This document shows, piece after piece, positions 1 through 64,000 of a DNA stretch of 64,000 nucleotides (positions are counted from its first letter, which is position 1; the number at the start of each line of letters is the position of its first letter). This DNA comes from Cryobacterium breve (GTDB lineage: Bacteria; Actinomycetota; Actinomycetes; Actinomycetales; Microbacteriaceae): the NCBI RefSeq assembly GCF_004402375.1, contig NZ_SOGJ01000034.1, forward strand, positions 1 to 64,000, given 5' to 3'. Made by a program: the position numbers and the translations under genes. The notes under the pieces were generated by a model that had not been told where the DNA came from, ran no database searches, and saw only the letters and a list, made by a program, of their open reading frames with translations.

Positions 1-371
1 GTGCGCAGCTGCTTGCCCAACCGCATCCGCCGCCCCGCGGTCGGCCCCGAAACCAACGTCACCCGCTCGAGCAATTCCCCGGCGTTGCGGCACCCCTTCC
101 TCGCCGACAACTGCCCACTGCCGAGCTCGGGACGCGACCGATCAGCGACCTCCGCCGCCACCGCCACCCGCAACGCGTCCACCCGCCGGCCGAGCACCTC
201 TACCGCCGCCGTCACCAGCAACAGCCCGTCATCGTCGAAACCACGCACCCCCGAACACCGCAGAGATTCCCCGAGCCCCGCCGCGAAGGCCCGCAACTCG
301 GCAACCACCCGCGTCGCAGCACACGGACCGGGCGCGGCATCCGCATCAAGGATTTCCAGGAGGTTCGTCAC
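1..371 (-). CDS. DUF222 / 13E12-family HNH endonuclease, N-terminal part (runs off window)
   Basis: Only the first ~123 codons are in the window; the gene continues past base 1. The reverse strand reads from a GTG at 371, with GAGG about ten bases upstream, as VTNLLEILDADAAPGP and later contains LSARKGCRNAGELLERVT and GPTAGRRMRLGKQLR, typical of the DUF222 (13E12 repeat) region that precedes an HNH nuclease domain in actinobacteria. The HNH motif itself would lie outside the window, so nuclease activity is inferred from family knowledge. These genes are usually multicopy in Microbacteriaceae and often sit at strain-variable positions. An in-frame stop directly upstream fixes the start region. 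Confidence 0.8.
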   Translation of the reverse strand, partial: MTNLLEILDADAAPGPCAATRVVAELRAFAAGLGESLRCSGVRGFDDDGLLLVTAAVEVLGRRVDALRVAVAAEVADRSRPELGSGQLSARKGCRNAGELLERVTLVSGPTAGRRMRLGKQLR

Positions 372-469
372 AACATGAGTCTACCTCAAATAGAACATAT
401 CCACCATGGTTGATCATCTATTGTGAACGTAAATTCGTAGATAGCGACTACTGGCCGTCGAGGCGCCCG

Positions 470-3400
470 TCAGCCGGTCAGGGCCTTGTGGATGCGCTGC
501 AGGGAGACGGGCTCCGCGGCCTTGAGCTCTTGGGCGAAGAGACTGATTCTCAGCTCCTCGATCAGCCAGCGGGCGCGCACGAGGTTGACGGCCGCGTTCG
601 CCGGCAGCGGGATCGTGCCGCCGGCGTCCACGAACCGGCCGGTGGCCGACTGGCTCTCGTTCATCCAAACCCGGTCGCGGCTCGGGTTGTCGCCGAGTTT
701 CACGATGCGGGCGGTGATGCCCGCGAGGTAGCGCGGCAGGTGGCGCAGCTGGGCGAGGCCCGTGGCGCTCACGAAACCGGGATAGACCAGCCCGGCGAGC
801 TGCGCGCGGGCATCCGTCAGGGCAGGCAGCAGGGCCATGCTGGTGGAGGCCTTGAGCGCCTTGTCGGCGACGCGGGCCGCGGCGAGAATGCGCGCGACAA
901 GGCCGACCGTGTCAAACATTGAATCCATCACCACGCCGGAAACACGGTCCCGGACGGTGTCGAACTCCGCACGCATGAAAACCTGCCCGCCCGGCTTCAC
1001 CCGGAACAGAACGTCGTCGACGCTCGCCGCGAGGCAGTCGTCGAACAGCGCCTGGGTGGTGCGGTACGGGCTGGTGGCCAGGCTGAGCTTCTCGGCCCCG
1101 GTGAGGTGCTGCTGCACGTACGCGACCGGGGACGGCGTCGCGAGCAGAAGCAGCCGCCGCACCCCGCCGGGCAGGGTGCGGGCCTGCTCGGCCTCCGTGC
1201 TCATCATGCGGATGGCCACCGAGGTGCCCTCGTCGACCAGCGTCGGGTAACCGCGGATGGTGTTGTCCCCCTGCTTCGTGTCGAGGAAACGGGGCAGCTC
1301 GGGGAAATCCCAGGTGATGAGTCCGGAACGCTCGATCGCATTGGTGGGGGTGGCGGCGGATGCCGCGGCGACGCTTTCGCGGGCCTGGTTGCCGAGGCGT
1401 CGCTGCAGGTCGGGCAGATCCTTGCCGGAGGCGATCGGCCGCCCGCGTTCGTCGACGACCCGGAACGTCATGCGGAGGTGGGCCGGCACCCGGCCCAGCT
1501 CGAAGTCGTTCGCGGTAACCGGCACATAGGTGAGCTTCTGGATCAGGGCAGCAAGGGTCTCGGTGAACGGAATGTCGTCACGGTCGAACACCGACCGATC
1601 GGAGGCCCGGCCTGTGGAGACCGCCACCGACACCCCGCCCGTGCCCGATGCTCCGACCGACACCTCGCCCGGCGCCGCCGGAAGCTCGTTCAGCAGCCGC
1701 GTCGCCCAGTCGCCCGCGGGCACCACGTTTCGACGGATGCTCTTGGGCAGCGACTTGATCAACGCCGTGACCAGGTCGGCCCGGAGTCCCGGAACCTGCC
1801 AATCGAACCCGGTGGGGGAGAGCCGCGCGAGCAAGGCCAACGGGATCTGCACGGCCACGCCGTCGTCATCGGCGCCGGGCTCGAACCGGTAGCTGAGCGC
1901 GAACTTCTGGTCACCCTGGCGCCAGATCGGCGGGAAAACGGCCTCGTCGATCTCCGGTGCGTTCTCGGGGACCAGCGCCTCGGCGGTCATCGTGAGCAGG
2001 TCGGGCGTTTGCGCGCGCGCCTGCCGCCACCAGGTCTCGAATGTGCGCGTTGAGCATACGTCGGCGGGAATCAACTTCTGATAGAACTCGAACACGGCCT
2101 CGTCGTCGAACAGGATGTCGCGGCGCCGCGTGCGCTCTTCGAGTTCCGCGAGCTCCTTGCGCAGGCTCGTGTTGGCCCGGTCGAAGGCCGTGACGCGCTG
2201 GTCGATGCGGTCGAGGTCCCACTCACCCTCGACGAGAGCGTGCCGGATGAACAGGTCGCGGGCGTAGGCCGGGTCGACTCGAGCGAACTGGATCCGACGA
2301 CGCGGCACGATCGGCACCCCGTAGAGGGTGACCCGCTCATAGGCGACGACGGCTCCCTGCTTCTTCTCCCAGTGCGGTTCGGAGTAGCTGCGCTTGCAGA
2401 GGTCTCCGGCGAGCGGCTCGGCCCACGCCGGGTCGACGACCGCGTTCATCCGAGCGAAGAGGCGACTGGTTTCGACCAATTCGGCGCTCATCACTGCGTT
2501 CGGCTGCTTCTTGGCCAGCGCCGAGCCAGGGAAGATCACGAACCGTTGCTGCCGAGCGCCGATGTAATCCTTCTTGGCGATGTCCTTGAGCCCGATGTGG
2601 GAGAGCAGACCGGCCAGGAGGGAACGGTGGATGCCGTCGGGGTTCACACTGGGATCGCCGATGTGGAGTCCGAGCGGCTTGGCCATCTGACGCAGTTGCT
2701 TGTACACGTCCTGCCATTCGCGCACGCGCAGGTAATTGAGGAACTCGTTCTTGCAGAGTCGGCGGAACGCGCTGGAACCGAGCTCCTTCTGCTGCAGCTC
2801 GAGGTAGTTCCAGAGGTTCAGCAGGCTCAGGAAGTCGCTCGTCGGGTCGGTGAACCGGGCGTGCTGCTGGTCGGCCTGCGCGCGGCGCTCGAGCGGCCGT
2901 TCGCGCGGGTCCTGGATGGTGAGTCCGGAGACGATCACCATCACCTCGCGGCTCACCGCCTGCGTCTTCGACTCGATCACCATCCGCCCGAACCGAGGGT
3001 CGATGGGCAGCTTCGCGAGCTGCTGGCCGATGCGGGTCAGCTGGGAGATACCGGGTTGGGAGTTGCCGGACCTGCCGCCCGACTTGTTGCCGGCGCCGTG
3101 GCCGGCCGTGTCGGGTACGACCGCGCCGAGCTCGGCGAGCAGGTCGAGGCCGTCTTTGATGCCGCGCGAGTCGGGCGGGGTGAGGAATGGGAACGCCGCG
3201 ATGTCGCCGAGGCCGAGCGAGATCATCTGCAGGATGACCGCGGCCAGGTTGGTGCGCAGCACCTCCGGCTCGGTGTACTCGGGGCGGCGGCCGAAGTCGT
3301 CCTCCGAATAGAGGCGGATGGCGATGCCGTCGCTGGTGCGCCCGCTTCGTCCCGAGCGCTGGTTCGCGGACGCCTGCGAGATGGCCTCGATCGGCAGCCG

Positions 3401-4417
3401 CTGCACCTTCGAACGGACGCTGTACCGGCTGATCCGCGCAGTTCCGGCATCGATGACGTAACGGATGCCCGGCACGGTCAGGCTGGTCTCCGCCACGTTC
3501 GTGGCCAGCACGATGCGGCGCCGCACGCCGGCGACCTTCGACGGCTGGAACACCTTGTGCTGGTCGGCGGACGAGAGTCGCCCGTAAAGGGGAAGGATCT
3601 CGGTGGGGCTGGTGCGCGCCGAAGAGGCGTACTTGCCCTGCAGCGCGTCCGCGGCATCCCGGATCTCGGTCTCGCCGCTGAGGAAGACCAGAACGTCGCC
3701 GCTGGACTCCCTTTCGAGTTCATCGAGCGCGGCGGAGATCCCCTCGATGTAATCCCGGTCGACGGTAGGCGCGGCATCCGTCGTGTCGTCGTCGTCGCCG
3801 TCCATCGCCTCGACGACCAGCGGGCGGTAGCGGATCTCGACCGGGTAGGTGCGCCCGGAGACCTCGATGATCGGGGCCGGTGTGCCGTCGGGCGTGGCGA
3901 AGTGCTCGGCGAAGCTCTGCGGGTCGATCGTGGCGGAGGTGATGATGAGCTTGAGGTCGGGGCGCTGGGGCAGGAGCTGCCGCAGATAGCCGAGCAGGAA
4001 ATCGATGTTGAGGCTGCGCTCGTGCGCCTCGTCAATAATGATGGTGTCGTACTTGCGCAGCATTCGGTCGCGGTGCATCTCGTTGAGCAGGATGCCGTCG
4101 GTCATCAGCTTGATGCGGGTGTCGGGGCCGACCTGGTCGGTGAAACGCACCTGGTAGCCGACCGTCTGGCCCACTTCCTGACCGAGTTCCTCGGCGATGC
4201 GCTCCGCGATCGTGCGCGCGGCGAGACGACGGGGCTGGGTGTGGCCGATGTTCTCCCGGCCCAGCTCGAGGCAGATCTTCGGCAGCTGCGTGGTCTTGCC
4301 GGATCCCGTCGCGCCGGCGACGATGACCACCTGGTTGTCGCGGATGGCGCGGGCGATGTCCTCTCGGCGCTGGCTGACCGGAAGCTCGGGCGGAAAGGAG
4401 ATTTCGACGGGGATCAT
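470..4417 (-). CDS. hrpA: ATP-dependent RNA helicase HrpA (DEAH box)
   Basis: A DEAH-box RNA helicase of 1315 residues, the usual length for HrpA. Walker A GATGSGKTT lies at residues 35-43 and DEAH at 129-132, followed by the SAT motif (ITSATIDPQSFAEHF), the motif VI region QRSGRSGRTSDG, the HA2/OB region and the long DUF3418-type C-terminal half. ATP hydrolysis drives RNA unwinding or RNP remodelling in the cytoplasm; in other bacteria HrpA acts in mRNA processing and stalled-ribosome rescue. The ATG at 4417 is preferred over in-frame starts further upstream because AGAAGG lies six bases before it and the protein then begins at the conserved MIPVEISFPPELPVSQRR. Transcribed alone, divergent from the aldo/keto reductase. 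Confidence 0.95.
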   Translation of the reverse strand: MIPVEISFPPELPVSQRREDIARAIRDNQVVIVAGATGSGKTTQLPKICLELGRENIGHTQPRRLAARTIAERIAEELGQEVGQTVGYQVRFTDQVGPDTRIKLMTDGILLNEMHRDRMLRKYDTIIIDEAHERSLNIDFLLGYLRQLLPQRPDLKLIITSATIDPQSFAEHFATPDGTPAPIIEVSGRTYPVEIRYRPLVVEAMDGDDDDTTDAAPTVDRDYIEGISAALDELERESSGDVLVFLSGETEIRDAADALQGKYASSARTSPTEILPLYGRLSSADQHKVFQPSKVAGVRRRIVLATNVAETSLTVPGIRYVIDAGTARISRYSVRSKVQRLPIEAISQASANQRSGRSGRTSDGIAIRLYSEDDFGRRPEYTEPEVLRTNLAAVILQMISLGLGDIAAFPFLTPPDSRGIKDGLDLLAELGAVVPDTAGHGAGNKSGGRSGNSQPGISQLTRIGQQLAKLPIDPRFGRMVIESKTQAVSREVMVIVSGLTIQDPRERPLERRAQADQQHARFTDPTSDFLSLLNLWNYLELQQKELGSSAFRRLCKNEFLNYLRVREWQDVYKQLRQMAKPLGLHIGDPSVNPDGIHRSLLAGLLSHIGLKDIAKKDYIGARQQRFVIFPGSALAKKQPNAVMSAELVETSRLFARMNAVVDPAWAEPLAGDLCKRSYSEPHWEKKQGAVVAYERVTLYGVPIVPRRRIQFARVDPAYARDLFIRHALVEGEWDLDRIDQRVTAFDRANTSLRKELAELEERTRRRDILFDDEAVFEFYQKLIPADVCSTRTFETWWRQARAQTPDLLTMTAEALVPENAPEIDEAVFPPIWRQGDQKFALSYRFEPGADDDGVAVQIPLALLARLSPTGFDWQVPGLRADLVTALIKSLPKSIRRNVVPAGDWATRLLNELPAAPGEVSVGASGTGGVSVAVSTGRASDRSVFDRDDIPFTETLAALIQKLTYVPVTANDFELGRVPAHLRMTFRVVDERGRPIASGKDLPDLQRRLGNQARESVAAASAATPTNAIERSGLITWDFPELPRFLDTKQGDNTIRGYPTLVDEGTSVAIRMMSTEAEQARTLPGGVRRLLLLATPSPVAYVQQHLTGAEKLSLATSPYRTTQALFDDCLAASVDDVLFRVKPGGQVFMRAEFDTVRDRVSGVVMDSMFDTVGLVARILAAARVADKALKASTSMALLPALTDARAQLAGLVYPGFVSATGLAQLRHLPRYLAGITARIVKLGDNPSRDRVWMNESQSATGRFVDAGGTIPLPANAAVNLVRARWLIEELRISLFAQELKAAEPVSLQRIHKALTG

Positions 4418-4499
4418 GAGCCTTCTATCGTATGACCTCCGTGTGACCATGCGGTGAACGACGGATGCCGCGCCCGCTCGCGTCGGCGGCCCGACCTAG

Positions 4500-5342
<843 letters not shown>

Positions 5343-5402
5343 ACCGCCGACCGGCGCGTTAGGTTGGGTTGGGCGGGAAGCGCCCAGCGAGGAAGTTGAC
5401 GG

Positions 5403-6089
5403 ATGAACCCGATCGAGTGGCTTTTCGACGCACAGCTGCAGATCGGAACCCAGACGATTCTCTGGCGCGAGATCATCGGCAACGCCTTCGGCATCCTGAG
5501 CGCGGTCGGCGGCATGCGCCGCAAGGTGTGGGCCTGGCCGGTGGGAATCGTCGGGAACGTGCTGCTGTTCACGGTGTTCCTCGGTGCCGTCTTCGGAACC
5601 CCCAATCCGGTCAACCTGCTCGGGCAGGCGGGTCGGCAGATCATGTTCATCGTCGTGTCCATCTTCGGCTGGATCCAGTGGTCCCAGCATCGCCGCGGGG
5701 TCGCGCAGGCCGCCGTGGCGCCGCACTGGGCTGGGAACCGCGTCCGGATCCTGCTCGGCCTCGGGCTCGTGGCTGGAACCCTGATCCTCACGCCCGTCTT
5801 CCGGGCGCTCGGCTCGTTCGAACCGGTCTGGGCCGACGCCTGGATCTTCACCGGCTCGCTGCTGGCGACCTACGGGATGGCGAAGGGCTGGACCGAGTTC
5901 TGGCTGATCTGGGTGGCCGTCGACCTCGTCGGGGTTCCGCTGCTGCTGAGCGCCGGATACTACGCATCCGCTGTGCTGTACATCTTCTACGGGGCGTTCA
6001 CCCTCGTCGGCTTCTTCATCTGGATGCGCGTGCAACGCCGCCCGGCGACAGCATCCCCGGCCGCCGACCAGGCCGCCACCCGTTCCTGA
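5403..6089 (+). CDS. pnuC: PnuC-type nicotinamide riboside/mononucleotide transporter
   Basis: Integral membrane protein of 228 residues with about seven hydrophobic segments. The core WPVGIVGNVLLFTVF, an aromatic-rich SIFGWIQWSQH and the following helices match the PnuC family, which moves nicotinamide riboside or a related vitamin precursor across the membrane by facilitated diffusion coupled to intracellular phosphorylation. AGGAAG precedes the ATG. It lies 60 bases after the aldo/keto reductase in the same direction and may be cotranscribed. No NadR or kinase gene is adjacent, so the exact vitamin is uncertain. Confidence 0.88.
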   Translation: MNPIEWLFDAQLQIGTQTILWREIIGNAFGILSAVGGMRRKVWAWPVGIVGNVLLFTVFLGAVFGTPNPVNLLGQAGRQIMFIVVSIFGWIQWSQHRRGVAQAAVAPHWAGNRVRILLGLGLVAGTLILTPVFRALGSFEPVWADAWIFTGSLLATYGMAKGWTEFWLIWVAVDLVGVPLLLSAGYYASAVLYIFYGAFTLVGFFIWMRVQRRPATASPAADQAATRS

Positions 6090-6110
6090 ACGGGAGGGCA
6101 CAATGGAGGC

Positions 6111-8036
6111 ATGCCCAACCGCCTCGCCGACGCCATCAGCCCGTATCTGCGCTCGCATGCCGCCAACCCCGTGGACTGGTACGGATGGTGCGCGGAGGCC
6201 TTCGTCGAAGCCCGGCTGCGCGATGTGCCCGTGCTCGTCTCGATCGGCTATTCGACCTGCCACTGGTGCCACGTCATGGCCAGGGAGAGCTTCAGCGACC
6301 CCGAGCTCGCCGACTACCTGAACCGGCACTTCGTGAGCGTCAAGGTCGACCGGGAGGAACACCCCGAGGTCGACGCCACCTACCTGGCCGCGGCCAGCGC
6401 GTTCGTGGGCGGGCTCGGCTGGCCGCTGAACGTGTTCGTCACCCCTGAGGGTGCCGCCTTCTACGCGGGAACGTACTTTCCGCCGTCGCCGTTGCCAGGG
6501 CATCCGTCGTTCCGGCAGGTGCTCGAAGCGGTGACGGATGCCTGGACCACCCGCCGCGTCGAGGTCACCGAGAGCGCATCCCTCGTGGCCAAGGCCCTCG
6601 CGGCCGCCGCTGTGCCGGTCGTCGGTGGATCGCTGCCAGGCCCGCACGCGCTCGCCCGGGCCCAGGCCGAACTCGTGGGCATGGAAGACCCCCGCTTCGG
6701 CGGATTCGGCGGCGCGCCCAAATTTCCCGTGGCTCCGGTGCTCGGCTTCCTGCTCGGCTGGGTGGGAGAAGGGTCAGCGGCGGGAGAAGGGCAGTCCCTC
6801 GCGCTGCGCACGCTGAAGGGCGTCGGAGCCTCGCCCCTTCGTGACCCGGTCGAGGGTGGGTTCTTCCGCTACGCCGTGAACCAGGACTGGACCGACCCGC
6901 ACTACGAGCGCATGCTCTACGACAATGCCCAGCTTCTCGACCTCTACACGCAGGCCTGGCAGATCACCGGGCAGCAGTGGGCGCGCACCGTCGCCGAAGG
7001 CGTCGCCCGCTTCCTGACGACCGTGCTGCGCCTGCCCGGTGGCGGTTTCGCCAGCGCGCAGGACTCCGAGAGCACGGTGGGTGGGCGCCGGGTGGAGGGG
7101 GCCTACTACGGTCTGGACGCCGACGCCCGACTGCAGGAAACCCCGCCGGCCCTCGACGAGAAGGTGCTCACCGGCTGGAACGGCCTGGCCATCGCCGCAC
7201 TGGCCCGGGCCGGCTTCGCCTTCGGCAATCCCGGATTCACGGCTACCGCGGCGGCTGCGGCCGACTACCTCCTCGCACAGCACGTGCGCCGCGACGGGAG
7301 CCTGGTTCGGGCATCCATCGCGGGGCGCGCATCGACCGCGCAGGCCACCCTGGAGGACTACGGGATGTGGGCACGAGGTCTCCTCGAGCTGGCCCTGGCA
7401 ACGGGCGAGGTGCGCTACGCGACGACCGCGCGTCGACTCATCGACGGCACGCTGGGTCGAACGGATGCCGGAACGGTACCGCCCGCCGCCGACAGTCCCA
7501 GCGGGATGCCGTTCAGCGCCCCGGACGGGCCCGATCCGGTGCTTGCCGGGCAGGGACTCGCCCAGGATGTCGACCCGTCGGAGGGTGCCTATCCGTCCGG
7601 GATCAGCGCCGCCGCCGACGCGGCGAATCTGCTCTACCTGCTGACCGGCGAGGACCGTTATCGGGCCGCCGCTGTCGCCGCGATGGCCGTGCTCGGCAAC
7701 CGAGCCCTCGAACGACCGTTGGCGTTCGGAGCGGCGCTGCGACTGTCGGGTGCGCTGAACGGCCCCGTCGAACAGCTCCTGGTCGTCGTGCCCGACGCTT
7801 CATCACCCGATGAGGCTGCCGCCGGAGAAACCGCGAGCCTGCTCGACGTGGTTCGCCGCCGCGGAACCGGGCTCGTCGCATCCGTCACCGAGAGCCAGGC
7901 GCGCGCCTTCGCCGGCGCCGGTTTCGAGCTGTTCCGGGACCGGGCCGCGCATCAGGGCCGGCCGACGGCGTACCTCTGCCGTGACTTCGCCTGCCAACTG
8001 CCCGTCACCGACCCCGCTGATCTGCCTGGGCGGTGA
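6111..8036 (+). CDS. DUF255 thioredoxin-fold protein (YyaL/SSP411 family)
   Basis: Protein of 641 residues. Residues 1-165 form the DUF255 thioredoxin-like domain with [16 protein letters not shown], a CHWC active-site motif at Cys50-Cys53 and [10 protein letters not shown]. The remainder is the (alpha/alpha)6-barrel-like region with [24 protein letters not shown] and [20 protein letters not shown]. The family is conserved from bacteria to humans (SPATA20) but has no firmly established reaction; a redox or sugar-epimerase-like role is inferred by fold. It starts 21 bases after pnuC. An ATG at 6103 has a better-placed ribosome site but is in another frame, so initiation at 6111 rests on conservation of [13 protein letters not shown]. 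Confidence 0.9.
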
Positions 8037-8385
8037 CACCCGTTCAATAATCGCCAGGGCGACTTCCCGCCGCAGTAATCTCAAGCCGACGGCTCGCCGT
8101 GCCCAACATCGCACACGAGTTGGTCACGCTGTTGCTGGCACTGACCATCGGCCTCCTCGGCATCAATGCCGCACAACGGACGCCGCGGGTCGGCGCTGCG
8201 CCGGGCGGGAGTCCGCGGAGGTGTGCGCTCCACATAGAATGAGCACGCGCCACCGCGTTCCACCGACTGCTTCGATCCCGGTCTCTGAACAGGCGTTGCC
8301 GTCCCGCATCAACGGACGCACTCTCCCTGGCATTGCGTGTGGTTGCCTCGTGAATGAGTGTTCCCAATTCTTCTCGAGGAGGACC
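8037..8385. other. 349-base gap between DUF255 and Stealth genes
   Basis: No recognisable gene or RNA. A 47-codon frame from a GTG at 8099 to 8242 on the plus strand encodes a peptide with one hydrophobic stretch (LVTLLLALTIGLLGI). It lacks a convincing ribosome site and is not called. The strong site CGAGGAGGACC just before 8386 belongs to the Stealth gene. Confidence 0.5.
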
Positions 8386-10134
8386 ATGGTCACGTTCGAC
8401 CGCACAGACACCGAGCGCCGCGTTGCGACCGACCCTGCGGGCACCCTGCCCGCACTGTCCCTGAGCAGTGAGCCCGAGCTCGTGCTGCTCTCACCCGACC
8501 CGCGCACCCGCCGTTTCGACCGCGAGGACGTGGTCGTGCGCAAGGGTGAGATCAACTTGATCAACGGACATTTCACTCCGCACGAGTCGATGGTCAAGGA
8601 CCTCCTCGCGATGCGTGACGCCCTCGAACGGGCCGGCATCGACTTCCTGCTCGTGCGCGGGGACAACGACCGCCCGGTGATCGCGGTCGACCGCACCTGC
8701 CGCAAGAACCTCACCCGGGTGCTTGCCGAGGAATTCGCGAACGAGCCCTTCTACGCAAAACCCCTCGACGGCAGTCTGACTCCGGCCCTGCTGCTGGCCG
8801 ACGGCGCCCTGTCGACGCTGCGCAAATCATCCGTCTTCCGGGTCTATCGACCGCGCATCGAACCGATCGGCCGCCTGCGCTACGGTGCCGAAACGGCGTT
8901 CCAATTCGAGCTCTGGCATTTCGGCGACGACGAGATCGTCGCGCCGGTCGAGAACTCCCTGATGCGGGCGCGGCTGCCCCGCTCTGAGGCCCGCGAGACC
9001 ACGATCGAGCTCTTCGGTCGCACCTGGCGCACCCTGCAGCACATGTTCGATGACTTGGCCAGCGACGTGAGTTTCGACATCGACATGGTCTTCTCCTGGG
9101 TCGACGGTTCATCGAGCGACTTCCAGCGTGAACGGGCCAAGCGCATGAAGGCCTACGTCGTCGGCGACGGCGACGACTCGGATGCCCGTTTCCGCCAGAT
9201 CGACGAGCTCAAGTATGCGCTCCGCAGCGTCTACATGTTCGCTCCCTGGGTGCGCCGCATCTTCATCGCCACGGATTCGCCGGCCCCGGAGTGGCTGGCC
9301 GAGCACCCGCGCGTCACCATCATGCGCAGTGAGGACTTCTTCCCCGACCTGAGCGTTCTGCCCACGCACAACTCGCACGCCGTGGAGAGCCAGTTGCACC
9401 GCATCCCCGGGCTGGCCGAGCACTTTTTGTATTCCAATGACGATATGTTCTTCGGCCGTCCGGTCGGTCCGGAGCTGTTCTTTTCGCCGGGCGGCGTGAC
9501 CAAATTCATTGAGGCGTCCACCCGGATCGGCCTTGGCGAGAACAACACCACCCGCAGCGGGTTCGAGAACGGTGCCCGAGTCAACCGGGCGCTGCTGCGC
9601 GAGCGGTTCGGCAAGGTCACCACCCGGCACCTCGAGCACACGGCGGCGCCGCTGCGCAAGAGCGTCATGGAGGAACTCGAGGCGGAGTTCCCCGCTGATT
9701 TCGCCCGCACCGCGGCCAGTCAGTTCCGTTCCGCGACCGATATCTCGGTGACGAACTCCCTGTACCACTATTACGCGCTGATGACAGGGCGCGCGGTGGC
9801 GCAGACCCAGGCGCGCTCGCTCTACATCGAGACAACCCTGAAGCTGGCGCTGCGCCAGATGAACGCTCTGCGCAAACGCCGCGATCAAGACATGTTCTGT
9901 CTCAATGACGGCAGCAACCCTGAGATCTCCGACGACGTGCGCCGCGCGGCCGTGACCGATTTTCTCGAGCGGTACTTCCCGATCGTCGCCCCGTGGGAGC
10001 GCGCGAGCCAGGCCGCGACCGACCAGTCCTCCGGTTCAGCCCAGGCCGGGCACCCTGCGCTGGCTAGCGGCGAACCCGGATCGGTGTGGTCATCGGGGAT
10101 TCACGGAACCCTGGCAGAGTACCCGCGGGCATGA
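8386..10134 (+). CDS. Stealth family sugar-phosphate phosphotransferase
   Basis: 582 residues starting at an ATG with GAGGAGG seven bases upstream; in-frame sequence further 5' has no supported start. The four Stealth conserved regions are recognisable: CR1 with [12 protein letters not shown] near residue 231, CR2 with [15 protein letters not shown] and [11 protein letters not shown] near 326-355, CR3 with [18 protein letters not shown] near 410, and CR4 with FCLNDG near 504. Stealth proteins transfer hexose-1-phosphates and build phosphodiester-linked surface polysaccharides such as capsule or wall polymer. The acceptor here is unknown, and no other capsule genes adjoin. The last 24 codons overlap the convergent metallophosphoesterase gene by 71 bases. 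Confidence 0.9.
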
Positions 10135-11002
10135 TTCGGATGCCGTCGGCCGCCAAGCGCCGCGCGCTCTCGGCGGCCTCGACGTATTCCAGCGCCGGGT
10201 ACTCGCCCAGCGGCACAACCGAGTGCAGCACGGTGTCGGCGAAAACATGCACCAGATTAAATGTGCGGGCGCCGTCGCGGCCGCGGGTGCCGCCGACCGG
10301 AACATTGAGGTCTTGCGTGTAGCAGGTGGCCGATGCAACCGACACCGGAATGCCGGCGAACGTGGCCATCGACGAGTAGTGCAGGTGCCCGGCCAAGATG
10401 CTGCGGACATCCGTGCCGCGTAGCACGTGGGCCAGGCGGCCCTGGTCCCGCAACTCGACCGACACGGCCAGATCGAGCACGCTGGGCACGGGCGGGTGGT
10501 GCATGGCGAGGATGGTGCCGTCGGGCGCCGGAACACTCAACTGCTCGGCGAGCCAGGTCAACTGCGCCTCGGTCACGGCGCCGTGGTGATGGCCGGGAAC
10601 GGATGTGTCCAGGGTGATCAGGCGCAGGCCGCCGATGAAGTCGACGCGGTCGATCGGCTCGGTGGATGCCGGTTCATTGAGCAGTGTGCTGCGGAAGGAC
10701 GCGCGGTCGTCGTGATTGCCCATCACCCAGAAGACCCGTGCTCCCAGCCGTGCGGCGGCCGGCTCGACGATACCCTGGAGCGCGCGGTAGGCATCCGGTT
10801 CGCCTTTGTCCGCCAGATCGCCGGTGATGATGATGGCGTCCGGCCGACCTGCTGAGGCTTCGACCTCCGCGAAGAGTTGCGTCAGGTGTGCGGTGCTGTC
10901 GACTCGGTCATAGAGGCGCCTGCCATTCGCGAGCAGGTGCGTGTCGCTGAGGTGGAGCAGAAAATGATCCGGCCTGGGGTATTCGGCCGTTCGAATGTTC
11001 AC
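10064..11002 (-). CDS. metallophosphoesterase (CpdA-like cyclic nucleotide phosphodiesterase type)
   Basis: Calcineurin-like phosphoesterase of 312 residues. All family metal-binding motifs are visible: SDTH (Asp20/His22), TGDLAD, MGNHDDR, MHHPP and GHLHYSS. The arrangement resembles class III 3',5'-cyclic nucleotide phosphodiesterases (CpdA/Rv0805), which hydrolyse cAMP or other phosphodiesters in the cytoplasm using two metal ions; the actual substrate is inferred. The start is GTG at 11002 with GGAAG six bases upstream. The 3' end overlaps the Stealth gene tail to tail. Confidence 0.88.
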
Positions 11003-11343
11003 GGAGCTTCCATTCGTTGGGGCTAAGCACTCTTCGGTGAGTTCGCTGACTCTACTCCGATTATTTCACCAGTATGGGCTGAACCGGGGGTGAATGGCTG
11101 GCGAACAGCACGAAGGGCCCGGAGACTCGTTTCCGCGCGCAGGCCGGTCGCGGTCTCGGGACTCGACCTTCTTCGCGCCGCCCTCCGCCGCCCTCCGCGG
11201 CCTGCAGCGGCTGCATGGATGGGGCAGCCCTGACTTGTTGCTCCTGCGGTGCGGTTTTGGGGCGGCCCGAGCCTGATCGCTCTCCTTTTCATTCATCTTT
11301 CACGCTGCGCCGGCCCCGAACGGGGTCTCGGGGCCTCAGCACC
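11003..11343. other. 341-base divergent intergenic region
   Basis: Lies between the divergent metallophosphoesterase and PAP2 genes and must hold both promoters. No coding sequence, RNA or repeat could be supported. Reading frames that cross it have no ribosome sites and biased arginine/proline composition typical of non-coding GC-rich DNA. Confidence 0.5.
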
Positions 11344-12207
11344 GTGCGAAGCTTGATCGTGCGCACCTCTCCGACGATCAGCCCCGTTCGCTACCTCGCG
11401 GGGGCGTTTGCGGGCATCGCCCTGTTCGCCGGGCTCTACGTCTTTTTCGTGCGCACCCTCACCGGCCAGGCCATGGACCAACTCGCCTTCGACGGGGCCG
11501 AGTTCGGTCGGCGCAGCGTCACACCCTGGGCCCAGGAGCTTCTGGACGCCGTCCCGCTCGTGTCCGTCGTGATCGGCTTGCTGCTCACGGGCGTCGTGAC
11601 GGTGGTGCGCCGCAACGGGAAGACCCTGATTGTGGCCTTCGGAGCCGCGCTGGGTGCCGTTGTCAGCACGCAACTTCTGAAGATGGCCATCCTGACGCGT
11701 CCCGACCTCGGCATTGAGGGCTACGACGGCAATTCATTCCCTTCAGGGCATACGACGGTCGCTGCGGCATCCGCTCTCGCCGTGTTCCTGGTCGTGAGCC
11801 CACGCACACGTGGGCTGGCCGCCCTGGGCGGCTCCGGCTTCGCGATCGTGGCGGGCGTGGCCACGCTGGCCAACGGCTGGCACCGGCCGAGCGATGTGAT
11901 CGCGGCACTCCTCGTCGTCGCCATCTGGGGCTGCGTCGCAGGCCTCGTCCTGACCCGTGGCCCGTGGTGCAGGGGAACACTCGGCGAGGGGCGCACCATC
12001 CGTCCCTCCGGGGTCGACCGCCTCCAACTGCGCATCTTCATTCCCGTCGCTGTGGTCGCGGTGGCCGCATTCTTGGTGACCTGGTTCAGGGCGTTCGGCG
12101 ACACGCCGAGCACCCTCATTGCCTATATCGGGGGCGTCACCGCGATCGTCGCCGCGGGGCTCGGAATCGGTCTCACGGGCATCCGTCTGTTCGCGCGGCT
12201 GCCCTGA
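11344..12207 (+). CDS. PAP2-family phosphatase (lipid/undecaprenyl-phosphate type)
   Basis: Integral membrane phosphatase of about 287 residues with roughly six hydrophobic segments. The three PAP2 motifs are seen: KMAILTRPDLG, SFPSGHTTVAAA and NGWHRPSDV, giving the Lys/Arg, Ser-Gly-His and His-x3-Asp catalytic set. Such enzymes remove phosphate from phosphatidic acid or polyprenyl diphosphates at the membrane face. The start is uncertain: GTG at 11344 is chosen; GTG at 11359 and an upstream ATG at 11215 are also in frame, but the latter adds a cysteine-rich stretch not typical of the family. A C-terminal hydrophobic extension beyond the core domain is present. Confidence 0.85.
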   Translation: MRSLIVRTSPTISPVRYLAGAFAGIALFAGLYVFFVRTLTGQAMDQLAFDGAEFGRRSVTPWAQELLDAVPLVSVVIGLLLTGVVTVVRRNGKTLIVAFGAALGAVVSTQLLKMAILTRPDLGIEGYDGNSFPSGHTTVAAASALAVFLVVSPRTRGLAALGGSGFAIVAGVATLANGWHRPSDVIAALLVVAIWGCVAGLVLTRGPWCRGTLGEGRTIRPSGVDRLQLRIFIPVAVVAVAAFLVTWFRAFGDTPSTLIAYIGGVTAIVAAGLGIGLTGIRLFARLP

Positions 12208-12263
12208 TCTGAGGCCAAATCCGGGGGTGCGCCCGTTCAGGGCGGCGTGTAACACTGGTGGCT

Positions 12264-13553
12264 ATGTCCGTCACTCTCAGAGCGCTTCAGACCGTGGTTC
12301 CCCCGACAGTACTGATCCAGGATCAGGTGCGCGACGTGTTCGCGGCGCAGACCGGGCTCAGCCGGCTGGCCCAACGGTTGGTGTCGGCGTCGTTCAACCT
12401 GTCCGGAATCGACACCAGGCACAGTGTGATCGACGAGCTCACCCTCGACGGGGCGTCGTCGCCCGATCCGCAATTCTTTGACGGGACGACGCAGCAACTG
12501 CTGCGGCCGAGCACGCGGGTGCGCAACGAGCTCTATATCGTCGAGGCGACGAAGTTGTTTGTGGAAGCGGGGCGGCGGGCCCTCGAGGCGTGCCCCGGAA
12601 TCGAGGCGTCGGACGTCACCCATGTGGTGACCGTGTCCTGCACCGGTTTCTACGCGCCCGGACCGGACTACATGCTCGTGCGCGAGCTGGGACTCAACCC
12701 CTCCACCCAGCGCTACCACCTGGGTTTCATGGGCTGCTACGCATCGATGCCGGCGTTGCGCACGGCCAAGCAGTTCGTGGAAGCCGACCCGAACGCCGTG
12801 GTGCTCGTCGTCAGCGCCGAGCTCTGCTCCCTGCACCTGCGCACCTCGGACGACCCCGACACCATCGTCGCGTCCTCACTGTTCTCGGACGGCGCGGCGG
12901 CCGGAATCGTGAGTTCGCGCTCCCCGGTGGCGGGCGAGAAGGCACTCGAGCTCGACCTCTTCGACACCATGATCACGCCTATCGGTGAGGGGGACATGGC
13001 GTGGAAGATCGGCGACGAGGGGTTCGAGATGATCCTCAGCACTTACGTTCCGCACATCATCGACCAGCACATCGAGGGCGCGCTCGCGCCCCTCTTCGCC
13101 CGCGACGCAACGCTCAGCGCCGTGCTGGCCCCGGCCCCGGTGCCGGTGCCCGTGCCCGTGCCTCATTCTTCTTCGGTGTCGATGGGTGTACCCGTGTCGG
13201 CGGGGTCGGTGACGACCCTGATCGCGCCGGTTCCCGTCGCTGTTTCGGACGAAACACCGGGAGCCATATCGGGGGCCACACCGGCCAGCGCGATCGCGCA
13301 TTGGGCGATCCACCCGGGCGGGCGCAGCATCCTGGATAAGACCGAGGCGAAGCTCGGGCTCAGCGAGGCGCAGCTCGTGCCCTCGCGGGAGACGCTCCGC
13401 AACTACGGCAACATGAGCAGCGCGACGATCCTCTTCGTGCTCAAGGCCATCCTCGACGCCCCGGCAACGGATGCCGGCGAGCGGGTCTGCGCGATGGCGT
13501 TCGGCCCGGGACTCACGGTCGAATCGGGTCTGATGACCGTCACCGCAGGGTAG
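12264..13553 (+). CDS. type III polyketide synthase (chalcone synthase-like)
   Basis: 429 residues with a thiolase fold. The catalytic triad is intact: Cys158 in FMGCYAS, His350 in IHPGGRS and Asn383 in NYGNMSS. The enzyme would condense an acyl-CoA starter with malonyl-CoA units to make alkylpyrone or alkylresorcinol-type products. Residues ~288-342, just before the His motif, hold a low-complexity Pro/Val-rich insertion (APAPVPVPVPVP) not expected in the family core. A methyltransferase-monooxygenase gene starts six bases after the stop, making a compact biosynthetic operon. A GTG two codons upstream (12258) is an alternative start. Confidence 0.92.
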   Translation: MSVTLRALQTVVPPTVLIQDQVRDVFAAQTGLSRLAQRLVSASFNLSGIDTRHSVIDELTLDGASSPDPQFFDGTTQQLLRPSTRVRNELYIVEATKLFVEAGRRALEACPGIEASDVTHVVTVSCTGFYAPGPDYMLVRELGLNPSTQRYHLGFMGCYASMPALRTAKQFVEADPNAVVLVVSAELCSLHLRTSDDPDTIVASSLFSDGAAAGIVSSRSPVAGEKALELDLFDTMITPIGEGDMAWKIGDEGFEMILSTYVPHIIDQHIEGALAPLFARDATLSAVLAPAPVPVPVPVPHSSSVSMGVPVSAGSVTTLIAPVPVAVSDETPGAISGATPASAIAHWAIHPGGRSILDKTEAKLGLSEAQLVPSRETLRNYGNMSSATILFVLKAILDAPATDAGERVCAMAFGPGLTVESGLMTVTAG

Positions 13554-13558
13554 CGGGC

Positions 13559-15721
13559 GTGCGCATCCCCTCGCTGCGCATCCCCTCGCTGCGTCGCCGC
13601 GCGAGCGATGCCGTCGAGTTCATGGACGATCCCGATTGCGATCCCGACAAGCTTGCCGGGACGTATGCGAACTTCCGATTCGTGAACGCCGCGGTGTCCG
13701 GCTGGCGGGGGATGTACCGGCGCGAGATCCGGCCGGTGCTGTCGCCGACCCGGGACAGTACACTGCTCGACGTCGGGTGTGGCGGCGGCGATGTGGCCCG
13801 CGCGCTCGCCCGCTGGGCTGCCCGCGACGGCCTGCGACTGCAGGTCACGGCCATCGACCCGGATGCCCGCGCGCACGCCTATTCGACGAGCCTGCCGCCG
13901 ATGCCCAGACTCACGTTCCGGCGGGCGCTCAGCTCTGATCTGATCGCCGAAGGGCTCCGATTCGATTTCGTGGTCTCCAACCATGTGCTGCACCACCTGA
14001 CCGGCGAGCAGCTCGGCGGACTGCTCGCCGATTCGGAGCTGCTGGCCGGCTTGGGGCTGAAGTCCGCCGGCCGGGTGCTGCACGCTGACATCGAGCGCAG
14101 CCGGTTCGCGTACCTTGGGTTCGGTCTTGGCACGTGGCCGCTGTTTCGCGGGTCGTTCATCCGCGACGACGGGCTCACCTCCATTCGCCGCAGTTTCACG
14201 GCACCCGAGCTTCGCGCGGTCGTGCCGCCCGGGTGGCAGGTGACGCGCGAGCATCCGTCACGCCTCGTGCTGCGCTGGGTGGCGTCGGCTGGGTCCGTTC
14301 CGACGAAGAAGGACTCCGCGGAGACCGGGTCAGCGAGTGTGTCCGTTTCGGTCGAGAGAGACTCGCCGGGCGGGCATTCTCGACCGGAACGGGCACTGTC
14401 GAGCCACAGCGGTGAGCAGGCTCGGCGGCGGCAGGGTCGAGAGCAGACACAGGAGCGGTCACAGTCACAGTCACAGTCACAGGAGCAGGAGCAGGAGCAG
14501 GCGCAGTCGCAGGCACAGGAGCGGTCACAGCCACAGGGGCAGGCGCAGTCGCAGGCGCAGTCGCAGGCACAGGAGAAGATGCCGGACGTGATCGTGGTCG
14601 GCGGAGGGCCGGTCGGCATCCTGCTCGCTGGGCTGCTGGCCGTTCGCGGCGTCGACGTGGAGGTGCTCGAGCAGCGTGTCGAGCCGTCCTTGAGGTCCCG
14701 GGCCATCGGCATCCACCCACCGTCGTTACGGGCGCTGGAACAATTGGGTGTCGCAGGGCAGGTGATCGGCCGGGCGGTGCGCATCCGCGGCGGTGTGGTG
14801 CGCTCGGACGGGCGCACCCTGGGCCGGATGGCTTTCACCGAGTCCGCCGACCGCACGCAGAGTGTGATCTCGTTGCCGCAGTCCGAGACCGAGGCGGTGC
14901 TGCGTGCTCGGTTCGCGGAGCTCGCGCCCGGACGGTTGCGCGGAGGTGTCACCGTGACCGGGGTCTGCGACCTGGGGGACCGAGTGTCGGTCGACACGGT
15001 TCGCACCGGCGGGACGACCGCGCAGACTCTCGAGGCCCGCTACGTCGTGGCGGCCGACGGCGCGCGCAGTCTGGTGCGTGACCTTCTCGGCATCCGCTCT
15101 GCCGCCCGCACCGGTGGCGAGACATATCTGATGTGCGACTATCCCGACACTGGGGAGTACCCCGGGGAGGCCGTGCTCTTCTTCGAGCGGGGTGGCGTGG
15201 TCGAGTCGTTCCCGCTGCCCCGAGGACGGCGCCGCTGGGTGGCCATGACCCCGACCCTGATGACGGATGCCACGTCCGAGGACCTGGCCATGCTCATCCG
15301 TGCCCGTACCGGCGTGTACCTGCCTCCGACGACCGCAGGAGCCAGCGCTTTCTCGGTGCAGCAGCGCCTCGCCGCGCGTCTGGTGGCCGGGCGGGTTGTG
15401 CTCATCGGGGACGCGGCTCATCAGATCAGCCCGATCGGCGGGCAGGGCATGAACCTCGGCTGGCTTGACGCCCTGCAGCTGGCCCCGGCGCTGCAGCAGG
15501 CGCTGCGAGACCCGGCTGCCGCTGCCTCCGTTCTCGGACATTACGATCGCCGCCGCCGGCGCAGCGCTCGGATGGCCGCCCGGCAGGCCGGCTTCAACAT
15601 GGCGATGGGCGGCCCTGTGCAGGGCCTTCGCCTGCGTTTGCGGAACGGCCTCGTTCGCACGCTCGCGGTGCCGCCGGCCAGCGCCGTTCTCGCCCGTGCC
15701 TTCACCATGCGCTGGCTCTAG
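13559..15721 (+). CDS. methyltransferase-FAD monooxygenase fusion of the type III PKS cluster
   Basis: 720 codons without a stop. Residues 1-245 are a class I SAM methyltransferase (LLDVGCGGGDVARALARW, AIDPD, VVSNHVLHHL). Residues ~246-340 are a disordered linker rich in Gln, Ser, Glu and Ala. Residues 341-720 are a UbiH/PheA-like FAD monooxygenase with VIVVGGGPVGILLAGL and VVLIGDAAHQISPIGGQG. In related actinobacterial type III PKS clusters these are normally two adjacent genes (family knowledge); here they read as one. An internal ATG at 14579, preceded by AGGAGAAG, could restart the monooxygenase separately. The 5' end carries a 15-base tandem duplication (RIPSLRIPSLR). Likely role: O- or C-methylation and hydroxylation of the polyketide. 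Confidence 0.85.
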   Translation: MRIPSLRIPSLRRRASDAVEFMDDPDCDPDKLAGTYANFRFVNAAVSGWRGMYRREIRPVLSPTRDSTLLDVGCGGGDVARALARWAARDGLRLQVTAIDPDARAHAYSTSLPPMPRLTFRRALSSDLIAEGLRFDFVVSNHVLHHLTGEQLGGLLADSELLAGLGLKSAGRVLHADIERSRFAYLGFGLGTWPLFRGSFIRDDGLTSIRRSFTAPELRAVVPPGWQVTREHPSRLVLRWVASAGSVPTKKDSAETGSASVSVSVERDSPGGHSRPERALSSHSGEQARRRQGREQTQERSQSQSQSQEQEQEQAQSQAQERSQPQGQAQSQAQSQAQEKMPDVIVVGGGPVGILLAGLLAVRGVDVEVLEQRVEPSLRSRAIGIHPPSLRALEQLGVAGQVIGRAVRIRGGVVRSDGRTLGRMAFTESADRTQSVISLPQSETEAVLRARFAELAPGRLRGGVTVTGVCDLGDRVSVDTVRTGGTTAQTLEARYVVAADGARSLVRDLLGIRSAARTGGETYLMCDYPDTGEYPGEAVLFFERGGVVESFPLPRGRRRWVAMTPTLMTDATSEDLAMLIRARTGVYLPPTTAGASAFSVQQRLAARLVAGRVVLIGDAAHQISPIGGQGMNLGWLDALQLAPALQQALRDPAAAASVLGHYDRRRRRSARMAARQAGFNMAMGGPVQGLRLRLRNGLVRTLAVPPASAVLARAFTMRWL
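14459..14576 (+). repeat. CAG/TCA trinucleotide-hexanucleotide tract encoding Q/S/E/A linker
   Basis: Imperfect tandem units CAGTCA, CAGGAG, CAGGCG and CAGTCG repeat for about 118 bases inside the methyltransferase-monooxygenase gene. All unit changes keep the reading frame and encode alternating Gln with Ser, Glu or Ala. Expansion by slippage would lengthen the linker without breaking either domain. Confidence 0.9.
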
Positions 15722-15739
15722 TCCGCTGCCAGCCCGCGC

Positions 15740-15869
15740 CCGGTCTGCGCGCTCGGTCTGCGCGCTCGGGTCGCTCCGCTCGGGTCGCTCCGCTCGGGTC
15801 GCTCCGCTCCGCTCGGTCTGCGCGCTCGGTCTGCGCGCTCGGGTCGCTCCGCTCGGGTCGCTCCGCTCG
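15740..15869. repeat. tandem repeat built from GCTCGGGTCGCTCC and GCTCGGTCTGCGC units
   Basis: Directly after the type III PKS operon, two related 12-14 base units alternate for about 130 bases. No frame through this block resembles a protein. It opens an 850-base gene-free interval (15722-16572) made almost wholly of repeats. Confidence 0.85.
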
Positions 15870-15876
15870 GTCATCA

Positions 15877-15996
15877 GGGGGCTAACTCAGGAGACTCCTT
15901 CGGATGGTACGGCTGCTCTAGCGGAACTCCCTCGTATACGTGCGAAACATTGCGGTGACGCGGTCACTGCTTCCCGGAATCTCCTGAGTTGGCCCC
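15877..15996. repeat. palindromic element family A, copy 1
   Basis: 120-base element bounded by 17-base inverted repeats, GGGGCTAACTCAGGAGA at 15877-15893 and its near complement TCTCCTGAGTTGGCCCC at 15980-15996 (one mismatch). The interior matches copy 2 at 16391-16507 over most of its length, for example GAACTCC, ATACG, TGCGGTG and CTTCCC-GAATCTCC in the same order. Too small for a transposase; MITE- or REP-like. Confidence 0.8.
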
Positions 15997-16021
15997 GAGA
16001 GGTGCGCGCGGCGGCCGAGGG

Positions 16022-16102
16022 TGGTGTTGGTGTTGGTGTTGGTGTTGGTGTTGTTGGTGTTGTTGGTGTTGTTGGTGTTGTTGGTGTTGTTGTTGTTGTT
16101 GT
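16022..16102. repeat. GGTGTT / GGTGTTGTT microsatellite
   Basis: About 80 bases of GGTGTT hexamers passing into GGTGTTGTT nonamers and then GTT triplets. The composition is far from the surrounding DNA and no supported gene covers it. It lies between the two family A palindromes. Confidence 0.9.
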
Positions 16103-16240
16103 TCCCGATTCCGGAGTGCAGAACGATCCGTATGTATACCTCCGCAATTTGACGCAGCGGCGGCACGGTTCCACGTGGGATACCGGGGGTGGTTTCAAGC
16201 CCGAACCAGAATTTGCAGGAGCTATGCATCGTGGTATCGG

Positions 16241-16375
16241 CTGACCGACCCGACCCGTCCCAACCCAACCCGGCCAACCCGGCCGACCCGGCCGACCCAA
16301 CCCGGCCCGGCCGACCCGGCCGACCCGGCCGACCCGGCCAACCCGACCCGGCCGACCCAACCCGGCCCGGCCCGG
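16241..16375. repeat. GACCCGGCC minisatellite
   Basis: About 135 bases of nine-base units GACCCGGCC mixed with AACCCGGCC and CAACCC variants. Non-coding on both strands by inspection. It ends 15 bases before the second family A palindrome. Confidence 0.9.
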
Positions 16376-16390
16376 TGGGGCAGCCAGAGT

Positions 16391-16507
16391 GGGGCTAATT
16401 CAGGAGAAGCGAGCGGACGCTGCGGCAGCCCTGATGAACTCCGCAGGAATACGCGGAACTCTGCGGTGGCGCAGCTGCTCTTCCCCGAATCTCCTGAGTT
16501 AGCCACA
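16391..16507. repeat. palindromic element family A, copy 2
   Basis: Begins GGGGCTAATTCAGGAGA (16391-16407) and ends TCTCCTGAGTTAGCC (16490-16504), the same terminal inverted repeats as copy 1, with an interior that aligns to copy 1 with substitutions and small gaps. It lies 66 bases past the 3' end of the debranching-enzyme gene and could act as a transcript-end structure for it. Confidence 0.8.
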
Positions 16508-16572
16508 CACGCGGTCGGCCAGCCGGTCGGTCGGCCGGCCAGGAGCCGGGCTGACCGCCCTGGGCCGCGGAA

Positions 16573-18684
16573 CTAGCCCACCGGAGCCGAGACCAGCGTG
16601 GTGTGGAGGCCATGCACGGTGACGTCACCCACGACGGCGGGGGTGATCGGGGTTGAGGTGACGTGTCCGGTGACCGGGTCGGGAACCAGGCCGAGAACGG
16701 TGCCCAGCACGGACACTGCGGCGGCGGCCGACCAGGCCTGCGGACGGCAGGCGGCCGGGTAGGGCACCGCGGCCGCGACCGCGCTGGACGCGTCGCCGGA
16801 GTGCAGTTCCGGCAGGCGGTAGTCGAACGATTCGGCCGCCGCGAGCAGCCCTTCGATCAGGAGGCCAGCCTCGGCGCCGAATCCGGCGCGCCCAAGTCCG
16901 GCGATGGCGATGGCAGTGTCGTGGGTCCAGACCGAGCCACCGTGGTAGCTCAGCGGCCAGTAGCCGGCCGAATCCGTCGACATCGTGCGCAGGCCGTAGC
17001 CGGAGTTCAACTCCGGGGACACGAGCCGGGCGGCAACGAGGGCCGATTCCTCCGCGGAGAGCAGCCCGGTGCCGAGCAGGTGACCGATGTTGCTGGTCAC
17101 GGTGTCGACCGGGCGCTTGAAGGCGTCGAGGGCGACGGCCGGGTAACGGCCGGCCGGCGAGTCGATCCAGAACGCCTCCCGGAACCGGGTCTGGAGCGCT
17201 TCCGCCCGGGCCCGCCAGGCGGCGCCTCCGGGACGGTCAAAGGCATCGAGTAGGTCGGCGCCGCCGATATACGCCTCGTAGGCGTAGGCCTGAACCTCGC
17301 AGAGGGCGATCGGCCCGTCGGCGAGGCTGCCGTCGCGCCACTGGATCGAGTCGCCGGAGTCCTTCCAACCCTGGTTCGCGAGGCCGTGGCCAGTGATGTC
17401 GACGTATTCGAGGAAACCATCGCCGTCGCTGTCGCCGAAGTCGCGCATCCAGCCGAGGGCCGCTTCGAGGGCTGGCAGCAGGGCCTCGACCTCGGCCGCG
17501 GCCAGACCCCACCGATAGGCGTCGCGCAACAGGCAGATCCAGAGGGGGGTGGCGTCGACGGTGCCGTAGTAGAGCGGCGGCAGCGACAGGCTCTCGCCCG
17601 GCATCGAGAACACGTCGGGGCGCAGCTCGTGCATGATCTTGCCCGGCTGCTCCGCCGTCTCGGTATCGCTTTTCGTGCCCTGCAGCTGGGCCAGCAGGCG
17701 CAGCGTGGAACCGGCGATGTCGGTGCCGAGCGGCAGCAGGAAACGCGCCGCCCACAGCGAGTCCCTGCCGAACAGGGTGAAGAACCAGGGTGCGCCGGCG
17801 GCCAGGAACGGCTCGTCCGGACTTTCCCGGGTGGCCATCCGCAGGCCGGTCAGGTCGTCCAGCGCCCGCTGCACCCAGCGGCCGAGTCGCGCGTCGCCGG
17901 AGCGCACCGACACCCCGGACCACTCCGGCAACCCGGTTGCTCCCTGCACCACGGTGGCCGAGTGCGCGATATCCACGGTCCACTCCACGGTCACACTGCC
18001 CTTCGGGGGCACCGTCACCGACCAGGTGCCGGTGACCACAGCGCCTGAAGCCACACCGCCGGTGCCCTCGGTGCCGGCCGCCACACCGCCGGTGACCGCG
18101 GTGCCGGTGACCTCCGACGAGCCCACCAGCACCCCGTCGCCGCTGGCGCGTACCAGCGCCGACACGGTGCCGGTCGACAGCCGGATGCCCCCACTCGCCT
18201 CCGAAACGTCGACATCCGGTGCCTCGGGCAGGTCCGCGTCCCCGAAAGCGGTGCGCTCGGCTGCGCCAGCGAGGCCGGCCTTCACGGTCTGCATATCGGC
18301 GAAATCGGGCGTCAGCCGCACGGACACGGTCGTGTCGAGAGGCATTTCGAGTCCGGAGATGATCTCGATCCGCTCGGTCATCTGCCCAGCGGTGACCGTG
18401 CGGGTGACTTCAAGCCGCAGCCGCGGATCGGCGGTACGGTCGTCGAGGTGGCGCAGCAGCGAGGTGAAGGTGGCCGCCCCGGCGCCGCTGTGAGCCAGGC
18501 CGATTGCTTCGCCGGCCTGGCCTCCGACCAGCAGGCTCCACCCGGACAGAATCCGGGTATCGGCGTGGTAGAGCCCGTGGATCGGGAGTTCCATGCGCCC
18601 GTCGGACCGCGACCACGCCTGGGTGGGGGCCGCCAGAACGATGGCGGAATCATGGAGCAGAGGCTGGACAGGGTGAGAGAACAT
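16573..18684 (-). CDS. glycogen-debranching N-terminal-domain glycosidase (amylo-alpha-1,6-glucosidase-like)
   Basis: 703 residues. The N-terminal part (LPIHGLYHADTRILSGWSLL) is the debranching-enzyme N-terminal beta-domain. The C-terminal half is a six-hairpin (alpha/alpha)6 barrel with FFTLFGRDSLWAARFLLPL, LPPLYYGTVDATPLWI, NQGWKDSGDSIQWRDG and YWPLSYHGGSVWTHD, the motifs of amylo-alpha-1,6-glucosidase-like enzymes. No signal peptide, so it would act on imported oligosaccharides in the cytoplasm. It is the last gene of the LacI-controlled ABC operon, 78 bases after the permease stop. The natural substrate cannot be fixed from sequence; alpha-glucans or alpha-linked heterosides are possible. 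Confidence 0.88.
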   Translation of the reverse strand: MFSHPVQPLLHDSAIVLAAPTQAWSRSDGRMELPIHGLYHADTRILSGWSLLVGGQAGEAIGLAHSGAGAATFTSLLRHLDDRTADPRLRLEVTRTVTAGQMTERIEIISGLEMPLDTTVSVRLTPDFADMQTVKAGLAGAAERTAFGDADLPEAPDVDVSEASGGIRLSTGTVSALVRASGDGVLVGSSEVTGTAVTGGVAAGTEGTGGVASGAVVTGTWSVTVPPKGSVTVEWTVDIAHSATVVQGATGLPEWSGVSVRSGDARLGRWVQRALDDLTGLRMATRESPDEPFLAAGAPWFFTLFGRDSLWAARFLLPLGTDIAGSTLRLLAQLQGTKSDTETAEQPGKIMHELRPDVFSMPGESLSLPPLYYGTVDATPLWICLLRDAYRWGLAAAEVEALLPALEAALGWMRDFGDSDGDGFLEYVDITGHGLANQGWKDSGDSIQWRDGSLADGPIALCEVQAYAYEAYIGGADLLDAFDRPGGAAWRARAEALQTRFREAFWIDSPAGRYPAVALDAFKRPVDTVTSNIGHLLGTGLLSAEESALVAARLVSPELNSGYGLRTMSTDSAGYWPLSYHGGSVWTHDTAIAIAGLGRAGFGAEAGLLIEGLLAAAESFDYRLPELHSGDASSAVAAAVPYPAACRPQAWSAAAAVSVLGTVLGLVPDPVTGHVTSTPITPAVVGDVTVHGLHTTLVSAPVG

Positions 18685-18762
18685 GAGCGAGGTACGACTC
18701 CAGAGGTGTTGTGGTGCGGATCTGCGGGGCGAGTGAAGGGAGAACGGGGGAGGGGAGAAGGG

Positions 18763-19671
18763 CTATTCCTTCACCGCACCGTCGGTGGTGTTCATGATCC
18801 GTTTCTGGAAGATGAAGAACATCACCGCGACCGGGATGGTCATGATCGCCGCCGCGGCCAGCTTGAGTGGGTACTGCGTGCCCTGGCTGAGCTGACCAGA
18901 CGCCAGCGATGCCACGCCCTTGGTCAGGGTCGTCAACTCGGGTGACTGCGTGGCGACGATGAAGTGCGACAGCTCGTTCCAGCTGCCTTGGAACGACAGG
19001 ATGATGATGGTCACCAGAGCCGGACGGGCCATCGGCAGCACGATCGACCAGAACACCCGGAAGGTGCCGGCCCCGTCGATGCGGGCCTGCTCCTCCACAC
19101 TGGCCGGAATCGACTCGAAGAAGTTCTTCATGATGAACACGCCGGCGGCGTCGGTGAGTAGCGGCACGATCATGCCCACGTAGGTGTCGTAGATGCCGAG
19201 CTGGTTGATCACCAAAAACTTCGGGATCAGGAGCACGACGCCGGGCACGCTCATCACGGCGATGAGCAGCGCGAAGATCACATTGCGGCCCCGGAAGTGC
19301 AACCGGGCGAGGGCGTAACCGGCCAGGGAGTTGAAGAACACGCGACCGAGGGTGACGAAGACCGTGACGATGGCGGAGTTCTGGAACCAGACCGGGAAGT
19401 CAGAGTTGAGAAACAGCTTCTCGTACGCGGCCGTGGACCAGGTCTGCGGCACCAGCGACATGGGATTGCTGGCGGCGTCGCCATCCGTTTTGAAGGAGGT
19501 GGCAACCTGAACCAGGAACGGGGCGATGTAGATGATCGCGAGCACGACCAGGATCGCGTAGAGCAGCGACCGGCCGGCGATCGCGGGGGTAGGCAGCTGC
19601 TCCCGACTCAGGGCGCGCAGCCGTCGGGAGGGAGAGGCCGAGCGCACTCTGGTCTTCGTCGGGGTGCTCAT
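18763..19671 (-). CDS. carbohydrate ABC transporter permease (MalG-like)
   Basis: 302 residues, six predicted membrane helices, and the EAA loop EEQARIDGAGTFRVFWSIVL that contacts the ATPase. C-terminal KRIMNTTDGAVKE is typical of the MalG/CUT1 class. Its ATG overlaps the stop of the upstream permease (ATGA), showing translational coupling and fixing the start. It forms the channel with the protein encoded at 19668-20762. Confidence 0.95.
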   Translation of the reverse strand: MSTPTKTRVRSASPSRRLRALSREQLPTPAIAGRSLLYAILVVLAIIYIAPFLVQVATSFKTDGDAASNPMSLVPQTWSTAAYEKLFLNSDFPVWFQNSAIVTVFVTLGRVFFNSLAGYALARLHFRGRNVIFALLIAVMSVPGVVLLIPKFLVINQLGIYDTYVGMIVPLLTDAAGVFIMKNFFESIPASVEEQARIDGAGTFRVFWSIVLPMARPALVTIIILSFQGSWNELSHFIVATQSPELTTLTKGVASLASGQLSQGTQYPLKLAAAAIMTIPVAVMFFIFQKRIMNTTDGAVKE

Positions 19672-20762
19672 TTCGAACCTCCGGATGTCGGTTGGGGCTG
19701 ATACGGACGCATCCGGCGGGCGGAGACCTGGCGTTCGGCCAGCAGCCAACGCTGGAACAGGGTGAAGACCACGATGATCACGAACAGGATGAATGCGATT
19801 GCGGCGCCCTGGCCCCAGGCCTGATTGGTGAAGGCGGCCTGATAGGAGAGATAGGCCGGTGTGAGCGTGGTCTTGCCTGGCCCACCCTGGGTGCCGGTGT
19901 AGATCTGGTCGAAGACCTGCCAGGCACCGATCAGTCCGAGTGTGAGCACGGTGAAGAGGGTCGGCCGCAGCTGGGGGAGGGTGACCCGCCAGAACCGCTG
20001 CCAGCCGTTGGCGCCGTCCATCATGGCGGCCTCGACGACGTCGCCGCTGAGGTTTTGCAGCGCGGCGATGAACAGCAGCATGAACGTGCCGCTGGTGGTG
20101 AACACGGCCATCAGAATGAAGGCGCTCATGGCCACGGATGGCCCGGCGAGCCACTCCCAGAAGGAGATGCCGAGGAACGTGTTGCCGGTGAGCGCCGCCG
20201 GGCCGGTCTCGACACCGATCAGGCCGAGGAAGTTGTGCAGAACACCGCTGGGGTCGTTGAACCAGTTCGGGCCGTTGATGCCGATGAAGGCGAGCAGTTT
20301 GTTGACGGCGCCGCTGGCGCTGAACAGGAACAGCCAGAGCACGGTGATGGCAACCGAGCTGGTCACCGACGGAAAGTAGAACGCGGTGCGGAAGAAGCCG
20401 CGGCCGCGCAGGATCTGCCGGTTGACCAGCACGGCCAGCAGCAGCGACAGCATGGTCTGGATCGGCACGACCAGGAGCACGTACCAGGCATTGTTGCGCA
20501 GCGCCGTTCCGAAGTCCTGTTCGGCCAGGCCGCCGCCGCCGACCAGTGCGGAGTAGTTGTCGAGGCCCACGAACGATACCGTGCCGCTGAAGGGGCTGCC
20601 GCGGCCGTTCCAGTCGGAGAAGCTGACCCAGAGGGCCATCAGTACCGGGATGACCAGGAACATGCCGAGCAGGATGATCATCGGGGCCGTGAAGAGCCAC
20701 CCCGAGGCGGCCTCGCCGCCCCGGATGCCGGAGCGGCGAGGCGTGCGTGCAGGCGTCGACAT
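19668..20762 (-). CDS. carbohydrate ABC transporter permease (MalF-like)
   Basis: 364 residues with six or more membrane helices and the EAA loop EAAMMDGANGWQRFWRVTLP. CUT1-type sugar permease, partner of the following gene. It starts six bases after the binding-protein gene ends. The loop between helices (NKLLAFIGINGPNWFNDPSG) is longer than in many MalF-like proteins. No ATP-binding subunit lies in the operon. Confidence 0.95.
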   Translation of the reverse strand: MSTPARTPRRSGIRGGEAASGWLFTAPMIILLGMFLVIPVLMALWVSFSDWNGRGSPFSGTVSFVGLDNYSALVGGGGLAEQDFGTALRNNAWYVLLVVPIQTMLSLLLAVLVNRQILRGRGFFRTAFYFPSVTSSVAITVLWLFLFSASGAVNKLLAFIGINGPNWFNDPSGVLHNFLGLIGVETGPAALTGNTFLGISFWEWLAGPSVAMSAFILMAVFTTSGTFMLLFIAALQNLSGDVVEAAMMDGANGWQRFWRVTLPQLRPTLFTVLTLGLIGAWQVFDQIYTGTQGGPGKTTLTPAYLSYQAAFTNQAWGQGAAIAFILFVIIVVFTLFQRWLLAERQVSARRMRPYQPQPTSGGSK

Positions 20763-20768
20763 GATGGA

Positions 20769-22025
20769 CTACTTCAGCAGGGCTTCGAGGTTCTGCTGCA
20801 CGGAGTCGAGGATCGCTTGCGCGTCCCCGGTCTTCAGCGACTCGAGCTGCGCGTTCAGGTCGCTCGTGACGTCAGCGGCACCCTTCACATTGGGTACGCC
20901 CTGTGCGTAGTCGGCGCCATCCAGGAACGCCACGAGGGTGGGGTTGGCGTTCTTCCACTCGGCGGCGGCCGACTGGATCGAGGGCATCGGACCGAACTCT
21001 TCGGAGAAGGTGAGCTGGGCGTCCTTGCTGGTGAGCTCTTCCACCAGCTGGAGGGCGGCAGCCTGGTTGGGGCTGTCGGCGGCGATGCCCCAGCAGTTGG
21101 TGAACTGCAGTGTGCCTTGGCCCTCAGGCCCTGCCGGCAGCTCGGCGACCGTGTAGTTGACCTCGGGGAAGTCGCTCTTCATCGCGCCCGTGATCCAGTT
21201 GCCCTCAATGGTCATGGCCGAGAGCTGCTTGCCGAACGCCTCGCCGCCCCAGCCGGCACCGATTTCGCTGGCGTAACTCATCACCCCGTCGTTCAGGAGC
21301 ATCTTGGCGTATTCGAGGCCCGCGACGCTCTCCGCGCTGTTCGCGGTGGCCTCGGTGTTGTCCTCGCTCATCAGGCTGCCGCCGGCCTGGGCCATGAATG
21401 CGCCGAGGCGGGCGTACTCGCCGCCGAGGGCGAGTCCGACCTGGGTGTCGGTGGTGAGGGTCTTGCTGACGGCGGCGAGCTCATCCCAGGTGGTGGGGAT
21501 GTCGGCATCGGTGAGCCCAGCCTGAGCCCAGAGATCGGTGTTGATGACCAGACCCAGGGTCGAGAAGTCCTTCGGTGCGCAGTAGAACTCGCCGTCGTAG
21601 GTGAAGGAGCTCACCAGGCTCGGGTAGAAGTCGTCCTTGTTGGCGAGCTCGTCGCCGTAGGCCAGGAGCGAGCCGTTCGAGGCATAGCCGGCGAGGGCAT
21701 CCGTCGAGAGGTAGAAGACGTCAGCCGGCTTCTGGGCCGCAAAGCCCTGGGCGAGCTGCTGGTTGAGGTCACTGGCCACGCTGACCTTGGCGTCGGTGCC
21801 GGTTTTCTCGGACCAGGCTGCCACGGCAGAGTTGACGGATGCGGTCTCGGCGTCGCCGCTGGAGCCGATCAGGATGTTGAGTCCCTGCGAGGAATCGCTG
21901 GTGAGCTCTCCGCCCGCATCGGCGGTGTCGCCGAATCCGGATCCGGAACTGCAGGCGCTGAGAGTGAGGGCGCCGGCCACGGCGAGCCCGGTTCCGATCA
22001 ACCAGCGAGAGTTGCGTCGTTGCAT
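20769..22025 (-). CDS. sugar ABC transporter substrate-binding lipoprotein
   Basis: 418 residues. The N-terminus has a lipoprotein signal with lipobox LTLSAC, followed by a mature extracellular solute-binding protein family 1 fold (DVFYLSTDALAGYA, ALGGEYARLGAFMAQAGGSL, TNCWGIAADSPNQAAALQLV). It captures an oligosaccharide outside the membrane for the two permeases. ATG at 22025 is chosen because AAGGAG lies eight bases upstream and the signal peptide follows at once; an upstream in-frame ATG lacks this. First gene of the operon, with two LacI operators just upstream. Confidence 0.94.
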   Translation of the reverse strand: MQRRNSRWLIGTGLAVAGALTLSACSSGSGFGDTADAGGELTSDSSQGLNILIGSSGDAETASVNSAVAAWSEKTGTDAKVSVASDLNQQLAQGFAAQKPADVFYLSTDALAGYASNGSLLAYGDELANKDDFYPSLVSSFTYDGEFYCAPKDFSTLGLVINTDLWAQAGLTDADIPTTWDELAAVSKTLTTDTQVGLALGGEYARLGAFMAQAGGSLMSEDNTEATANSAESVAGLEYAKMLLNDGVMSYASEIGAGWGGEAFGKQLSAMTIEGNWITGAMKSDFPEVNYTVAELPAGPEGQGTLQFTNCWGIAADSPNQAAALQLVEELTSKDAQLTFSEEFGPMPSIQSAAAEWKNANPTLVAFLDGADYAQGVPNVKGAADVTSDLNAQLESLKTGDAQAILDSVQQNLEALLK

Positions 22026-22092
22026 CTTGTTTCTCCTTGTGTCGCGCATCGATGCGCGTTTGCTTGTGTAGAGGTCACGATAGCTGAATATA

Positions 22093-22127
22093 TTTGATCG
22101 ATCAAACTTTTCTTTTGATCGATCAAA
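22093..22127. promoter_or_regulatory. paired LacI-family operators TTTGATCGATCAAA
   Basis: Two perfect 14-base palindromes TTTGATCGATCAAA at 22093-22106 and 22114-22127, centres 21 bases apart (two helical turns), 68 bases before the binding-protein start. The central CG and palindromic form fit LacI-family sites. A third, nearly identical site precedes the lacI-type gene itself. Confidence 0.85.
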
Positions 22128-22257
22128 TGCCTGTGTTTCCGGGGATTCGGGTAGGTGGGGGAGACGAGCGGGAAATGCCCTGACCGGCACGCCGATCTCC
22201 AGTCACCCCGACAGTCCCGCCGATCCGGCGGGACGCGGTACTCTCTGGGGAACGGTA

Positions 22258-22271
22258 TTTGATCGATCAAC
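22258..22271. promoter_or_regulatory. LacI-family operator upstream of the regulator gene
   Basis: TTTGATCGATCAAC, differing from the paired sites by one base, 46 bases before the regulator's start codon. This implies autoregulation and possible looping with the pair about 150 bases away. Confidence 0.8.
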
Positions 22272-22317
22272 CCTCGGGGGCAGGCGCGTCCGGCAAAGGC
22301 TTGGGGCAGGAGCGGCT

Positions 22318-23367
22318 ATGGGTGGGTTTCCCACGGTGACGGATGTCGCGCTCGCGGCCGGCGTCTCCCGCCAGACGGTCTCGAATGTGATGAACTCGCC
22401 CGGCATCGTTCGCGCCGACACCCGCGAGCGGGTGGAGGCTGCCATCAAGGAGCTCGGATACCGGCCGCACGCCTCCGCCCGCCGGCTGCGAACGCGGCGC
22501 AGCTCAACCATCGGCATCCGCCTCGACCCCATGATCGACGGCATCTCCGGTTCGGTGCTCGACCGGTTTCTGCACGCCTTGACCGAGCAGGCCGACGCGC
22601 AGGGGCTGCGTGTGCTGCTCTTCACGGCCACAAGCCCCGAAGACGAGATCACCCAGTTCCGGCGCCTGAACGACGGCGCGGATGTCGACGGTTTCGTGCT
22701 CACGTCGACGTTCGCCGGCGACCCGCGCACCCGCTGGCTGATCGAGAACGGCATCTCCTTCGTCACCTTCGGGCGTCCGTGGGGAGTCGACGACATGAAC
22801 GACCCGCAGCACCTGTGGGTGGATGTGGACGGCTGGTCCGGCCTGCAGGATGCCACCCGGGCACAACAGGAGGCCGGAGCCCGGCGCATCGCCTACATCG
22901 GCTGGCCCAGCCCGTCGGGCACCGGCGACGAACGCCGACGGGGCTGGTACGACGCGATGACCCTGCGCGGCGATGTCTCTGCCTCTGACCTTGCCCGGCT
23001 CGAGGTCGTCACCACCGACGGTGTCAGCCAGGGCACAGCAGCCATGCAGCGGCTGCGGCAGCAGGCCGGCCAGGTCGACGCGGTGCTCTGCGCAAGCGAC
23101 TCCCTCGCCCTTGGGGCGATGATCGCCAACCCCGAGCGTGTGCCGGTCACCGGCTACGACAACACGCCTGTCGCCGCCGCGATCGGGCTCTCCAGCATCG
23201 ATCAGGCCGTTGACGAGGTCGCCGCCGGCGTGCTCGAACTGCTGACCGGCGAGTTCGGCGGCAAGGTGCACGGTGCCCCCGAGTCGGACGAACCTCGGCA
23301 CCGGTTGATCGCCCCTCGCCTGGTCGTGCGGGAGTTCGCCGCCATCCCGATGGACGTGGCCCGGTAG
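22318..23367 (+). CDS. LacI-family transcriptional repressor (sugar operon 1)
   Basis: 349 residues. An N-terminal helix-turn-helix (VTDVALAAGVSRQTVSNVMN) and hinge helix (ASARRLRTRRS) are followed by a periplasmic-binding-protein-like effector domain (GADVDGFVLTST, AVLCASDSLALGAM, VPVTGYDNTPVA). It probably binds the TTTGATCGATCAAA sites in the divergent region and releases them on binding the imported sugar. AGGAG seven bases before the ATG supports the start. The divergent position next to the ABC operon makes that operon its expected target. Confidence 0.94.
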   Translation: MGGFPTVTDVALAAGVSRQTVSNVMNSPGIVRADTRERVEAAIKELGYRPHASARRLRTRRSSTIGIRLDPMIDGISGSVLDRFLHALTEQADAQGLRVLLFTATSPEDEITQFRRLNDGADVDGFVLTSTFAGDPRTRWLIENGISFVTFGRPWGVDDMNDPQHLWVDVDGWSGLQDATRAQQEAGARRIAYIGWPSPSGTGDERRRGWYDAMTLRGDVSASDLARLEVVTTDGVSQGTAAMQRLRQQAGQVDAVLCASDSLALGAMIANPERVPVTGYDNTPVAAAIGLSSIDQAVDEVAAGVLELLTGEFGGKVHGAPESDEPRHRLIAPRLVVREFAAIPMDVAR

Positions 23368-23383
23368 CCGCTAACATGGCGCC

Positions 23384-24301
23384 ATGACTCTGCCTGAGGT
23401 TGTCGGTGTCCCTCTTGCCGTCGGTGCCCCAACTGTCGGTGGCCCGGATTCCGTTGGTGCCCCGGATGCCGTCGGGCTCCCTGTTCCTGGCGGGGCTCCG
23501 GTCCCACGCGCTCTCGTCCTGCCCGGCGCGTGGAATCTCGCCGGCCGCACCGCCCTGGTCACCGGGGCCGGCAGCGCCTCCGGGATCGGATTCGCCGCGG
23601 CGCGGATGCTGGGTGAGCTCGGTGCGGACGTCGTGCTCACCGCCACGACCGAACGTGTGCACGAGCGGGCGGCCGAGCTGACGGAGCTGGGCATCGCGGC
23701 CTCCGGCATCGTCTGCACCCTCGATTCGGCGGCCGGCGCCCTGGTGCTCGCCGACGCACTCGCCGACGCGGGACTGGCCCCCACGATTCTGGTGAACAAC
23801 GCGGGCATGGTCGCGGTCGGCGACGCCGAGATGCTGCGCGGCGACGCGAGCACCACCTCCCCTGACGAGTGGGACCGCGGCCTCGCGATCAACCTGTCGA
23901 CCGCGTTCCACGCCACTCGCACCGTGATCGGCTTCATGCACGCGGCGACGTGGGGGCGCATCGTCACGGTGTCGAGCGTGTCGGGGCCGGTGATGGCGTC
24001 GCGCGGGGACCTGACCTATGCGGCCGCGAAGGCTGGTCTGGCTGGGCTCACCCGGGCGCTCGCCGTGGACGAGGCCTGGCTCGGCATCACCGCCAACGCG
24101 GTCGCGCCGGGCTGGATCGAGACCGGTTCTCAACTGGAGAGCGAGGCGGTCGAGGGTGCGCTCGTGCCCGTCGGGCGCAGCGGGACCGCGGCAGAGGTGG
24201 CCTCCGTGATCGCCTGGCTGGCCTCGCCGGGAGCGTCGTACGTCACCGGTCAGACCATCGTCGTCGACGGTGGCAACAGCGTGGCCGAGGAGCGCCGCTG
24301 A
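23384..24301 (+). CDS. short-chain dehydrogenase/reductase
   Basis: 305 residues. The Rossmann motif (TALVTGAGSASGIGFAAARM), NNAG, the catalytic Ser in VSSVSG and Tyr212-x3-Lys216 (YAAAK) are present, as is the C-terminal GASYVTGQTIVVDGG. NAD(P)-dependent reduction of a carbonyl or oxidation of an alcohol; the substrate is unknown. Residues 1-40 form an odd Val/Gly/Pro-rich leader built from VGxPxxVGAP-like units before the fold begins at PGAWNLAGRT; a real start nearer residue 40 cannot be excluded. It begins 16 bases after the LacI gene and may be cotranscribed with it. Confidence 0.9.
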   Translation: MTLPEVVGVPLAVGAPTVGGPDSVGAPDAVGLPVPGGAPVPRALVLPGAWNLAGRTALVTGAGSASGIGFAAARMLGELGADVVLTATTERVHERAAELTELGIAASGIVCTLDSAAGALVLADALADAGLAPTILVNNAGMVAVGDAEMLRGDASTTSPDEWDRGLAINLSTAFHATRTVIGFMHAATWGRIVTVSSVSGPVMASRGDLTYAAAKAGLAGLTRALAVDEAWLGITANAVAPGWIETGSQLESEAVEGALVPVGRSGTAAEVASVIAWLASPGASYVTGQTIVVDGGNSVAEERR

Positions 24302-24345
24302 CCCTGCGGGCCGGCACCGTCGACGGGGTGCAGTTGAATAGACGG

Positions 24346-26067
24346 GTGACCTCTGCACTGATCGACCTCCTCCGCTCTGACCTCGCCGCCGCCAATTTTT
24401 CGGTCCCGGCCCTCACCGGTCTGTGGGGGATCGAAGCGGATGCCGCTCTGCGCCGTAATCAGCGGGTCCCGGCCCTGCGTGCACTGGAGGGCCTGCGGGA
24501 GACGCTCGGGCACGCCGATCCTTGCGCCACGCTGGCCCGACTGTTCGTGCTCGGCCTGCCCGTGGACCGTGCTGATCTCGACGCCGCCCTCCCCGTACTG
24601 GGCGCCGCCGGGGCCGAGGAGCTCGGTCTCGTGGCATCCGTCGTCGCCTTCCTCGAACCGCACGCCGCCGGTGCCGTGCGCCCACTTCTCGAACTGCGGC
24701 CGTACAGCTTCGTCGACGCGCACGGCGCCGGAAGCTGGTGGATTCTGTCCGACCTTGGCGAGCTCGCACTGGGCCACCCGCTCGGCGAAAGCCACGTGCT
24801 CGGCGTTGGCGGGGCATCCCTCACGCTGAGTGGGCTGCTGATCCCGACCTCGGTGACCAGCGCCCTCGACCTGGGCACCGGCTGCGGGATCCAGGCGATG
24901 CATGCGTCCCGGCACGCCGACCGGGTGGTTGCCACCGATATCTCGGCGCGGGCCCTCGAACTCGCCGCGCTGAACGCCCAGCTGAACAAGATCGGCAATA
25001 TCGAGTTCCGGCTCGGTAGTCTGTTCGAACCGGTCGCAGGGGAGCGCTTCGACCACATCATCTCCAACCCGCCGTTCGTGATCACCCCACGCGTGCCGGG
25101 AGTTCCGGCCTATGAATACCGTGACGGCGGCATGGTCGGCGACGCCCTTGTCGAGGCGGTGGTGCGCGGTGCGGCCGACCACCTCACGCCCGGCGGCGTC
25201 GCCCAGCTGCTCGGTAATTGGGAATATCACGCCGGCCAGGACGCGTTCGAGCGCCTGGCCGGTTGGCTCGACGCACCGGTTTCCGCACCGGCATCCGTCC
25301 TCATGAGCCCTGACGAATTCGACGGAGATGTTGCCCGAAACACTCCGAATTCGACATCTGCGACCCCTCTGGGAGCAAAATCTCCGTCGAATTCTTTCGC
25401 GGCCGGGGCCGGGGGCGCGGGCGCCACGGCCGCGGATACCATCTCACTAGACGCCTGGATCATCGAACGCGAGGTGCAGGCCCCCGCGCTTTACGCCGAG
25501 ACCTGGATCCGTGATGGCGGCACCCGCGCCGACACCGCCGATTTCGACCGCCTCTCCGGTGCGTGGCTCGACGACTTCGAGGCGCGCGGCGTGAGCCAGG
25601 TCGGCTTCGGCTACATGCTGCTGCGTCGCCCGGCCGCCGGCACCCCCACACTCCGCCGCCTCGAACGTGTCCCCGGTGCCCTCGGCCATAACCCGGGGGG
25701 CATGGGCAGCCACCTCGCCGCCTGCCTCGCCGCCCACGACTGGCAAGCGGCGACGGATGACTCCCGACTCGCCCGCGCGCGGCTCGCCGTCGCATCCGAT
25801 GTCACCGAGGAACGGCACTACTGGCCCGGCCAGGAGGACCCCACCCTGATGACGCTGCACCAGGGCACCGGCTTCGGTCGGTCGATCCCCCTGGACACCG
25901 GCCTCGCCGCGCTGGTGGGTGCCTCCGACGGGGACCTCGACGTTGGCTCGATCGTCGCCGCGCTGGCCCAGTTGCTCGCCGTCGACGAGAGCGAACTCGC
26001 CGCGGACCTGCTCCCGCGCGTGCGGGAGTTGCTCGTCGACGGCTTCCTGCAGCATCCGCTCGACTGA
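24346..26067 (+). CDS. class I SAM-dependent methyltransferase (DUF7059-type N-terminus) with internal palindromic element
   Basis: About 573 residues. The N-terminal region is followed by a methyltransferase core with LDLGTGCGIQAMHASRH near residue 176 and the substrate-side motif NPPF at 241-244, as in RlmG/RsmC/HemK-like enzymes that methylate nucleobases or glutamine. A long C-terminal extension contains HYWPGQEDPTLMTLHQGTGF. Residues ~324-350 are encoded by a palindromic element (25315-25394) followed by an Ala/Gly-rich stretch, absent from a normal methyltransferase fold. The start is uncertain: GTG at 24346 is used, GTG at 24328 is equally in frame. Confidence 0.8.
   Translation: MTSALIDLLRSDLAAANFSVPALTGLWGIEADAALRRNQRVPALRALEGLRETLGHADPCATLARLFVLGLPVDRADLDAALPVLGAAGAEELGLVASVVAFLEPHAAGAVRPLLELRPYSFVDAHGAGSWWILSDLGELALGHPLGESHVLGVGGASLTLSGLLIPTSVTSALDLGTGCGIQAMHASRHADRVVATDISARALELAALNAQLNKIGNIEFRLGSLFEPVAGERFDHIISNPPFVITPRVPGVPAYEYRDGGMVGDALVEAVVRGAADHLTPGGVAQLLGNWEYHAGQDAFERLAGWLDAPVSAPASVLMSPDEFDGDVARNTPNSTSATPLGAKSPSNSFAAGAGGAGATAADTISLDAWIIEREVQAPALYAETWIRDGGTRADTADFDRLSGAWLDDFEARGVSQVGFGYMLLRRPAAGTPTLRRLERVPGALGHNPGGMGSHLAACLAAHDWQAATDDSRLARARLAVASDVTEERHYWPGQEDPTLMTLHQGTGFGRSIPLDTGLAALVGASDGDLDVGSIVAALAQLLAVDESELAADLLPRVRELLVDGFLQHPLD
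25315..25394 (+). repeat. palindromic element family B, copy inside a coding sequence
   Basis: Arms GAATTCGACGGAGATGTTGC (25315-25334) and GCAAAATCTCCGTCGAATTC (25375-25394) are inverted repeats with one mismatch over 20 bases. The element is open in the methyltransferase frame and reads EFDGDVARNTPN and onward. Related elements lie at ~45077-45165 and ~57010-57099 between genes. Confidence 0.85.
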
Positions 26068-26136
26068 TGCGTGGTCGCCGGCCGCTCGCGAGACCGCCGG
26101 ATCGACCGCCAGTTCCCCGCCGGCGAACGTAAACCA

Positions 26137-26197
26137 GGAGATTGTCGCGACACGCCGGGTTTTGAGGCACCGGTTGCCGCGTGTCGCGAAAATCTCC
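26137..26197. repeat. long stem-loop between methyltransferase and amine oxidase genes
   Basis: GGAGATTGTCGCGACACGC (26137-26155) pairs with GCGTGTCGCGAAAATCTCC (26179-26197) with one mismatch over 19 bases and a 23-base loop. It shares the GGAGATT/AAATCTCC ends with family B but not the outer GAATTCGAC. It may end the methyltransferase transcript, though no T-run follows. Confidence 0.75.
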
Positions 26198-26329
26198 GAA
26201 GTTATGTGCGCGCTTCAGCGCACCTACCCCCGACCAGCCACTTCACCTGCCTCTGCGGTAGTTTGGACGTACTGCCCGGCCCCGCTCGGAGAGGAGAGCG
26301 TCAGCGCCACACGTGACGCGGACACAGCA

Positions 26330-27784
26330 ATGAAACGTCGTACCTTCCTGCTCGGCTCGGTCTCCGGCCTCACCCTGGTCGCGCTCACCGCGTGCGTGGC
26401 ACCGACTCCCCGGCCCACGTCATCCGTCCCGCCCAACCCGACCGCGGCACCCTCGCTCGTGCCGAAGCCCGAGGCCATGCGCCGCACGTCGTGGTCGGCC
26501 GACCCGTTCGCGCGCGGCTCATTCAGCTTTCCCGCCGTGGGCGCAACGCCCGAGCAGCGCGACGCGCTCAGCCGGCCGGTGGACGACCGCCTGTTCTTCG
26601 CCGGCGAGGCAACCTCCACCGACGCGTTCGGCACCGTGCAGGGAGCCAGAGATTCCGGGCAGCGCGCCGCCCGCGACGTGCTCGCGGCCGCAGGCGCGGG
26701 GGAGCGCATCGCCGTGATCGGTGCCGGAATGGCTGGACTCGCCGCGGCCCGCGACCTTCAGGACGCCGGTTTCGACGTGTTCGTGGTGGAGGCCCGTGAC
26801 CGCATCGGCGGTCGCATCGACACCGTCACCGACAAGGACTGGCCGTTTCCGATCGAGCTCGGCGCGGCCCTCGTTCGGCGCGTCGGAGAAACCACCCTCG
26901 ACGACGACCTCACCGACCGCGGCGTCGCCACAGCACCGTTCTCCGGGTCGCCCGAGGCCCGCACCGCGGCCGGCACGGTCGTGGAGGACCCGGGCACCGG
27001 CGCCACGGCGTTCGCAACCGCCTTGGCCTGGGCCGCCGAGCAGCCCGCCGACATGTCCATCGCCCAGGCCCTCGCCGATTCCGGGGCCTCCAAGCTTTCG
27101 ACAACGGATGCCGACACGGGCGTCTCCGACGCCGACTGGCTCGACTACCAGACCATGGTCGTGCTCGACCCGAACACCGGCGCTCCCGTCGCGGAGCAGT
27201 CGTCCTGGTACTCGGCTGCCGAGTACCTCACGGGATCCGGCGAAGCCGGAGCCGGCGAGGACCGAATCGTCCTGGGCGGCTATGCCACCCTGCTCGACGA
27301 CCTCAGCACGGGCATCGACGTGCTCGCCTCGAGCGTGGTCACCAAGATCGCCTACAGCGAATCCGGCACCAGCCTGCGGCTCGGCAACGGCGAATCGCTC
27401 TCCGCCGACCGGGTCGTCGTCACGGTGCCGCTGGGCGTTCTGAAGACCAAGGTGATGGAGTTCGACCCGCCGCTGCCGTTCGCACATCGCGGCGCCATCG
27501 CTGCGCTCGGCATGGGCACGCTCGACAAGATCTGGCTTCAGTTCGAGGAGCCCTTCTGGGACACGGGGGCCCCGCTCTGGTCAACGGTCGGCGTCGACGA
27601 CGACTTCCGGGTCTGGATCAACATGGTTCCACTCACCGGCGAACCGGTCCTCGTCGGCTTGGTTGCCGCGGAGGCGGCACTGCGCCTCGCGGAGGTCGAC
27701 GACGACGAATTCCTGGCCGCCGCTCTGACCAGCCTCGAACCGTTCTACTCCGGCGTGCCGACGGCCACCCCGACGCCAGAGTAG
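26330..27784 (+). CDS. flavin monoamine oxidase-like lipoprotein, apparently circularly permuted
   Basis: 484 residues. An N-terminal RR-containing signal with lipobox LTAC suggests export and lipid anchoring. Residues ~50-125 carry the segment that ends ordinary flavin amine oxidases (SADPFARGSFSF, RDALSRPVDDRLFFAGEATS, FGTVQGA). Only then, at residues ~128-165, comes the FAD-binding Rossmann start (IAVIGAGMAGLAAARDLQDA, VVEARDRIGGR), followed by the substrate region (GGYATLLDDLSTGI, VVVTVPLGVLKTKVMEFDPP, LDKIWLQFEEPFW). The protein stops at LTSLEPFYSGVPTATP, just where the C-terminal FAD segment would normally follow. All parts are present in a rotated order. Oxidation of an amine outside the membrane is inferred from the family. 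Confidence 0.85.
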   Translation: MKRRTFLLGSVSGLTLVALTACVAPTPRPTSSVPPNPTAAPSLVPKPEAMRRTSWSADPFARGSFSFPAVGATPEQRDALSRPVDDRLFFAGEATSTDAFGTVQGARDSGQRAARDVLAAAGAGERIAVIGAGMAGLAAARDLQDAGFDVFVVEARDRIGGRIDTVTDKDWPFPIELGAALVRRVGETTLDDDLTDRGVATAPFSGSPEARTAAGTVVEDPGTGATAFATALAWAAEQPADMSIAQALADSGASKLSTTDADTGVSDADWLDYQTMVVLDPNTGAPVAEQSSWYSAAEYLTGSGEAGAGEDRIVLGGYATLLDDLSTGIDVLASSVVTKIAYSESGTSLRLGNGESLSADRVVVTVPLGVLKTKVMEFDPPLPFAHRGAIAALGMGTLDKIWLQFEEPFWDTGAPLWSTVGVDDDFRVWINMVPLTGEPVLVGLVAAEAALRLAEVDDDEFLAAALTSLEPFYSGVPTATPTPE

Positions 27785-28152
27785 ACGTCAGGGACGGAAC
27801 CTCGAATAGGCCGGAACAGGCCCAGCGACCACACCTCCCGTCAGGGATCCTGCCGAAGTCGACCCAGCGCATTTCGGAGAATCGTGGTGTACGCTCCTGC
27901 CAACGTCCAGTCGGTGTCTTTTGACCCCCAATCGGGGTTGATCTTCATGCAGACGCAGCCCGTCGTGGTGCAGCGTCCCAAGGTCCAGTCGTTACCCCGA
28001 CTGGCGTTGCCGACGGATTCCTGGAGGGTGTGTTCCCCCGGTTTCGACCGGTTTCGTGCCGTCGGCCATCCAGTGTGGTCGCCACTCGGGTGCACCATCC
28101 CGCCCGCGACTGTTCCACTCTTGTGCTTGACCGTGTGATTGCTGACTGCCCC
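27785..28152. other. 368-base interval with a possible reverse-strand frame
   Basis: No recognised gene. On the reverse strand an open frame ends at 27841 and reads, over about 100 codons from ~28140, peptides such as GNDWTLGRCTTTGCVCMK and DTDWTLAGAYTT with mostly G/C third positions, so it may be a small gene or remnant. No clear start codon with a ribosome site was found, and it overlaps the gene at 28153-28416 if extended, so it is left uncalled. Confidence 0.35.
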
Positions 28153-28416
28153 ATGGATACCCTGCTCGACCTCGAATCCGTCGTCCTCCTCGACTTCGAC
28201 CCTGACCTGCCCTGTGAAGGCACCCACCACATCCGCGGCCTGAGCGGTCACCAGCCCACCGCCCCGGGCTCCTTCATGGTCATCTCGCCTTGCTGCGGAC
28301 CGAAGGTGGTTCAGTGCACACCGCGGGTTCTTGCCATGCAGGCATCCGGTGTGCTCTACTGCGGAGCTTGCCAGGGCGAGCATCTGACCAGCGAATACTC
28401 GTTCATTCCGCTGTAG
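28153..28416 (+). CDS. small hypothetical protein with Cys pairs (zinc-ribbon-like)
   Basis: 87 residues from an ATG at 28153. It opens with an acidic hydrophobic stretch (MDTLLDLESVVLLDFDPDLP) and holds a Cys-His region PCEGTHH, then SPCCGPK and YCGACQGEH. The cysteine spacing suggests a zinc or metal site; no function is assigned. A longer in-frame start exists upstream but adds Arg/Pro-rich sequence unlike a protein. Its last 14 bases overlap the convergent Pr6Pr gene. The ribosome site is weak, so the start is tentative. Confidence 0.55.
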   Translation: MDTLLDLESVVLLDFDPDLPCEGTHHIRGLSGHQPTAPGSFMVISPCCGPKVVQCTPRVLAMQASGVLYCGACQGEHLTSEYSFIPL

Positions 28417-29209
28417 GGCCGCGCCCCCACGCCCGCCGGGGCAACCGCGAGGTCGCCGTGAGAACGGACGCTATCGCGGTGAAGAGCGCCAGCGCGACCA
28501 GGCAGTAGAGCGCGGTTTCGGGTGGGCCACTGACCTGCACCGGGTCGAGGAAGAAGTACGGGTACCAGCCCACGATCGACCCGCGGACGAGCGTGAACAC
28601 ACCCCAGATGCCGGGCACCACGAGTCCCCAGGCCAGAATTTTCCAAGGCAGGCGGGCTTTGCTGGCATCCGTCAGCCAGTCCAGGACTGCGATGGCGGGA
28701 ATCCAGAAGTGCAACAGTTGGCTCGACCAGGGCACCTCGATCGTGTAGTCCCGGGTCGAGGACTGGATGACGATGGTCAGGAACACGATCCCCGAGACGG
28801 TGATATACGTCGTCACCAGCATCCGAAACCAGTCCAGCCAGGGTGGGTCGGTCGTATACCGGAACGCGACGATCGCTCCGGTGACGAACGCCACGACCGC
28901 GGCCATGCCGCTTTGCACCGTGAAGTAGCTGTAGAAGTTGTAGATCTGGAACGTGGCGAAGCCGAGCACGTAGTCGAAATAGCCGAGCAGGGCAACCACA
29001 CCGAGCGCGGCGAGCAGGACGCGTCCAACGCCGAACCCGCGACGCACCCGGCGCGCCGGGGACGGGTGCACCGCCCTGGTCAGCGCCGCCCTGGTCAGCG
29101 CCGGTCGGGTGGCGGCCGCCGGCAGGTTGCGCGCGACCGTGATCGTCGTCGCCGCGGGGACGCGCTCCGAGGGGTCCGTCCGAGCGGGATCGACAGCTCG
29201 CGCGCACAT
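28403..29209 (-). CDS. Pr6Pr family integral membrane protein
   Basis: 268 residues. A ~45-residue cytoplasmic leader (with an ALTRAALTRA duplication) precedes six hydrophobic segments with FQIYNFYSYFTVQSGM, VPWSSQLLHFWIPAIAVLDWL and GWYPYFFLDP, matching the Pr6Pr (FAR-17a/AIG1-like) family. Eukaryotic relatives include fatty-acid hydroxy-ester hydrolases; bacterial members have no proven activity. Single gene transcribed with acylphosphatase on the same strand upstream. Confidence 0.85.
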   Translation of the reverse strand: MCARAVDPARTDPSERVPAATTITVARNLPAAATRPALTRAALTRAVHPSPARRVRRGFGVGRVLLAALGVVALLGYFDYVLGFATFQIYNFYSYFTVQSGMAAVVAFVTGAIVAFRYTTDPPWLDWFRMLVTTYITVSGIVFLTIVIQSSTRDYTIEVPWSSQLLHFWIPAIAVLDWLTDASKARLPWKILAWGLVVPGIWGVFTLVRGSIVGWYPYFFLDPVQVSGPPETALYCLVALALFTAIASVLTATSRLPRRAWGRGPTAE

Positions 29210-29243
29210 GCTCCCACGCTACGCCAGCAAGTCGGGTTCCCGC

Positions 29244-29513
29244 TCAGTAGCCGATCCGGAACCCGGTCTCGTTCAGCGGCGGAATCGTGGTGACCTCGAC
29301 CGCCTCCACATGGGCCGATGGCGGCCCGTGCTGCAGCCACGCCAGCATGGCCCAGACGGATGCCGCATCGCCCTCCATCTCCACCTCGACCGTGCCATCC
29401 GTGCGGTTGCGCACGAATCCCGCCAGTCCGACGCGGCGCGCCTCGGATTGGGTGTAATAGCGGAACCCGACGCCCTGCACCATCCCGCGCACGAGCGCCT
29501 GTTTGCGAATCAT
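29244..29513 (-). CDS. acyP: acylphosphatase
   Basis: 89 residues, the standard length. The phosphate-binding loop GMVQGVGFRYYTQSEA with its catalytic Arg and the catalytic Asn in GFVRNRTDGTVEVE are intact. It hydrolyses acyl phosphates such as acetyl phosphate or 1,3-bisphosphoglycerate in the cytoplasm. It starts at the ATG at 29513; the LacI gene upstream ends at 29605. Confidence 0.95.
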   Translation of the reverse strand: MIRKQALVRGMVQGVGFRYYTQSEARRVGLAGFVRNRTDGTVEVEMEGDAASVWAMLAWLQHGPPSAHVEAVEVTTIPPLNETGFRIGY

Positions 29514-29540
29514 GCATTCAGTGTGCCCTGCCCGCGGCCC

Positions 29541-29585
29541 GCACGCACCCGTCGGCACGCACCCGTCGGCACGCACCCGTCGGCC
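29541..29585. repeat. three 15-base tandem repeats
   Basis: The unit GCACGCACCCGTCGG occurs three times in tandem in the 91-base gap between acylphosphatase and the second LacI gene. Non-coding. Confidence 0.85.
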
Positions 29586-29604
29586 GAATCCGCCACGACT
29601 CGGC

Positions 29605-30627
29605 TCAGGCGGAGTCCCGCCAGACGATCGGAGTCTCGAGCAGGATGCCGCCGGTCGGCTGTTCCTCGCCGCGCAGCTGGCTGAGCACGCACTCGGCCGC
29701 CGCCGCGCCGAGGCCGAAGGCAGGCTGGTGCACGGTGGACAGGTGCGGCTGGGTGCGCAGCGCCCAGGAGCTGTCGTCGAAGCCGACGATGCCGACGTCA
29801 CCGGGCACGCTGCGCCCGGCGTCGCGAAGTGCCTCGAGGGCTCCGGCCGCGACGGCATCCGAAGCCGCGAACACGCCGTCGATCAGCGGGTCGCGCTGGA
29901 GCAGCTCGCGCATGCCCATCGCCCCGTCGTTGAAGGTGTAGAGCGGCACGCGGGTGACGAGAGCCGGGTCGAAGCGGTCGCCGAGGGCATCCGTGAAGCC
30001 GGCCAGACGGTCGGCGCCGGAGTCGCGGTCGAGCGCGGCGGCGACCATGCCGATGCGCCTCCGGCCGGTCTGCATGAGGCGCTCGGTGATGGCGCGGGCC
30101 GACGCCCGGTTGTCGATGCCCACGAAGGGGAGCTCCTGAAGGTCGGGCGGATGTCCCACGAAGGCGGCCGGCAGGCGCAGCTTCCCGATCACCTTGGTGA
30201 TCGGGTCTTCGTGGCGGGCGGACACGATGACGACTCCGTCGACGAAGCCGCCGCTGAGATAGCGGGCGACGCGGTCGGTGTCGCGCTGGGAGTCGATGAC
30301 GAGGCTGACCATCTGGTAGTCGGCGCGGGACAGGACGGTGTTCGCGCCGAGTAGGATGCCGCCGATGTTGGGATCGTCCAGAAAAAGGGAGTGCGGCTCG
30401 TGCACGATGAAGCCCACCGCCTCCGAGCGCTGCATGACCAGGCTGCGCGCCGCGTTGTTCGGCACATAGCCGACCTTTTCGATGGCAGCCTCGATGGCGA
30501 TGCGGGCCGATGAGGAGACGTAGGGCTCGTCGTTCACGACCCGGCTGACCGTGCCGCGGGACACTCCGGCCTCCACCGCGACGTCGTGGATCGTCGCGCG
30601 TTTGCGTCGAGCCGGAATTGTCACCAT
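29605..30627 (-). CDS. LacI-family transcriptional repressor (galactoside locus)
   Basis: 340 residues. Helix-turn-helix ATIHDVAVEAGVSRGTVSRV, hinge helix NNAARSLVMQR and a sugar-binding domain (GFVDGVVIVSARHED, GVFAASDAVAAGALEAL, VGIVGFDDSSWA) identify a LacI/GalR repressor. It is divergent from the GH42 gene, with two CTGTG(T/C)ACGTTCACAG palindromes in the shared region that are its likely operators. The ATG at 30627 follows a weak site (GGGAG about 13 bases upstream) and directly precedes the conserved N-terminus. Confidence 0.93.
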   Translation of the reverse strand: MVTIPARRKRATIHDVAVEAGVSRGTVSRVVNDEPYVSSSARIAIEAAIEKVGYVPNNAARSLVMQRSEAVGFIVHEPHSLFLDDPNIGGILLGANTVLSRADYQMVSLVIDSQRDTDRVARYLSGGFVDGVVIVSARHEDPITKVIGKLRLPAAFVGHPPDLQELPFVGIDNRASARAITERLMQTGRRRIGMVAAALDRDSGADRLAGFTDALGDRFDPALVTRVPLYTFNDGAMGMRELLQRDPLIDGVFAASDAVAAGALEALRDAGRSVPGDVGIVGFDDSSWALRTQPHLSTVHQPAFGLGAAAAECVLSQLRGEEQPTGGILLETPIVWRDSA

Positions 30628-30662
30628 TTGATAACTGTAACGCTCCCACGCGACAGGCGTGC

Positions 30663-30752
30663 TTGACACGGCGGCCGTGCCATCCGTATTCTGTGTACGT
30701 TCACAGAAAACCCGACGGCGCGTTTCGCTCTCGACTCTGTGCACGTTCACAG
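30663..30752 (+). promoter_or_regulatory. promoter and twin LacI operators for the galactoside operon
   Basis: TTGACA at 30663-30668 and TATTCT at 30687-30692 (18-base spacing) form a near-consensus vegetative promoter facing the GH42 gene. Palindromes CTGTGTACGTTCACAG (30691-30706) and CTGTGCACGTTCACAG (30737-30752) lie at the -10/start region and downstream, centres 46 bases apart, where a bound repressor would block transcription. Confidence 0.8.
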
Positions 30753-30813
30753 AGTCGTCAACCTCCCGATTGTCGCCGAGCGGCGAAACCGGGAAGCCAT
30801 AGTCAGGGAGCAC

Positions 30814-32850
30814 ATGAACTCGCGAGCAGCCACTTCGGACGGAACGGCTTCGGCCACCCCGTTCGTGCACGAGGGCTTCGCCTATGGCTGTGACTACAAC
30901 CCGGAGCAGTGGGGTCCGGAGGTCTGGGCAGACGACGTGCGTCTCATGCGCGAGGCCGGCGTCGACCTGGTGGCCATCAACATCTTCGGCTGGTCGCACA
31001 TCGAACCGCGTCCTGGCGAATACGACTTCACGACACTCGACACGGTTATCGAGCTGCTGCACGCCAATGGTATCCGGGTCAACCTTGGCACCGGGACCTC
31101 GTCGCCGCCGCCATGGCTGAGCACGCTCCACCCCGAGATCCTCCCGGTGACCGACGACGGAACCAGCCGTTTCCCGGGCGGCCGCCAGGCCTGGTGCCCG
31201 AGCTCGGCCGTGTTCCGCGAGCACGCGCTCGCTCTGGTCGAGCAGGTCGCGATGCGCTACGGCCACCACCCGGCCATCGCCCTGTGGCACGTCTCCAACG
31301 AGCTGGGTTGCCATAATGCGCTCTGCTACTGCGACGACACGGCCGCGGCCTTCCGCCTCTGGCTGCAGGCTCGGTACGGCACAATCGAGGCCCTCAACGA
31401 AGCCTGGGGCACCTCCTTCTGGAGCCAGCGCTATGGTCAGTGGGCCGAGATCCTCACCCCACGGCGCACCCTCTCCAGCCGAAACCCCGGCCAGGTGCTC
31501 GACTTCCACCGCTTCAGCTCCGCAGAGCTGCTCGACTATTTCCGCCGGGAGACGGCCGTGCTGCGCCGCCACTCGACCGTGGCCGTCACCACCAACTTCA
31601 TGGTCACCGCGCACATCCGAAACCTGGACTACTGGTCCTGGGCCGGCGATATGGACATCGTCGCCAATGACCACTACCTCGACCACCGCCTCGCCGATCC
31701 CACCACCGAGCTGGCCTTCGCCGCCGATCTCACCCGTGGGCTGGCGGGCGGCGCGCCCTGGCTCCTGATGGAGCAGGCGGCCGGCGCCGTCAACTGGCAG
31801 CCGCACAACCTGGCCAAGGCACCCGGCGAGATGACCCGTAACTCCCTCGCCCACGTCGCCCGCGGCGCCGACGGCATCTGTTTCTTCCAGTGGCGCGCCT
31901 CCCTGCAGGGCTCGGAGAAGTTCCACTCCGCTCTGGTGCCTCACGCCGGCACTGACACCGTTCTCTGGCGGGAGGTCGTGGCCTTGGGCGCGACCCTCGG
32001 CCGTCTCGCCGAGGTAACCGGCAGTCGGGTGGTGGCGGATGTCGCCATCCTCTTCAGCTGGGAATCCTGGTGGTCCGGCGACGGCGAATCCCGTCCGTCC
32101 CAGTCGGTGCGCTACCTGGACCAGATGCACGCCGCCTACACGGCCCTGCACGAGCTCGGGGTGACGGTCGACATCGTGAGCCCGGATGCCGACCTCTCGG
32201 GATACCGCCTCGTCGTCGCCCCGGCGCTGTACCTGGTCTCGGACGCTCAGGCAGAAAACCTCAATGCCTACGTCGCCTCGGGCGGTCACGCCCTGATCAC
32301 CTTCTTCAGCGGCATCGTCGACGAAGACGACCGGGTGCGCACGGGCGGCTACCCAGGCGCGTTCCGCGAGATCCTCGGCATCACGGTGGAGGAGTTCTCC
32401 CCGCTGCTTCCCGGCCACGTACTCGCGCTCGACTCCGGCGCCGCCGCGACCCTGTGGGCGGAACGTCTGCGCGTTGACACCGCCGAGGTGGTCGCGAGTT
32501 ACGTCGACGGGCCGTTGCCCGGCGTACCTGCCGTCACCCGCAACCGCCACGTCGGCGGCACCGCCTGGTACGTCGCCACCGCGCTGGAGGCCGGTGCCCT
32601 GCGCGACCTGCTCCGCACGATCGCCCAGGAGGCTCGGGTCACGGCATTAGGCCCGGAAAGTGCCGGAACCATCGAAGTCGTGCGCCGGATGGGCACCACC
32701 CACAGCTACCTGTTCATCATCAACCACGGTCCGGACGACGTCGAGCTTGCGGCCTCCGGCCACGAACTCGTCACCGACGAATCCGTCGATCGAATTGTGC
32801 GCGTGCCGGCCAGAGCCGTCCGCGTGATTAGAGAGGACCCCGCATCATGA
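30814..32850 (+). CDS. beta-galactosidase, GH42
   Basis: 678 residues. GH42 features: GCDYNPEQWGPEVWADDVRL at the start of the TIM barrel, acid/base Glu163 in HVSNELGC, nucleophile Glu320 in LLMEQAAG, then a trimerisation domain and a C-terminal beta-domain. No signal peptide; it would cleave imported beta-galactosides or galactooligosaccharides in the cytoplasm. ATG at 30814 has GGGAG five bases upstream. First gene of an operon whose next start codon overlaps its stop. Confidence 0.95.
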   Translation: MNSRAATSDGTASATPFVHEGFAYGCDYNPEQWGPEVWADDVRLMREAGVDLVAINIFGWSHIEPRPGEYDFTTLDTVIELLHANGIRVNLGTGTSSPPPWLSTLHPEILPVTDDGTSRFPGGRQAWCPSSAVFREHALALVEQVAMRYGHHPAIALWHVSNELGCHNALCYCDDTAAAFRLWLQARYGTIEALNEAWGTSFWSQRYGQWAEILTPRRTLSSRNPGQVLDFHRFSSAELLDYFRRETAVLRRHSTVAVTTNFMVTAHIRNLDYWSWAGDMDIVANDHYLDHRLADPTTELAFAADLTRGLAGGAPWLLMEQAAGAVNWQPHNLAKAPGEMTRNSLAHVARGADGICFFQWRASLQGSEKFHSALVPHAGTDTVLWREVVALGATLGRLAEVTGSRVVADVAILFSWESWWSGDGESRPSQSVRYLDQMHAAYTALHELGVTVDIVSPDADLSGYRLVVAPALYLVSDAQAENLNAYVASGGHALITFFSGIVDEDDRVRTGGYPGAFREILGITVEEFSPLLPGHVLALDSGAAATLWAERLRVDTAEVVASYVDGPLPGVPAVTRNRHVGGTAWYVATALEAGALRDLLRTIAQEARVTALGPESAGTIEVVRRMGTTHSYLFIINHGPDDVELAASGHELVTDESVDRIVRVPARAVRVIREDPAS

Positions 32851-33809
32851 GCGCACCTGCCGTTCCCCTGACGGATGCCCCGGGCAGCGCTGCCCGTAAG
32901 AGGCCCCGGGCCGCGAAGCCGGCCAAGGCCGTGGGCCAGAAGCCGCGCGTGCAGCACACAGGCGCGATCCTCGCGTTCGTGCTCCCGTTCGGCACGCTGT
33001 TCGCCCTGTTCTACCTGGTGCCGATCGGCTACGCGATCTACCAGTCGCTGCTCGTGATCGAGCGTGAGGGCACGTTCGGTCAGGCCACCGAGGTGTTCGG
33101 CGGTCTGACCCAGTACATCCTGGTGTTCCAGAACGGCCCGTTCTGGACATCCATCGGCCGAGTGCTCACCTTCGGCGCCGTGCAGGTGCCGATCATGCTC
33201 GGCCTCGCGCTGTTGTTCGCGCTGCTGCTGGACTCGCCGCTCGTGCGCGGCAAGAAGTTCTTCCGGCTGGCCTTCTTCGTTCCCTACGCGGTGCCGGGCG
33301 TCATCGCCGCGATCATGTGGGGCTACCTCTACTCACCCAACCTGTCGCCGTTCAGCGCCGTCACCGAGAACATCAACTTCCTCTCGGCCGACCTCGTGCT
33401 CTGGGCCATCGCCAACGTCGTCACCTGGGTGTTCGTGGGCTACAACATGCTCATCATCTACTCGGCGCTGCTGGCGATCCCGGCTGAACTCTACGAGGCC
33501 GCCCGCCTCGACGGCGCCGGGCAGCTGCGCATCGCCTGGTCGGTGAAGATCCCGCTGATCATGCCGGCCATCATCCTGACCGCGATCTTCTCGATCATCG
33601 GTACCCTGCAACTGCTCGCCGAACCGCAGGTGTTCCGCAGCTTCAGCTCGGCCGTGACCAGCACGTTCACCCCGAACCTGACGGTGTACTCCACCTCGTC
33701 GATCCCGAACTTCAACCTGGCCGCCGCATTCTCCGTGGTGCTGGCCCTGGCCACGTTCATCCTCTCCTTCACGTTCCTGAAGTTCACCCAGCGGAAGGAA
33801 GCCAAATGA
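32847..33809 (+). CDS. sugar ABC transporter permease (MalF-like)
   Basis: 320 residues with a basic N-terminal leader and six helices. EAA loop: EAARLDGAGQLRIAWSVKIP. CUT1-class permease, translationally coupled to the GH42 gene (ATGA overlap) and to the following permease by another four-base overlap. It imports the galactoside captured by the binding protein at 34807. Confidence 0.95.
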   Translation: MSAPAVPLTDAPGSAARKRPRAAKPAKAVGQKPRVQHTGAILAFVLPFGTLFALFYLVPIGYAIYQSLLVIEREGTFGQATEVFGGLTQYILVFQNGPFWTSIGRVLTFGAVQVPIMLGLALLFALLLDSPLVRGKKFFRLAFFVPYAVPGVIAAIMWGYLYSPNLSPFSAVTENINFLSADLVLWAIANVVTWVFVGYNMLIIYSALLAIPAELYEAARLDGAGQLRIAWSVKIPLIMPAIILTAIFSIIGTLQLLAEPQVFRSFSSAVTSTFTPNLTVYSTSSIPNFNLAAAFSVVLALATFILSFTFLKFTQRKEAK

Positions 33810-34723
33810 GCACCCTGACCCCCACCGTCCCCGCCAAGCCGGCCCGCGGTCTCCGCTCGACCGAGGGCAAGGCGCCGCGCGCCCAGCGCGAAAGCCCGTT
33901 CGCCCGGGTCAGTGCCATGATCGTGATGGGCGTCTTCACGCTGTACTTCCTGGTGCCGATCTGGTGGCTGCTGGTCGCGGCGTCCAAGAACCGCTCCCAG
34001 TTCAACAGCACCAACCCGCTTTGGTTCGCTGACTTCTCCCTGTTCGAGAACATGGGCAACCTGATCGCCTACCGCGACGGCGTCTACCTCAAGTGGATGC
34101 TGAACAGCGCCGTGTACGCCGGTGGCGGCGCCCTCGTTGGCACCATCATCGCCGGCATGTGCGGGTACGCCCTGGCCAAGTACAACTTCCCGGGCCGCGA
34201 GCTGATCTTCAATGTCGTGCTCGGCGGTGTGCTCGTGCCCGCGACGGCGCTGGCGTTGCCGCTGTTCCTCATCTTCAGCCAGATCAGCCTCACGAACACG
34301 TTCTGGTCGGTGTTCCTGCCCAGCCTGGTCAGCCCGTTCGGCGTCTATCTCGCCCGGATCTACGCTTCAGCCAGCGTGCCCGATGAATTGATCGAGGCCG
34401 CCCGGCTCGACGGAGCCGGCGAGCTGCGCACCTTCTTTACGGTCTCGGTACGGATGATGGTGCCTGCCCTGGTCACCGTCTTCCTCTTCCAGTTCGTCGC
34501 CATCTGGAACAACTTCTTCCTGCCGCTGATCATGCTGCGCGACGAAACCCTCTTCCCGGTCACGCTCGGCCTCTACGCCTGGAACTCGCAGGTCAACCAG
34601 ATCCCCGTGCTGCGTGACTACGTGCTGATCGGCGCGCTGTTGTCGATCATTCCGTTGATCATCATCTTCCTGCTGCTCCAGCGCTTCTGGCGCAACGGCC
34701 TCAGTGCCGGCTCCGTGAAATAG
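33806..34723 (+). CDS. sugar ABC transporter permease (MalG-like)
   Basis: 305 residues, six helices, EAA loop EAARLDGAGELRTFFTVSVR. Partner of the upstream permease; its start overlaps the upstream stop by four bases. C-terminal RFWRNGLSAGSVK is typical of the class. No ATPase gene is present in the operon. Confidence 0.95.
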   Translation: MSTLTPTVPAKPARGLRSTEGKAPRAQRESPFARVSAMIVMGVFTLYFLVPIWWLLVAASKNRSQFNSTNPLWFADFSLFENMGNLIAYRDGVYLKWMLNSAVYAGGGALVGTIIAGMCGYALAKYNFPGRELIFNVVLGGVLVPATALALPLFLIFSQISLTNTFWSVFLPSLVSPFGVYLARIYASASVPDELIEAARLDGAGELRTFFTVSVRMMVPALVTVFLFQFVAIWNNFFLPLIMLRDETLFPVTLGLYAWNSQVNQIPVLRDYVLIGALLSIIPLIIIFLLLQRFWRNGLSAGSVK

Positions 34724-34754
34724 CCGACTCCGAAGCCACCCAAGCTGCACCACC

Positions 34755-34780
34755 CCGGCCGGATGTTCCGGTCGGTTCCT
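34755..34780 (+). terminator. intercistronic hairpin before the binding-protein gene
   Basis: CCGGCCGGA (34755-34763) and TCCGGTCGG (34767-34775) form a nine-base stem with one mismatch and a three-base loop, followed by TTCCTTT. In the 83-base gap between permease and binding-protein genes it may attenuate transcription or protect mRNA ends, giving unequal subunit levels. Confidence 0.55.
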
Positions 34781-34806
34781 TTCCCCACCAAGAGAAAAGA
34801 AGAACA

Positions 34807-36135
34807 ATGCAAATCAAGAAGAGAGCAGCCGCCGTCGCCTTGCTCACGGCAGCCACGGTCGTGCTGACCGGCTGCGCATCGGGTTCGACCACGTCTGGTG
34901 GCGACGCTGCCGCATGTGAGCCCTCCGAGGGCAAGGTCGACCTCACGTTCACCACCTGGATCCCCGGGATGGAAGACGTGGCCGCAGTGTGGAACGAGGA
35001 GAACCCCGACGTTCAGGTGAAGGTGCAGACCGGGCCGAACGGCAACGGCGGCACCTACCAGAACTTCTTCAACCAGCTCAAGGCCGGCAACGCGCCCGAC
35101 CTCGGTCAGATCGAATACGACGCCCTCCCGAACTTCCGCGTGCAGGACGGCCTGATGGACCTCGCAGCCTGTGAGGGTGTCCTCGACGCCAAGGCAGACT
35201 TCGTGGACTGGACCTGGGGACAGGTCAACTTCGGTGAAGAAGACGCTGTCTACGCGGTGCCGCAGGACGCCGGTCCCATGGCCATGTTCTACCGCGCCGA
35301 CCTGTTCGCGGCCAACAACATCGCTATCCCCACCACGTGGGAAGAGTTCGCGGTGGCCGCCGAGGCCGTGCGCGCCACCGGCGGTTACATCACCAACTTC
35401 TCGCAGAGCGACATCAACCAGTTCGCCGGATTCGTCTGGCAGGCCGGTGGAAGCTGGTTCGAGAACGACGGTGAGAACTGGACCATCGACCTGGCCAGCC
35501 CCGAGTCCGTCAAGGTTGCCGACTACTGGCAGGACCTGATCGACCGTGACCTCGTCTCCACCAACCCGCCGTGGACGGACGAGTGGAACAACGCGTACAA
35601 CACCGGATCCAACTGGACCTGGAACTCCGCGGCCTGGGGTGCGAACTCCATCGCCAGCGGCGCTCCGGACACCTCCGGCAACTGGTCTGTCGCCCTGTCC
35701 CCGCAGTGGGCTGCCGGCGACAACGCCGCCGGAAACTGGGGTGGCTCGTCCACGGCGGTCTTCAAGGGTTCCAAGCACCCCTACGAGGCGGCCCAGTTCG
35801 CGCTGTGGCTGAACACCTCCGACGAGGCGCTCACGATGCTCAACAAGTCGGCCAACCTGTACCCGGCCGCCAAGAGCGGCCTCGAACTGCCGGCCCTCAA
35901 GGAAGGCGTCGAGTTCTACGGCGGCCAGGCCATTTACGACGTGTTCGCCGAGGCATCCGATCATGTGTCGCCGGACTTCATCTGGGGCCCGACCATGACG
36001 CAGGTCTACAACGACACGTCTGACGGTTTCAAGGGAGCTGTCACCGGCAACGGAACACTGACCGACGCTCTCACCAGCGCCCAGCAGAGCACGATCGATG
36101 CTCTCGAGGCCCAGTCGATCCCGGTCAACAAGTAG
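34807..36135 (+). CDS. sugar ABC transporter substrate-binding lipoprotein (galactoside locus)
   Basis: 442 residues. Lipoprotein signal ending in lipobox VLTGC, then a family 1 solute-binding fold (VDLTFTTWIPGMEDVAAVW, YAVPQDAGPMAMFYRADL, GVEFYGGQAIYDVFAEASD). It binds the substrate, probably a galactoside judging from its neighbours. GAGAAAAGAAGAA precedes the ATG. Unusually it follows rather than precedes the permease genes, separated by a hairpin. Confidence 0.94.
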   Translation: MQIKKRAAAVALLTAATVVLTGCASGSTTSGGDAAACEPSEGKVDLTFTTWIPGMEDVAAVWNEENPDVQVKVQTGPNGNGGTYQNFFNQLKAGNAPDLGQIEYDALPNFRVQDGLMDLAACEGVLDAKADFVDWTWGQVNFGEEDAVYAVPQDAGPMAMFYRADLFAANNIAIPTTWEEFAVAAEAVRATGGYITNFSQSDINQFAGFVWQAGGSWFENDGENWTIDLASPESVKVADYWQDLIDRDLVSTNPPWTDEWNNAYNTGSNWTWNSAAWGANSIASGAPDTSGNWSVALSPQWAAGDNAAGNWGGSSTAVFKGSKHPYEAAQFALWLNTSDEALTMLNKSANLYPAAKSGLELPALKEGVEFYGGQAIYDVFAEASDHVSPDFIWGPTMTQVYNDTSDGFKGAVTGNGTLTDALTSAQQSTIDALEAQSIPVNK

Positions 36136-36203
36136 CATCAGCGTCACGGCAGTACCGCAACATCACCGCAGTGAACGATGAGAAGTGAGCAGTAACGGAA
36201 TTG

Positions 36204-38510
36204 ATGCACCCAGTCCCGGCCCCGTCGCCGACCGACCCCGTGTCGATTCCTTACCTTCGTGCCGCGGGCACCAGCCTTGTGCTGGATGCCCGCGGCACGG
36301 GCGTGCCCGTCATCGTGCACTGGGGTGCCGACCTGGGCGACCTGTCCGGTGAGCTGCTGGCCACGCTGGCCGACGCATCCGTGCCGGCGATCTCCCCCAG
36401 CTCCATCGACGTGCCCCTGCGGCTCTCCCTGCTCCCGACTCTCGCCCAGGGGTGGAGCGGGCGTCCGGGGGTGAGTGGGTTCCGGCCCGGCCGTGGTGCC
36501 GCGGCCCTCGACCTGCGCCTGGCCGAGCTGCGGACGGGCAGCCCGTCGGCCACCGGCCGGGCGCTGCCCGGCACCCAGACCCTGACGATCTACCTGACGG
36601 ATGCTCCGGCCCGGGTATCCGTGCGCACCGACCTCGAACTGTCGGTGGAGGGTGTGCTGCGACTGCGCCACACCCTCACCAACACCGGTGTCGACCCGCA
36701 TCTTGCGGCCTTCGAGCTGGGCTCGCTCGACGTGATCTTGCCGGTGCCCGACCGGGCCCGGGAACTGCTCGATTTCACCGGACTGTGGACCCATGAGCGC
36801 CGGCCGCAGCGCAGCACCCTCGGCCAGGGCGTGTGGAGCCGCGAGTCCCGCCATGGCCGCCCCGGCCACGACGATTCCTATCTGATGGTGGCCGGCACGC
36901 CCGGGTTCGGCTTCCGAACCGGAGAGATGTGGGCCACCCACCTGGCTTGGAGCGGCGACAAGCGCGCCTGGGCCGAGAACAGCGCGCTGGGTTGCTCGGT
37001 GCTCGGCAGCGGCGAACTGCTGGCCCCCGGCGAGTTGAGCGTGGCTGCCGGTGCGAGCCACACCACCCCGTGGACCGTGGCCGTGTACTCGGCTGCCGGA
37101 CTGGACGGGCTGTCGGCGCGGCTGCATCCGTGGATCCGGTCCTGGTCGACGATTGCCGGGCCCCGTCCGGTCGTGCTGAACACCTGGGAGGCCGTGTACT
37201 TCGACCACGATCTGCCCACCCTGGCCCGCCTGGCAGACGCGGCGGCCGCGGTCGGCGTGGAACGCTTCGTGCTCGACGACGGCTGGTTCACCGGTCGCAC
37301 CGACGACCGGAGGGCCCTCGGCGACTGGTTCGTCGACCCCGTGACCTGGCCCGGCGGCCTGCACCCTCTGATTGAGCATGTGCACGCGGCGGGCATGGAG
37401 TTCGGCCTCTGGGTTGAGCCCGAGATGGTCAGCCTCGACTCGGACGTAGCCCGCGCACACCCGGAATGGGTGCTCGGTGCTGCAGATGCAGATGCAGATG
37501 CAGATGCAGATGCAGATGCCGGTGCGGTCTCTCCGGCGCTGACCTGGCGGTTCCAGCGGGTGCTCGACCTCGGCAACCAGGAAGCCTTCGCGTGGGTGCT
37601 CGCGAGTCTCACCGCCCTGCTGACCGAGTACCCCATCGCCTACCTGAAGTGGGACCACAATCGCGACCTGCTGGCCGGTTCCGCCCACCGGCAGACTGCG
37701 GCGCTCTACCGCCTGCTCGATGCCGTGCGCGCCGCGCATCCGGGTGTCGAGATCGAGTCCTGCGCGTCCGGGGGAGCCCGGATCGACCTCGGCATTCTCG
37801 AGCGCGTTGACCGGGTGTGGACCAGCGATACCAACGACCCGCTCGAGCGGCAGCAGATCCAGCGGTACACGAGCGTGCTCGTGCCGCCGGAGTACCTCGG
37901 CGGCCACCTCGGTGCGGGCACCGCGCACACCACCGGGCGCACCTCGGAACTCAGCTTCAGGCTGGCTACCGCTCTGTTCGGCAGCGCCGGCATCGAGTGG
38001 AACCTGACGCGCGCGAACAAGGACGAGCTGGTCATGATCGCCACCTGGATCGCCCGGTACAAGCAACTGCGGCCACTGCTGCACTCCGGCGTTGTGGTGC
38101 GGGCCGACCCGAGTGACCCTGCTCTCGAGCTGCATGGCGTCGTCGCCCCCGACCAGAACTCGGCCCTGTTCGCCCAGGTGGCCCTGGCCGCCCCGCGTGC
38201 CGCCGTGCCGGAACGGATGCGGTTCCCCGGCCTCGCGCCCGAACGGCGCTACCGCGTGGCGCCCCTGGTGCTCGGTGCAGCCCCGCGCACGATCCAGGAT
38301 GCGTCGCCGGCCTGGCTTGCGGAACAGAGCTCGCCCGGCGGCGGCGGTGCCTCTGCTCCTGCTCCTGGACTTGGAGTTGGTGCCGGTGCCGGTTTGGGTG
38401 TCGGCGGTTCGGTGACGTTGACCGGGGCGGTGCTGGCTCTTGTCGGGCTGCCCGCGCCGTTGCTCGCTCCGGAGCAGGCCGCGCTCTTCACGGTGGACGC
38501 GGTCGAGTAA
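36204..38510 (+). CDS. alpha-galactosidase, GH36
   Basis: About 768 residues. N-terminal beta-supersandwich, TIM barrel with RFVLDDGWFTGRTDD, nucleophile Asp484 in YLKWDHNRD and acid/base Asp542 in WTSDTNDPLERQQIQR, then a C-terminal beta-domain. It removes alpha-galactose from raffinose-type or melibiose-type sugars in the cytoplasm, complementing the GH42 enzyme. The barrel carries an (Asp-Ala)n tract just after HPEWVLG, encoded by GCAGAT repeats, and the C-terminal domain holds a Gly/Ala-rich loop (GLGVGAGAGLGVGG). Start ATG at 36204 is preceded by a weak ribosome site; a TTG one codon earlier is possible. Confidence 0.93.
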   Translation: MHPVPAPSPTDPVSIPYLRAAGTSLVLDARGTGVPVIVHWGADLGDLSGELLATLADASVPAISPSSIDVPLRLSLLPTLAQGWSGRPGVSGFRPGRGAAALDLRLAELRTGSPSATGRALPGTQTLTIYLTDAPARVSVRTDLELSVEGVLRLRHTLTNTGVDPHLAAFELGSLDVILPVPDRARELLDFTGLWTHERRPQRSTLGQGVWSRESRHGRPGHDDSYLMVAGTPGFGFRTGEMWATHLAWSGDKRAWAENSALGCSVLGSGELLAPGELSVAAGASHTTPWTVAVYSAAGLDGLSARLHPWIRSWSTIAGPRPVVLNTWEAVYFDHDLPTLARLADAAAAVGVERFVLDDGWFTGRTDDRRALGDWFVDPVTWPGGLHPLIEHVHAAGMEFGLWVEPEMVSLDSDVARAHPEWVLGAADADADADADADAGAVSPALTWRFQRVLDLGNQEAFAWVLASLTALLTEYPIAYLKWDHNRDLLAGSAHRQTAALYRLLDAVRAAHPGVEIESCASGGARIDLGILERVDRVWTSDTNDPLERQQIQRYTSVLVPPEYLGGHLGAGTAHTTGRTSELSFRLATALFGSAGIEWNLTRANKDELVMIATWIARYKQLRPLLHSGVVVRADPSDPALELHGVVAPDQNSALFAQVALAAPRAAVPERMRFPGLAPERRYRVAPLVLGAAPRTIQDASPAWLAEQSSPGGGGASAPAPGLGVGAGAGLGVGGSVTLTGAVLALVGLPAPLLAPEQAALFTVDAVE
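37481..37518 (+). repeat. GCAGAT hexanucleotide repeat in the alpha-galactosidase gene
   Basis: About six tandem GCAGAT units encode Ala-Asp dipeptides within the TIM barrel, at a loop between HPEWVLG and the strand LTWRFQRVLD. The hexamer keeps frame on expansion or loss. Confidence 0.9.
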
Positions 38511-38596
38511 CCGCCGCTGGGCGGTCGTGGCTGCGGCATCCGTTGCTCCGCCGCCACCCGCCGCTGCGGGACTAGCCTGAGGAGCCAGGACCTGCA

Positions 38597-38701
38597 CGAC
38601 CCCCGACCCCAACCCCAACCCCGAACCCACCCCAACCCCAACCCCGAACCCACCCCAACCCCAACCCCGAACCCACCCCAACCCCAACCCCAACCCCAAC
38701 C
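38597..38701. repeat. CCCCAA / CCGAACCCA repeat, G-quadruplex-prone on the minus strand
   Basis: About 105 bases of CCCCAA hexamers interrupted by CCCCGAACCCA, ending at the rraA ribosome-binding region. On the minus strand this is (GGGGTT)n with more than ten G4 runs, resembling ciliate telomere repeats in sequence only. Non-coding. Confidence 0.92.
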
Positions 38702-38714
38702 ATGGAGGACACCA

Positions 38715-39179
38715 ATGCTGTTGACCGCCGACCTGTACGACCAGCGCGGAGAAGAGCTTCAATCCGTTGCGCTTCAGTTTCAGAACCTGGGTGGGAACAT
38801 CCGTTTCAGCGGCCCGATTCGCACCGTGACCTGTTTCGAGGACAACGCCCTGCTCAAGTCGGTGCTGTCGTCACCCGCCGCCGCCGAGGTGCTCGTGGTC
38901 GACGGTGCCGGTTCGCTGAACACGGCGCTGATGGGCGACATGATTGCCGAGCTCGCGGTGCAGAACGGCTGGGCCGGCGTGGTGATCAACGGCGCGGTCC
39001 GTGACCGAGTGGCCATCGGCACGATGCCGCTGGGCGTCAAGGCCCTCGGCAGCAACCCGCGGAAGAGCACGAAGACCGGTGCGGGCGTGACGGATGCCGT
39101 CGTGGAATTTGCCGGTGTGACGTTCACCCCCGGTCGCATAATCTACTGCGACGAAGACGGAATCCTCGTCGAACGCTGA
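38715..39179 (+). CDS. rraA: RraA-like protein (RNase E regulator / HMG-CHA aldolase fold)
   Basis: 154 residues. The family core is clear: [53 protein letters not shown] and the terminal [13 protein letters not shown]. In E. coli RraA binds RNase E and slows mRNA decay; related proteins with the same fold are 4-hydroxy-4-methyl-2-oxoglutarate aldolases, and the Arg-Asp pair in AVRDRV is compatible with metal-aldolase chemistry, so function is not certain. GGAGG precedes the ATG. It lies downstream of the galactoside operon, behind the CCCCAA tract. Confidence 0.88.
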
Positions 39180-39557
39180 CTTCGCGCTGCCACTGCGCTG
39201 CCACTGCGTTGCCCGCGTGCTGCCCGCATGCTGTCACTGACGCGCGCGGCGCCACCCAAGGGAACTCACTCAGGTGTAGCCGCTGGTGCGTGGGTGCAAC
39301 GTCAGTGTTGTGCGCGCGTTCGTGCGGCGAGTTCTGCGCGGGCCACTTCAGCCCTAGACGACAACGTTACTTCGTCACTGGAGAGCTTGTCATTCTAAAT
39401 TCGGCGTGCCCGCTAACGATTTGGACCGGCGAGCGGTATTCGAGCCCGGTCCATCTTGCGCGCGGCCCATCAAGAAGTCGTCGTCGACGATGAGCGCCCC
39501 ACACAGGGCTCGTCTCCCGGCTCGCCGGGGCGCCATCCTCGGCCCGGACGCGGCGGC
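39180..39557. other. 378-base gene-free interval
   Basis: Nothing recognisable. The part near 39350-39420 is noticeably less GC-rich than its surroundings, and no frame looks protein-like. The last 40 bases probably hold the end of the PepSY transcript. Confidence 0.5.
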
Positions 39558-40133
39558 TCAGCCCGCGGTCGGGCGGTCGACGCGCACGACCAGGCTGCGC
39601 TCGGTGAGCTCGATCACCCGTTTGGTGCCGTCGTCGAGGGTGACCTCCACTTCGAAGGCGTGGTCAAGGGCTGTGCTGCGCCGGAAGTCCGTCACCGTGC
39701 CGCTGCCGACCTCGGCCAGCGCAGCCTGGCCCGCGGTCGTGCGGTCGACGCTCGCGAGCTCGGTCGGGGTGAGCACGCGGGGTTCCAGACCGGATGCCGT
39801 GTCCCCGGTCCAGCCGGGAACGCTCACCCAGACGACCTCGAACGAATCGTCGAGCTCGACCGCGACCTCCACGCCATTCGGGAGCCGTGTGTCGATCTCG
39901 TAGGGGGACGCGGCCGGGCCGCGCTCGGCATCCGTCACGGTACCGGGGCCGACCTCGGCCAGCGCCGCGCGGCTGGCCCGGTCGAGTTCGCTGTCGGTCA
40001 GCCGGGTCTCGCCCCCGCCGAGCCCGGCCGCGGCCGTGATCCCGACGGTGCCGGCACCCACCAGGACCACGGCGGCGACGGCCGCGACGACGCAGGTGGA
40101 CGTGCGGAAACCGGTCACCCTGAAAGCATTCAC
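39558..40133 (-). CDS. membrane-anchored PepSY-like protein (two repeats)
   Basis: About 191 residues. One N-terminal transmembrane helix (VVAAVAAVVLVGAGTVGITAA) is followed by two tandem PepSY-like units, each with ALAEVG-GTVTD near its start and a beta-strand pair (EVAVELDDSFEVVWVSVPG; EVEVTLDDGTKRVIELTERS). PepSY domains are thought to bind or inhibit peptidases outside the membrane; that role is inferred. The start is uncertain: GTG at 40133 or an ATG at 40175. A CCCCC-AGACT-GGGGG hairpin lies just 5' of the GTG. Confidence 0.75.
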   Translation of the reverse strand: MNAFRVTGFRTSTCVVAAVAAVVLVGAGTVGITAAAGLGGGETRLTDSELDRASRAALAEVGPGTVTDAERGPAASPYEIDTRLPNGVEVAVELDDSFEVVWVSVPGWTGDTASGLEPRVLTPTELASVDRTTAGQAALAEVGSGTVTDFRRSTALDHAFEVEVTLDDGTKRVIELTERSLVVRVDRPTAG

Positions 40134-40307
40134 ACCCCCAGTCTGGGGGACGCGGACCCCTTTCGCTGCCACCATGGGCCTAAACGGCGGCCGCGGCGAC
40201 CTCCCACGGGGATCCCGACGCCAGTCGACACGCCGCGATCACCCCAGTTCGGGGAGGTGCGGGTGCGTGAGAGAAATCGCTAGATTCGATTCAGCAGGGG
40301 GAGCTCG

Positions 40308-41105
40308 ATGACGTTGTACAGTGCCACGATGCACAAGCGGTTCGCGGCGCAGTCGGTCTTCGCGGATTTGCTGCGGGTGCGCGGGAGCTCGTCGCGACGC
40401 TCGTCGCTCGCGCGGCTCTTCGGTCTGTCCCCGCTCGGCGCCGACAGTATGTCCTGGTATCTCGGGGCTGAAGGAGAAATCGTGGTGGGCTCCTTTCTGG
40501 CGAAGCTACCGCCCGACTGGACGGTCTTCCACGCCGTTCCGGCCGATTCCACACGCTCCGAAACGGATCACCTCGTGATCGGCCCCGGCGGGATCTTCAC
40601 GATCACCTCGAAGAACCACGCCGTCGACATCCGCGTCGGTCGCAACACCCTGCAGGTCGACTCCCAGCCGGTGTCCTACCTGCAGAATGCCGAGGCGGAG
40701 GCCGAGCGGGTCACCAACCTGGTGCGAGAACGGATGCCGCTGGTCGCCCCCGTTCAGCCGGTCCTCGTCTTCGTGGACCCAGGGCTGCTCACGATCGAGG
40801 CGAAGCCCGTGCAGGTCAAGGTGCTCAACGCGCTGGATCTGTGCCCGTGGCTGATCCGGCTCCACCCGGTGCTGACCGCCGGCGAGGTTCAAGAGGTGGC
40901 CGACCTCCTGGACAGCCCGCAGGTCTGGCGTGCACTCCCTGACTCCACCCCCGAGGCCGTGCAGGAGCGGTTCACCGAGCTCGATGTCCGCCTGCGCTCG
41001 GCCGGCAGACGTTGGCTGACCTGGGCAGTGATCGCCGCGATCGCCGCGATCGCTGCCGGCTTCGGCGTGCTGCAACTCATCACAGCGGCGACCGCCGCCG
41101 GTTGA
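40308..41105 (+). CDS. NERD-domain nuclease-related protein, first of three paralogues
   Basis: 265 residues. The NERD domain (residues ~50-150) shows WYLGAEGEIVVG, ETDHLVIGPGGIFTI and TSKNH, giving the Glu-Asp-Lys pattern of PD-(D/E)XK-like folds. A C-terminal hydrophobic helix (WAVIAAIAAIAAGFGVLQLI) suggests membrane anchoring. Nucleic-acid cleavage is a family prediction and is not shown for most members. GGGGGAGC six bases before the ATG supports the start. It shares the pattern SPLG-WY-GA-GE-VG with the proteins at 41425 and 56169. Confidence 0.85.
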   Translation: MTLYSATMHKRFAAQSVFADLLRVRGSSSRRSSLARLFGLSPLGADSMSWYLGAEGEIVVGSFLAKLPPDWTVFHAVPADSTRSETDHLVIGPGGIFTITSKNHAVDIRVGRNTLQVDSQPVSYLQNAEAEAERVTNLVRERMPLVAPVQPVLVFVDPGLLTIEAKPVQVKVLNALDLCPWLIRLHPVLTAGEVQEVADLLDSPQVWRALPDSTPEAVQERFTELDVRLRSAGRRWLTWAVIAAIAAIAAGFGVLQLITAATAAG

Positions 41106-41136
41106 CGACAGGGCCCTGACGACCGGGCCCCGCAGA

Positions 41137-41334
41137 CTATTCGGTCGGCAGGCGCCGATGGAACTCGTCCGTCAGGGCGTCAAGCGCAGTGCAGATGGCG
41201 ACGAGCGCCTCTTCGACTCCGCGCGGTGCGGCTGCATCTTCCTTGATGGTGTTGATGTGGCTTTCAAGCAGACCGAGCTGGGTCTGCACGACCCTCATGT
41301 TGTTGACCATCCATCGATCGTAGTTGCCGCTCAT
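41137..41334 (-). CDS. small hypothetical protein between two NERD genes
   Basis: 65 residues on the reverse strand. Sequence MSGNYDRWMVNNMRVVQTQL and AAPRGVEEALVAICTALDAL is amphipathic and probably helical. Codons show strong G/C third-position bias, and GGGGTGG lies about five bases before the ATG at 41334; an in-frame GTG at 41343 is an alternative. It is convergent with the first NERD gene and divergent from the second. No family is recognised. Confidence 0.6.
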   Translation of the reverse strand: MSGNYDRWMVNNMRVVQTQLGLLESHINTIKEDAAAPRGVEEALVAICTALDALTDEFHRRLPTE

Positions 41335-41424
41335 CACGGCCACCCCCGTGCGGGTGCCACCGCTGGAAGGTGTGCCGGTAGACTTCGTTCACAGGGGGCT
41401 ACCCGGATGACCGTGGGAGGCACC

Positions 41425-42219
41425 ATGATGCGCGAGCGCTTTGCGGCACAGTTCATGATCGAAAAGCTGCTGCGCGAGCAGGTCGGCGTTCCGGCGCGTA
41501 CCCGGTGGGCGCGGCTCATGGGCCGATCCCCACTCGGGGCGAACTGTGCGGGCTGGTATGAGGGTGCCCAGGGCGAGATGGTCGTCGGCGAGAAGCTGTC
41601 GACGCTATCGCCGGAGTGGGCTGTCTTCCATGCGCTCCCGATCGGTGGCCACGGCTGGGACATCGACCACGTCCTGGTGGGCCCGGGTGGCGTCGTGACC
41701 ATCAACACGAAGCAGCATCACGGTCGCCGGGTGCACGTCGACCGCCGCAGCATTCTCTTGGACGCCCGGCCCGTGCCCTATCTGCGCCACGCGAAATTCG
41801 AAGCCGAGCGCGTCACGACGCTGTTGGAACAGCGTCGCATCCTGTCGACGCCCGTGATCCCGCTGGTCGTTTTCGTTGGGGCACGCAGCATTGACGTGCA
41901 GGCGGAACCGTCCCCGGTCACGGTACTCGACGCCGATGAACTGGCCGTCTGGCTGACGGCGCTGCCGGACATGCTCGGTGCGGCCGAGCGCCTTGACATC
42001 GTCCAGATTCTCGACAACCCGAGCATGTGGATCGACGTCCCCCTGGAATCGGGTGAGGGCCTTCGGGAAACCTTCACCCTTCTTCAGGCCGAGGTGCGTG
42101 CCGCCCGGCTGCAGCGCCGGGTGTTGTTGCCGATTGAGTTCACACTGGCCGGTCTGGCCGCAGTCGGGGTGGTCACAGCGGCAACGACGATGGTGTCCGG
42201 GCTGCTCGCGTCCCAGTAG
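41425..42219 (+). CDS. NERD-domain nuclease-related protein, second paralogue
   Basis: 264 residues. NERD motifs WYEGAQGEMVVG, DIDHVLVGPGGVVTI and NTKQHHG keep the Glu-Asp-Lys set, followed by a region (VIPLVVFVGARSIDVQ) and a C-terminal hydrophobic helix (FTLAGLAAVGVVTAATTMV). ATG at 41425 has GGGAGG five bases upstream; an ATG at 41407 is in frame but lacks a site. Separated by 112 bases from the S1-like/coiled-coil gene downstream on the same strand, which has its own ribosome site. Confidence 0.85.
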   Translation: MMRERFAAQFMIEKLLREQVGVPARTRWARLMGRSPLGANCAGWYEGAQGEMVVGEKLSTLSPEWAVFHALPIGGHGWDIDHVLVGPGGVVTINTKQHHGRRVHVDRRSILLDARPVPYLRHAKFEAERVTTLLEQRRILSTPVIPLVVFVGARSIDVQAEPSPVTVLDADELAVWLTALPDMLGAAERLDIVQILDNPSMWIDVPLESGEGLRETFTLLQAEVRAARLQRRVLLPIEFTLAGLAAVGVVTAATTMVSGLLASQ

Positions 42220-42331
42220 TCCTCCGAAAAACTCCCATACACCCTGAACATTAACGCTCGGGGCCTTTCTCACAGGCGGTAGGCGTACTCTCGGTTCACG
42301 GCCCGTCACGAAGGCCGGAAGGGGAGTCAGT

Positions 42332-44242
42332 GTGTATACCCGCGTGGAGACTAGCGTCGCGGTGCAACAACTCGCGAACGGCCTGCACGATTCCGGTCGG
42401 GAACGTCCCTGGGTTGTGGTGTCGTCGCCGTTCGGCACGGCCGTGCCCGAAATCGGGATCGACCAGCTCTCCAGCCAGATCGGAGACGTCGCCCGGGTCT
42501 TCCTGATCGAGACGGGCGAGCTCACCCGTCAGCTCGGCGACCTGCTCCCGGCACAATTTCAGGTCTACGGCAGCGCCGGGCGATCGTACCCGGTCGGCGA
42601 CACGTTCGCCGAGCTCTCCCGCTCCAGGCTCCGGTTCACGCACGGCGACGCACAGCACGCCACCGACCAGCTGGTGACGGATGCCCTCGCTCACGCCCAT
42701 CAGGCCGGACTCTTTGCGCTCGCTCCGGCATCCGTCATCACGGTGGACGGCACCGTGAAGGGGTTTATGCTGGGCGGTTCCCGCGCCCTCGTCGAGCTGG
42801 ACGGCGGCGGCATGGCCACCATCTGGCAGGAGCTGACCTTTCCGCCGGTTCCCCTGGACTGGACTCTGGAGCCCGGGCAGCGCATTCAAGGTGCCCTCGA
42901 CGCGCCCACGCACCGTCTCAACGTGGAGAGCAAGCCCCCGACCGCGGCCCAGATCTCCGCTCGATTCCCGCACGGAAGCATCACTCTCGCCCTCGTGCAG
43001 AAGGTCAGTGCACAGCGCGCCGTGCTTGCCCTGCACCCGCATCTGGCGTTCACCATCACCCGGGCCGACATCTCGGCGAACCCTCTCGATAAGGTCGACG
43101 CCCTCCTCTCGGAGGGGGATGTCGTGGCGGCGCGGGTCATCCATCTGCCCAGCGGCGCCCTGCACCTCTGTCTGAGCGACGTCGATGACGACGAGGCTGT
43201 GCTGCCTTCACTGTGCGCCGTTCGCAACGGGCCGCCGTGGCTGAAGGAGAATCGTCCACTGCTGCCGCTGGTGGAAGAAAATGACGACGCCGCCGCGGTG
43301 GTCGAGTTGGTCGGCACCCCGTCGCTCGCCCACGCATCGACGGTCGGGGCGGCCGCTGGCGCCGATTCCGCCGCAACACCCGGCCACGTCGCGGTGGCGA
43401 CGGCCGGCCCCACCGCGGATCGCCTCCATCCGCGCCCCACACCCGCACCCGGCCCCGGCCGTGTTCGCGCCGCTGCCCGGCCCTCCACCATGGGGGCGAT
43501 CCCCTTTCGGGTCTCTCCCATGCCGCCGCCGGCACCGCATTCCGCCCTGCAGTCCACCCAGCTGTCCCTTGCCGAGGCGAAGGCGCGCATCGTGCGGCTG
43601 GAAACCCAGTTGGTCGAGGCCGGCGCCACCGATTCCGATCTCGCCAAGCTGCGTGAACAGGCTCGATCCGCGCAGATGCAGCTCCGTGACGCCCTTGTGG
43701 AGCTCGCCACCCTGCGACACACGGTCGCGGAATTGCGCGACGACCAGCGCACCCAACGACGGATGCTGCGCGAATCCCGCCGCACCGCCCCTACCCCGGC
43801 CGCAGTGAGCGAGTACGAGTCGCGGCGAGCCGCCTGGGAGGAGCCGTCCGGCTGGGTGCGGCATGAGATCCTGCTCGCCTGGGTCGACCGGGTTCCGGAA
43901 TCCGACCGCGCGGAGTGGCCGCTGCCGCACAGCTACGTCCTGGGGGATCGCTTCGCGGAGTCCCTGACCGGCCTCGATGACGGCCAATTGGCCAAGGCGT
44001 TCAAGGCATCAGTGGACGTGTTGACCGGGCGGGTGAAAACACTCAAGGGCCGGCACCTGCACGCGCTGCGCCAGGGTGCTGGACCCGCAGATCCGCACCT
44101 CCTGCGCTGGGACGGTGCGCGCTGCATGCGGGTATCGATTGAGCAGAACACCCCGGCGGCCCGACGCATGCATTTCTGGCAGCTGCCGGACGGCGGCATC
44201 GAGCTCGGCCGCATCGTGACCCACGACGACATGGAAGCCTGA
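42332..44242 (+). CDS. unrecognised 636-residue protein: alpha/beta head, S1-like domain, coiled coil, conserved C-terminal module
   Basis: No confident family. Residues 1-80 look like an alpha/beta domain (RPWVVVSSPFG, DVARVFLIETGELTRQL, FQVYGSAGRSYPVGD). Residues ~150-290 contain two OB-like stretches, the second ending DVVAARVIHLPSGALHLCLSD, reminiscent of S1 RNA-binding domains. Residues ~325-405 are Ala/Pro-rich and disordered. Residues ~408-480 form a coiled coil (KARIVRLETQLVEAGATDS to LRHTVAELRDDQRTQ). The last ~110 residues are compact (LRWDGARCMRVSIEQNTPAA, RRMHFWQLPDGGIELGRIV), with a strand pattern that recalls RelE-like folds; this is speculative. GTG start with GGGGAG six bases upstream. 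Same strand as the NERD gene before it. Confidence 0.75.
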   Translation: MYTRVETSVAVQQLANGLHDSGRERPWVVVSSPFGTAVPEIGIDQLSSQIGDVARVFLIETGELTRQLGDLLPAQFQVYGSAGRSYPVGDTFAELSRSRLRFTHGDAQHATDQLVTDALAHAHQAGLFALAPASVITVDGTVKGFMLGGSRALVELDGGGMATIWQELTFPPVPLDWTLEPGQRIQGALDAPTHRLNVESKPPTAAQISARFPHGSITLALVQKVSAQRAVLALHPHLAFTITRADISANPLDKVDALLSEGDVVAARVIHLPSGALHLCLSDVDDDEAVLPSLCAVRNGPPWLKENRPLLPLVEENDDAAAVVELVGTPSLAHASTVGAAAGADSAATPGHVAVATAGPTADRLHPRPTPAPGPGRVRAAARPSTMGAIPFRVSPMPPPAPHSALQSTQLSLAEAKARIVRLETQLVEAGATDSDLAKLREQARSAQMQLRDALVELATLRHTVAELRDDQRTQRRMLRESRRTAPTPAAVSEYESRRAAWEEPSGWVRHEILLAWVDRVPESDRAEWPLPHSYVLGDRFAESLTGLDDGQLAKAFKASVDVLTGRVKTLKGRHLHALRQGAGPADPHLLRWDGARCMRVSIEQNTPAARRMHFWQLPDGGIELGRIVTHDDMEA

Positions 44243-44604
44243 TCGCCGCCGTCAGCTGGTGCACGAACTTCACAGATCGAACCTGGGTGCCCGGCATGGC
44301 GACCCTCTGTTGACCAAGCGCGTAGATGACGACCAGAGGTCGGTGCCGCCGGGAAGAGAATGCACCCCGACTGGGACAACGCCCACGCCCCAACGCTGAT
44401 GCCGGCCCGCGCCGAAGGCTGGGGGCGACGAGCGGCCAACCCAGTTCGTGCCGCTCGGCCCTGGTCCTCGGTGTGCCTGCTCTGCCCCTCGATTTGGGGG
44501 CAGGGATTGCGGAAGTTGGGACTTTCTCACTGGTTTCTCGCCGACCAGGGCTGATAGGTTCCTTCTAGGTGACCTACGGGTCGCCAGAGTGACGGAATTC
44601 ACGT
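44243..44604. other. leader region before the riboswitch
   Basis: About 360 bases without a supported gene. It must contain the promoter for the riboswitch transcript; a short inverted repeat GGTGACC-TAC-GGGTCGCC lies near 44567-44584, but no convincing -35/-10 pair was identified. Confidence 0.45.
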
Positions 44605-44682
44605 CAGTCGAAAAGGCACACCCGTTGTAAGGCGGGGTCGCAAAGGCACGGAACCCATCGGGTTAGCCGGCTTACCGAATGA
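44605..44682 (+). ncRNA. cyclic-di-GMP-I (GEMM-I) riboswitch aptamer
   Basis: The conserved core is directly visible: GGCACACC (44615-44622), a CCCG/CGGG stem closed by a GUAA GNRA-type tetraloop (44621-44636), the signature GTCGCAAAG (44637-44645), an AACCC-ATC-GGGTT stem, and GGTTAGCCGGCTTACCGAA (44661-44679), which includes the tetraloop-receptor side. These match the GEMM-I consensus for c-di-GMP binding. A ribosome site AAGGAA and a short ORF start 20 bases after the aptamer, so translation control is likely. A diguanylate cyclase gene lies 10 kb away. Confidence 0.9.
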
Positions 44683-44698
44683 AAAGGAACCGTCCCAC

Positions 44699-44806
44699 AT
44701 GAACTTCACCTCCCCCGAGGCCGACCGCAGATTCGGCCGTCCAGGCCTGTCTTCGTCGCCTCTAGGCGTGGTGTACAAGCCTCCGTCTCGTCGTCCCCTT
44801 GGGTAG
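44699..44806 (+). CDS. 35-codon ORF directly under the c-di-GMP riboswitch
   Basis: Starts at the ATG after AAGGAA (nine-base spacing) and reads MNFTSPEADRRFGRPGLSSS then PLGVVYKPPSRRPLG, stopping at 44806. Basic and proline-rich, with no signal peptide or membrane segment. It may be a small functional protein, a leader peptide, or the remnant of a longer target gene. Its position alone makes it the likely regulated product. No relative is recognised. Confidence 0.5.
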   Translation: MNFTSPEADRRFGRPGLSSSPLGVVYKPPSRRPLG

Positions 44807-44866
44807 GCACGCGACTGAAACGGTGGAAGCCGGGCGAGATTAGGGATTTCGTCCTGATATGGCATT

Positions 44867-44903
44867 GCGATCGGGGATTGATTCGGGTTCGATCTCCGAT
44901 CGC
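44867..44903 (+). terminator. hairpin downstream of the riboswitch ORF
   Basis: GCGATCGGGGAT pairs with ATCTCCGATCGC (44892-44903) with one mismatch and a 13-base loop. It lies 60 bases after the short ORF and could end or stabilise that transcript. No T-tract follows. Confidence 0.45.
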
Positions 44904-45076
44904 ATGCTTGCCTCACCGCCGGTTCAGGCACCTCCTTCGGTACCTACCTCGGGCCAGGCTCCGGCACTGCTTGAACCTCTGCGTTCCTCTGTGGTGAAGC
45001 CACGTTTGTGTTCCTGGCGGACATCCGCCGCGTAGCGGCCGACGTTCGCGCTCATCATGGCGACCTCGCCAGGCGC

Positions 45077-45165
45077 GGAACCGATTCGACGGAGATTCTC
45101 GCGGAAATGCGGTTTCCAGGGCTGTGCGAGGCCGTTTCCGACAAAATCTCCGTCGAATTCGTTCT
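45077..45165. repeat. palindromic element family B, intergenic copy near ppsA
   Basis: Left arm ATTCGACGGAGATT (from 45084) and right arm AAAATCTCCGTCGAATTC (45143-45160), extending outward through GAAC/GTTC with mismatches. Same arms as the copy at 25315-25394. It ends about 130 bases before the PEP synthase start. Confidence 0.8.
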
Positions 45166-45295
45166 GGGAACGGCCCGACTAGCCGGGACATCCGCCGCGC
45201 AGTACGGTGCCACCACCGGAAGCAGCCTTCTCGGGCAGGGCGAGAGCCTGCGGTGAGCAGCCAGGGCTACAGAACTGACAAGGGGTGGAAGATCA

Positions 45296-47686
<2,391 letters not shown>

Positions 47687-47756
47687 CGGGGAGCGGTGAA
47701 ACCGGAAGACGGGTGCCGGCGCGCGGCATCAGTCCCCGTGCGTCGTGATCGTGGCG

Positions 47757-48173
47757 TCAGCGTTCGGCCTCGTTGAAGTTGTCGAGCACGGCCTGCTCGT
47801 ATTCGGCCTCGGTGATCTCGGCCCTGGCGCGGGCATCGACGACGCGCACGCTGATCGAGTGTTCGGATTTGAGGAGGCGAGCCGCCTCCTGCGGGCTGGC
47901 GGTGTCGAGTAGATCCTCGAGAGTGTCAGGGTCGAGGTGCAACGCGGTCAGGGCATCGACCTCGGACCGGGCGACGGCGGCCTTGCTCCGGAGGACGCGC
48001 AGCCGCGACTCGTGAGCGGACTCCGCCGAGAGCCGTTCGGCGGCATCCTCGGGTGTCGGCTCTGTTCCGGGCCGGTCTGCCTGGGGTTGGTCGGTGTTGG
48101 TGTTGGTCGACGTGGATCTCTCCTGATTGGTGGGGTGCTGCTCAGCATCGTCGCCGCGCTCCGTGTCGCTCAT
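47757..48173 (-). CDS. hypothetical acidic helical protein
   Basis: 138 residues, no recognised family. The first ~50 residues are disordered and polar, with a STSTNTNTD tract coded by short repeats. The rest is helical and charged (ESRLRVLRSKAAVARSEVDA, TLEDLLDTASPQEAARLL, ITEAEYEQAVLDNF). GGGAGG four bases before the ATG makes the start secure. Convergent with ppsA. Confidence 0.75.
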   Translation of the reverse strand: MSDTERGDDAEQHPTNQERSTSTNTNTDQPQADRPGTEPTPEDAAERLSAESAHESRLRVLRSKAAVARSEVDALTALHLDPDTLEDLLDTASPQEAARLLKSEHSISVRVVDARARAEITEAEYEQAVLDNFNEAER

Positions 48174-48261
48174 TGTGCCTCCCTTTTTCCGCTGGCAGCC
48201 TAGCGCGGCAGGTGTCCGCGGCAAATGGACGCGGCGGCGCGGGCTGAGAGGGACCGGCTGC

Positions 48262-49464
48262 CTACGGCTGGAGCGGAGCGGTTCCGGCCCAGGCGTTCCG
48301 CAGCAGCAGGGTCAGGTCGTCGGGGGTGACCGTGCGTGGATTCGAGGCGGGAACCGCCGGCAGGATCAGCGCCGCGGCCCGGGGGATGTCTGACTCTCGG
48401 AACCCGACATCCCGCAGCGCGGTCGGCCCCTGCACGCTGTCACGCAGGGCGAGCAGCCCCGCAACGGCACTTCGGGTGCCCAGGGCACGGGCGATCTGTG
48501 CCTCAGCCACGGGTGCGGCGGGCACGTTGAGGGCCAGCACATGCGGCAGCACGATCGCGTGCGTCTGCGCGTGCGGCAGCCCGAACGCGCCACCGAGCAC
48601 GTGACACACCTTGTGATGCAGTCCTGACCCGGCGCTGGAGAATGCACTCGCCGACAGATACGCGCCATAGAGGGCATCCACTCGTCCAGACAGGGCGCCC
48701 TGGATGCCCCGACGCACCAGATCGCTTTCGCTGATGTCTCCGTCGCTTGCGGCGATACGCGGGAGGGCGCGCGCCACCAGCCGGATGCCTTCGGCGGCAA
48801 TCAGTGCGCTGACCGGATTCGCCCCCGGAGCCCAGAGCGCGTCTACTCCGTGGGCGAGCGCGTTCAGGGCGCTGGACACGCTCAACTCGCGAGGCAGGGA
48901 CAGCGTCAGTGCGGCGTCGTAGATGACCGTGCCAGGGAGCACCCGTGGGTCGAATCCGGTGGTCTTCACCCCGTTCTCGAGAAGCCCCCACACGGCGGTG
49001 GCCTCCGAACCGGAGTAGGTGGTGGGCACCGCCACGATCGGCAGGCCGCGAGGTCGTTGGCTCCGGCGGGCGAGAATCTTGGCCAGCCCGATCGCGGACC
49101 CGCCGCCCACGGCGACGATCACGTCGATGCCGGCCGTCTCGGCAGCGCGCTGTGCGCGCTCGGCCGACTCCGCCGAAACGTGCTGCACGACCTCGTCGAA
49201 CATCAACACCGCACGGATGCCGGCAAGGGCCGCCGCCGACCGCTCCAGTTCCCGCCGGGTGGCGATCACCATCACCCGCGGGGCGCCGGGGGCGGACGCG
49301 TGCGGGATTGCGGCGCGGTCGCCGAGCTCGGCGAGCACCGTGGTGAGCAGCTCACCGGCCCGACCGGTGCCGAACAGCACGCGTTGCGGCTGGGTTCGGT
49401 ACTCGAAGTCGGGCATGACGCCGTGGTGGTCGGAGCCGCCGCCGGAATTGGGGAGCTGCTTCAT
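48262..49464 (-). CDS. maleylacetate reductase (iron-containing alcohol dehydrogenase family)
   Basis: About 400 residues. Cofactor motif AVGGGSAIGLAKILA, VPTTYSGSEATAVWG and the metal-ligand region HHKVCHVLGGAFGLPHAQTH characterise maleylacetate reductases. It reduces maleylacetate to 3-oxoadipate with NAD(P)H. Third gene of a tight operon with a ring-cleavage dioxygenase and a hydrolase, consistent with hydroquinone breakdown or detoxification. The first ~16 residues before MPDFEYRTQPQRVLFG are not conserved-looking; the true start may be that Met at about 49416. Confidence 0.85.
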   Translation of the reverse strand: MKQLPNSGGGSDHHGVMPDFEYRTQPQRVLFGTGRAGELLTTVLAELGDRAAIPHASAPGAPRVMVIATRRELERSAAALAGIRAVLMFDEVVQHVSAESAERAQRAAETAGIDVIVAVGGGSAIGLAKILARRSQRPRGLPIVAVPTTYSGSEATAVWGLLENGVKTTGFDPRVLPGTVIYDAALTLSLPRELSVSSALNALAHGVDALWAPGANPVSALIAAEGIRLVARALPRIAASDGDISESDLVRRGIQGALSGRVDALYGAYLSASAFSSAGSGLHHKVCHVLGGAFGLPHAQTHAIVLPHVLALNVPAAPVAEAQIARALGTRSAVAGLLALRDSVQGPTALRDVGFRESDIPRAAALILPAVPASNPRTVTPDDLTLLLRNAWAGTAPLQP

Positions 49465-49474
49465 CAGGGGGTGC

Positions 49475-50236
49475 CTAACCGTGGGTCTCATCGAGGCGGG
49501 CCAACCAGGACCGGGCTGTGGCGGCATCCGTTTCGGTGATGCCGTGACCGCCCTCGCGCAGCTCGCGGTCGACTCGGGCGCCGAGCTCGGTGAGGGTTCG
49601 AGTGGCGCGGTCGGCGCTGTCCAGGGGGGCCATCTGGTCGGAGCGACCGTTGAGCAGGAGCACCGCGGTGCCGGTGAGGTCGGTCGTGAGCGCGCGACCG
49701 TCGAGCGGGAACATGCCTGAAAAAGCGACGACCCGGTCGAGCACCCCAGGGTGCAGCAGTGCAGTGGCCAGGGCGATATTGGCCCCGTTGGAGAACCCGA
49801 CCGCGATGATGCTGCGCTCGCCCAGGCCATAGCTCTGCCGGGCGGCGGCGATGAAACCGGCCAGCTCGCCGGCCCGAATCACCACGTCGTCCACATCGAA
49901 CACGCCCTCGGAGAGGCGGCGGAACCAGCGCAGCATGCCGCCCTCGGTGACGCGCCCCCGCGGGGCGAGAACGGTGGCGGTCGGGTCGAGCGCGTCGGCG
50001 AGGTTGAGGATCTCACGTTCGTCTCCGCCGGTGCCGTGCAGCATCAGCAGCACGGGAGAGTCGGCCTCGGACCCGGCTTCGCCCGAACCAACGGAGGCGC
50101 CTGGCGCGCCCGTCCGGAAAACGTGCGGCCAGTCGAGGGCGGACCGTTCCCGGCCATCGGCCAGAGACGCAGCAGCATGGTCGGAGTCCGCACGGTCGAT
50201 GTCGGGCAGGTCGAGGTCGGGCATCTCATCCAGCAT
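49475..50236 (-). CDS. alpha/beta hydrolase, MhqD-like carboxylesterase
   Basis: 253 residues. A ~60-residue acidic leader precedes the hydrolase core: oxyanion region LLMLHGTGGDEREIL, nucleophile elbow GFSNG, acid Asp in LNGRSDQMAP and His in EGGHGIT. This is the phospholipase/carboxylesterase subfamily that includes Bacillus MhqD, encoded beside the MhqE dioxygenase in the quinone-response operon. Six bases after the dioxygenase gene and ten before the reductase gene. The leader may mean the true start is internal. Confidence 0.85.
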   Translation of the reverse strand: MLDEMPDLDLPDIDRADSDHAAASLADGRERSALDWPHVFRTGAPGASVGSGEAGSEADSPVLLMLHGTGGDEREILNLADALDPTATVLAPRGRVTEGGMLRWFRRLSEGVFDVDDVVIRAGELAGFIAAARQSYGLGERSIIAVGFSNGANIALATALLHPGVLDRVVAFSGMFPLDGRALTTDLTGTAVLLLNGRSDQMAPLDSADRATRTLTELGARVDRELREGGHGITETDAATARSWLARLDETHG

Positions 50237-50242
50237 GGTCGC

Positions 50243-51217
50243 CTACAGCCCGATGACGAGCGCGGGGTTATTTTCGGGCGGCAGAGTGATGGGCGCGACC
50301 GCGTGCTCGATCTGGTCGCGGCTCGGCTCGAGCCACGGCGGCAGCTTGAGCGAGCGGCCCAGCTCCAGCAGCGGCTCGTCGATGTCGAAGCCGGGGGTAT
50401 CCGTCGCGACTTCGAACAGAACGCCGCCCGGCTCGCGAAAGTAGATCGACGTGAAGTACTGGCGGTCGAGGATCGCCGTGACGCCGTAGCCGCGCGCGAG
50501 GAGTTCCTGGCGCCACTGCTCCTGCGTGGTCTTGTCCGGTACCCGGAACGCGATGTGGTGCACACTGCCCCCGGCGGTGCGTCCGACCTGCCCGTGCGGG
50601 TCCGCGATGATGTCCACGATGTTGCCGGCGGCGCCGTCTCCGGCGCCGACCCGGATGCGGTCGGTCGTCTCCTCAATCACGTGCATACCGAGGTCGCGGG
50701 TGAGTACCTCGACGGTACCGGTCGGGTCGGCGACCGTGAGCACCGAGGAGTGCTGGCCGCGCACTGCGTATTCGGCGGGCACGGATGCCGAGTCCCACGG
50801 ATTGCGGGGATCGACCCTCGACGAGGCCACCAGATCGAGTTGCAGGCCGTCGGGGTCGCGCAGGGAGAGACGTTCCTCGTCGGCGGAGCGGCGTACGAAC
50901 TCGGATTCGACGCCGAGGTTCTTGAAGTGGGTTGCCCACCAGCCGAGGCTGTCGGCCGGTACCGAGAACGCGGTGGACGTGGACTGGCCCGAGCCGGGGC
51001 GCCCGCTGGAGATGCCCGTCCAGGGGAAGAAGGTGAGCAGCGAGCCAGGTCGACCCGCGTCATCCCCGTAATAGAGGTGGTAGGTGCCGGGGTCATCGAA
51101 GTTGACCGTCTTCTTCACGAGCCGCAGCCCGAGACCGGTCACGTAGAAGTCGATGTTGCGCTGCGGTGCACCGGCAATCGCGGTGACGTGGTGCAGACCT
51201 AGGGTTTGCGGAGTCAT
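50243..51217 (-). CDS. ring-cleaving dioxygenase (VOC superfamily, MhqO/MhqE-like)
   Basis: 324 residues, two vicinal-oxygen-chelate repeats. Metal ligands are visible in LGLHHVTAIAG, VHHIAFRV and the Glu of GGVLFEVATD. Bacillus homologues (MhqA/E/O) are induced by methylhydroquinone and confer quinone resistance, presumably by oxygen-dependent ring opening. ATG at 51217 begins the conserved MTPQTLGLHHVTAIAG. It heads a three-gene operon, and a short palindrome ~85 bases upstream may be the operator. Confidence 0.9.
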   Translation of the reverse strand: MTPQTLGLHHVTAIAGAPQRNIDFYVTGLGLRLVKKTVNFDDPGTYHLYYGDDAGRPGSLLTFFPWTGISSGRPGSGQSTSTAFSVPADSLGWWATHFKNLGVESEFVRRSADEERLSLRDPDGLQLDLVASSRVDPRNPWDSASVPAEYAVRGQHSSVLTVADPTGTVEVLTRDLGMHVIEETTDRIRVGAGDGAAGNIVDIIADPHGQVGRTAGGSVHHIAFRVPDKTTQEQWRQELLARGYGVTAILDRQYFTSIYFREPGGVLFEVATDTPGFDIDEPLLELGRSLKLPPWLEPSRDQIEHAVAPITLPPENNPALVIGL

Positions 51218-51299
51218 GGGTCCCTTTCTGGCGGGGCGTGGGGCGGATACGTGGCAGGAGCGGCTCTGGTCCGACGGGAGACTAATCCAACTTCTATGC

Positions 51300-51311
51300 A
51301 AACACATGTTT
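51300..51311. promoter_or_regulatory. possible operator AAACA-CA-TGTTT for the ring-cleavage operon
   Basis: Five-base inverted repeat AAACA/TGTTT with a two-base spacer, in an AT-richer patch upstream of the dioxygenase gene. Size and place fit a MarR-type regulator site, as for MhqR in Bacillus, but no regulator gene is nearby. Confidence 0.35.
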
Positions 51312-51376
51312 AGTGGAATTCATTCCCCGCGTGGGCGCCGGGCCGCGCGGGGCCGCGTGGGGCCGCGCGGGACTGC

Positions 51377-51474
51377 CTGGCCCAGCCCAGCCCGCAGCCC
51401 TGCCTGCAGCCTTGCCCCCAGCCTGCAGCCGCAGCCCTGCCCGCAGCCCTGCCCGCAGCCCGGCCCTGCGTGGA
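51377..51474. repeat. GCAGCCCTGCCC-type tandem repeat
   Basis: About 100 bases of 12-base units (GCAGCCCTGCCC and variants) between the dioxygenase promoter region and the 55-codon gene. Non-coding. Confidence 0.85.
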
Positions 51475-51514
51475 GCGTGAGGAGAGGATGCGGGAGGGCG
51501 CAGGAAGAAGGTGG

Positions 51515-51682
51515 CTACTCGTCGGGACTCTCGTCCCAGGAGCGCTCTGGCAGCTGATCAAGCCAGTGCCCGACCGTCTCACTGTTCGCCGAGGAGATGC
51601 CGCCCTCCGCGGCCGTGTCGGCCGAAACGGCTGAGGGGTCGCCGGCATCCCCTAGCGGTTCTGCACCCGTGTTCCCAAACAT
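51515..51682 (-). CDS. 55-residue acidic protein coupled to the sigma factor gene
   Basis: Begins MFGNTGAEPLGDAGDP and ends VGHWLDQLPERSWDESPDE. GAGGAGG six bases before the ATG overlaps the sigma-factor stop codon, so translation is almost certainly coupled. Strongly acidic, with one tryptophan-rich amphipathic C-terminus. No known family. A regulator of the sigma factor is a reasonable guess from position only. Confidence 0.7.
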   Translation of the reverse strand: MFGNTGAEPLGDAGDPSAVSADTAAEGGISSANSETVGHWLDQLPERSWDESPDE

Positions 51683-51691
51683 CAAACCTCC

Positions 51692-52756
51692 TCAGTCGGC
51701 ACGATCCGCGCGGCTGCCGGGTCCGGGACAACACTGTGAAGCTACGCGTGCGATAGATTCGCCGTCAAGTATTTCGCCGGACGGATGCTGATGTTCCCTC
51801 CCGGGTGGCAAGCCCGCGGCCAACGGATGCCGCAGCCGCGCCAGCGCCTTCAGCTCGATCTGGCGGACGCGGTCGCCGGACACCCCGAAGTGGGCGCCGA
51901 TCTCGCGCCGGGGTTTCGGGGCTTCGCCGCCCAGCCCGAACCGCATTCGCAGCACGTTCGCCTCACGGTCGGAGAGGCTGGCGAGGTCGCCCGCGAGACT
52001 GTCCCGCAGAAGGATCCGGCTGACGGCGTCGAACGGATCGAGCGCCTGGCCGTCGAGGATGGTGTCGCCGAAGGGCACATTCTCCAAGCCGTTGCCGAGA
52101 TTGACCCAGACGGGGGCGTCGAGCGATCGAGGTTGTCGGGCCTGGTTCAGCAGCCACAATACGTGCCGGGTGGTGAATCCGCTGGCGGCACTGAGCTCCA
52201 TGGCGGTGCCGTCGCGGCCGAGCCGCAGCCGCACTCCCTGCTGCACCCGGAGGAGCACGGCGACCGCCTCGACCTGGTGGGTCGGCAACCGAATGGTGCG
52301 GGACTGGTCGACCACGGCGCGCTGGATCGCCTGGCGGATCCACCAGGTGGCATAGGTCGAGAACTTGAACCCCCTGGTCTGGTCGAAGCGCTCCACCGCT
52401 TTGATGAGGCCGAGGTTGCCTTCCTGGATGAGGTCGAGGAAGTCCAGCCCTCGTTCGGTGAAATGCCGGGCCACGGAGACCACCAGCCGGAGATTGGCGC
52501 AGATCAGATGGTTCATGGCTCGCATGCCGTCGGCCGCGAGCCAGTGAAGTTCTTCCTCGAGGGTCGCATCCGTCGTCTCGGGATCAGCCCGCCGCGCCAG
52601 GTGCGCGTGGCGCTCCGCCGCGAGCAGCCCGACCTCGATGCGCGTGGCCAGGTTGGTCTCCTCGTGTGCGGTCAAAAGCGGCACCCGGCCGATCTCCTGC
52701 AGGTACGCGCCCACGGAGTCGGCGGGACGCGGGGGACGGCTCTCGACGATGGACAT
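51692..52756 (-). CDS. RpoD-family (group 2) RNA polymerase sigma factor
   Basis: 354 residues without region 1.1. Region 1.2 ([19 protein letters not shown]), region 2 ([51 protein letters not shown]) and region 4.2 ([18 protein letters not shown]) are all present, so it should recognise vegetative-like -35/-10 promoters. Region 3 is shorter and more diverged than in primary sigma factors. It is followed with no gap by a 55-codon gene. Likely an alternative, non-essential sigma factor; the triggering condition is unknown. Confidence 0.92.
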
Positions 52757-52961
52757 GCCGGAACCCTAGGCGTGAGCCTGGGCCACGGTCTGGTGGGCGA
52801 TGCCGAGTGTGCAGTACCCGGCAACCCCGCGCCTGTGCAGGAGCCGCCCCCAGGAGCCGATGCGGCGCCGTTGACCCGCGCGACCTCGAATGGGGAGTTT
52901 CGCGCGAAGCCCAGACCGGGGATGATGAGCGCACGAGCCGACGTGAGCGGAGGACGGCACT

Positions 52962-53759
52962 ATGTGTGACGCAGGTGATGCAGAGGCCAACGATTCCGGC
53001 GAGCGCTATATACCCGCCGATTCCGGCGGTGATGATGACGGCTTCGAGGCCTACAACCCGCCGGCGGACCGTTTCCTCACCGCCCAGATGTGGTGGATCG
53101 CGGGTGAACTGGTGCGGCGGCATCCGCATCTGCGCATCTCGGGGGTGGAGGTCGACGAGGCCGAGCGTCTCCTCATCGTGCACGACGAGCAGGATGGGAT
53201 GAGCGTGCAGTGGGACCTGGTCGGCGGCTGCAAATTCCTCGTGAACGGGGTCGTGCAGCACATCAGCTGGATTGAGATGCTGGCTGCGCTCAACCCGCAT
53301 GAGGTGGTCGAACGCATCGAGGTCGCTTCCGGGCTGGGCGTTCCGAAAGTCAAGCCGGCCACCTCGCCGCGGGCACTGGCCTACCGGGTGATCGCCAGCG
53401 CACTGGCCACCGCGACCAACGACCGGTACGAGTGGTATGCCGTTCCGGCGCCCATGTTGCACGACGAAGACCCCGAGAATCCCGGATGCGAGTTCTTCGG
53501 CGACTTCCCCTCCACAGTCCAGCCGCGGGAAGAGTATGTCGCGATGACCCTCGAACAGTTCGATTCCGGCGACCGGAGCGTTTACTTCTTCCAGCCGTTC
53601 TGGGCGCTGCTGCGCGACCTCGAACCGGTCGCCATCTTCGATTCGGCCGGCGTGGTGCACACCGCCCTCGGCGCCACGAGTCTGATGCCCGTGTATGAGG
53701 AGACCGGCCACAGGCTCACGCTCACGACGGCCCGCGTGCTCGGGTCGTACTTCCCCTGA
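52962..53759 (+). CDS. hypothetical protein, tentative TY-Chap2-like
   Basis: 265 residues. After a disordered acidic leader, AQMWWIAGELVRRHPHLRIS resembles the start of putative peptide-chaperone proteins called TY-Chap2; this match is from memory and tentative. The rest contains VQWDLVGGCKFLVNG, PRALAYRVIASALA and DRSVYFFQPFWALLRDLEP. No membrane segment or signal. GGAGG eight bases before the ATG supports the start. Monocistronic, divergent from the sigma factor. Confidence 0.7.
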   Translation: MCDAGDAEANDSGERYIPADSGGDDDGFEAYNPPADRFLTAQMWWIAGELVRRHPHLRISGVEVDEAERLLIVHDEQDGMSVQWDLVGGCKFLVNGVVQHISWIEMLAALNPHEVVERIEVASGLGVPKVKPATSPRALAYRVIASALATATNDRYEWYAVPAPMLHDEDPENPGCEFFGDFPSTVQPREEYVAMTLEQFDSGDRSVYFFQPFWALLRDLEPVAIFDSAGVVHTALGATSLMPVYEETGHRLTLTTARVLGSYFP

Positions 53760-53808
53760 CCGGGGCGGTTGCGGATACCGCGCCGGGCGGCCGGGGACCG
53801 GTGCGAAC

Positions 53809-54099
53809 TTAGAGGATGCTGCCGAGCTGCGTCAGCTTGGAATGCAGGGTCGAGTCGCTGGGCTCCACCACATGAGAGCCGTCGGGGAACAGGATCACAG
53901 GGATCTGGGTGCGGCCACTGATGGCATGCGCCCGGTCGGCGCCGTCCTCGACCAGGAGGAGGTCGACGTAGTCGTAGTCGACTTTGAGGGTGTCGAGCAG
54001 CTTCTTCGAGCGGCGGCAGTCGCCGCACCACTCCGCGCCGAACATGGTGATGCGCTGGGTGTCGGTTTCGGTGGGCGGGGATGTGGTGAGGTCGGTCAT
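53809..54099 (-). CDS. glutaredoxin-like mycoredoxin
   Basis: 96 residues. The redox motif CGDC sits in TMFGAEWCGDCRRSKKLL, followed by the cis-Pro segment TQIPVILFPDG. In actinobacteria such proteins reduce mycothiol-mixed disulfides using mycothiol and mycothiol disulfide reductase. The first Cys is the likely attacking residue; CGDC instead of CGYC is a known variant in this group. Convergent with the preceding hypothetical gene. Confidence 0.88.
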   Translation of the reverse strand: MTDLTTSPPTETDTQRITMFGAEWCGDCRRSKKLLDTLKVDYDYVDLLLVEDGADRAHAISGRTQIPVILFPDGSHVVEPSDSTLHSKLTQLGSIL

Positions 54100-54412
54100 T
54101 CGCTCATCCTAGGACGGCAAACTGGGTGCCCCGCCCGGCACATCCTTGCGGCACATCCGATGGAAGCAATTGCCCAACCTGCGCCGGCTTCCATAACCTG
54201 CGCCCCGACGGATGCCTGCGCTGACCGATCTGCATGACCAGATCCTCGGCACGAGGTGCTCCCTCCGTACGTGCCCGGCCTCGAAGGTGAGCACCCGCGC
54301 GTGCGCCTAGTTCTGGGGCGGAGGTCCCTCGTCGGCAGCCTCCGAAACCGGCTTCCGGCGGCGGGCCGACTGCTAGGTTCATTGCTGAGTAGAAACAGTT
54401 GGGGGACTGATC
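54100..54412. other. 313-base divergent intergenic region
   Basis: Between mycoredoxin and diguanylate cyclase genes. It should hold both promoters; no coding sequence, repeat or RNA motif was recognised. GGGGGA six bases before 54413 is the cyclase ribosome site. Confidence 0.5.
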
Positions 54413-56086
54413 GTGAACTCAGACCAGGACATCGCACCTGAACCAAAGACAGTGCCGACTATGGAATCAATACTGGAACCAGCGATTGACGTGCTCCTCG
54501 CGGAGTGCGAGCAGTCGAGCGCGAACGGGCGCCATCTCGACGGTGTCGGGCAGGCCGAGGCGGTTTTGGCGCGCCCGGGTGCTACGAAGCGGCAGCAGGC
54601 GCATGCGCGGGAACTGCTGGCACTGCATCGGCTGCGCCTCGGCGACTACGAGGCATCCGTTCAACAGGGCTTGCTGGCGTTGGAGTACCTCGACGGCAGC
54701 GGAGACCTGATCCGGCAGTCCACGGTGAACTGCACCCTGGTGCTGGCGTACTCCGACACCGGGCTGTACGAGCAGGCGCTGCGCCACGTTCTGGTCGCGT
54801 TGGAAACGGCTCGGGTGAGCGGCAGCGCATTGGCCGAGTTCTGGGCGTTGAGCCGCTCCTCGATGGTGCACGAGGGAATGGGCGAGTCGGAGCGGGCGCT
54901 GGAACTGGGGCAGCAGGCGTTGGCGATGTCCCGCACCATCGACGACCCGGCGGCCCGGTTCGTTGGGCTCAACAACCTCGGCGACACCTCTCTGACACAG
55001 GCTCAGACTCTGCGTGCCCGGGGCGTTGACGCCGGGCCTCTCCTCAAGCAGGCACTGCTGCTCGTGCGCGAGGCTGTGTCCGTGGCCCATGCCCAGGGGC
55101 ACAGCTTCTACGAGAGCATCGCCCGCACCAACCTGGTCAGCATCCTGATCGAGCTCGGCGAGCATGCCGAGGCCCGTGAGCAGGCCAGTCGAGCCCGGCG
55201 CCTGGCGAAGGCGCACGGTTTTCGCTCCCTCGAGGAGAACAACGACGCGCAGCTGGCCGAGGTCGCCCGCGCCGAGGGGCGCCTCGATGACGCGACCGAG
55301 ATGATGAACGCGCAGTTGCTGGTCGCCGCGCTGGGGGACGACCCGGCCCTGCACATCCTGTTGCACCGCTCGCTGTACGAGATGAATAAGGAGGCCGGCC
55401 GGTTCGAGCAGGCGCTCCTGCACCATGAGAAGTTGCACGCCCTGATGCTGAAGCGAACAACCGATACCGCCGGCATCCAGTCCCAGATGTTGATCAACAC
55501 CCTGGGGATCGAGCAGGCACGTCACGAGGCGGAGCGGTCGCAACGGGATGCGGAGCGGCTGCGCAGCCGTGCCGCCGAACTGGATCTCCAGGCCAATACC
55601 GACCCGCTGACCCGGCTGCCGAACCGCCGGGCCCTCGACCGCGAGTTGCCGCCGTTGATGGGCCTCTCTCGCGACCGCCGACAGCCGCTCTGCGTGGCAA
55701 TGATCGACATGGACCATTTCAAGCGCGTCAACGATGATCACGGACACGCCACAGGCGACCAGGTGCTGAATGCCATGGCCAGCCTGTTGCGGGCCGTCAC
55801 CCGGGAGCGCGACATGGCCGTGCGGGTGGGCGGGGAGGAGTTCCTGCTGGTCTTTGCCGACACCACCCTGGAACAGGCCGAGCTCGTCTGCGGCCGTCTG
55901 CTCGCGTCCGTGCGCGACTACCATTGGGGCGCGCTGGCACCGCGCCTGGCCTGTACGGTCAGCGTGGGCGTGGCCGAGCTGATGCCCGGCGAGACCGTTG
56001 TCGGTTGGCTTGCCCGCGCCGATGCCGCCCTCTACGCGGCCAAGGACGCCGGCCGCGACCAGCTCGCCACGGCAGCAGTCGCGTAG
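54413..56086 (+). CDS. TPR-containing diguanylate cyclase (GGDEF)
   Basis: 557 residues. Residues ~40-370 form TPR-like helical repeats (ALEYLDGSGDL, ALRHVLVALETARVSGS, LVSILIELGEHAEAREQAS). A coiled-coil signalling helix leads to the GGDEF domain at ~395-550. The active site is GGEEF (473-477), with the substrate-binding DMDHFKRVNDDHGHATGDQ and an RERD inhibitory I-site just upstream, so it should make c-di-GMP and be product-inhibited. No membrane segment; cytoplasmic. Such TPR-GGDEF proteins are common in Microbacteriaceae and Cellulomonas-like bacteria. GTG start with GGGGGA. Confidence 0.92.
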   Translation: MNSDQDIAPEPKTVPTMESILEPAIDVLLAECEQSSANGRHLDGVGQAEAVLARPGATKRQQAHARELLALHRLRLGDYEASVQQGLLALEYLDGSGDLIRQSTVNCTLVLAYSDTGLYEQALRHVLVALETARVSGSALAEFWALSRSSMVHEGMGESERALELGQQALAMSRTIDDPAARFVGLNNLGDTSLTQAQTLRARGVDAGPLLKQALLLVREAVSVAHAQGHSFYESIARTNLVSILIELGEHAEAREQASRARRLAKAHGFRSLEENNDAQLAEVARAEGRLDDATEMMNAQLLVAALGDDPALHILLHRSLYEMNKEAGRFEQALLHHEKLHALMLKRTTDTAGIQSQMLINTLGIEQARHEAERSQRDAERLRSRAAELDLQANTDPLTRLPNRRALDRELPPLMGLSRDRRQPLCVAMIDMDHFKRVNDDHGHATGDQVLNAMASLLRAVTRERDMAVRVGGEEFLLVFADTTLEQAELVCGRLLASVRDYHWGALAPRLACTVSVGVAELMPGETVVGWLARADAALYAAKDAGRDQLATAAVA

Positions 56087-56168
56087 TTCCCAGCCGGGTG
56101 GTCGGTAGCTCTCCACCTGCATGCGGTAGATTCGCAGGCTGGGGATTTGCACGGGGAACAGGGGAAAC

Positions 56169-56993
56169 ATGACCAATCAGGCACCTTCCATGGGCGCGCA
56201 TCAGGCCGCCCAATCGGTGATCGAGGAGCTGCTTCGCCAGCAGAACGGCACACCCGAGCGCACCCGTTTTGGCCGGATCTTCGGCGTCTCGCCGCTTGGT
56301 GACGGCAGCGTCAGTTGGTATCGCGGAGCGAAGGGCGAGATTGCCGTGGGCGAGATCCTCGCCACACTGCCGCCCGAGTGGCGGATCTTCCACGCCCTTC
56401 CGATCGGCAAGAAGGGCGCCGACATCGACCACATCGTGATCGGCCCCGGAGGGCTCTTCACCCTCAACACGAAAAACCACCGCGGCCAGGGCGTCTGGGT
56501 CGCCGGCCGCACACTGATGGTCTCCGGCCGCCGGGTTTCCCACATTCGCGATTCAGAGCACGAGGCCGACCGCGTCACCCGACTCCTGCGCGAACGGATG
56601 CCCCGCCTCGCCGCCGCGCAGCCTGTCATCGCTCTCGTCGACCCGAAGTCTCTCACGATCAAAAAGTCGCCCGAACGGGTGGCGGTGGTGCGGGACACCG
56701 GCCTGCGGCGCTGGTTGCTCGCACGGCCCCCGGTGTTCGGCTCCGCCGAACTAACCGATCTCGCCGCCGTCATCGATGATCCCGCAACCTGGCCGACGGC
56801 GGTCTTCCCGCCGACCGAACAGCCAATGGTCGACTTCGCGGCCCTCGATGCGCAGGTGCGCCAGGCGCACCTGCGCAGCACCCTGTGGAAGCTGCTGGGG
56901 CTCGGGGCGTCGACCGCCGCCGCCGTGCTGACGGTGCCCCCGCTGGTCGCCGCCCTGATGAATGTGTTCCTGGGCGGGGTGGAAAACCCCTAG
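56169..56993 (+). CDS. NERD-domain nuclease-related protein, third paralogue
   Basis: 274 residues. It matches the two NERD proteins at 40-42 kb across its length: SPLGDGSVSWYRGAKGEIAVG, DIDHIVIGPGGLFTL, NTKNHRGQGVW and a C-terminal hydrophobic helix (LGLGASTAAAVLTVPPLVAAL). The Glu-Asp-Lys pattern is intact. It starts 82 bases after the diguanylate cyclase and may be cotranscribed with it. A family B palindrome lies just past its stop. Confidence 0.85.
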   Translation: MTNQAPSMGAHQAAQSVIEELLRQQNGTPERTRFGRIFGVSPLGDGSVSWYRGAKGEIAVGEILATLPPEWRIFHALPIGKKGADIDHIVIGPGGLFTLNTKNHRGQGVWVAGRTLMVSGRRVSHIRDSEHEADRVTRLLRERMPRLAAAQPVIALVDPKSLTIKKSPERVAVVRDTGLRRWLLARPPVFGSAELTDLAAVIDDPATWPTAVFPPTEQPMVDFAALDAQVRQAHLRSTLWKLLGLGASTAAAVLTVPPLVAALMNVFLGGVENP

Positions 56994-57009
56994 CCATCCG
57001 TGCGGAGTA

Positions 57010-57099
57010 TCGCACCAATTCGAGGAAGATTTTGGAGGGAGAGCGCTTTCCCAGCCTGTTTCGGCTCGTTTTGGGCACAAACTCCGTCGAATTCGTTCA
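57010..57099. repeat. palindromic element family B, degenerate copy
   Basis: Left arm CCAATTCGAGGAAGATTTTGG (from 57014, two changes from the consensus) and right arm ACTCCGTCGAATTCGTT near 57080-57096. Same arrangement as the copies at 25315 and 45077, but more diverged. It follows the third NERD gene by about 20 bases. Confidence 0.7.
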
Positions 57100-57302
57100 G
57101 GGCTGAGCGCGGCGGGTCGCCGTCGGGCAGGGGTGACGGCCCCTGCCGATCCGTGCCCGCTGTCCCTCGAATGTGGCGGAGCCGTCGACACCGTTTCGCC
57201 CGTAGGCTCGATGCGGGGGCCTGAGCCTCGGCGGAGTCCGAAACGGGCGTGCCTGGCTTGACTTCATGACAGTTCGACTGCACGCTCGCACGGGGGAAAC
57301 GC

Positions 57303-58982
57303 TTGAAACTTACGTCCGCACAATTGGATCGCGCCGCCGGCGTGCTGCTCGGCATGGCCTGTGGCGACGCGCTCGGCGCCGGCTATGAGTTCGGCCCGCC
57401 GCTGGCCACGGATGCCGTCGTGACGATGAAGGGCGGCGGCGGGTTCGACTGGGCTCCCGGTGAGTGGACCGACGACACTTCGATGGCCGTGCCGATCGTG
57501 AACGCGATCGCTGCCGGCCAGGACCTCCGCGACGAGGCCGTGCTTGACGAGATCGTGGCGGCCTGGGTCGGGTGGGCCCGCACGGCGCCCGACGTGGGCA
57601 ACCAGCTGCGTGCCGTGCTCTCCCACACCGAGCCCACGGCATCCGCGGTGCGTCTTGTCGCCCAGGCGCACCATGACCGGCACGGTCGCAGCGCCGGCAA
57701 CGGTTCGCTCATGCGCACGGCGCCCGTGGCGCTCGCCTACCTCGACGACCCGGTGGCGCTCGCCGATGTGGCCCGCACCATCAGCACCCTCACCCACTTT
57801 GAAACGGATGCCGGCGACGCCTGCGTGCTCTGGTGCCTGGCCATTCGGCACGCGGTGCTCGAGGGCGCCCTCGACGTTCGGGTGGGCCTCGACGCCCTGC
57901 CCGCCGACCGCCGCGCGCTCTGGGAGGAGCGTTTCGTGGCGGCCGAGGCCGGCGTCCCGTCCGACTTCAGTCAGAACGGCTGGGTCGTGGAGGCGCTCCA
58001 GGCAGCCTGGTCGGCGATCGTCCAGCCGCGCAGCGCTCCGGGCGGGGGCGGGCGTGCCGGGGGCGACCTCGGCTCCGCCGTCTCCGCCACTGGCGCCGGG
58101 CACCTGCAGGACGCCCTTGAGATCGCCGTGCGCGGCGGCCGCGACACCGACACGGTCGCCGCGATCGCCGGTGGGCTGCTCGGGGCGCGTTACGGCGCAT
58201 CCGCTGTTCCCGCCGCGTGGCGACGAATCCTGCACGGCTGGCCGGGCGGCCTGCGCGCCGACGAGTTGGTGCGCCGCGGTGTGCTCGCCGCCCGTGCGGA
58301 CGGCGGTCGATCCCGGACATCGGGCCCGTCCCGACCTCCCGCCCTGCCCGAGCGTCGCAACCCGGCCACGCCCGACCCTCGCGAGCCCGGTTCCCCGGAG
58401 CGCCGCGACCCGGCGACACCCGACCTGCGCGAGCTCGACGCCCTCGAGCGCCGTGATCCGGGTGTGCTCGACCGGCGCGCCCGCAAGGATCGCGTCGCCA
58501 CGACCTGGCCCACCGCCGATCATTTGGCCTATGCAACCTCGGGTGACGTGTCCGCCTTCGTGCGGCACCCGCACGACGACGGCGTCTGGCTCGGGGCGAT
58601 CGGCATCCTCGGAGACCTTCCGGACGAGATCGACGCGGTCGTGTCGCTCTGTCGCGTCGGACGCACGCAGGTGCCCGGCCGAATCCGTGCCGAGAACAGG
58701 GTCGCGGTCTGGCTGATCGACGAGCCTGCCGAAAAGGCCAACCCCAACCTCCGTTTCGTGCTCACCGACACCGTCGATGCCATCGCGGCACTGCGCGCCG
58801 AGGGGCGCACCGTGCTCGTGCACTGCGTGCAGGCGGTCAGCCGCACGCCCGCGATCGGCGCGCTCTACGCGGCGCGGCACCGGGGGATTCCGATTGAGCA
58901 GGCGCTGCGCGAGGTGACGGATGTCCTGCCGCACGCCCACCCGAACGCCGCGTTCCTGCAGGCGCTGCGGTCCCCGGCGTGA
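57303..58982 (+). CDS. ADP-ribosylglycohydrolase fused to a dual-specificity-type phosphatase
   Basis: 559 residues. Residues 1-330: ADP-ribosylglycohydrolase fold with GMACGDALGAGYEF, the metal-binding WTDDTSMAV, GNGSLMRTAPVAL and GGRDTDTVAAIAGGLLGARYG, intact for binuclear Mg chemistry. Residues ~330-385: linker of repeated ERR-PATPD-RE units. Residues ~390-555: phosphatase domain with signature HCVQAVSRT (Cys-x5-Arg). The first domain would remove ADP-ribose from proteins or nucleic acids; the second would dephosphorylate a protein or small molecule. TTG start, supported by GGGGGA seven bases upstream. Confidence 0.9.
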   Translation: MKLTSAQLDRAAGVLLGMACGDALGAGYEFGPPLATDAVVTMKGGGGFDWAPGEWTDDTSMAVPIVNAIAAGQDLRDEAVLDEIVAAWVGWARTAPDVGNQLRAVLSHTEPTASAVRLVAQAHHDRHGRSAGNGSLMRTAPVALAYLDDPVALADVARTISTLTHFETDAGDACVLWCLAIRHAVLEGALDVRVGLDALPADRRALWEERFVAAEAGVPSDFSQNGWVVEALQAAWSAIVQPRSAPGGGGRAGGDLGSAVSATGAGHLQDALEIAVRGGRDTDTVAAIAGGLLGARYGASAVPAAWRRILHGWPGGLRADELVRRGVLAARADGGRSRTSGPSRPPALPERRNPATPDPREPGSPERRDPATPDLRELDALERRDPGVLDRRARKDRVATTWPTADHLAYATSGDVSAFVRHPHDDGVWLGAIGILGDLPDEIDAVVSLCRVGRTQVPGRIRAENRVAVWLIDEPAEKANPNLRFVLTDTVDAIAALRAEGRTVLVHCVQAVSRTPAIGALYAARHRGIPIEQALREVTDVLPHAHPNAAFLQALRSPA

Positions 58983-59057
58983 GCGGCCCCCCGGGCGAGT
59001 CCGGGCCGCTGTCCGCTCCGTGAGCCGGAGCGGGGACCGGCCAGGCCAGAAAAAATG

Positions 59058-59109
59058 TTGCCATCCCTCGTGAGGGGGGGTGTTAGGATCCATCGTGGGA
59101 GCGCTCTCA
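59058..59109 (+). promoter_or_regulatory. promoter with CebR-like operator TGGGAGCGCTCTCA
   Basis: TTGCCA (59058-59063) and TAGGAT (59084-59089, 20-base spacing) form a weak promoter. TGGGAGCGCTCTCA at 59096-59109 differs by one base from the TGGGAGCGCTCCCA site bound by the LacI-family cellobiose repressor CebR in other actinobacteria. It lies at the expected transcription start, 60 bases before the secreted glycosidase gene. Confidence 0.7.
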
Positions 59110-59168
59110 CGCCTGCGGTTGTCCTAGCTGCACTGGAGCTCGCACCACCAGAGAAGGCAGGACCAGCG

Positions 59169-61883
59169 ATGTTGCTACCCCATGTTCGAGACGGGCAGGT
59201 TCCCTCTGGGCCCTCCATCCGGCCGCTTTCCCTCCTCCACACGCGGCTCGTGGCCGGTGCCGTTGCCGTGCTGCTGGGCGTGCTCACCGCGGGCACCGGG
59301 CTTGTCCCGGATGCGGCCTTCGCCGCGCCGGCCAGTCCGGCACCCGTAGCGGCTTCCCCTGACTTCGGCCCGAACGTGCGAATCTTCGACCCCAGCATGC
59401 CCGTGGCCGACATTCAGGCCGCCGTCGACGCCATCACGGCGACGCAGGTCAATGATGAGATGGGCACGAACCGGTATTCCCTCCTGTTCAAGCCGGGCAC
59501 CTACGGCAGCGCAGAGGAACCTCTGATCATCCAGGTCGGTTACTACACCGAGGTGGCAGGCCTGGGGCAATCGCCGACAGACGTCACGATCAATGGTCAC
59601 GTCGACGTTTACAACCGGTGCCGGGAGGCCACGGGTTGCTTCGCACTGGACAGCTTCTGGCGCTCGGTGTCGAACCTCACGATCAACGTGACGGGTTTGG
59701 ACGGCTGCCGGGCCGGCACGAACTTCTGGGCTGCCTCACAGGCCTCGCCGATGCGTCGGGTCAACATCACCGGCGGCAAGCTGTCGTTGATGGATTTCTG
59801 CACCGACGGGCCGCAGTTCGCCAGCGGTGGCTTCATCGCCGATTCCAAGACCGGCGATATCGTCAACGGCTCGCAGCAGCAGTATCTGGTGCGGGACAGC
59901 AGCATCGGTGCCTGGTCGAACGGAGTGTGGAACCAGGTGTTCGCCGGCGTGCAGGGTGCACCCGCGCAGTCCTACCCCGAGCCGCCGTACACCACCCTCG
60001 CCACGAGCCCGGCCAGCAAGGAGAAGCCATACCTCTTCATCGATTCCGCGGGAGCGTGGCAGGTCTTCGTGCCGGCTCCCCGGACCAACCGCTCCGGGAC
60101 CACCTGGGAGAACGGTCCAACCCCCGGGCGCGCGATCGCGCTGTCGAAGTTCTTCGTTGCGAAGCCGTCCGACTCGGTAGCCGCGATCAACAGCAAGCTC
60201 GCCCAGGGTCTGAACCTGTTGTTCACGCCCGGGGTCTATGACATCAAGAAGACGATCAAGGTCAAGAAAGCGGACACCGTGGTGCTCGGCATGGGCCTGG
60301 CCACGTTGACGGCCGTGAACGGTGCAGTCGTGATGAGCACCGCCGACGTCCCCGGCATCGACATCGCCGGCATCACGATCGATGCGGGAACAGAGAACTC
60401 ACCGGTGCTCCTGCAGATCGGCACCAAGTCCGGCCGTAACGGGACGAGCACCCCGGCCAACCCGACCGCCCTGCAGGACGTGTTCTTCCGGATCGGCGGC
60501 CCGCACGTAGGCAAGGCGACGGTCAGCCTGGAGGTCAACACCGACAACACCATCCTGGATGACATCTGGGCGTGGCGTGCCGATCACGGTAAACCCGGCA
60601 GTGTCGGCTGGGACATCAACACCGGTCAGAACGGTGTCATCATCAACGGCGACAACGTCACCGCCACCGGTCTCTTCGTCGAGCACTACCAGCAGTACAA
60701 CGTCATCTGGAACGGCGAAAACGGCAGAACCGTCTTCTTCCAGAACGAACTGCCCTACGACGCACCCAACCAGGCTGCCTGGCAGCACGACGGCGTTCTC
60801 GGCTGGGCGGGCTACAAGGTCGCCGACACGGTCACCACGCACGAGTTGTGGGGCGGTGGCAGCTACGTCTTCAACAACGTCGATCCCACCATCCACGCCT
60901 CGGTCGGTTTTGAGGTGCCCCGCAAGCCGGGCGTGAAGATGCACAACCTGCTGAGTGTCCAGCTCGGTGCTGGAACCCTTGACCACGTCATCAACGACAA
61001 GGGCCTGGCGGTGAACTCCGCGGGAGTCGGAATTCCCAGTTGCGTTGTCCTCTACCCCTCTGACGATGCGACGGCGCCCACGGTCGCCATCACCGACAAC
61101 GTCGATGGCGAAACGCCCACCGGAAAAGTCACGTTCACGTTCACCTTCAGCGAGGATGTCTGCAGCTTCACCGCCGACGACATCGTCGTCACCGGTGGGT
61201 CGAGGGGATCGTTCACCCGCATCGATGCCAAAACGGCCACCCTGGTTGTGTCGCCCGCTGAGAACTCGAGCGGGATCATTGATGTGAGCATGGCCGCGGG
61301 CACGATCACCGACCTGCCCGGCAACGCGAACACCGCCTCGGCCACCTCCCAGCAGGCGTACGACTCAACCTCGACGCCGGTGGCAGGTGCGATCATCACT
61401 TTCGATGAGAGCACCCCGCCTTCGCTGACCGGTTTCGGCGGAGCGGCGGACTCGACCATCGCACCCGACCCGGCCGACGCTGCCAACTCTGTGGCGAAGG
61501 TCATCAAGGCGGTCGGCGCCGAGGTCTGGGCCGGCACCACGGTGTCGAACCTTCCCAATCAGGCGATCGCGAAGATCGGTTTCAGCTCCACCCATAAGTC
61601 CGTGACGGCGCGCGTATGGTCGCCGGACGCGGGCATCCAGGTGAGGATGAAAGTGGAGAACGCGTCCAACGGTGCCCAGTCAGTCGAGACCGAGGCCACC
61701 ACGACGGTGGCCGGTGGCTGGGAGACGGTGACGTTCGACTTCGCAAACCCGGTTCCCGGCACGGCGGCGCTGGACCTGGCTGGAACGTACAACAAGGTGT
61801 CGATCTTCTTCGACTTCGGCACGGTCGGAGCCGGCAAGACCTACTACCTCGATGATCTGGACTTCACCGTCACGGGCGGGTAG
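59169..61883 (+). CDS. secreted beta-helix glycosidase (GH55-like, beta-1,3-glucanase candidate) with Ig-like and carbohydrate-binding domains
   Basis: 904 residues. Signal peptide (LVAGAVAVLLGVLTAGTGLV, cleavage near AFAAPASPAP). Residues ~60-600 carry two pectate-lyase-3-like beta-helix segments (VADIQAAVDAITATQ, RYSLLFKPGTYGS; VAAINSKLAQGLNLLFTPGVY, ITIDAGTENSPVLLQIG), the GH55 pattern. Then comes a bacterial Ig-like domain (APTVAITDNVDGETPTGKVT) and a C-terminal jelly-roll module (WETVTFDFANPVPG, YYLDDLDFTV). GH55 enzymes cleave beta-1,3-glucan; specificity here is inferred. Start at ATG 59169, because promoter and operator lie between it and earlier in-frame codons. Confidence 0.8.
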   Translation: MLLPHVRDGQVPSGPSIRPLSLLHTRLVAGAVAVLLGVLTAGTGLVPDAAFAAPASPAPVAASPDFGPNVRIFDPSMPVADIQAAVDAITATQVNDEMGTNRYSLLFKPGTYGSAEEPLIIQVGYYTEVAGLGQSPTDVTINGHVDVYNRCREATGCFALDSFWRSVSNLTINVTGLDGCRAGTNFWAASQASPMRRVNITGGKLSLMDFCTDGPQFASGGFIADSKTGDIVNGSQQQYLVRDSSIGAWSNGVWNQVFAGVQGAPAQSYPEPPYTTLATSPASKEKPYLFIDSAGAWQVFVPAPRTNRSGTTWENGPTPGRAIALSKFFVAKPSDSVAAINSKLAQGLNLLFTPGVYDIKKTIKVKKADTVVLGMGLATLTAVNGAVVMSTADVPGIDIAGITIDAGTENSPVLLQIGTKSGRNGTSTPANPTALQDVFFRIGGPHVGKATVSLEVNTDNTILDDIWAWRADHGKPGSVGWDINTGQNGVIINGDNVTATGLFVEHYQQYNVIWNGENGRTVFFQNELPYDAPNQAAWQHDGVLGWAGYKVADTVTTHELWGGGSYVFNNVDPTIHASVGFEVPRKPGVKMHNLLSVQLGAGTLDHVINDKGLAVNSAGVGIPSCVVLYPSDDATAPTVAITDNVDGETPTGKVTFTFTFSEDVCSFTADDIVVTGGSRGSFTRIDAKTATLVVSPAENSSGIIDVSMAAGTITDLPGNANTASATSQQAYDSTSTPVAGAIITFDESTPPSLTGFGGAADSTIAPDPADAANSVAKVIKAVGAEVWAGTTVSNLPNQAIAKIGFSSTHKSVTARVWSPDAGIQVRMKVENASNGAQSVETEATTTVAGGWETVTFDFANPVPGTAALDLAGTYNKVSIFFDFGTVGAGKTYYLDDLDFTVTGG

Positions 61884-62040
61884 CCGCCGCCCTGATCTTC
61901 GTCCGGAGGCCGTGTGCGCTGTCTGCCCTGATCAGCTAGTGTTCTGGGTTACGACTGTATGGGCCGGGGGGACCTCTGTTGCGCGCGAAGTCAGCCAGCA
62001 TGGCCACCCTCCCACCCTCGATGTGGAATGAGGCGAAGAT

Positions 62041-63003
62041 TTGATCCAGGCACAGGCTCTGTCCAAACGCTACGGCAGCAAGACGGCGGTGGATTCCATC
62101 GACTTCACCGTGCAACCCGGAAAGGTGACCGGTCTGCTCGGCCCGAACGGCGCAGGCAAATCGACGACCATGCGCATGGTGGTCGGGCTCGACCGACCCA
62201 CCAGCGGATCCGTGATCGTGAACGGCAAACCCTACCGCGAGCACAAGGCTCCCCTGCGGGAAGTGGGCGTGCTGCTCGACGCGAAGGCCGTGCACACCGG
62301 TCGCTCGGCTTATAAGCACCTGCTTGCCCTTGCGGCGACCCACGGCATCCCGGCCGGCCGGGTGCGCGAGGTCATCGAACTCACCGGGCTGCAGTCCGTG
62401 GCGCGCAAACGCGTCGGCGGGTTCTCGCTCGGCATGGGTCAGCGCCTTGGCATCGCCGCCGCGCTGCTCGGCGACCCGGCCACGTTGATCCTTGATGAGC
62501 CGGTCAACGGCCTCGACCCCGAAGGCGTGCAGTGGGTGCGCCACCTCATGCGCCACCTGGCGTCCGAAGGTCGCACCGTCCTGCTCTCCTCGCATCTGAT
62601 GAGCGAGATGGCCCTCACCGCCGACCACATCATCGTGCTCGGACGCGGCAAGGTCATCGCAGACGCCCCCGTCGACTCCATCATCAACGCCGGCGGTCGC
62701 AGCACCACCCGGGTGCGCAGCCCGCGCGCCGCCGAGCTCGCCGCCCTGCTCGCGAACCCGGCCGTTCTGGTCACCGACCTCGAGCCCGATGTGCTCGAGG
62801 TTGCCGGGATGAGCCCAGCCGAGATCGGCGACGCGGCCGCCCGTGCGGGCATCGCCCTGCACGAACTCTCCGCGCTGAGCGGATCCCTCGAAGAGGCCTA
62901 CATGGCACTCACCCAGAACGAGGTCGAGTACCGAACCGGCGGATCGAACGGCCTGGCCGCCGCCGACCTGGCCACCAGCGAGCCGCAGGAGGCAGCACGA
63001 TGA
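62041..63003 (+). CDS. ABC transporter ATP-binding protein
   Basis: 320 residues. Walker A GPNGAGKST, signature FSLGMGQRLGIAAALLGDP, Walker B LILDEPVNGLDPEG and the switch His in VLLSSHLMSEM. The class matches drug/antibiotic or lipid exporters (DrrA/NatA-like), with a C-terminal extension after residue 220. TTG start following GAGGCGAAG. It pairs with the permease whose ATG overlaps its stop. Confidence 0.93.
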   Translation: MIQAQALSKRYGSKTAVDSIDFTVQPGKVTGLLGPNGAGKSTTMRMVVGLDRPTSGSVIVNGKPYREHKAPLREVGVLLDAKAVHTGRSAYKHLLALAATHGIPAGRVREVIELTGLQSVARKRVGGFSLGMGQRLGIAAALLGDPATLILDEPVNGLDPEGVQWVRHLMRHLASEGRTVLLSSHLMSEMALTADHIIVLGRGKVIADAPVDSIINAGGRSTTRVRSPRAAELAALLANPAVLVTDLEPDVLEVAGMSPAEIGDAAARAGIALHELSALSGSLEEAYMALTQNEVEYRTGGSNGLAAADLATSEPQEAAR

Positions 63004-63851
63004 GCACCAACACCATGAATTCCCTCGCGGATGCCTCTGGCCGCGTCGGCGCATCCGTCACCACCGGCTCGGGTTTGAGCTTCGTGGGCGTGCTGCGCTC
63101 TGAGTGGATCAAGCTGTGGAGCCTGCGCTCGACCGTGTGGTCGTTCGCCCTCGTTGTCGTCGTCTCGGTGGGCATGGCACTGTTGATTGCCCTGGCCAGC
63201 CGGATGGACCAGTCCGGGGTGGCGATCCCGCCGGAAGCTCAGGTTGGGTACCTCGTGACAGCGTCGACGGTGGGCATCTTCTTCGCCCAGATGATCGTCG
63301 CCGTGCTCGGGGTCATGTCAGTCACGGGGGAGTACTCCACCGGCATGATCAAGTCCAGCCTGACCGCCGTGCCCCGGCGGCTGCCGATGCTGGCGGCCAA
63401 AGGCGTCGTGGTGTTCGTCGCGACCTATCTCGTAGGCCTCGGCAGCATCCTTGCCGCTTACCTGGTGGCGTCGGCCATCTTCGCCCAGGGCGACATCGGT
63501 GCCAGCCTTGCCGAGCCCGAGATGCTGCGCGGCCTCTTTGCCGGGCCGCTGTTCCTCGCGCTGATCGCCATCTTCGCGCTCGGAATGGGCACCGTCTTCC
63601 GCAGCACTGCGGGCGGTATCGCCACGGTTCTCGGCATCCTGCTGGTGCTCCCGATCGTGCTGGGCCTGATTCCGGCCGATTGGGCGACCGACGCCTCCCC
63701 ATATCTGATCGGCAATGCCGGTCCGGAGATTGTCGCCTCGTCGGGCTTCAGCGCGGTCAAGGAAGGCTGGCAGAATCTGCTGATCGTGATCGGCTGGGTC
63801 GCGGTCAGCAGTGTCTTCGCGGCCCTGCTGCTGAAGCGGCGCGACGCCTAA
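63000..63851 (+). CDS. ABC-2 type transporter permease
   Basis: 283 residues with six hydrophobic segments (VWSFALVVVVSVGMALLIAL, GIFFAQMIVAVLGVMSVTGE, ILAAYLVASAIFA, LFLALIAIFALGMGTVF, IATVLGILLVLPIVLGLI, LLIVIGWVAVSSVFAALLL). The motif EYSTGMIKSSLTAVPRR is characteristic of this actinobacterial exporter permease group. Four-base overlap with the ATPase gene. The exported substrate is unknown. Confidence 0.92.
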   Translation: MSTNTMNSLADASGRVGASVTTGSGLSFVGVLRSEWIKLWSLRSTVWSFALVVVVSVGMALLIALASRMDQSGVAIPPEAQVGYLVTASTVGIFFAQMIVAVLGVMSVTGEYSTGMIKSSLTAVPRRLPMLAAKGVVVFVATYLVGLGSILAAYLVASAIFAQGDIGASLAEPEMLRGLFAGPLFLALIAIFALGMGTVFRSTAGGIATVLGILLVLPIVLGLIPADWATDASPYLIGNAGPEIVASSGFSAVKEGWQNLLIVIGWVAVSSVFAALLLKRRDA

Positions 63852-63893
63852 GGCGCTAGGCCTCAAGCGTTATGCCTCAGGCACCACGAGCGA

Positions 63894-63940
63894 CGCCAGA
63901 ACCCCGACCTCACCGGCATGCCGAGGTCGGGGTTCTGGCG
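63894..63940. terminator. strong bidirectional-looking terminator hairpin
   Basis: Perfect 18-base arms CGCCAGAACCCCGACCTC (63894-63911) and GAGGTCGGGGTTCTGGCG (63923-63940) with an 11-base loop, about 40 bases after the exporter permease stop. A reverse-strand frame ending at 63976 (TFLTVTR then TGA) may be the tail of a convergent gene outside the window, which this hairpin would also serve. Confidence 0.85.
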
Positions 63941-64000
63941 TTGAGCGAGGTTCTGACGGCAGGCGAGACTGATGCTCAGCGAGTGACCGTCAGGAAGGTA

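Follow-up and report, generated by a model that had tools for sequence, protein, structure and literature searches.

The window, i.e., the whole 64,000-nt stretch of Cryobacterium breve DNA that was analysed, contains only one Rfam family above its gathering score (cmscan, Rfam 15). This is a c-di-GMP-I riboswitch aptamer (RF01051) at positions 44605–44679 of the plus strand, matched over the full model (1–87) with 59.2 bits against a cut-off of 35 (E = 4.9e-9). The original prediction had called a GEMM-I aptamer here from the letters and had named RF01051 as the model for comparison; the score lies well over the cut-off. The aptamer is followed by a short open reading frame (ORF) and by three hairpins. 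The features of the region are as follows:

44552–44560 (+): extended −10-like promoter motif TGnTAnnTT (consensus match only)
44568–44585 (+): 5′ hairpin GGUGACC-UACG-GGUCGCC before the aptamer (7-bp stem in orthologous leaders)
44605–44679 (+): c-di-GMP-I (GEMM-I) riboswitch aptamer, CACA/GUCG sequence subtype (RF01051, 59.2 bits; subtype counts)
44684–44688 (+): Shine-Dalgarno-like AAGGA of the leader ORF (sequence)
44699–44806 (+): leader ORF of 35 codons starting with ATG, TAG stop at 44804–44806 in the loop of hairpin A (ORF list)
44780–44908 (+): three-hairpin module, paralogue of an accD-linked RNA of the Microbacteriaceae (searches with models R1 and R2; pair counts)
44780–44826 (+): hairpin A, loop CCCCUUGGGUAGGCAC (fold; inner five pairs counted)
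44832–44854 (+): hairpin B, counted with 8 pairs (4 with two-sided changes) and the loop UUAGGGA
44866–44904 (+): hairpin C, terminator-like stem of 16 bp (two-sided changes at 4 of the 16), loop UUCGGGU
44969–45079 (−): remnant of a convergent vWA-like gene (tblastn, 73% over 37 aa, E = 4e-12)
45296–47686 (+): PEP-synthase/PPDK-like gene, called ppsA (Pfam)

The aptamer carries AGGCAC, CGCAAAG, and UUACCG, which we take to hold the ligand-contact letters G20, A47, and C92 (Vc2 numbering). The c-di-GMP-I-GGC class (RF03167) was rejected based on its score (57.5 bits, cut-off 59) and on the letters, the diagnostic G of its consensus CGCGAA being absent from the CGCAAA of the window; RF03167 gave a better E-value than RF01051 when short stretches were scanned. 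We regard the aptamer as genuine, and the genome encodes domains for making c-di-GMP. The single GG[DE][DE]F motif of the window (GGEEF at 55829, with the RxxD I-site-like RERD upstream) agrees with the GGDEF cyclase with an I-site that had been noted before, and the genome has 12 GGDEF matches, one of them in the window at 55592–56062. A second c-di-GMP-I aptamer of the same genome is located at C30:40832–40906 (−), upstream of a 284-codon frame. The aptamer together with the start region of the ORF (44605–44720) folded no better than shuffled sequences (z 0.4), and no expression-platform switch or alternative fold of the ribosome site was found for the leader.

Across the genus, RF01051 gave 49 matches (E ≤ 0.001, one below the curated score) in 20 of the 57 Cryobacterium genomes, and 9 of 199 genomes of a family sample were matched. 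The 61 aptamer loci that were read comprise the 49 from Cryobacterium and 12 from other genera. Genes following the aptamers in the genus include those for GGDEF-EAL proteins (Pfam for L055, visible motif for the others), and many short ORFs with an M-[SN]-F start also follow. An ATG or GTG lies 11–25 nt 3′ of the aptamer in 48 of the 49 genus loci, a weak statistic given a chance level of about 40% (own estimate); since this spacing is kept whatever the gene, translational control is the mode proposed below. Two positions of the aptamer covary across the 61 loci and define sequence subtypes, i.e., GCACA with GUCG at 39 loci, all in Cryobacterium, GCAAA with GACG or GGCG at 21, and GCATA with GACG at the remaining one (L034); the subtypes of L057 and L060 were assigned by eye. 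MSFPF-like ORF starts were seen after the aptamers of L018, L019, L025–L027, L029, L045, L047, L050, and L060, and all of these short ORFs except those of L050 and L060 (eight of ten, by eye) share the motif W-F-G-x-x-P-A-V.

Leaders could be aligned in ten genomes, from the promoter-like motif through hairpin C. The letters of TGnTAnnTT are invariant across the ten, the motif occurs at most 75 nt upstream of the aptamer in 18 of the 49 genus loci, and transcription probably starts near 44567. A 7-bp 5′ stem was found at the same position in all ten orthologous leaders, with paired changes between their two groups; it was taken as the longest stem within 60 nt, without a chance control. An anti-Shine-Dalgarno sequence (GGUUCCUU, near 44558) was dismissed on inspection by eye, since group 2 does not have it and it overlaps the promoter-like motif.

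The 35-codon ORF with a ribosome site described earlier is present, with AAGGA about 10 nt 5′ of its ATG and the ATG 20 nt past the aptamer. The start and about 25 codons are common to the C. breve genome and four close relatives, in which the ORF has 35, 35, 35, 40, and 47 codons as a result of frameshifts; five more distant genomes have 50, 50, 50, 55, and 55 codons. The pN/pS was 1.16 over 25 codons in the former five genomes and 0.82 over 26 codons in the second group (five genomes), and no Pfam match was obtained. Purifying selection on the frame was thus not seen in the ten genomes (pN/pS about 1, unstable lengths), and the leader peptide appears, by these alignments, not to be conserved. 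The original prediction had proposed frame conservation among relatives as a test, for which the start and the first 25 codons stay in frame and the remainder does not. Since the stop codon lies inside the loop of hairpin A, the ORF simply runs on into the structured module.

The last 129 nt of the ten leaders form a gap-free alignment. The structure counted on this tail has 29 pairs, with 96.2% of 261 cells paired and two-sided changes at 9 of the 29 pairs. None of 500 shuffles, which ignore relatedness, scored as high on four of five measures; the fifth, further pair types, was ordinary (282 of 500 shuffles as high). Sliding of the partners abolishes the pairing. Hairpin C folds with −27 kcal/mol (z −5.7 against shuffles), the stem of hairpin A alone was no more stable than shuffles (z −0.4), and hairpin A extends and gains paired changes if group 2 is shifted by one base (by eye). 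A long U-run is absent from hairpin C, for which reason termination at it is an assumption. Part of a tRNA was rejected as an identity for the tail, as ARAGORN finds no tRNA in the window. CsrA-type GGA loops seem unlikely, inspection by eye having shown no GGA in loop A or loop C of the window copy; loop B contains GGGA.

Model R1 was built from the ten leader tails and matched all 57 Cryobacterium genomes at E ≤ 0.01, ten of which had supplied it. Of 30 further R1 copies that were read, 27 sit downstream of accD, whose identity was confirmed for examples by the Pfam carboxyl transferase and epsilon subunit; the partial copies L129, L165, and L167 were excluded from the alignment (A3), so that the resulting model R2 comprises the 27 accD-downstream copies and no aptamer-linked copy. 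The R2 structure has two-sided changes at 21 of 45 pairs, and none of 500 shuffles was as high on any of five measures. R2 matches the leader tail in the window with 50.9 bits (E = 1.1e-11 in its own genome, E = 7e-13 in the 61 aptamer loci); eleven of the 61 loci were matched at E ≤ 3e-12 and two weakly, at E about 2e-4 and 3e-4.

In a sample of the Microbacteriaceae, R2 matched 107 of 150 genomes at E ≤ 0.01 (61 of 85 genera; 43 genomes without a match) and 97 of the 150 at E ≤ 1e-10; the ten genomes between the two thresholds may represent chance. In a sample of the order (E ≤ 0.001), 19 of 198 genomes were matched, those above 30 bits in Microbacteriaceae only, with four family genomes left without a match. 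An RNA of this kind outside the family was rejected, the matches in nine genomes there reaching at most 29 bits and being taken as chance hairpins. An accD-like frame lies upstream of each of the 25 best R2 copies, all of which have the loops GACUAGGGUAAG and UUCGGGUU. Both loops are changed in the window copy, which has CUUGGGUAGG for CUAGGGUAAG in hairpin A and UUAGGGA for UUCGGGU in hairpin B; loop A is identical in the copy of G012. By these comparisons, the leader tail in the window is a paralogue, not an orthologue, of the accD-linked RNA, and with its altered loops A and B it may have lost or changed its function.

The accD-linked RNA itself measures about 160 nt, with four hairpins, near-invariant loops, and promoter-like and terminator-like ends; the copy of the C. 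breve genome is L157:2475–2626 (G000:C20:74711–74862). A second locus with a c-di-GMP-I aptamer followed by a copy of this RNA (54 bits) is L044:2733–2862 in G012, where the downstream gene encodes a WxL-domain surface protein (26 bits, cut-off 25). No known Rfam family accounts for this RNA in the sequences scanned: nothing was found at the gathering score in ten loci (one being the decayed L129), and the E-value mode returned only sub-cut-off miRNA families for one canonical copy and only RF03167 plus chance miRNA for 44550–45300 of the window. In the part of the literature that was covered, no work on the accD-linked RNA or on Cryobacterium riboswitches was recognised.

The same leader, with aptamer, short ORF, and three hairpins, precedes MCP, CheW, and CheA genes by about 370 nt in five relatives (G012, G020, G030, G040, G048). 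Pfam confirmed MCP in G030, G020, and G040, CheW in G030, G020, and G048, CheA and CheB in G030, G020, G048, and G012, and CheR in G012; CheW matches were at the expected places in all five. In G048, the gene caller extends the first frame after the leader upstream to +228, and the gene map of G040 was read as far as CheA. No CheW domain was found in the C. breve genome. CheW was above the cut-off in 8 of 57 Cryobacterium genomes, and the five genomes with an orphan leader (C. breve, G003, G008, G009, G027) are not among these. Two other readings offered by the original prediction therefore came close, i.e., a leader peptide, since the ORF precedes the chemotaxis genes of relatives as a leader ORF, and a decayed target, since these genes are missing here; the absent genes themselves, the 5′ hairpin, the three-hairpin module, and the continuation of the ORF into a paralogous copy of a structured RNA spread across the Microbacteriaceae had escaped it. 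Flagellin was matched at least once in 51 of the 57 genomes (twice in C. breve) against CheW in 8, so most Cryobacterium may be flagellated yet lack classical chemotaxis.

Debris of the operon persists in G027, where a CheW fragment of 25 aa (92%) was found and DNA matching G030 jumps from the MCP start to CheW, the MCP interior missing. In the accD tree, G027 joins the che-positive G030 (97/95), C. breve joins G009 (98/96), and G003 falls inside the second che-positive group (88/91 for the group). With this topology, and if leader plus operon is the ancestral state, at least three operon losses follow. The ppsA tree has two groups (100/100 each) with unsupported order inside the first, and by itself would imply at least two. 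Both are single-gene trees (accD of 15 genomes, ppsA of 13, the ppsA of G051, G015, G007, and G002 not included). In G051, the aptamer directly precedes the MCP gene without hairpins, and no c-di-GMP-I match was found in the 1.3–1.9 kb read upstream of the MCP gene in G023 and G032; going by these layouts, the ORF and the hairpins may have been inserted after the switch and ahead of its client, and, by G023 and G032, these che genes do not all come with the switch.

The next intact long gene on the same strand is ppsA, about 390 nt past hairpin C. In the five che-positive relatives it shares contig and strand with the leader and lies 9.7–17.8 kb further on, and in C. breve, G003, G008, and G009 it follows the leader after 0.6–2.6 kb, with no che genes in between in these four (tblastn); the contig of G027 ends first. 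A convergent vWA-like gene follows the leader in G008 and G009 (in G009, the protein matched Pfam vWA models below their cut-offs). In G039, the 3′ hairpins adjoin a decayed aptamer immediately ahead of ppsA (L129), an arrangement recognised as a relic of the same leader.

For this locus, a signal-gated small RNA or a well-kept relic is likelier than a switch that serves a tiny protein. It is highly improbable that the product is a 35-residue protein under c-di-GMP control: the good ribosome site, the ATG at its usual distance, and the recurrence of M-[SN]-F starts after several other c-di-GMP-I aptamers of the genus speak for it, but both pN/pS values, the frameshifted lengths, and the missing Pfam family count against it, and the original prediction's new c-di-GMP-controlled small protein fell with the same pN/pS and lengths in the ten genomes. 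It is scarcely more probable that ppsA came under control of the leader once the operon was lost and the vWA-like gene had decayed. The position of ppsA would suit this; however, the strong hairpin C intervenes, and in G008 and G009 the convergent gene separates the two.

A greater, though still minor, share of the probability goes to a pure relic, i.e., the client operon was lost recently, no function is left, and the good state reflects little time. The missing CheW, the debris in G027, and the drift of the leader ORF fit this account, as does the decayed leader of G039, by which leader decay does occur and which counts against our best explanation. On the other side, the operon would have been lost at least three times by the accD tree and at least twice by the ppsA tree alone, every orphan leader has kept the promoter-like motif and the 5′ hairpin, pairing is preserved in 96% of the tail cells across the ten leaders, and the five orphan aptamers (59.2, 59.1, 58.7, 54.2, and 53.3 bits by RF01051) are no weaker than the five chemotaxis-linked ones (58.7, 58.7, 58.7, 58.3, and 54.3 bits).

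The best explanation is a leader RNA of about 340 nt rather than an ordinary switch-plus-gene unit, although this assignment, like the model that follows, is drawn from sequence comparison. To the full model, in which a translational c-di-GMP riboswitch, its leader ORF, and the fused paralogous copy of the family-wide RNA have lost their client and persist as a stand-alone transcript, we would give an even chance. Binding of c-di-GMP would gate ribosome entry at the leader ORF. Ribosomes translating this ORF would terminate in the loop of hairpin A and thereby decide on folding of the module and continuation of transcription, i.e., by translation-coupled, possibly Rho-dependent attenuation. 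After loss of the operon, the transcript would stop at hairpin C and form a small RNA that stands alone and responds to c-di-GMP, and the leader would be retained for its RNA, not for its peptide.

Compared with known systems, the aptamer resembles other RF01051 riboswitches in exceeding the cut-off over the full model, and the locus differs from the usual ones in that no protein client was found in the C. breve genome and a leader ORF and structured module follow. Rli55 and EutX are riboswitch-controlled sRNAs with B12 as the ligand and an ANTAR-hairpin decoy; the likeness lies in a riboswitch gating a trans-acting RNA, predicted here, and the differences in their ligand and their decoy. ANTAR-target RNAs are defined, in the accessible part of PMC8164766, by two stems with hexaloops carrying A1 and G4. 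The tip of hairpin A in the canonical accD-linked RNA can be read as such a hexaloop (AGGGUA), but the loop of hairpin B has 7 nt without A1 and the window copy would read UGGGUA, so an ANTAR target was rejected, the loops not fitting the two-hexaloop rule (by eye). The pe20 Mbox of M. tuberculosis, as far as described in the available text of PMC12810186, is likewise an actinobacterial riboswitch with a small upstream ORF, which it controls directly with Rho-dependent termination; its ligand is different, and its ORF is described as highly conserved, unlike that of the Cryobacterium leader. The merRNA, which the available text of PMC3627812 places in Bdellovibrio only and proposes as a c-di-GMP store, similarly is a non-coding RNA with a c-di-GMP riboswitch and without a conserved downstream ORF, whereas the Cryobacterium RNA corresponds to a leader of chemotaxis genes and includes a paralogous copy of the family-wide RNA.

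The locus is unusual in combining an aptamer, a leader ORF, and a paralogous copy of the family-wide RNA, and in the survival of this combination without a client. It illustrates a riboswitch outliving its gene, for which the ten genomes form a natural test set, as five of them have the client and five lack it. Tentatively, and with the balance against it, a c-di-GMP riboswitch may in Cryobacterium have gained control of a paralogue of the RNA that is spread across the Microbacteriaceae; the gated copy would rival or replace the accD-linked RNA at its partner, and this function would have survived at least two to three operon losses. If true, c-di-GMP would act via a trans-acting RNA. The analysis also brings to light a structured RNA, matched in 107 of the 150 sampled Microbacteriaceae genomes and tied to c-di-GMP in one genus.
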